Virus record (IMG/VR): IMGVR_UViG_2088090015_000084
Coordinates: 1 to 20,324 of that record
Origin: a virus
DNA: 20,324 bases
Strand: one strand, 5' to 3'
Shown here: piece by piece, positions 1-20,324 of the stretch
Position numbering within the stretch: position 1 is the stretch's first letter
How the letters are laid out: each line of letters opens with the position of its first letter
Made by a program: the position numbers and the translations under genes
The notes under the pieces: generated by a model
Told to the model about the DNA's origin: nothing
Seen by the model: only the letters and a program-made list of their open reading frames with translations
The model's database searches: none

Positions 1-3000
1 GCGTCCTTTCGGAAATCCGCTTCATTGAATGCATGAAACGGGGCGTGCCAAATCTCACTCTTCGAAGGCCTAAGATACTTTTCAGCCTGTCTCAGCCAGT
101 GTTCAACTGACATAGTTTTGTAGTCGTCTAAGAAATTGCTTTTAGCAATCCTAGCCAAACCACGGTTCATAGTGGTGATAGGATCGACTAGCTTCGCTTG
201 AGCTACCGAGTAAAGTGGCTTACCGCGAGTGCCAACATCGTCGATAGTAAATACGTCATAAGCATCACGCTCAGTAGTAAATTCGACTTGTGATTGTCTT
301 GCAAGTGATCCTTCCCTTGTTCCGTCTTTGAAGTTGATATACCGACGTTCCATGTCGGAATCTATAGAACCAATCGACTCACCCTTACGGACAACTCGGA
401 TAGGCTCATTAAGAGAGAGGCGAGCATCATGATACTTCCCATTAGCATCAGGGCCAGCTGTAAACCAACCCTCAACTGTATTCCAGTCGATATGAAGGTT
501 CTTATTGCTGTATTCACGAGCTGCATCTACGTTATCTGCCTTAAGTAGTTCACGGACTTTGTTTAGATGTTCAGCAACCTTCTCACCCATAGCCCGGACT
601 TGAATAGGCATAACTGTGACATCGCCTTCGTACCATGCACGACTGGCTTTGTTACCAGCGTCATCGAAGGCGATCTTAGCTTGCTTTACATAATGGTCGT
701 AGTCATACTCGACGTGACCGCCACCTCTACGAGGTACTTGGTTCCAGTCGAGTTCTCTTGTCTCTACAGTCTTAGCGAGGACGTATCGAATACGAGCATC
801 CTTAACAACACCGAAGCCGTTGAGAGGCCTAGCTTCAGGACGGTACAGTTCGATTAACTTATATTCACCCTTGTCAATAAGATCTTGATATTCTTTCTTC
901 TCAGCAACAGACATGCGTTGAAGATCCCGGAAACTCTCATCTCCGAGATTGTCTTTCATTATAAGGATGTTGTCATCGACAGAAGACAACTTCGTCCGAG
1001 TTACTCCGGAGAACTCCGGGCTGTATGCAATCTCACCGTCGGGTCCCATTGTGCTGATACGATGCGTCTCAGCTCCGACCCGTTGTTGATTGCGATGTTC
1101 TGCAAGATTACGGAAGATGCGGTCAATTTCCATACCTCGCTTGAATTCAAAGTATGCAACGATTTCGTCTTCGTCAGGAAGACGATTAAACCATTGAAGA
1201 TACTTCTCCTCCAGCTCACCGGGAGATTTGAAGAAGTAACCACCGACATCGTCAGTCGAGTTAGGATCTTTAATCTGCTGTCCGTTTTCCAGAACTCTCT
1301 GGAATTCATCCCACTTCTTCCTCTTAGCACCGAAGCGGTTCTTCGTGCTGATTTTGCTAATAGTCTTAGCATTATCTTTCATGATATCGAAAAGAACAGA
1401 CGGAGTGTAAGTCGCAGTCAGTCGGTTCTGACGCTCTGAAAGCGAAAGAACTTCTTCTGGTGTTCTTACTTTGCCGACCCATGCGTTAAGGAAAGTCTTA
1501 ACCGGACCTTCAGGAACCTTCGTATTAGAAGTCTGAGCGATGAAGTCACGGATGACAGCGTCAGTCTCATTAATTGGTTTAGTGACCTTGACGTAGAAAC
1601 CGAGGCCTTGTTGTTCGACAGTAACTTGTTGACGGACAGCATTCCTCTCCATCGCTTGATCAACGATGTGCTCTTCCCAAAGCCTTACCTGCTCAGCAAA
1701 GTGTGCACGCTTAGCTTCAGTTAAGTTAGGATCGTTAGCCCTAGCCTGATCGCGTTCGATAAGCTTCTTAGCTTTCTCGATGTTCTGAGTATACTTCGCT
1801 TCCTTAACTGCCTTAGCAGTACGTCCAGCATCAGTGCCGGGGAGAACTTCAGCATCCATCAAACCATGGAACTTAGCATAGTTCTCGGCTACTTCTTTGC
1901 TCTTGAAGTAACTGCCGTCGTTATTGCCAATCTTCATATCTACGAGATATGTATTGGCTACAGGTTCTTTATACGGCTTACCAACGTCCAATACAGCGTT
2001 CTTAAGAGACTTGTAAGTGTCTTTAATACTCTCTTGGATAGCACGGACAGCAGTCTCGTTTGTCATAATATCAGGAAGACGTTCAATCTTCTGAATATTA
2101 CGGACAGCATCCATTATACGACTTGTGATCGTATTGCTACTCTCTTCGATACGATTTACAAGGTCCTGTCCAAGCCTGCCGGGGTTGTTGCGAATATCAG
2201 ACAGATCTGTCCGCATAGTCTCCGGAAGTGCCTCTATAGCCTTCGTAGTGGCTTGGGGACCACCTTCAGCAGCAGTCGCTAGTGTTGCTCGTCCTGCTGT
2301 TGGTCCTTCTCCAATTGTTTGCCACGTAAGGTTACTAGTAGCACGAGTGACAGCGGACTCCTTAAGATCGCCCGCTGCAGCCTCAATAGTTGACTTGGAG
2401 GCGTTGGGGTTAGCAGCTTCCCTAGAAACATCTTTTATTGCCTTCTCAGCTCTCTCCATAATCTTAGAGGCAGGACGGACAGCTTCCAATCCTTTGACCG
2501 TAGCTTTACCAATACCTATGCCAGTTACGTCGAGAGGTAGTATTGACGAATTAATGAAGACGTCATTTGCAGACATCTCCACGACAGACTGAGCAAACTG
2601 CTCAGCTAATTGAGGATTACCACCGAGGACACCAGTCTTAAGACCAGCGACGACGGCATTCATCTTTGCTTTATATTCTTCGAAAGGAAGACCGAGGAGG
2701 GTCTTTCTTGCAGCTTCCATATTAGGACCGAGACCTAGTCCAGTCCAGAAACCTTGTCCAGCTGTGTTACGAAGATTGTAATCGGTATATCCGGGGATGC
2801 CCTGTTTAGCAACATCAAAAAGATAACCTCCCCAGCCTTGCTGTTTCAACTCGGCGTTGATATCTTCTGCAACCTTCCTTGCGTACTCACGCTTAGTAAT
2901 CAGCGAAGAATGCTGCTCTTGCATCTCTGCGACACGAGCAGGGTCTTCACGCTTAGCTGCGTTAAGGACGCTATCAGGATTTCCCTGCGACAGCCTGTCG

Positions 3001-3440
3001 AGGGTTCCAATGAATTGTTTACCGTATGCCTCCTCAAAGACAGAATCAGGATCTGTCTGAGCAGACATGTTCTGTATTATTTGAGAGATCCCGGAGGACT
3101 CTTCGAAAGTGAGAGGTCCTCCTTTTTGTCCGATGACGTGCTGGATAACTGCTTCAGTTTGAGTTCGCTTTCGCTGGTCAATTTCAGAAGCCGCTTGCAG
3201 GCGGAGTTCACCTTCTTTTCCTTGCTGGAGATCGGAGAAAATCTCTTCTTTAGACTTCTTAAGAACTTCATTGAGTCCGTACTTTATTTTACTAGCTCGC
3301 TGTTCAGCAACCTCAGCCGATATCGGAGCGGGACTATCTGACTGAGCAACGTCAACGGCTACCGGCTGTTCGTCGATAGCTTCAGGTAAACCGATGTTGA
3401 TAGGAATGTCTACGGACTGCGTAGGGTCGAAGATACCCAT
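1..3440 (-). CDS. Giant virion/ejection protein (T7 gp15/gp16-like position), partial, C-terminus outside window
   Basis: The minus frame stays open from an ATG at 3438-3440 to the left edge, giving about 1146 codons and no stop, so the true protein is longer. The start overlaps the stop of the gp14-like gene as TAATG. The N-terminal ~120 residues are charged and probably helical, rich in Glu, Gln and Lys. A more hydrophobic, glycine-rich stretch lies around residues 200-330. Long charged helices follow around 440-470 and 560-600. Around residues 735-780 comes a segment containing FFKSPGELEEKYLQWF and FKRGMEIDRIFRNL, which I recall from very large structural proteins of environmental podoviruses. 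T7 gp15 (747 residues) and gp16 (1318) are ejected into the host to build the DNA conduit. The size, the place after a gp14-like gene and the absence of a signal peptide suggest an equivalent role. I see no lysozyme motif in the visible part, but the missing end could carry an enzyme domain. The function is inferred from position. Confidence 0.85.
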   Translation of the reverse strand, partial: MGIFDPTQSVDIPINIGLPEAIDEQPVAVDVAQSDSPAPISAEVAEQRASKIKYGLNEVLKKSKEEIFSDLQQGKEGELRLQAASEIDQRKRTQTEAVIQHVIGQKGGPLTFEESSGISQIIQNMSAQTDPDSVFEEAYGKQFIGTLDRLSQGNPDSVLNAAKREDPARVAEMQEQHSSLITKREYARKVAEDINAELKQQGWGGYLFDVAKQGIPGYTDYNLRNTAGQGFWTGLGLGPNMEAARKTLLGLPFEEYKAKMNAVVAGLKTGVLGGNPQLAEQFAQSVVEMSANDVFINSSILPLDVTGIGIGKATVKGLEAVRPASKIMERAEKAIKDVSREAANPNASKSTIEAAAGDLKESAVTRATSNLTWQTIGEGPTAGRATLATAAEGGPQATTKAIEALPETMRTDLSDIRNNPGRLGQDLVNRIEESSNTITSRIMDAVRNIQKIERLPDIMTNETAVRAIQESIKDTYKSLKNAVLDVGKPYKEPVANTYLVDMKIGNNDGSYFKSKEVAENYAKFHGLMDAEVLPGTDAGRTAKAVKEAKYTQNIEKAKKLIERDQARANDPNLTEAKRAHFAEQVRLWEEHIVDQAMERNAVRQQVTVEQQGLGFYVKVTKPINETDAVIRDFIAQTSNTKVPEGPVKTFLNAWVGKVRTPEEVLSLSERQNRLTATYTPSVLFDIMKDNAKTISKISTKNRFGAKRKKWDEFQRVLENGQQIKDPNSTDDVGGYFFKSPGELEEKYLQWFNRLPDEDEIVAYFEFKRGMEIDRIFRNLAEHRNQQRVGAETHRISTMGPDGEIAYSPEFSGVTRTKLSSVDDNILIMKDNLGDESFRDLQRMSVAEKKEYQDLIDKGEYKLIELYRPEARPLNGFGVVKDARIRYVLAKTVETRELDWNQVPRRGGGHVEYDYDHYVKQAKIAFDDAGNKASRAWYEGDVTVMPIQVRAMGEKVAEHLNKVRELLKADNVDAAREYSNKNLHIDWNTVEGWFTAGPDANGKYHDARLSLNEPIRVVRKGESIGSIDSDMERRYINFKDGTREGSLARQSQVEFTTERDAYDVFTIDDVGTRGKPLYSVAQAKLVDPITTMNRGLARIAKSNFLDDYKTMSVEHWLRQAEKYLRPSKSEIWHAPFHAFNEADFRKD

Positions 3441-4327
3441 TAAGCGAGCCACTTCATCAGCGGACTAGGATTGTAGCCACCAAAGGAACTCGACTGACCG
3501 AAGCCACCGAGTTGATTGAAATTCTGTCCCATGTTGAAGATAGAAGGACCTGCGTTAAACAATTGACTGCCGAGTGACATCTGTGATTGTCCAAGCTGCA
3601 TCTGGCTTTGACCGATGGCAACTTGACCTGCTCCTTGTGACGAAAGTGTTTGGACGTCTGCTTGACGTGTCTGGAAGCCTGCGTTGCTCTCTGCATAACC
3701 GTATGCGAGATTGCTACGAGCTGTTTGATTAGCTGCCTGCTGGACTGCGTAGTTATACGTCAAGTCTGCCATACTACTGTTGTAATCAGTAATAGCAGCA
3801 TTACTATCGAATATGTTACGCCCAGCTTGAAGGTTCTGTTGAATACCGAGGAGGTTGACTCCAGACGCCCCGCTAATCTGTCCGTACGCTCCTTGAAGGC
3901 CTGAGCCCTTGCCTGCGCCTTGAGCAGTTGCAGTTGTGAGTCCGAGAGCCCTTCCACGCTGTTGGTTCCTTATTACTTCTAATTGCTGTCGTTTAGCATC
4001 TATTTCCATCGCTTGTCGCTTAGTGGCTTCTATTTCTTTCTGCTCACCGACAATGCCTTGGTTGATGTCTCTGCTGGCTCCAGCGGCTGCTACAGACTGT
4101 TGAGCTGCTGTGTTGTTTATATCACGCTCTTGTCCGGCAAAGACTACTGAAGCAGCAGCTTGCTCTTTGCTAATCTGAGCAGCTTGCCTTGCAGCTTCCG
4201 CTTGAATTCTTGACCCCTGTGCAGCTTGTGCAGCACCTTCTTCAGCCTTCTGACTGCCTTGAAATGAAGTAAAGGCACCGACAGCCATACTGCCAAGACC
4301 TAAAGCTAGTGAAGTTAAAGCCGCCAT
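3440..4327 (-). CDS. Internal virion protein, T7 gp14-like
   Basis: A 295-residue protein rich in Ala, Gln, Ser and Gly, with a hydrophobic N-terminus (residues ~1-20) and then a long Ala/Gln helical region (~25-130). The stretch QQRGRALGLTTATAQG lies near 122-137. Such N-terminal helices followed by a Gly/Gln-rich tail are typical of T7 gp14-type internal core proteins, which are ejected first and sit in the outer membrane of the host. T7 gp14 itself has 196 residues, so this one is longer. Around residues 238-260 a short GQSQM unit is repeated, and the last ~40 residues are rich in Gly, Phe, Asn and Gln. The ATG is preceded by GGAG about 9 bases upstream, and this lies inside a small hairpin. 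The stop overlaps the start of the giant virion gene. The assignment rests on composition and neighbours rather than a catalytic motif. Confidence 0.75.
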   Translation of the reverse strand: MAALTSLALGLGSMAVGAFTSFQGSQKAEEGAAQAAQGSRIQAEAARQAAQISKEQAAASVVFAGQERDINNTAAQQSVAAAGASRDINQGIVGEQKEIEATKRQAMEIDAKRQQLEVIRNQQRGRALGLTTATAQGAGKGSGLQGAYGQISGASGVNLLGIQQNLQAGRNIFDSNAAITDYNSSMADLTYNYAVQQAANQTARSNLAYGYAESNAGFQTRQADVQTLSSQGAGQVAIGQSQMQLGQSQMSLGSQLFNAGPSIFNMGQNFNQLGGFGQSSSFGGYNPSPLMKWLA

Positions 4328-4332
4328 TAATT

Positions 4333-4345
4333 GATGCTCCGCATC
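4333..4345 (-). promoter_or_regulatory. Small hairpin holding the ribosome binding site of the gp14-like gene
   Basis: On the minus strand a perfect 5-base stem GATGC/GCATC encloses a three-base loop GGA. The Shine-Dalgarno GGAG spans the loop and the first base of the 3' arm, about 9 bases before the ATG at 4325-4327. It could lower independent initiation unless ribosomes arrive from the upstream GNAT gene, whose stop is at 4346-4348. The stem is short, so the effect may be slight. Confidence 0.35.
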
Positions 4346-4771
4346 TTAAAGTTCTTTCATATAAGCTCTCTCGTAAAGCTTATACCCTTTCTTTTCGTAG
4401 ATCTTTCCAACCCTAGGGTCGAGGGAGGTCAGTGTTATCATTGTGCAACCAGCGACATTCTTAGCCCAGTATTCGAAAGCTTCTAATAGCTCTGCCCCTT
4501 CACCAGACTTACGTTTGTCTTCATTGATCCACCAAGCTATTTCACTAGCGAGTAAATGAGGTCCGAAGACGAAGGGAGATACTTGACCTGCAAGGAAACC
4601 TACACCGGGTTGAAGCAGAATAATCATTTGGTTCTGCGCGCCAGTAACTATAGTTTCGATGAGATTTCTAATCTGTCCTTCATCTGCGTATTCATTGTAA
4701 CCAGTCTTTTTGATGAACTTCATGCTCATCTCAAGTACTTCTGGGAGATCTTCTATGGTTGCTATTTTCAT
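4346..4771 (-). CDS. GNAT-family N-acetyltransferase
   Basis: A 141-residue protein with the layout of a single GNAT domain. The acetyl-CoA pyrophosphate loop appears as RKSGEGA at residues 87-93, matching the family signature R/Q-x-x-G-x-G/A, and is followed by a helix (94-106). The C-terminal strand-helix-strand contains KIYEKKGYKLYERAYMKEL (123-141), typical of the family end. The N-terminal half (1-60) fits the first helices and strands. GNAT enzymes move an acetyl group from acetyl-CoA to an amine; the substrate cannot be read here. The start overlaps the stop of the upstream small gene as TAATG. It lies where T7 carries gene 13, between the tail/lysis genes and the internal core proteins. 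It may therefore be packaged in the virion or act late on a phage or host protein; both are inferences. Confidence 0.88.
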   Translation of the reverse strand: MKIATIEDLPEVLEMSMKFIKKTGYNEYADEGQIRNLIETIVTGAQNQMIILLQPGVGFLAGQVSPFVFGPHLLASEIAWWINEDKRKSGEGAELLEAFEYWAKNVAGCTMITLTSLDPRVGKIYEKKGYKLYERAYMKEL

Positions 4772-5091
4772 TAGACGTTAATTATTTCGAGGATTTCGAC
4801 GTTCCGTCCGAGGAAGTACTTTCTTGTGAAGTCTTCGAGTTCTCCGAAGGTAGCGAACTTCTGCTGGAGAGCGCCGGGCAATGCTCCGGTTTCATACCGC
4901 AAGTTCCACAGACCTGTCCGTTCGTCGTAAACCCCGTGGAGTTTGTTTTCTCCAGTGAACAATCTTGAGTCGACAACTCCTGCACTATTTTTAGCAGATT
5001 TGCCGTCAATTGCTTTGAGGACCAAGACTCTGTCATTTGTTTGCATCTTCTCCCTTCGTCGGGACTCAATTACGCTTGCCGTATAACTCAT
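4771..5091 (-). CDS. Unrecognised 106-residue phage protein
   Basis: I do not recognise a family. The protein has a basic N-terminus (ESRRREK near residues 9-15), a middle rich in Gly, Thr and Tyr with alternating hydrophobic residues (about 50-75) that suggests beta strands, and a helical, aromatic C-terminal part with FGELEDFTRKYF near residues 82-93. No membrane segment or signal peptide is visible. The chosen ATG forms an ATGA overlap with the stop of the preceding membrane protein, which supports it by translational coupling. A second in-frame ATG 15 codons later has GGAG only three bases upstream and is a less likely alternative. The stop overlaps the GNAT start as TAATG. It may be a minor virion or lysis-accessory protein; only the location suggests this. 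Confidence 0.8.
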   Translation of the reverse strand: MSYTASVIESRRREKMQTNDRVLVLKAIDGKSAKNSAGVVDSRLFTGENKLHGVYDERTGLWNLRYETGALPGALQQKFATFGELEDFTRKYFLGRNVEILEIINV

Positions 5092-5525
5092 GCTTTAATA
5101 ATTCTCGTGACGTTTACTGCACCCTCATACAGGAAATAAAACCCTACAACTGCCGTGATAATAGCCCACTGATTAGTATCGAGAGGATCTGTCCTGAAGG
5201 TAGCACACTCAAGAGCACTCCCCATAGGCCCTGCACACCCTGATGCTGAACCTACAACTTTATCCCAGATGTATAGCTTACTAAGAACCACGACAACTGG
5301 GGCTGCTAAGGCAGCTCTTAGGAAGGCATTAACCTTACTAGAGCCGCTCTCAGCAATTAGGACATCACGTTTAGCTTGTAGACTTTTGATGCGTTCATCA
5401 GCAGCTATTCGCTCCTGATCTGTTGTCGCATCTATCTTTCTTATGCGTTCATTCGATATAGCTGTAGTGATGCCATTGATCGTATTGAACGCCCCCGGTA
5501 TCAAACCAAGGAGGAAAGAGATCAT
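5088..5525 (-). CDS. Three-segment membrane protein, holin-like
   Basis: A 145-residue protein with a hydrophobic N-terminus (FLLGLIPGAFNTINGI, residues ~4-19), then a charged, probably coiled-coil stretch (~25-60). A hydrophobic segment follows around 70-90 (ALAAPVVVVLSKLYIW) and another at 121-143 (AIITAVVGFYFLYEGAVNV). This pattern resembles 3TM holin-type proteins of alphaproteobacterial phages and gene-transfer agents, as well as unnamed proteins common next to their endolysins. Its place directly after the endolysin and a first holin-like gene supports a role in inner-membrane disruption, although spanin-like or regulatory roles remain possible. ATG and stop codons overlap those of its neighbours (ATGA on both sides). 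Four residues around 93-107 (SGCAGPMGS and a second Cys) form a Gly/Cys-rich linker of unknown purpose. Confidence 0.75.
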   Translation of the reverse strand: MISFLLGLIPGAFNTINGITTAISNERIRKIDATTDQERIAADERIKSLQAKRDVLIAESGSSKVNAFLRAALAAPVVVVLSKLYIWDKVVGSASGCAGPMGSALECATFRTDPLDTNQWAIITAVVGFYFLYEGAVNVTRIIKA

Positions 5526-5830
5526 TTCTTCAACGGAAGCTTTGCTTTCTCAGCGATGTTAGTCGCAACGATCTGATCGGTAGAGGTAGTAACCGTACCA
5601 GCACGACGGCCGATCTCGGAGACAATACCCTTGATGATCAACAAAGTTGCGACGATGATTGTACCAGTGCTCTTAATGCCCTGAGACCAATCAAGCTGCG
5701 TCAAGGCAGTCCAATCAATACCTCCGAAGATACCGACGAGAATACCACTCAGGACTTCCATTCGGGCGATGAAGACGCTCCAGCTGTAGTTAAACCACGC
5801 CTTTAGGTCCGTCCAATATTTAGTTAACAC
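5522..5830 (-). CDS. Holin-like small membrane protein with GTG start
   Basis: A 102-residue protein with two hydrophobic segments, about residues 24-40 (MEVLSGILVGIFGGIDW) and 55-70 (TGTIIVATLLIIKGIV), an aromatic, basic N-terminus and a charged C-terminus ending KLPLKK. Small size, two segments and a basic tail are usual for class II holins, which permeabilise the inner membrane so that endolysin can reach the wall. The first codon is GTG (5828-5830). An AGGA about 8 bases upstream supports it, and the next in-frame ATG would cut into the first membrane segment. The gene overlaps the endolysin end by 11 bases and the next gene by an ATGA. A less efficient start codon would suit a protein whose dose times lysis. 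The holin call is inferred from topology and neighbours. Confidence 0.75.
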   Translation of the reverse strand: MLTKYWTDLKAWFNYSWSVFIARMEVLSGILVGIFGGIDWTALTQLDWSQGIKSTGTIIVATLLIIKGIVSEIGRRAGTVTTSTDQIVATNIAEKAKLPLKK

Positions 5831-6578
5831 TTAGTTCTTCCTTATGATTGTGTGCATAAACTGCAAGCGCTATGAAAGCAACGAGGCCGAAGCCTGCGAG
5901 GCCAAAGGCAAGCAGATGATTGTTTACGTAGTCCCAGACAGTCTGGCTCTGAAGTATCGCTGCAGTACCGCCGACAGCGATTGCAGCACCTGTAGTCGCG
6001 GCAACTGCAGGAGCGACCTTCGTCGATGAACCGTAGTTCATAAACTTCAAGAGACCTGCTACTCCGAGCTGTTGATCGACAACATCAGGATCATACTTGC
6101 CATCAGCAACATACTTACCTTTACTGTACTGATTAGTTCCTGCCCAAAGATAAGGGGACGGTTTATCCATTCGAGCATAACCGAGACCATTATATTCCTC
6201 AAGCTTCGTCAATGTACCGCCGATGCTCCAGTCTGTATTCTTCGCTGCGTACGGTGGAGCATATAGGAGAGCATCAATAGCTCCCTCTTCCCAAGTAGCG
6301 AAAGGTCCACGTCCTTTCGGGACGATAGTCGTCTTCTTCTTAAGACTTTGACCATTGCCCAAGTAAGTCTGGAAGTCTCCGCCGCTTTCACGGTTGTGAG
6401 CGACTGCGATAAATTCCCATGGGATTGTATATCCCTTTTCTTTAAGAGCGTTGCTGACTGCTTCATAGCGAGGCTTATTAGCGATAAGACGATCGGCTAC
6501 TGCTTTGAAGAGAGGACCCTTCGCAGCAGAGATCTTCATCTCATCCCAGCGTTTCTTATTATTTTCTGCTAGATTCAT
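5820..6578 (-). CDS. Endolysin of the phage lysozyme-like family with C-terminal membrane segment
   Basis: A 252-residue protein. Residues ~22-180 form the enzymatic domain, with the family pattern WEFIAVAHNRESGGDF (residues 54-69), where Glu64 is the likely catalytic acid. It is followed by LGNGQSL, by GPFATWEEGAIDAL (91-104), by LEEYNGLGYA (126-135) and by SPYLWAGTNQYSKGKYVADG (141-160). I recall this order from peptidoglycan hydrolases of rhizobial and related phages. It is predicted to cut the glycan strand or peptide of peptidoglycan; the exact bond is not established here. After an Ala/Gly-rich stretch (190-209) comes a clear membrane segment near 222-242 (HLLAFGLAGFGLVAFIALAV) and a short polar tail. 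Ribosome binding AAGGA lies five bases before the ATG. A C-terminal anchor is unusual for a free endolysin and may mean the enzyme is held in the inner membrane until lysis, or is virion-associated. Confidence 0.85.
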   Translation of the reverse strand: MNLAENNKKRWDEMKISAAKGPLFKAVADRLIANKPRYEAVSNALKEKGYTIPWEFIAVAHNRESGGDFQTYLGNGQSLKKKTTIVPKGRGPFATWEEGAIDALLYAPPYAAKNTDWSIGGTLTKLEEYNGLGYARMDKPSPYLWAGTNQYSKGKYVADGKYDPDVVDQQLGVAGLLKFMNYGSSTKVAPAVAATTGAAIAVGGTAAILQSQTVWDYVNNHLLAFGLAGFGLVAFIALAVYAHNHKEELSVN

Positions 6579-6586
6579 TTTAATCC

Positions 6587-8704
6587 TTAAGGTGCAGAGT
6601 TGATTGTTTGTAGTGAAGACCAGCCGATGATATCGAATGGCTGATCAAGGACTGATGATACTTTAAATTGCAAAGCCTTCCCATGTCCACGGACTTTCAG
6701 ACGTCTTGAAGTATTACTGTAGTTCGTATCTGTATGCGTTATTTGCTGAGAAGAACTCCATCTTCCGGTGTTTCCTGTTGTGGCGAAATCCCACAGACCT
6801 TGAAAGTTATAAGTAACCGGAGTTTCTAACCTAGAGTATATGTTAACCCAGTTAGTCTGAAATTTACTAATGGCTGTGCCTGATAGTTTAAATCCAGTAA
6901 TGAGATAACTGTTATACATTATACCAAAGTTATCGTAGCTTTCCCAGTCTTTATATGTATCATCTGTACGATTTGCGAAAGTAAATTTATAATTACTACC
7001 ATCCCAATAAGATACAAGGTACTTATCAAACTGTTGATCGTTGTTGCCGCTAGCAGAATATGTAATAACTTGATTACCTAAGCTGTCAACAACAAGATCA
7101 GTTAAGTTGTTCTTAGCGACGATATCGACGTTAATAGGACGCGTCACAAGTTCCGATGATAGGATGGAATGTACCTTGACATCGCTTGGAGAAATAGTCC
7201 AAGGATAGAATGCATTAGTCCTGATGTTGTAATTCAACACCCTGTCGTATTCGTAAATAGCTTCTATGTCAGACTTCGGTTCACTCTTATACAACCAACG
7301 GATATGCCCGTCTGTCTTATCGAAGAACCCACGAGCGTATCGCTTACTGACAACAGGAATGCTGTCGTAGAACGTCTTGACAGTATCGTACGTCATGCTT
7401 TTAACAGTAGGCATTGTCTGCCCACCTTGCATGATGTAGATGCCTTCACTGTTCCACCAAGCAGGGAAACCACCGACGTTAACGAAAGAAGAGTCAGAGA
7501 TTGTGCTGATGTCAGCGATCTTCAGAACAGCGTAATCATTCGCGGTAAATCCAAGCCCGGTACTCCCGGTGATAAACCACACTCCGTTGGCCGCGAATAC
7601 ACAAAGACCTCCCGGAACTGTGAACATCTTGATGATTGTTCCTGCCTCTGGGATGGTGATGACACCACCGTCGGAAGGAAGGAGATCGAAGAGATCTTCT
7701 GCGGTAGGATCGTTGACTTGGTAGGCATTCCCATAACCAGCAGTGCTCTCAAGGATTTGAGTGAAGTAAATATTACTGTTGAAACCTACGTAGTTAATCC
7801 CTGAGTAAAAGACACGTCCAGAGAAAAAAGCACACGCAGAAGGTCTTTGAAAACCTGTCGTAGTGCTTAGAACTCCAGTCAGACCGGATGCAGTATTTCG
7901 ATCTTGGTTTGAAAGGGTGAGAACGAAATGTCCCTTAGGAGCAGGAGTATTTCCAGAGGTAATACGATTAATGCTAGGTGTCGTAGCATCAAAATTATCT
8001 GAAGAGTCTTTAAACCTCCACATAACATCAGCGTTACTCGGCAGTGTAGTTTGTGCAGTATCCCATGCAGCTAAGTTAGTTGCATTCCAACCTTGATTGT
8101 AAAGGTTATAATAATGAGAAGTATTGAGACTGCCTAGAGTTGTATTAGGACGATCTGCAACAGTATAAGGGTCTGCAGCAGCTCCTTCGAAATCCCTTAT
8201 CTTAATTGTGATGTTTGTCTTAGTAGCTGTATGAGCGTCTATGTCGTAAGAAATACGCATAGGTTCGCAATACGGATGGGTTACGATTAAATAACCATTG
8301 CCGTCGCAAAACTGTGCCTCAACAGTATCTGGAACAGGTGCACCAGCAACAGGAACTAAAGTAACAGTAGTAGCCTGTTCTCCTGACGAGAAGATGCCTG
8401 TACCATTCGTTTCATAGAAATGAAGAGTATCACCGACTTGAACGACAGCTAGTGTGACGTTACCGTTACCGGCTACGTTTTGCCACAAGTAAGTCTTAAT
8501 AGCAGAGGAAGATCTATCGATAGTTTTAGTATCAAAGTCTTTTTCTAAGTCTATTGCAGTCCGACGATAAACTGACCCATCTATATCAAACTCACAATCA
8601 TACGTCTCAGTAACAGCCTTATCAGGGAAATTCATCCCTGTCGCTTCTGTTACCAGTCCGTTGATAAAACTATTCTCAACGAGGGTCGCGGCTTTCTGAG
8701 CCAT
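6587..8704 (-). CDS. Tail tubular protein B-like nozzle protein (T7 gp12-like)
   Basis: A 705-residue protein, against 794 in T7 gp12. The N-terminus (ENSFINGLVTEATG, residues ~9-22) is typical of podovirus nozzle proteins that begin by describing an inner platform loop. The middle, around residues 285-360, carries the usual run with FFSGRVFYSGI, IYFTQILES, DPTAEDLFDLLPSDGG and GTIIKMF. It is followed by LCVFAANGVWFITGSTG, the beta-propeller part that lines the DNA channel. The rest is beta-rich with many Tyr, Trp, Ser and Asn residues. Six copies would close the tail tube beneath the adaptor ring. The start overlaps the tail tubular A stop as TGATG, the same neighbour as in T7. Confidence 0.9.
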   Translation of the reverse strand: MAQKAATLVENSFINGLVTEATGMNFPDKAVTETYDCEFDIDGSVYRRTAIDLEKDFDTKTIDRSSSAIKTYLWQNVAGNGNVTLAVVQVGDTLHFYETNGTGIFSSGEQATTVTLVPVAGAPVPDTVEAQFCDGNGYLIVTHPYCEPMRISYDIDAHTATKTNITIKIRDFEGAAADPYTVADRPNTTLGSLNTSHYYNLYNQGWNATNLAAWDTAQTTLPSNADVMWRFKDSSDNFDATTPSINRITSGNTPAPKGHFVLTLSNQDRNTASGLTGVLSTTTGFQRPSACAFFSGRVFYSGINYVGFNSNIYFTQILESTAGYGNAYQVNDPTAEDLFDLLPSDGGVITIPEAGTIIKMFTVPGGLCVFAANGVWFITGSTGLGFTANDYAVLKIADISTISDSSFVNVGGFPAWWNSEGIYIMQGGQTMPTVKSMTYDTVKTFYDSIPVVSKRYARGFFDKTDGHIRWLYKSEPKSDIEAIYEYDRVLNYNIRTNAFYPWTISPSDVKVHSILSSELVTRPINVDIVAKNNLTDLVVDSLGNQVITYSASGNNDQQFDKYLVSYWDGSNYKFTFANRTDDTYKDWESYDNFGIMYNSYLITGFKLSGTAISKFQTNWVNIYSRLETPVTYNFQGLWDFATTGNTGRWSSSQQITHTDTNYSNTSRRLKVRGHGKALQFKVSSVLDQPFDIIGWSSLQTINSAP

Positions 8705-9498
8705 CAGAAACCTCGACGTCTAGAGAAATTAGGGAGTTTAGAGAAGTTATGGGCGTTGTCGTTAATTCTTTCTGAATTAGGAATTTCAGTCCTAGTCTTC
8801 TGGAGATGTCTCCAGTTACGACGAGCAGACTGTTCCGCCTTCTCATGGCCTGTTTGTTTCAGTTCAGCCCACGCAAGACTTTTCGCTTCAGACAGAAGCA
8901 GAGCAAACTGCTGTGGCTGAAGTTCAGGAATGAAATCATCTGTTCTTTCGAAGTTTGCTATTTTCAAACCATAGCAAAGACTCTTACTACTCTGGAGAGT
9001 ACTATCTACTTCAGAATCGTAAGAATCAAAGAAGATTTCATTGTCATCAAAAGAAGTATAATAATGAGGGGCAGTATCATTTCTATAAGTAAATGTAAGA
9101 ACAAAACCAGCCATCGAGTGTTCGAAAGAACCTATTTCAGTTCCTTCTAAATTCCCGCTGTGCATATAGTCAATGAAATCAACAGGAGGTAGGTAAGTGA
9201 GATCAGTCCAATTAGGAGTCGTAGACCCGAGGGTTTTAGTATCATACTTAACCCATTCAATACGTTCGATGTTGTCCGGCTTCGTCATCAGAATAGGTTT
9301 ATTCGGATCAGTACTTGCCGTGAGATTAAAGACAGTTTTGTTTGTAGTGAGATCACCGCGGGTGATGATGTCGTCATATACAGTCTTGATTATGTCAACG
9401 ACTTGCTGACTTTCAACGCTATCTGTAATGGAGTTAATCTCATCACTGTCCATTGATGATAGGACTGTTTGAGTTAGTTCAAGTAATGTATATTTCAT
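8704..9498 (-). CDS. Tail tubular protein A-like adaptor (T7 gp11-like)
   Basis: A 264-residue protein immediately before the nozzle gene. The N-terminal helices ([20 protein letters not shown], then [20 protein letters not shown] at residues ~28-47) match podovirus head-tail adaptors, as do the central beta-sandwich residues [11 protein letters not shown] (77-87), [10 protein letters not shown] and [18 protein letters not shown]. The helix [20 protein letters not shown] (195-214) follows. T7 gp11 has 196 residues; here the C-terminus is extended by a basic tail ending NFSRRRGF. Twelve copies are expected to join the portal to the nozzle. The ATG overlaps the upstream tail-fibre stop as ATGA and the stop overlaps the nozzle start as TGATG, which fits stoichiometric co-translation. 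Confidence 0.9.
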
Positions 9499-11150
9499 CG
9501 CATCCTTCGAGCCTGTATGTAAAAAGCATTGATTTCAGCATTGGATGTTGCAAAGATTGCAGAAGCATTTAAGAAGTATGTCGTTGATCCTGCTAGAGAA
9601 ATTCTAGTACTTGGAAGGCTATGCATCACAACAAAATCCGCTGTAGATGCAATACGATTTTCAGAACCAAGACCTATAGCAGCTATCAAGTTATTATTAA
9701 CGGTAGAGATTGCTGAATTAACTCGTGTAGTCGTTGTAGCTCCAGCGGTAGAGTATCGAATTTGATATGAAACATCCCAATCTCCTGCTGTAAGTGCAAT
9801 AGAAGCTAAGTTAGCAACAACAGTAGACGTCAGAGATACACTGACACCGGAAGCCGAAATAACTTCTCCGATATACCCAGTAGGTGCTGAGTCGTTTGTA
9901 TTAGTCCCTTGGATATCAATTCCACCGTTACCCGACCTAGACAGATCGCCCGTAGTATCTGCTATAAGAAGAGCTGAGTTTTGAACCAACTTACCAGTCG
10001 TTAAGTCAAATCTAGTTGCAGCGTTATCTGTCGCAGACGCCGGACCTGTGACGTCACCTGTTCCTGCCGGAGCAACCCACGTACCGTCTCCGCGCCAGAA
10101 GGTTGAAGACGAAGCGCCTGTACCGCTGTTGAGATTAGCAACAGGGAGATTGCCAGTGACGCCCGTACTCAACGGGAGACCTGTTGCGTTAGTAAGTGTA
10201 GCTGAAGCGGGAGTGCCTAAAGCACCTCCTACGAAATAAGCAGAGCCTGTACCAACTTCGTCAGTAAGAGCACTTCTTAAGTTAGCAGAAGAAGGAGTAG
10301 CAAGGAAAGTAGCGACACCAGTGCCAAGGCCAGAAACGCCAGTGCTAATGGGCAGTCCTGTCGCATTTGTTAGTGTTCCTGAGGCTGGGGTTCCGAGAGC
10401 ACCACCTACGAAGTATGCACTACCAGTTCCTACTTCATCAGTAAGAGCTGTCCTTAGATTAGCGGAAGATGGAGTAGCTAAGAAAGCAGCTACACCTGTC
10501 CCTAACCCTGATACACCTGTGCTAATTGGAAGACCTGTAGTGTTAGTAAGGGTTCCGGAAGTAGGAGTACCTAACACAGGAGTTGTGAGTGTAGGTGCTG
10601 TTAACGTCTTATTTGTTAAAGTTTCTACGCCAGTTAGAGTGGCAAAGTCATCATCACTGAGAGCAGTATTAAACTGATCTCTAGTACCAGTAAGAGTATT
10701 AGAGGCAAGATCAACCGTCTTATTTGTCAGAGTAGCAGTATCAGCGTTAAGAGTAGTTTCATCGACATTAATCGTCAAAGTACTGCCCGGACCTGAATCA
10801 CTTAAATTGATGTGGTTCCCTGCAGTAAGAACTCTTTCATTCTGAAGTTGTGGATCATTCGAAAGAGTTATGTACTCGGCATCAACAACAGCTCCTGCAA
10901 CGACAGTGCCGATGTAGTCTTGAAGTTGAGAGAATGTAGCCGGTTCTTGTTCCGTCGTTGCGTCAGGAAGATTAATAATACGATTGCCGTTCATGTCGAA
11001 GTCGGCATTCATATGATTAGGCGTAGTGCCGTCACGACTAACTGTATTTTCTACAGCGACAGTCGTGAGAGCGTTGTTATTAGCCAACGTAGTTACAACA
11101 GAACTTTCATTCTGGAGGTTGACAATATTACTGAGGGTTAACTTTGTCAT
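9495..11150 (-). CDS. Tail fibre protein with tandem 59-residue repeats
   Basis: A 551-residue protein. The N-terminal part contains [14 protein letters not shown] (residues 49-62) and [13 protein letters not shown] (69-81), the pattern found where podovirus and siphovirus fibres attach to the virion. Residues ~140-192 hold two LTNKT units (141-145 and 178-182), a common trimeric shaft element. Residues 193-331 hold two full copies and one partial copy of a 59-residue repeat. The segment [20 protein letters not shown] (347-366) is a typical connector before fibre tips. The C-terminal domain (~420-551) is beta-rich with [13 protein letters not shown] and a basic end, and probably binds the host receptor. 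The ATG overlaps the collar-protein stop as TAATG. Receptor binding is inferred from family knowledge. Confidence 0.9.
10158..10220 (-). repeat. Tail fibre repeat, partial copy 3 (21 codons)
   Basis: This encodes fibre residues 311-331, starting [20 protein letters not shown]. It matches the first 21 residues of the unit with two changes from copy 2 (Gly to Ala, Ile to Leu), then diverges into the [14 protein letters not shown] connector. Confidence 0.85.
10221..10397 (-). repeat. Tail fibre repeat, copy 2 (59 codons)
   Basis: This encodes fibre residues 252-310, beginning [20 protein letters not shown] and ending VGGA. The four residue differences from copy 1 are Thr/Ala at two sites, Ala/Thr and Thr/Ser. 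Confidence 0.95.
10398..10574 (-). repeat. Tail fibre repeat, copy 1 (59 codons)
   Basis: This encodes fibre residues 193-251, from [20 protein letters not shown] to SAYFVGGA. It is followed without a gap by copy 2. By hand comparison 55 of 59 residues match copy 2, while about 47 of 177 bases differ, almost all at synonymous positions. Confidence 0.95.
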
Positions 11151-12064
11151 TAAGTTTTAATACAAGTCATCACGACGAGCGTAGACGGACGAGCTTCTGT
11201 TCCACCGTCAGATGAAGATGTTGCGGAGAAGCTATGGCTATGTGCCGTACCGGCAGTCGTAGTTCCGCTATATGCGTGGGTGTGGTTACTGCTTTCAGTG
11301 CTTGTAGAGCCTGAAAAACTGCTAATAACATTCAGACCGAATTGACCACCACCTGTCGAGGAGGTTGTTCCTACAACGAGGTTACCACTTCCACTACTAT
11401 GCGTATGCGAACTGCTTTGATTTCCAGTGTTTCCACCGTACGTATGTGTATGGTTTCCTTCGGTACCAGTATTTCCTGAAACAGTGTGGGTATGGCTTTT
11501 ATTCTGGTCAGTCTGAAGATCACCAACCTTAGTTGCTGAAGTCCTAGAACGACGATAACGACCAGCAGTAGTAAGATCAGGAAGAGTGACTGTTCCTGTA
11601 TTCATAGCCCAAGGGGATACGAAGAAGGAAGAGGTTCCTGAAGATCCTGCTGAACTGGATAGAGTAATTTGTGTAGAAGAGTCTACAGAAAGAATTGTAG
11701 TACCTGCAGAGATGCCCGTGCCGAAGACGTAGTACCCTGCTTTAAAACTCGTAGTCGTCGGAATACTCGTAACTACAGCATTGCCGTTTGTACGTGTTCC
11801 TGAAGAAGTTATGCTCATGACAGCAAAGAGGCCGCTGTATGTAGAAGTAGAGATGACTGAGCCATCTAGCTCCAACCATCCGGTAGGAGCAACAGGAGCT
11901 GCGAAGTCTGCAATCATTCCTGTAAAAGCAGACGTACCAATGCTAGCCCAGCTTCCGCTGCCAGCGCCATCTGCGACGTAAACCGTTCCAAGGGACGCTG
12001 AATCAGCACCTTTCGGTTCGTGTAATTCTGAGCCTGTCAAAGAGGCGTGTGAGACGTTTGCCAT
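11150..12064 (-). CDS. Tail-collar domain fibre/tip protein with HxH motifs
   Basis: A 304-residue protein. The phage tail collar fold begins near residue 54 ([19 protein letters not shown], 54-72) and ends with the characteristic [16 protein letters not shown] at the C-terminus. The usual collar element [10 protein letters not shown] lies at 155-164. About 65 residues between FAVM (80-83) and this element hold an apparent inserted beta domain ([20 protein letters not shown], 109-128). After RYRRSR come five HxH motifs, at 191-193, 205-207, 220-222, 261-263 and 275-277, in Ser/Gly/Thr-rich sequence. In T4 gp37 and gp12 such motifs coordinate metal ions along a trimeric tip. The N-terminus ([20 protein letters not shown], 6-25) is a short virion-attachment type. 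It probably forms a second host-recognition fibre or fibre tip. It lies just after an intrinsic terminator, with AAAGGA before its ATG. Confidence 0.9.
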
Positions 12065-12081
12065 AGAATTCCTTTGTTATG

Positions 12082-12103
12082 AAAAGGGGGACCGAAGTCC
12101 CCC
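12082..12103 (-). terminator. Intrinsic terminator after the capsid genes
   Basis: On the minus strand GGGGGAC pairs perfectly with GTCCCCC around a TTCG tetraloop and is followed directly by TTTT. It lies in the 51-base gap between the decoration gene and the collar-fibre gene. It should end a fraction of late transcripts and leave capsid mRNA more abundant than tail mRNA; read-through must occur, as no promoter is visible downstream. Confidence 0.85.
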
Positions 12104-12115
12104 GATCCAATATCC

Positions 12116-12607
12116 TTACGGACGCTCGTAACGGACGGTGATCTTCACAAGACCCGTAGTGAACGCCGTAGCGGTCGTACGAGAAGCGGTGAAGTAACCG
12201 ACGTTGGTCGTGGCAACGCCACTACCCACCATTGCGCCAGCCTGCGTACCACCCTTGCGGAGGACGACCTTGTTTCCAACGGTCATCGTAGCGGTGACGA
12301 AAGCGGCGAGAATGCCGTCATAGTCGATTTCAGTAGAAGCATCGGTGCGGATGAGACCGACGTCAATCGCGGTGCCAGTTGCGGCAGCGGTTTCAACGAG
12401 AATCTCAACTTCCGTAATCTTCACCCCAGCAGGGAAGAAGATATTTTCATCGACGATATTCTCGGCTTCAGTCAGGGTGACGAGGTTCAAAGTGAACTCG
12501 ATTTCCCGTTCTTTACCGTTAGTGCGATATTCGCCGCCAGCACCAGACACAGTCTGTTCGACGCCGAACTTCTGGCGGAGACCGCCAATATCAGTATAGG
12601 GAGCCAT
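12116..12607 (-). CDS. Probable capsid decoration/minor head protein
   Basis: A 163-residue protein without recognised enzyme motifs. After a short N-terminal arm (MAPYTDIGGLRQKFGVEQTV) come alternating hydrophobic/polar strands: REIEFTLNLVTL (33-44), GVKITEVEILVETAA, GTAIDVGLIR, and a final GLVKITVRYERP. This is a beta-sandwich pattern typical of decoration or head-fibre proteins. The gene follows the major capsid gene by 16 bases, has AAAGG before its ATG and is closed by a strong terminator. It shares the capsid gene's relatively GC-rich, C-ending codon use, which suggests high expression. The role is inferred from position and composition; a tail or vertex protein is possible. Confidence 0.75.
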   Translation of the reverse strand: MAPYTDIGGLRQKFGVEQTVSGAGGEYRTNGKEREIEFTLNLVTLTEAENIVDENIFFPAGVKITEVEILVETAAATGTAIDVGLIRTDASTEIDYDGILAAFVTATMTVGNKVVLRKGGTQAGAMVGSGVATTNVGYFTASRTTATAFTTGLVKITVRYERP

Positions 12608-12623
12608 GTGTTAGACCCTTTCT

Positions 12624-13583
12624 TTAAGCAACTTGGTCGGTGTCACTGAGGACAACGCACAGGTTTTCAGGACGGAACACTTGGACGCCATACTCACAAA
12701 TGGTCAGGAACTCAGTCTGCTGGAGGTCTTTATTGAACTCCGACTGAACCGTAGGCATCTGACGGAACGCAGCAATCCACGGAAGGGTATTGCCGGGCTC
12801 AGCCGAGAAGAACAGGTTTGCAACGCCAACCGTGACAGACGCGCCATTCACCGTCTCCGCGATGTCGCGGGGGAGGTAGTTCGACACATAGACGTCAAAG
12901 CCGTAGATGCTGAAGCGGAACTGGAAACCAGAAACCAAACCTTCATTGACCATGTTGCCCCACTTCGGCATCGGCGACAGCAGGTTAACTGCGTTCGTCG
13001 AATTCTCGATTGCAAAAGCACCCGAGGCGTCAATGATGGCGGTGAGATTACGCATCGGGACGTTCGCCTTACGGAGAGCATACTCCGCAAGCATGAAGTC
13101 TTTCAGCGAAAGCGTTTCGTTAGTACCCTTAGCAACCCAGCGATGCGCAGCACCGTTGATGTTGTTGAGGTTAGATGCGGTCTGCGAAGCGTTGGCGCGA
13201 TTGAACACGCGGGCTTCGAAGCCTTTCATCAGAGCGCGGTGCTGCTCAGGGGCGAAAGCCGACTGAATTTCAGCGCTCCAGAACGAATCACGCTTAAACT
13301 TTTCCGAGATCGAATTGGCCGAGTACTTGTACTGGTCAATTGCGAAGGTGAAGTTACCAGTATCAAACTTCTGATACTTGATGGCCTGACCTTCCGCGAA
13401 GTCCTGCTGTTCAGCCTGACCCAATCGGGGAATATTTAGCGTAGTGCCGTCCGGGAAATCCGTGATCGTTCTGACAAACCGCATGGCGAACAGATCATCC
13501 TGAAACATCCTCGTGATTTCACGAGAGTAGAGGTTTGCGCGAATGAAATGTTCATTAGTTAGGGTTGAAAAACCACTAGCCAT
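12624..13583 (-). CDS. Major capsid protein
   Basis: A 319-residue protein; T7 gp10A has 345. The order fits HK97-fold capsid proteins of podoviruses: an N-terminal arm (NEHFIRANLYSREITRMFQD, residues 10-29), an E-loop/strand region (GTTLNIPRLG, DFAEGQAIKYQKF), a spine helix with DSFWSAEIQSAFAPEQHRAL (99-118), a P-domain stretch with AEYALRKANVP and LTAIIDASGAFAIE, and a terminal TICEYGVQVFRPENLCVVL. No N-terminal delta domain is present, and the separate scaffold-like gene lies directly upstream, as expected for assembly with a free scaffold. Its Shine-Dalgarno is one of the best in the window, consistent with the most abundant virion protein. Confidence 0.9.
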   Translation of the reverse strand: MASGFSTLTNEHFIRANLYSREITRMFQDDLFAMRFVRTITDFPDGTTLNIPRLGQAEQQDFAEGQAIKYQKFDTGNFTFAIDQYKYSANSISEKFKRDSFWSAEIQSAFAPEQHRALMKGFEARVFNRANASQTASNLNNINGAAHRWVAKGTNETLSLKDFMLAEYALRKANVPMRNLTAIIDASGAFAIENSTNAVNLLSPMPKWGNMVNEGLVSGFQFRFSIYGFDVYVSNYLPRDIAETVNGASVTVGVANLFFSAEPGNTLPWIAAFRQMPTVQSEFNKDLQQTEFLTICEYGVQVFRPENLCVVLSDTDQVA

Positions 13584-13591
13584 GAATGTAG

Positions 13592-13598
13592 TCTCCTT
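13592..13598 (-). promoter_or_regulatory. Strong ribosome binding site of the major capsid gene
   Basis: The minus strand reads AAGGAGA, eight bases before the ATG at 13581-13583. Its first A is the last base of the scaffold gene's TAA stop. A near-perfect anti-16S match is not seen before most other genes here, which rely on overlaps. Confidence 0.8.
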
Positions 13599-14389
13599 TA
13601 GTGACCGTATGCATTCCAGTCACCATCGTTGAACTCGTCTCCGAGTGCGATGGCATCTTTAAACATCTGGTCTTGGATTTTCGGTGTACGGTAGAGAGTT
13701 GGGTTTTCCTTCCTCAACTTTTGGTAATAAGCGTTAGTACGCTTCATCGTCGGTGCGAAGGGGTCTCTTCGCTGGGAGGATGTTGGAGGGCTCTGGAAGT
13801 TCTCATCACGCTTCTGACCTTCAATGCCGAGAGTTCTATAAAGAACTGACGGGTGCTTTCGGGCTAAGTCGTTGACGAAATCTTTGTCAAGGCCAAGTTC
13901 TGCTACCTGTTGTTTAAGAACACTTTGGTATTGTGGACCGTAGTGTTCGGCGAGTTTTTTCTCGACTGCTTTGTAGTTCTGTTCTTCAAGACGTTGCTGC
14001 TCACGAGCAGACAACTTCTGTTCCAACAGTTTCTCAATATCGTCGGGATTAAGGACGGGTCGCGTATCTTCCACCGGGGTGTGTTGTGTTTCGATCTGCT
14101 GCTTCTGGTTTACTAGTTGGTCTAGATATTCCTTCAGCTTTGGTCCCGCGTTGTATTCTTCTCTCAACTTAGTCCAGTCTTGACGGAGTTCGTCATGACG
14201 TGCCTTAAGATGATCGACGTATTTGTCCGCCTCGACTTTACCTCTTGCGATAGCTTTGTACATATCAGCTTCTGATTCGTACTTACTACGGTCGAACTTA
14301 CCACCGGGTCCGGTCAGTTCAGCGAAATAGTCTTTGTTCGGATCGATCTGGATCTGGTCTTCCTGATTAGTATCGTTTAGTAAATCCAT
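13598..14389 (-). CDS. Scaffold-like capsid assembly protein
   Basis: A 263-residue, strongly charged protein placed between portal and major capsid genes, the usual scaffold position (T7 gp9 has 307 residues). The acidic N-terminus (NDTNQEDQIQIDPNKD) leads into GPGGKFDRSKYESEADMYKA (27-46), a segment often seen in podovirus scaffolds. Long Glu/Lys/Gln-rich helices follow at ~50-105 and ~115-165 and are likely coiled coils. The C-terminal part is Pro/Arg-rich around 205-225 and ends DGDWNAYGH. It would guide capsid polymerisation and then leave or be retained. The ATG overlaps the small upstream gene as TAATG. The assignment is by position and composition, with a partial sequence pattern. Confidence 0.82.
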   Translation of the reverse strand: MDLLNDTNQEDQIQIDPNKDYFAELTGPGGKFDRSKYESEADMYKAIARGKVEADKYVDHLKARHDELRQDWTKLREEYNAGPKLKEYLDQLVNQKQQIETQHTPVEDTRPVLNPDDIEKLLEQKLSAREQQRLEEQNYKAVEKKLAEHYGPQYQSVLKQQVAELGLDKDFVNDLARKHPSVLYRTLGIEGQKRDENFQSPPTSSQRRDPFAPTMKRTNAYYQKLRKENPTLYRTPKIQDQMFKDAIALGDEFNDGDWNAYGH

Positions 14390-14511
14390 TAGTAGCTCCT
14401 GATTACTTCGATGAGTTCTTCTTTAGTCATAGTCGTCCTTGCGATGTTCTCGTCGGCGTAGATAACTACAACGTCAGGGCTGTTTTTATGGATGTTAATT
14501 AGGATATTCAT
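14389..14511 (-). CDS. Small 40-residue protein of unknown function
   Basis: The minus strand has an ATG at 14509-14511, overlapping the previous stop as ATGA, and ends TAA at 14389-14391, overlapping the scaffold start as TAATG. The protein begins MNILINIHKNSPDVVVIYAD and ends TKEELIEVIRSY, so it has a beta-alpha-like composition. Without it, about 118 bases would be non-coding in an otherwise gap-free operon, and the double overlap strongly supports it as real. The function is unknown; it may mainly couple translation between its neighbours. Confidence 0.75.
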   Translation of the reverse strand: MNILINIHKNSPDVVVIYADENIARTTMTKEELIEVIRSY

Positions 14512-14768
14512 TGCTCTCTCTGGTCTAGAGTTATAAGTTCTTTAATGGAAGCAATCATACTTGCACAACCGTTGTAGTGTGCCTGAAGATAAGCCCAATT
14601 CGGATTAGCGTAAGTTCCCTTACTACGTTCCGTCTTGCCGAGTTCTGCTTCCTTCTCGTTTAGGAGTTCATATAACCGTGATAGGACTGGCCTTGCGCCG
14701 TACAGTTGGTTATTGAAGTTCTGTCGTTCTTCTTCTGTCTTTAGGTTTTTGGTCCAAACCGTTAACAT
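14508..14768 (-). CDS. Small 86-residue helical protein after the portal gene
   Basis: The ATG directly abuts the portal TAA. The protein is polar and helical, with KTEEERQNFNNQLYGARPVL (10-29), RLYELLNEKEAELGKTER (31-48) and a final IASIKELITLDQREQ. No membrane segment is seen. Podoviruses often carry such a small gene between portal and scaffold, but I do not recognise the family. It may help head assembly or bind DNA or terminase; this is only inferred from location. Confidence 0.8.
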   Translation of the reverse strand: MLTVWTKNLKTEEERQNFNNQLYGARPVLSRLYELLNEKEAELGKTERSKGTYANPNWAYLQAHYNGCASMIASIKELITLDQREQ

Positions 14769-16568
14769 TTACGTTCCTTGTACAGCTCCGGCGAACTGTT
14801 CTTGATCGAAGTCATTTCCCATGCCGGTGGGAGTGCCCATCACTTGCATTGTTTGCTGTTGTAGAGCAGCAGATAGACGCTGTCCTTCAGCTTGTTCGGA
14901 GAGTGCGACGTACGGTACGACGATCTCACGGTCTTCAATATCGAAGGAAGTTTCAAACATCTTCGACAACTTCACACTTGAGAAGTGTGGCTGCACAGTA
15001 GCCCACAGAGCAGACTGCGACAGCGCTGTAAGGTTCTGAATAAGCTCAGCCTGCTCAGCAAAGTGGCGTGCTGCCAGCGGACGTATCCGACCTACTCCAG
15101 TAATGTCTTCGACGTTCAGAGTACGGAAGGTACTTGCCTTCAGTTCGTCGTCGAATACCTTGATTGTAGTCGATCCTGACAGCATACGCCGAGCAAGCTC
15201 AAGCATTGCATTCAAAATAGGTTCGAGAATTTGTTCTTCGAATTGTTTAATCTTGTTCTGGAACACTCGGGAGGCAGCGTTCTCAAGGCGTTGTACTTCA
15301 TACTTCGTTTTCTCGCCCGGTGTGCGGAAGCCCATAGCTTCCTTGGGTGCTCCAGCCATCTCCTCCATGAGCGCTGCGATGTAAGCATTTTCGCTATTCG
15401 CTTGTAGAATCTGTACTTGGGGTTGTATGACTTCGACGTCACCTTCTTCAGACGCATAGATGATTTCTCCCGGTTGGAGAGTAAACGCTTCAACGAAGCC
15501 CTTAACTTTAATCATCGGATATGTCGCCCAGTCCCAGATATCCGCCTTCATGTTCTCGACGTGATCCATCCGGTATTGCATACCAACGAGATTTGCGAGA
15601 GGAGACATGCCCCAGAGATTATCTGGACGCTTACGCCAACTGGCGTGGAATATCGGGGGATACCCGAAGTAACTCGGATTAGGTTTCTTGCTAATCAACT
15701 TATGACGGTCAACAACCATAATGACATGGTTCTTATACAGTTCATCGTTTTCAGTGTCATACATGTCACCGTAGAAGGTAAGGAGTTCGACAGTATCTGA
15801 CTGGAGATACATCTGAAACGAAGAGAAACCATCCATGCTATAGAGGTTGTCTAGCTGTTGCCATTCACCAGCTGCAGTCTTAGCATGTCCACGGATTTCC
15901 TTGAGGTAGTCCCACAACTCTTCATACTCTTGACGATTATCATCGTTGGACATACGATTGAGAAGTTCTTTCAGTTCTCCGAGAGAGATGACTGATTTAA
16001 CGATCTTAGGAGAAACTGTATAATTCTCCGCTGTCGGGTTCATCACCTGATCAATCGGAGAGATACGTTTCACTGCGGGGCCGACGTATCCGCTCTGCAT
16101 CTGTGTCGGCTGCTCTGCGCGTTGATCAACCCACTCGACAGTAGCGATACAGTTACCCATATCGATGTAATCGAGAATGATCTTGTCCATCTCGTGTTTG
16201 AATGAAGGTTGTTCCATCATCCAACGAGCGTAATTCGTTATAGCATCCCTTTTCTGTTTGCTATCCGCCGCGCGTTCGTTCGCTTCCCATATGACATTGT
16301 TACGTTTCGGGAAGAGAGTAGCCGTATAATTACTATACAGATTATCACGTATCTGACAAAGTTTCGGAATCGTCGTCGTATTCTTCCAAGGAGTGGCTCC
16401 CGACGAAGTGTGACGGGTGTCCGTTGCGAATACATAACGTCGAATCTCCTCAATGTCAGTCTTCCATGTCTGACGCATATTGTCCCAAGTAATCCACTTC
16501 TCAGCAATTTTAGTTGCTAAGTTATCTGGAGAGACGACGTCTTCAATTGTAACTACACGGCTTGTCAA
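14769..16568 (-). CDS. Portal (head-tail connector) protein, TTG start
   Basis: About 599 residues, against 536 in T7 gp8. The N-terminal part has KWITWDNMRQTWKTDIEEIR and GATPWKNTTTIPKLCQIRDN followed by YSNYTATLFPKRNNVIWEA, a standard podovirus portal region. The middle contains HVIMVVDRHKL, FHASWRKRPDNLWGMSPLAN (the portal clip/wing sequence) and MQYRMDHVENMKAD. The C-terminal part has the long helix GAPKEAMGFRTPGEKTKYEV with ENAASRVFQNKIKQFEEQIL, typical of the crown-proximal helix. Twelve copies form the packaging channel. No ATG or GTG exists in the right place. A TTG at 16566-16568 makes a TTGA overlap with the terminase stop and is preferred. A TTG at 16581-16583 is the alternative, adding five residues, but has no ribosome binding site. 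Confidence 0.9.
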   Translation of the reverse strand: MTSRVVTIEDVVSPDNLATKIAEKWITWDNMRQTWKTDIEEIRRYVFATDTRHTSSGATPWKNTTTIPKLCQIRDNLYSNYTATLFPKRNNVIWEANERAADSKQKRDAITNYARWMMEQPSFKHEMDKIILDYIDMGNCIATVEWVDQRAEQPTQMQSGYVGPAVKRISPIDQVMNPTAENYTVSPKIVKSVISLGELKELLNRMSNDDNRQEYEELWDYLKEIRGHAKTAAGEWQQLDNLYSMDGFSSFQMYLQSDTVELLTFYGDMYDTENDELYKNHVIMVVDRHKLISKKPNPSYFGYPPIFHASWRKRPDNLWGMSPLANLVGMQYRMDHVENMKADIWDWATYPMIKVKGFVEAFTLQPGEIIYASEEGDVEVIQPQVQILQANSENAYIAALMEEMAGAPKEAMGFRTPGEKTKYEVQRLENAASRVFQNKIKQFEEQILEPILNAMLELARRMLSGSTTIKVFDDELKASTFRTLNVEDITGVGRIRPLAARHFAEQAELIQNLTALSQSALWATVQPHFSSVKLSKMFETSFDIEDREIVVPYVALSEQAEGQRLSAALQQQTMQVMGTPTGMGNDFDQEQFAGAVQGT

Positions 16569-18136
16569 GCTACACCGCCCCAACGGGAATGAAATTTAAA
16601 CACTGAGTTTTCTGCTTTCTTTTGTCTATAAGTATCAATCGGAGCGATTGCGAAGTCGATCGCAGAAGCTAGTGCGTCTTTGACGTCATCGTGTGCTGGA
16701 TTGGTATAAATCAATTCTTCTTCAAGTACTTGGCAATTACCGCCCGGATAATGCCAAATTTGATGGTTGGCGTACTTAGGTTCAAGTACAGCCATGATCC
16801 GCTCTTCTTTGCTACCCTGCCATCTGCTGGGACGATATTCGTCAACAACAAGGGACAAGCCCATAGGCCGGATGTAGCTTTCCTTCAGATCTTTAACGAT
16901 AACCTGCTGAGCGACAGATACTTCTGCTCGTATCCGTCTGAAACCCCACTTCTCGTATAGTTTGAAAATACGCTGGAAGTAGTCAGACATCTTGTCAGTC
17001 TTAAACCGATCTATGTCTAGGACGTAGAAGTTTTGGTTCCCATCCACGCCGACAACCACGATTGACGTGCTGTCGGATTTCTTTCCTGTACTGTAGGCGA
17101 AGTCGACGGCTGCGCAGACGTTGAGTCGGCTTCCTTTGAAACTCCAGTGTCCGTCTCTTCGGGAGACGTAGTTGGGGTCGTAATATTGGAAGAGACTTCG
17201 GTTGATTGGAGCGGAGTCGAGATCATTTGGATCGTTGTAGTATTGGGCTCTGAAGTGTACTTTATTGAGATATTGCGCCCGTTTCTTTGCAAGTTCTTCT
17301 GAATTGAACCCGAACCACTTTCCATCTGGGCTTTGGCTTCGGGGCCAAAGGAATTCTCCAGTTCCGTCTCCAAGGTTTTCAACAGCATGTTCCTTGTCCT
17401 CAAAAAGGGGCTCAGATCGAACAATGCTTCCCAATTCATCATATTCATCAATCTCCATTTCTCTAAGGCTAGAGTAGAGGTCTTTAGGATGGTACCGAGT
17501 ACCGACGACCCATTCTCTGGCGTTTACTGTTTCGATGGAAGAGAGAAGTGAATACTGATCCTTTATCTTTTCTCGGGTGTCTTCTTGGTAAGCATTGTTT
17601 GCCACGACCACGTCATCGAGGACTGCAATATCACAATGCATACCAACAATGTTGGTAGTAAGACCCGCAGTCCAGATAGAAGGATCGCGGATAGCCCATT
17701 CTTTACGTTTTGGATGATCAAGAGAGATTTCCCGTTCTGTCCACTTCTCTCGCTTCTGCTCTTCCTTATTAACCATCTCTGGCCAATAAAGACGATAAGT
17801 ATCTGAAGTAAGGATATCCTTAATAAACTTCAGCTGCTTTATAGCCAAGTTGGATGTGGAAGAAATATACAGAACCCTTAGCGTAGGGTCCCTTGTCAAC
17901 TCCCATGCGACACGGTACGCAATAAGTGCGGACTTCATGTGGTCACGAGGGAGCAACAACAACTGATGATTTTTCGCATCAGGTCGTGTCCACCAATTGA
18001 TTACATCGCGGTGGATATTCCCAAGCATACGCTTAGGATGAATAAGATTAATAAAAGACTCAAGACTATTTTCAGCTTGTATCTTCCGATCTTCTCTTTG
18101 TTTTTGTAGCTCGGTCGCTACTTTCTTCTTAACCAA
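16565..18136 (-). CDS. terL: Terminase large subunit, TTG start
   Basis: A 523-residue packaging motor; T7 gp19 has 586. The ATPase domain has a variant Walker A, LPRDHMKSA (62-70), in which a His-Met-Lys-Ser replaces the common GKS/T, as in T7-type terminases. Walker B is CDIAVLDDVV (168-177), and a coupling motif follows in VVGTRYHPKDL (210-220). The nuclease domain is RNase H-like: AVDFAYSTGKKSDSTSIVVV with Asp345, RAEVS with Glu405, and AHDDVKDALASAID with Asp483/484/487. It cuts concatemers and pumps DNA through the portal. The start is TTG at 18134-18136, because an in-frame stop lies just upstream and the next ATG is at codon 37. It overlaps the upstream gene end by eight bases. No small terminase subunit is recognisable, though one of the upstream small genes might serve. 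Confidence 0.93.
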   Translation of the reverse strand: MVKKKVATELQKQREDRKIQAENSLESFINLIHPKRMLGNIHRDVINWWTRPDAKNHQLLLLPRDHMKSALIAYRVAWELTRDPTLRVLYISSTSNLAIKQLKFIKDILTSDTYRLYWPEMVNKEEQKREKWTEREISLDHPKRKEWAIRDPSIWTAGLTTNIVGMHCDIAVLDDVVVANNAYQEDTREKIKDQYSLLSSIETVNAREWVVGTRYHPKDLYSSLREMEIDEYDELGSIVRSEPLFEDKEHAVENLGDGTGEFLWPRSQSPDGKWFGFNSEELAKKRAQYLNKVHFRAQYYNDPNDLDSAPINRSLFQYYDPNYVSRRDGHWSFKGSRLNVCAAVDFAYSTGKKSDSTSIVVVGVDGNQNFYVLDIDRFKTDKMSDYFQRIFKLYEKWGFRRIRAEVSVAQQVIVKDLKESYIRPMGLSLVVDEYRPSRWQGSKEERIMAVLEPKYANHQIWHYPGGNCQVLEEELIYTNPAHDDVKDALASAIDFAIAPIDTYRQKKAENSVFKFHSRWGGVA

Positions 18137-18380
18137 CTGGAGTGTACCCCACTCCGTCTGCTTGAAGAATTACGTATTGACTGCCGTTAGGATGTCTAGT
18201 AGCGGCTCGTGAAGTCGTTATGACGCCGTTGATTGCGCCACTTCGATGGTTATAACCTGTGTAAGTACTTCCGTCGTTTATGACGAAGTTAGTGCTGCCG
18301 TCGGCGGCATTACGCCCATGGAGGGCATTGCCTGCAACAGACGTCAGCTCAACTTCACCTCTAGCATTATGTTTAGGCAT
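18129..18380 (-). CDS. Unrecognised 83-residue protein before the terminase
   Basis: A Gly/Asn/Ser/Thr-rich protein with no hydrophobic helix. It contains NALHGRNAADGSTNFVINDG (18-37), TYTGYNHRSGAINGVITTSR, and ends YVILQADGVGYTPVG. The pattern suggests short beta strands and turns, as in virion surface or fibre-associated proteins rather than a small terminase, which is normally helical. The ATG overlaps the previous stop as TAATG, and the gene end overlaps the terminase start. I do not recognise a family. Confidence 0.75.
   Translation of the reverse strand: MPKHNARGEVELTSVAGNALHGRNAADGSTNFVINDGSTYTGYNHRSGAINGVITTSRAATRHPNGSQYVILQADGVGYTPVG
18139..18155 (-). promoter_or_regulatory. Hairpin over the terminase translation start region
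   Basis: On the minus strand GGAGT pairs with ACTCC around the loop GGGGTAC, ending two bases before the TTG of the terminase gene. The only candidate Shine-Dalgarno bases (GGAG or GGGG) lie in this structure. Ribosomes finishing the 83-residue gene would open it, so terminase synthesis may depend on upstream translation. Confidence 0.4.
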
Positions 18381-18673
18381 TACGTCCCACTCTTACGTGA
18401 ATCGACATATCCATGGCCGTGGGCCAATTCGTCGATCTTCTTTTCAATCATACTGATGCGCGCATCTTGGACAGCTACGTTAGTCAAAATCTTACCTAGC
18501 TGAGAGAAAGCTTCTGTCAGAGCTTTCTGACTTTCTTGCAAATATCTGATGTCATTCTTAACAATGTTGATGTCCCCGCGCATAGTCCATATGAAAGTCA
18601 TGACTGCCCCGACGACCGATATGATCGTCAAGATATTCCCCAAACTCACAGAATACTCAATCAAGGGAAGCAT
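18380..18673 (-). CDS. Membrane-anchored coiled-coil protein, 97 residues
   Basis: A hydrophobic segment lies at residues ~11-29 (LGNILTIISVVGAVMTFIW), followed by a long charged helical region. In that region hydrophobics recur about every 3-4 residues (IVKNDIRYLQESQKAL, then QDARISMIEKKIDELAHG), and the tail is GHGYVDSRKSGT. One N-terminal membrane segment plus a coiled coil is a common layout of small phage proteins near terminase or lysis genes, including spanin-like and hemolysin XhlA-like proteins. No lipoprotein box is seen. The gene starts 124 bases after the previous one and lacks a strong ribosome binding site (GAAG only). The function is unknown; a lysis accessory role is one possibility. 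Confidence 0.75.
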   Translation of the reverse strand: MLPLIEYSVSLGNILTIISVVGAVMTFIWTMRGDINIVKNDIRYLQESQKALTEAFSQLGKILTNVAVQDARISMIEKKIDELAHGHGYVDSRKSGT

Positions 18674-18797
18674 AGTCTGCTTCTTTGTGACAACCCACCT
18701 TTGGTGAGTTCATCAGCGAAGTTATATTTACGTAAGAAGACATGCTTTTCTTTCAAGGGAATGGGGGCAAAAGCCCCCTTATTCCTTAGTTCTGAGA
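18674..18797. other. Intergenic region with two hairpins
   Basis: This is the largest gap inside the late operon. It holds a strong GC hairpin (18765-18780) and a smaller one at 18694-18708 (CTCACC/GGTGGG with loop AAA on the minus strand, one G-T pair). No convincing -35/-10 pair is seen on the minus strand: TATAAC is present but without a spaced -35. A 28-codon minus ORF is possible but weak. Confidence 0.6.
18765..18780 (-). terminator. Strong hairpin, terminator-like or mRNA-processing element
   Basis: A six-pair GC stem (GGGGGC/GCCCCC) encloses four bases (TTTT on the minus strand) and is extended by imperfect AAGGAAT/ATTCCCTT pairing outward (about 18755-18787). No U-tract follows in the minus direction, so it is a poor intrinsic terminator. 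It could act as an attenuator, an RNase-processing or 3'-end-stabilising hairpin after the 95-residue gene. Confidence 0.5.
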
Positions 18798-19085
18798 TCA
18801 GTCCTGAGGGACATCTTCGTGAGGCGTATTAGCCGTCACAGCGTCAGTCATCTTCTGCGTATTAGCATCAAGCTGGGCGATGAGCTGATCGATAGCTGCA
18901 GGGTCGTTATTCGCCTGAGCATCCTTCAACTGCTGAACGAGGCCCGTAAGCATCGTAAGAACAGAATCATCGACAGAAGTATTCCGCTCGACAGCGGCTT
19001 TGAGATCGTTAATTGTAGCCATAAGTTTATTTACCTTTTTTAGTAATTTGTCGTCTGTGTTATGAAGATAGACGTGGATATCCAT
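18798..19085 (-). CDS. Small coiled-coil protein, 95 residues
   Basis: It begins MDIHVYLHNTDDKLLKKVNK, an alternating His/hydrophobic strand followed by a helix. A long heptad-like helix runs over ~22-90, with NDLKAAVERNTSVDDSVLTM, GLVQQLKDAQANNDPAAIDQ and LIAQLDANTQKMTDAV, and the C-terminus is acidic. I recall many small phage proteins with this N-terminal strand and NTSVDDSV-type helix, mostly without known function; a minor virion role has been supposed for some. The ATG overlaps the upstream stop as TAATG. A second possible start is the internal ATG at 19020-19022, with AAGG upstream, but the family-like N-terminus favours the longer form. Confidence 0.78.
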   Translation of the reverse strand: MDIHVYLHNTDDKLLKKVNKLMATINDLKAAVERNTSVDDSVLTMLTGLVQQLKDAQANNDPAAIDQLIAQLDANTQKMTDAVTANTPHEDVPQD

Positions 19086-19225
19086 TACTCAGGAATCTGA
19101 GTCCAAGCGATGCCACCTACGAAAAGAGGAAGGGCAATGTTGGGCATCAGCCAGAGTGCGACTGTACCTGCGATAATGAAACCGACAGAGAATACAATCT
19201 TAGCGATATGGAATGTTTGGGTCAT
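19085..19225 (-). CDS. Small membrane protein, 46 residues
   Basis: ATG at 19223-19225 and TAA at 19085-19087, each in a TAATG overlap with its neighbour. The protein starts MTQTFHIAKIVFSVGFIIAG and ends LPLFVGGIAWTQIPE. It has one long or two short hydrophobic segments (residues ~9-27 and 29-41), so it is almost entirely membrane-embedded. The double overlap and lack of any other coding explanation support it. Holin-like or membrane-anchoring functions are possible but unproven; it lies far from the main lysis cassette. Confidence 0.78.
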   Translation of the reverse strand: MTQTFHIAKIVFSVGFIIAGTVALWLMPNIALPLFVGGIAWTQIPE

Positions 19226-19587
19226 TACTTAGCTTTCTTCATCTGCGGAGTAATCGTAGATTTGTCCTGAACTTCTGCCGGGTCGACCATGACCTTTGAA
19301 ACTTCAACGGGTTCGGTTTTACTTTTACCCTGCTTCTCGGCTATCTTCTCCGGATTCTGTCCATCACGGAGTTCCTGAAGTTCCTTCTGCTTAATCACCT
19401 TGACGTTATCGAAATGCTTATTCGACTGGTCCTTAATACCCTTGACTTCGTCTTCAGTGAAATGAAGCTCATTGAGCTTAACCGAAGAACGCTGGTTCCA
19501 CTGATCGAGGATGTCGTACATCGGGGAAACGTCAGCGCCGTCAGAACGGCCTAGGACTTGTACTTCGCGACCTTTGTAAATTGCCAT
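19225..19587 (-). CDS. First late-operon gene, unrecognised 120-residue charged protein
   Basis: This is the first gene of the minus-strand unit, with AAGGA seven bases before the ATG. The N-terminal third (MAIYKGREVQVLGRSDGADV) looks beta-rich. The rest is highly charged and helical, containing FTEDEVKGIKDQSNKHFDNV (43-62), KVIKQKELQELRDGQNPEKI and a Lys-rich end (TITPQMKKAK). No enzyme motif or membrane segment is seen. Its place ahead of structural genes might suit a small terminase, assembly or DNA-binding protein, but nothing in the sequence decides. I do not recognise a family. Confidence 0.78.
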   Translation of the reverse strand: MAIYKGREVQVLGRSDGADVSPMYDILDQWNQRSSVKLNELHFTEDEVKGIKDQSNKHFDNVKVIKQKELQELRDGQNPEKIAEKQGKSKTEPVEVSKVMVDPAEVQDKSTITPQMKKAK

Positions 19588-19639
19588 AGTTAATTCCTTT
19601 GTGTTAATAACTGCCGGGGTAAATCTTTAGGCACACTTA

Positions 19640-19656
19640 TCAACCCTTGACATAAG
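19640..19656 (+). repeat. Direct repeat, left copy (possible operator)
   Basis: The sequence TCAACCCTTGACATAAG matches the right copy at 14 of 17 positions, 41 bases away. It covers the -35 box of the rightward promoter and reaches the -10 box of the leftward one. Confidence 0.55.
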
Positions 19657-19675
19657 TATAACACAAGTTTAGAAT
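19647..19675 (+). promoter_or_regulatory. Rightward sigma70-type promoter for the early genes
   Basis: A perfect TTGACA (19647-19652) and TAGAAT (19670-19675) are separated by 17 bases, which is consensus spacing. The expected start is near 19682, giving a leader of about 24 bases with GGA six bases before the first ATG. It is nested with the leftward promoter. Confidence 0.85.
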
Positions 19676-19684
19676 AGGAGTCAA
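19655..19684 (-). promoter_or_regulatory. Leftward sigma70-type promoter for the virion operon
   Basis: On the minus strand TTGACT (19684-19679) and TATACT (19660-19655) are 18 bases apart, each one base off consensus. The expected start near 19648 gives a leader of about 60 bases before the first late gene. Its -10 lies in the rightward promoter's spacer and the reverse is also true. Confidence 0.78.
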
Positions 19685-19697
19685 CCCTTAACGAAAG
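19681..19697 (+). repeat. Direct repeat, right copy (possible operator)
   Basis: The sequence TCAACCCTTAACGAAAG shares an intact TCAACCCTT with the left copy. It overlaps the -35 box of the leftward promoter and the expected start of the rightward transcript. Confidence 0.55.
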
Positions 19698-19705
19698 GAA
19701 GAACT

Positions 19706-19846
19706 ATGAGTTTAAATGGAATGAGAATGGGAGGAGACCATAAGAATCCTCTTAGTAAGAAAGATAAGATAAGTCTAACTATAGGATGTCTAGGTAGTAT
19801 AAGTATAGTAGGTACTATAGGATATATCTTATGGAGATTACTATGA
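19706..19846 (+). CDS. Small single-membrane-segment protein, first rightward gene (46 residues)
   Basis: ATG at 19706-19708, with AAAGGA ending six bases before it. The N-terminal part is polar and basic (MSLNGMRMGGDHKNPLSKKD). A C-terminal membrane segment follows around residues 23-44 (SLTIGCLGSISIVGTIGYIL), ending WRLL. Five of six Ile codons are ATA and Leu is CTA or TTA, unlike the capsid genes. The end overlaps the next gene as ATGA. Being first behind a strong promoter, it may be an early host-interaction protein; no family is recognised. Confidence 0.7.
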   Translation: MSLNGMRMGGDHKNPLSKKDKISLTIGCLGSISIVGTIGYILWRLL

Positions 19847-20025
19847 AAGAAGAAGATCTAATGAAGGTACAGTGGGAAACTAGGCCTACTCCTGTAGAGA
19901 TTGTAGGAACTACCTTTGGGAATGAAATACAAACTAAGATATTAACAGCTATGAGAATTAACAACTTCCTGTTGTTCTACCTTTGTTTCTTCGCTACCGC
20001 TAGGTACTTCATGGCAGGTAACTGA
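19843..20025 (+). CDS. Small membrane protein, second rightward gene (60 residues)
   Basis: The chosen ATG (19843-19845) has GGAG seven bases upstream and overlaps the previous stop as ATGA. An in-frame ATG at 19831 would add four residues but lacks a comparable signal. The protein has a charged N-terminus (MKEEDLMKVQWETRPTPVEI), a central stretch with FGNEIQTKILTAMRI, and a hydrophobic C-terminal segment near residues 41-58 (NFLLFYLCFFATARYFMAG). It resembles many tiny phage membrane proteins without known function. Its stop overlaps the next start as TGATG. Confidence 0.72.
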   Translation: MKEEDLMKVQWETRPTPVEIVGTTFGNEIQTKILTAMRINNFLLFYLCFFATARYFMAGN

Positions 20026-20324
20026 TGAAATCACATAACGCTGACGATAAAAGATATCTTAAGAAATTAACACGAGCCTTAGATATTTCTGATCGAAGAA
20101 TTAAACTGGACGGATGTGGAGATTTCAACATCTTTGGAACAAGAGGTAAGATCAGTACTGACGGAGAGTATTGGTACCTTTGTGTTCAAAGAACACTGCG
20201 TACTTGGAACAACGTAAAAAAGAATTTATCCTTCATGGAAGTTCACCAAGACGGTGACGAAGAAGGTGTTTTACGTCTTGCTCGGATGCCTTTCAGAGAT
20301 GAAGCATCGTTGGTTCGAAAAACG
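20025..20324 (+). CDS. Partial gene of an alphaproteobacterial-type unknown protein
   Basis: The frame is open from an ATG at 20025-20027 to the right edge (100 codons). The start overlaps the preceding stop as TGATG. After a basic helix (MKSHNADDKRYLKKLTRALD) comes a beta-rich part with GRRGR-like FGTRGKISTDGEYWYLCVQR, then TWNNVKKNLSFMEVHQDGDE and EGVLRLARMPFRDEA. I recall similar proteins (signature around the SF-V-QDGDDEG-L-L-R-P segment) as unnamed genes in Rhizobiales genomes and phages. The function is unknown. This is recollection, not a search result. Confidence 0.75.
   Translation, partial: MKSHNADDKRYLKKLTRALDISDRRIKLDGCGDFNIFGTRGKISTDGEYWYLCVQRTLRTWNNVKKNLSFMEVHQDGDEEGVLRLARMPFRDEASLVRKT

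Follow-up and report, generated by a model that had tools for sequence, protein, structure and literature searches.

A conserved pair of interlocked, opposed sigma70-type promoters, predicted between the replication and structural arms of Zobellviridae-like soil phages

Two opposed sigma70-type promoters interlock within a 38-bp core that lies between the leftward structural arm and the rightward replication arm of an uncultured phage, and the view that both are real promoters has strong support in relatives from the conservation of their geometry, the orientation of the genes and the fit of the translation starts. The stretch of DNA analysed here, which we refer to as the window, corresponds to a virus record of 20,324 bp and covers only part of the genome. 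The best explanation for the arrangement, and one that we consider probable, is an interlocked pair on which host polymerase would sit in one orientation at a time, with a shift from early to late transcription during infection; the firing of both promoters with host polymerase, the exclusive occupancy and the shift are the parts of this reading that we infer.

The rightward promoter, TTGACA-17-TAGAAT, matches the consensus at 11 of 12 positions, and the leftward promoter, TTGACT-18-TATACT, at 10 of 12, with an extended -10 (TGT) in addition; the spacers are 17 and 18 bp, respectively. All RNA ends in this analysis are predictions, with the start taken as 7 nt past the -10 and D defined as the distance between the two predicted starts. 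On this basis the starts fall at ~19682 (+) and ~19648 (-), each inside the -35 of the opposite promoter, giving a D of 34 bp. A first-pass annotation of this DNA had placed these boxes at 19647-19684, with each -10 in the spacer of the other promoter, each start at the other's -35, and a full -35 and -10 set on each strand; direct reading of the sequence confirms the boxes and their coordinates, the nesting follows from those coordinates, and the two -10s are indeed separate, 9 bp apart. The features of the core and its flanks are as follows.

19647..19684, both strands: interlocked opposed promoter pair, 38-bp core, read from the sequence and kept in relatives
19647..19652, plus strand: rightward (early) -35, TTGACA, with an exact TTGACA at the same offset in 16 family members
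19670..19675, plus strand: rightward (early) -10, TAGAAT, with a predicted start at ~19682
19679..19684 (read 19684-19679), minus strand: leftward (late) -35, TTGACT, by direct sequence reading
19655..19660 (read 19660-19655), minus strand: leftward (late) -10, TATACT, with a TG extension and a predicted start at ~19648
19225..19587, minus strand: first leftward gene, 120 aa, of the MALLRNR/MAIYK family in relatives, with a ribosome site (AAAGGA) upstream
19706..19846, plus strand: first rightward gene, a 46-aa small protein with a likely membrane segment, with a ribosome site (AAAGGAAG) upstream
16565..18136, minus strand: terminase large subunit (TerL), which served to find and order relatives

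A generic promoter scan of the core region picked up 3 promoter-like sites where 3.6 were expected, which is no excess, and the case must therefore rest on strength and nesting. Of 3,180 random 20-kb sequences that matched the window in dinucleotide composition, not one contained an equally strong nested pair, and the two core promoters are the best rightward and the best leftward promoter of the entire window. The nested pair at 19647-19684 is thus a real observation and not a product of chance.

The window derives from an uncultured phage of Zobellviridae-like type and is a fragment of its genome. TerL is ~60% identical to that of the cultured cobaviruses (ICBM1/P12053L), the portal matches phrog_332, and both proteins are homologous to their Zobellviridae counterparts; 80 TerL loci were recovered from IMG/VR, mostly closer to the window than the cultured cobaviruses are, and the group consists of soil phages. 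Left of the core, the leftward arm encodes terminase, portal, scaffold, capsid and tail, some of these names being assigned by position and by homology to cobaviruses. A GNAT-type acetyltransferase (4346-4771, minus strand; phrog_1249) also lies in this arm, and cobaviruses have one at the same place. To the right, the window holds small rightward genes, the first of which has one weak homologue, at L096 (42% over 43 aa); in relatives of ~50 kb the rightward arm continues with a TOPRIM primase-helicase, PolA, a gp2.5-like SSB and a Cas4-type exonuclease. The first-pass annotation had spoken of early and late units, and this gene content fits that division (primase-helicase, DNA polymerase and exonuclease rightward; terminase, portal, capsid and tail leftward); a time-ordered switch between the units would be a further step. 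A T7-type RNA polymerase (PF00940) was absent from 18 relatives of 43-52 kb in a search in which the T7 control scored E = 1e-109; two opposed arms without such a polymerase, as judged on the relatives, are in keeping with the cobavirus literature (PMC6775973, PMC6918029), and transcription of both arms by host polymerase is therefore most likely. A search for the host in genome contigs returned two metagenome-assembled contigs of unlike taxa, which are uninformative, and a nucleotide search of the core region in annotated phages gave no match. We also noted that five contigs, the window (ending at 20324), L045, L054, L127 and L139, end ~640-740 bp into the early arm past the core, perhaps at a hypervariable early region or a genome end. 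A TTGACA-18-TACAAT found ~10-15 kb into the early arm of G001 and many relatives was considered as a strong promoter and rejected; it is probably conserved coding sequence (LDIKYGNGVQF), and makes a case for caution in promoter scanning.

The arrangement is kept across much of this group. When 2.9 million viral contigs were scanned with patterns that demanded TTGACA on the early side and TATAMT on the late side, the exact nested 38-bp geometry was found in 20 stretches, 16 of which belong to this phage family; a control pattern with the promoters shifted by 3 bp matched 6 times in the same contigs and never in the family. A 42-bp form, first seen in relatives, gave 15 matches in the scan, 7 of them in the family. 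In a survey of 54 family regions that did not use these patterns, the best promoter pair upstream of TerL had D = 34 in 15 and D = 29 in 8, against a random expectation of 0.014 regions per D value. The least circular test took the single strongest leftward promoter of each region (43 qualified) and asked for an exact TTGACA on the opposite strand within 60 bp: it stood at -8/-9 in 17 regions and at -12/-13 in 8, a total of 25/43, counts that should be read as indicative since the pattern scans supplied six of the nested members and the window served as the query; matches at other offsets were few and scattered. In all ten long records (~50 kb) that carry the pair, its leftward promoter ranks first among the leftward promoters. 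Both geometries occur in several branches of the TerL tree, and the pair is absent from other subclades, which account for most of the ~18 of 43 family regions that are without it; the lineage at large can therefore live without the pair. An alignment with the three closest TerL relatives (L001-L003) did not reveal a homologous junction, the upstream DNA being different. Group-wide retention suggests that the pair matters, and the sharpness of the conservation suggests that its geometry is under selection. In some other subclades (L020, L029/G018, L061, L069) the best opposed pair stands face to face, with D near 0; these cases are few and come partly from sister lineages, and we do not claim them as a further overlap geometry.

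The 38-bp and 42-bp forms differ by a 5-bp displacement of one promoter against the other (D of 34 and 29), which leaves 9 bp between the -10 hexamers in the former and 4 bp in the latter; in nearly all members of both forms the -35/-10 spacer is 17-18 bp, with 16 or 19 bp in a few. On both sides, genes with ribosome sites or a fitted ATG start directly after the core. The late -35 touches the early ribosome site or shares bases with it; in most 38-bp members this -35 is TTTACA, which the opposite strand reads as TGTAAA and which leads straight into the ribosome site TGTAAAGGAG of the early gene. The eight 42-bp members (G007, G008, G009, L026, L059, L129, L137, L139) all have their late ATG on the predicted late start, where it overlaps the early -35 (ATGTCAA), so that the late message would be leaderless. 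Two unrelated late gene families occupy this position; one of the genes (LDQRG) is preceded, in 38-bp members, by a leader that contains a ribosome site, and one of the families is a small, cysteine-rich, secreted-looking protein (…AHDWY…CCG…CHP…).

The predicted late RNA of the window and four relatives begins with AAGGG and contains a CCCC loop and a 4-bp stem, located in the window as follows.

19612..19648, minus strand: 5' part of the late leader, a probable H-type pseudoknot, with compensatory changes among 5 sequences
19648-19644, minus strand: AAGGG
19633-19630, minus strand: stem strand UGCC
19619-19616, minus strand: CCCC
19615-19612, minus strand: stem strand GGCA

The stem varies in sequence and its pairing is kept in 20/20 cells; each of the four pairs has changes on either side, and its covariation score was reached by 0/500 shuffles. 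This test leans towards structure, as the stem segments were excised manually ahead of the alignment, an initial version of which had been displaced by one base in two rows. The covarying stem, together with the invariant GGG/CCC, suggests an H-type pseudoknot at the extreme 5' end of the message, and a covarying leader that begins at the predicted late start lends support to that start. A scan against Rfam found no match for the pseudoknot and returned one chance match to NEAT1_2. G001 and L019 carry other, covarying 5' hairpins instead (GCUGCC/GGCAGC versus GAUGGC/GCCAUC).

We propose that the core would serve as the main promoter site of a soil Zobellviridae-like lineage that has no T7-type RNA polymerase of its own. 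Host sigma70-type polymerase would recognise either of the two near-consensus promoters and would occupy the core in a single orientation at any moment; in one orientation it would start the rightward replication arm and in the other the leftward structural and packaging arm, and the balance would move from early to late during infection via some factor or a rising number of templates. As each start lies in the other promoter's -35, one bound polymerase should cover the other site; mutual exclusion is therefore likely, a sound deduction from the size of the polymerase, and mutually exclusive binding has been described for other overlapping promoters (PMC4207663, PMC12825309). One may postulate instead that both promoters are real and that their nesting is genome compaction and nothing else: occupancy would be far from saturation, the arms would fire side by side without regulatory effect, and late timing would come from gene dosage or other controls. 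The tightness of the flanks would suit such a scenario, with minimal leaders, an early ribosome site that overlaps the late -35 and, in 42-bp members, a late start codon that overlaps the early -35; moreover, bidirectional promoters of E. coli compete only at high activity and little at the basal level (PMC12825309). The geometries are sharply fixed, however, at D = 34 or 29 rather than spread over a range, and the near-consensus boxes are of a strength at which competition is to be expected, such that we regard compaction alone as possible but somewhat doubtful.

What might tip an exclusive pair from early to late was sought among the conserved early proteins, which comprise SSB, a Cas4-type exonuclease, NYN, a TOPRIM-helicase and PolA, with no recognisable transcription factor. 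A ~440-aa protein (a 441-aa ORF in G001) that matches neither Pfam nor PHROG is conserved in the relatives; 10 of 11 genomes encode it as their first large early gene, 1-2 kb into the rightward arm, and it is a candidate for the missing regulator or for a single-strand binding role. A more specific alternative, which we consider improbable, is that a phage factor weakens -35 recognition by sigma region 4 and thereby flips the site, the early promoter leaning on its -35 and the late one on a good, often extended -10. The T4 protein AsiA is a precedent for a factor that acts on -35 recognition. In 38-bp members the early -35 is the better of the two (p=2e-4) and the late -10 the better (p=3e-4), a comparison partly biased by scan patterns that fixed TTGACA on the early and TATAMT on the late side; a TG extension occurs in 0/18 early and 10/18 late promoters. 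Against this, such a protein was not recognised among the conserved early genes, most 42-bp members have TTGACA on both sides, and the late-strand TTTACA may stem from the early ribosome site.

It is very unlikely that a single direction is in use and that the second set of boxes arises incidentally, for example from a symmetric regulator-binding operator (TTGACA ... TGTCAA arms) or from a recombination site. The -35 boxes do form an inverted repeat, where a single regulator site would be economical, but an operator or recombination site of rigid build should hold its arms at a constant distance, whereas this distance differs by subgroup (38 versus 42 bp) as each -35/-10 spacing stays at ~17-18 bp. 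This looks like two promoters and not one operator, and both sides of the core lead straight into genes with ribosome sites or a fitted ATG. An interlocked pair with exclusive occupancy remains the reading that we prefer. In its boldest form, a single 38-42 bp site would run the main early and late programmes of a lytic lineage that has no polymerase of its own, the orientation in which polymerase lands would pick the genome half, two geometries 5 bp apart would exist, one of them leaderless on the late side, and a phage factor or template dosage would flip the orientation; we offer this version tentatively, and would not be surprised to see it fail.

The cultured Zobellviridae, such as the cobaviruses and among them Lentibacter phage ICBM1, resemble the present lineage in their opposed replication and structural arms, homologous TerL, lack of an RNA polymerase gene, and a strong sigma70-type promoter that points leftward where the structural arm begins. 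However, none of seven cultured or assembled Zobellviridae-like genomes (ICBM1, CRP-4, MEP401, Pecta, ICP2, T5S1 and Manatee Spring) has a nested pair at the arm junction. Short direct terminal repeats between the arm heads characterise the cobavirus subgroup, and ICBM1 has its repeat there; a 38-bp core, as seen in assembled contigs, leaves no room for one between its promoters. In Bacillus phage phi29, host polymerase reads opposed units from the neighbouring early A2b/A2c and late A3 promoters; these promoters do not interlock, and the phage protein p4 shifts the balance. A literature search for P22 Pant/Pmnt and for overlapping phage promoters returned nothing of use within the collection of papers searched. 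Zobellviridae-like phages lack the T7-type polymerase that orders T7-like transcription, and a lineage-wide interlocked pair provides a small, testable target for whether polymerase orientation alone can set the balance of early and late transcription.

In geometry, the closest described case is the Pc/Pr pair of the Bacillus plasmid pLS20 (Ramachandran et al. 2014, PMC4207663), in which divergent promoters overlap and polymerase binds only one of them, forming a switch. The phage core likewise has opposed promoters with separate -10s and with polymerase sites over the same DNA; each of its starts lies within the other's -35, and in pLS20 one start lies 6 bp upstream of the other promoter's -35. 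However, one pLS20 promoter is weak and needs the regulator Rco and DNA looping, whereas both phage promoters are near consensus and the conserved early genes held no recognisable regulator, and the plasmid switch governs conjugation whereas the phage core stands at the early/late divide. The bidirectional promoters described by Warman, Grainger and colleagues also start RNA both ways from a short stretch of DNA on which two polymerases cannot bind together; their -10 elements are shared or reciprocally overlapping, with starts 7-25 bp, commonly 18 bp, apart (PMC10268837, PMC12825309). In the phage core each direction has its own -35 and -10, the -10s are 9 or 4 bp apart, and the predicted D of 34 in the window, and of 34 or 29 in relatives, falls outside that range, so the core is not a bidirectional promoter in Grainger's sense. 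Beside the known bidirectional promoters with a shared -10, the phage pair would set a further geometry, in which the -10s are separate and the predicted starts lie 29 or 34 bp apart.
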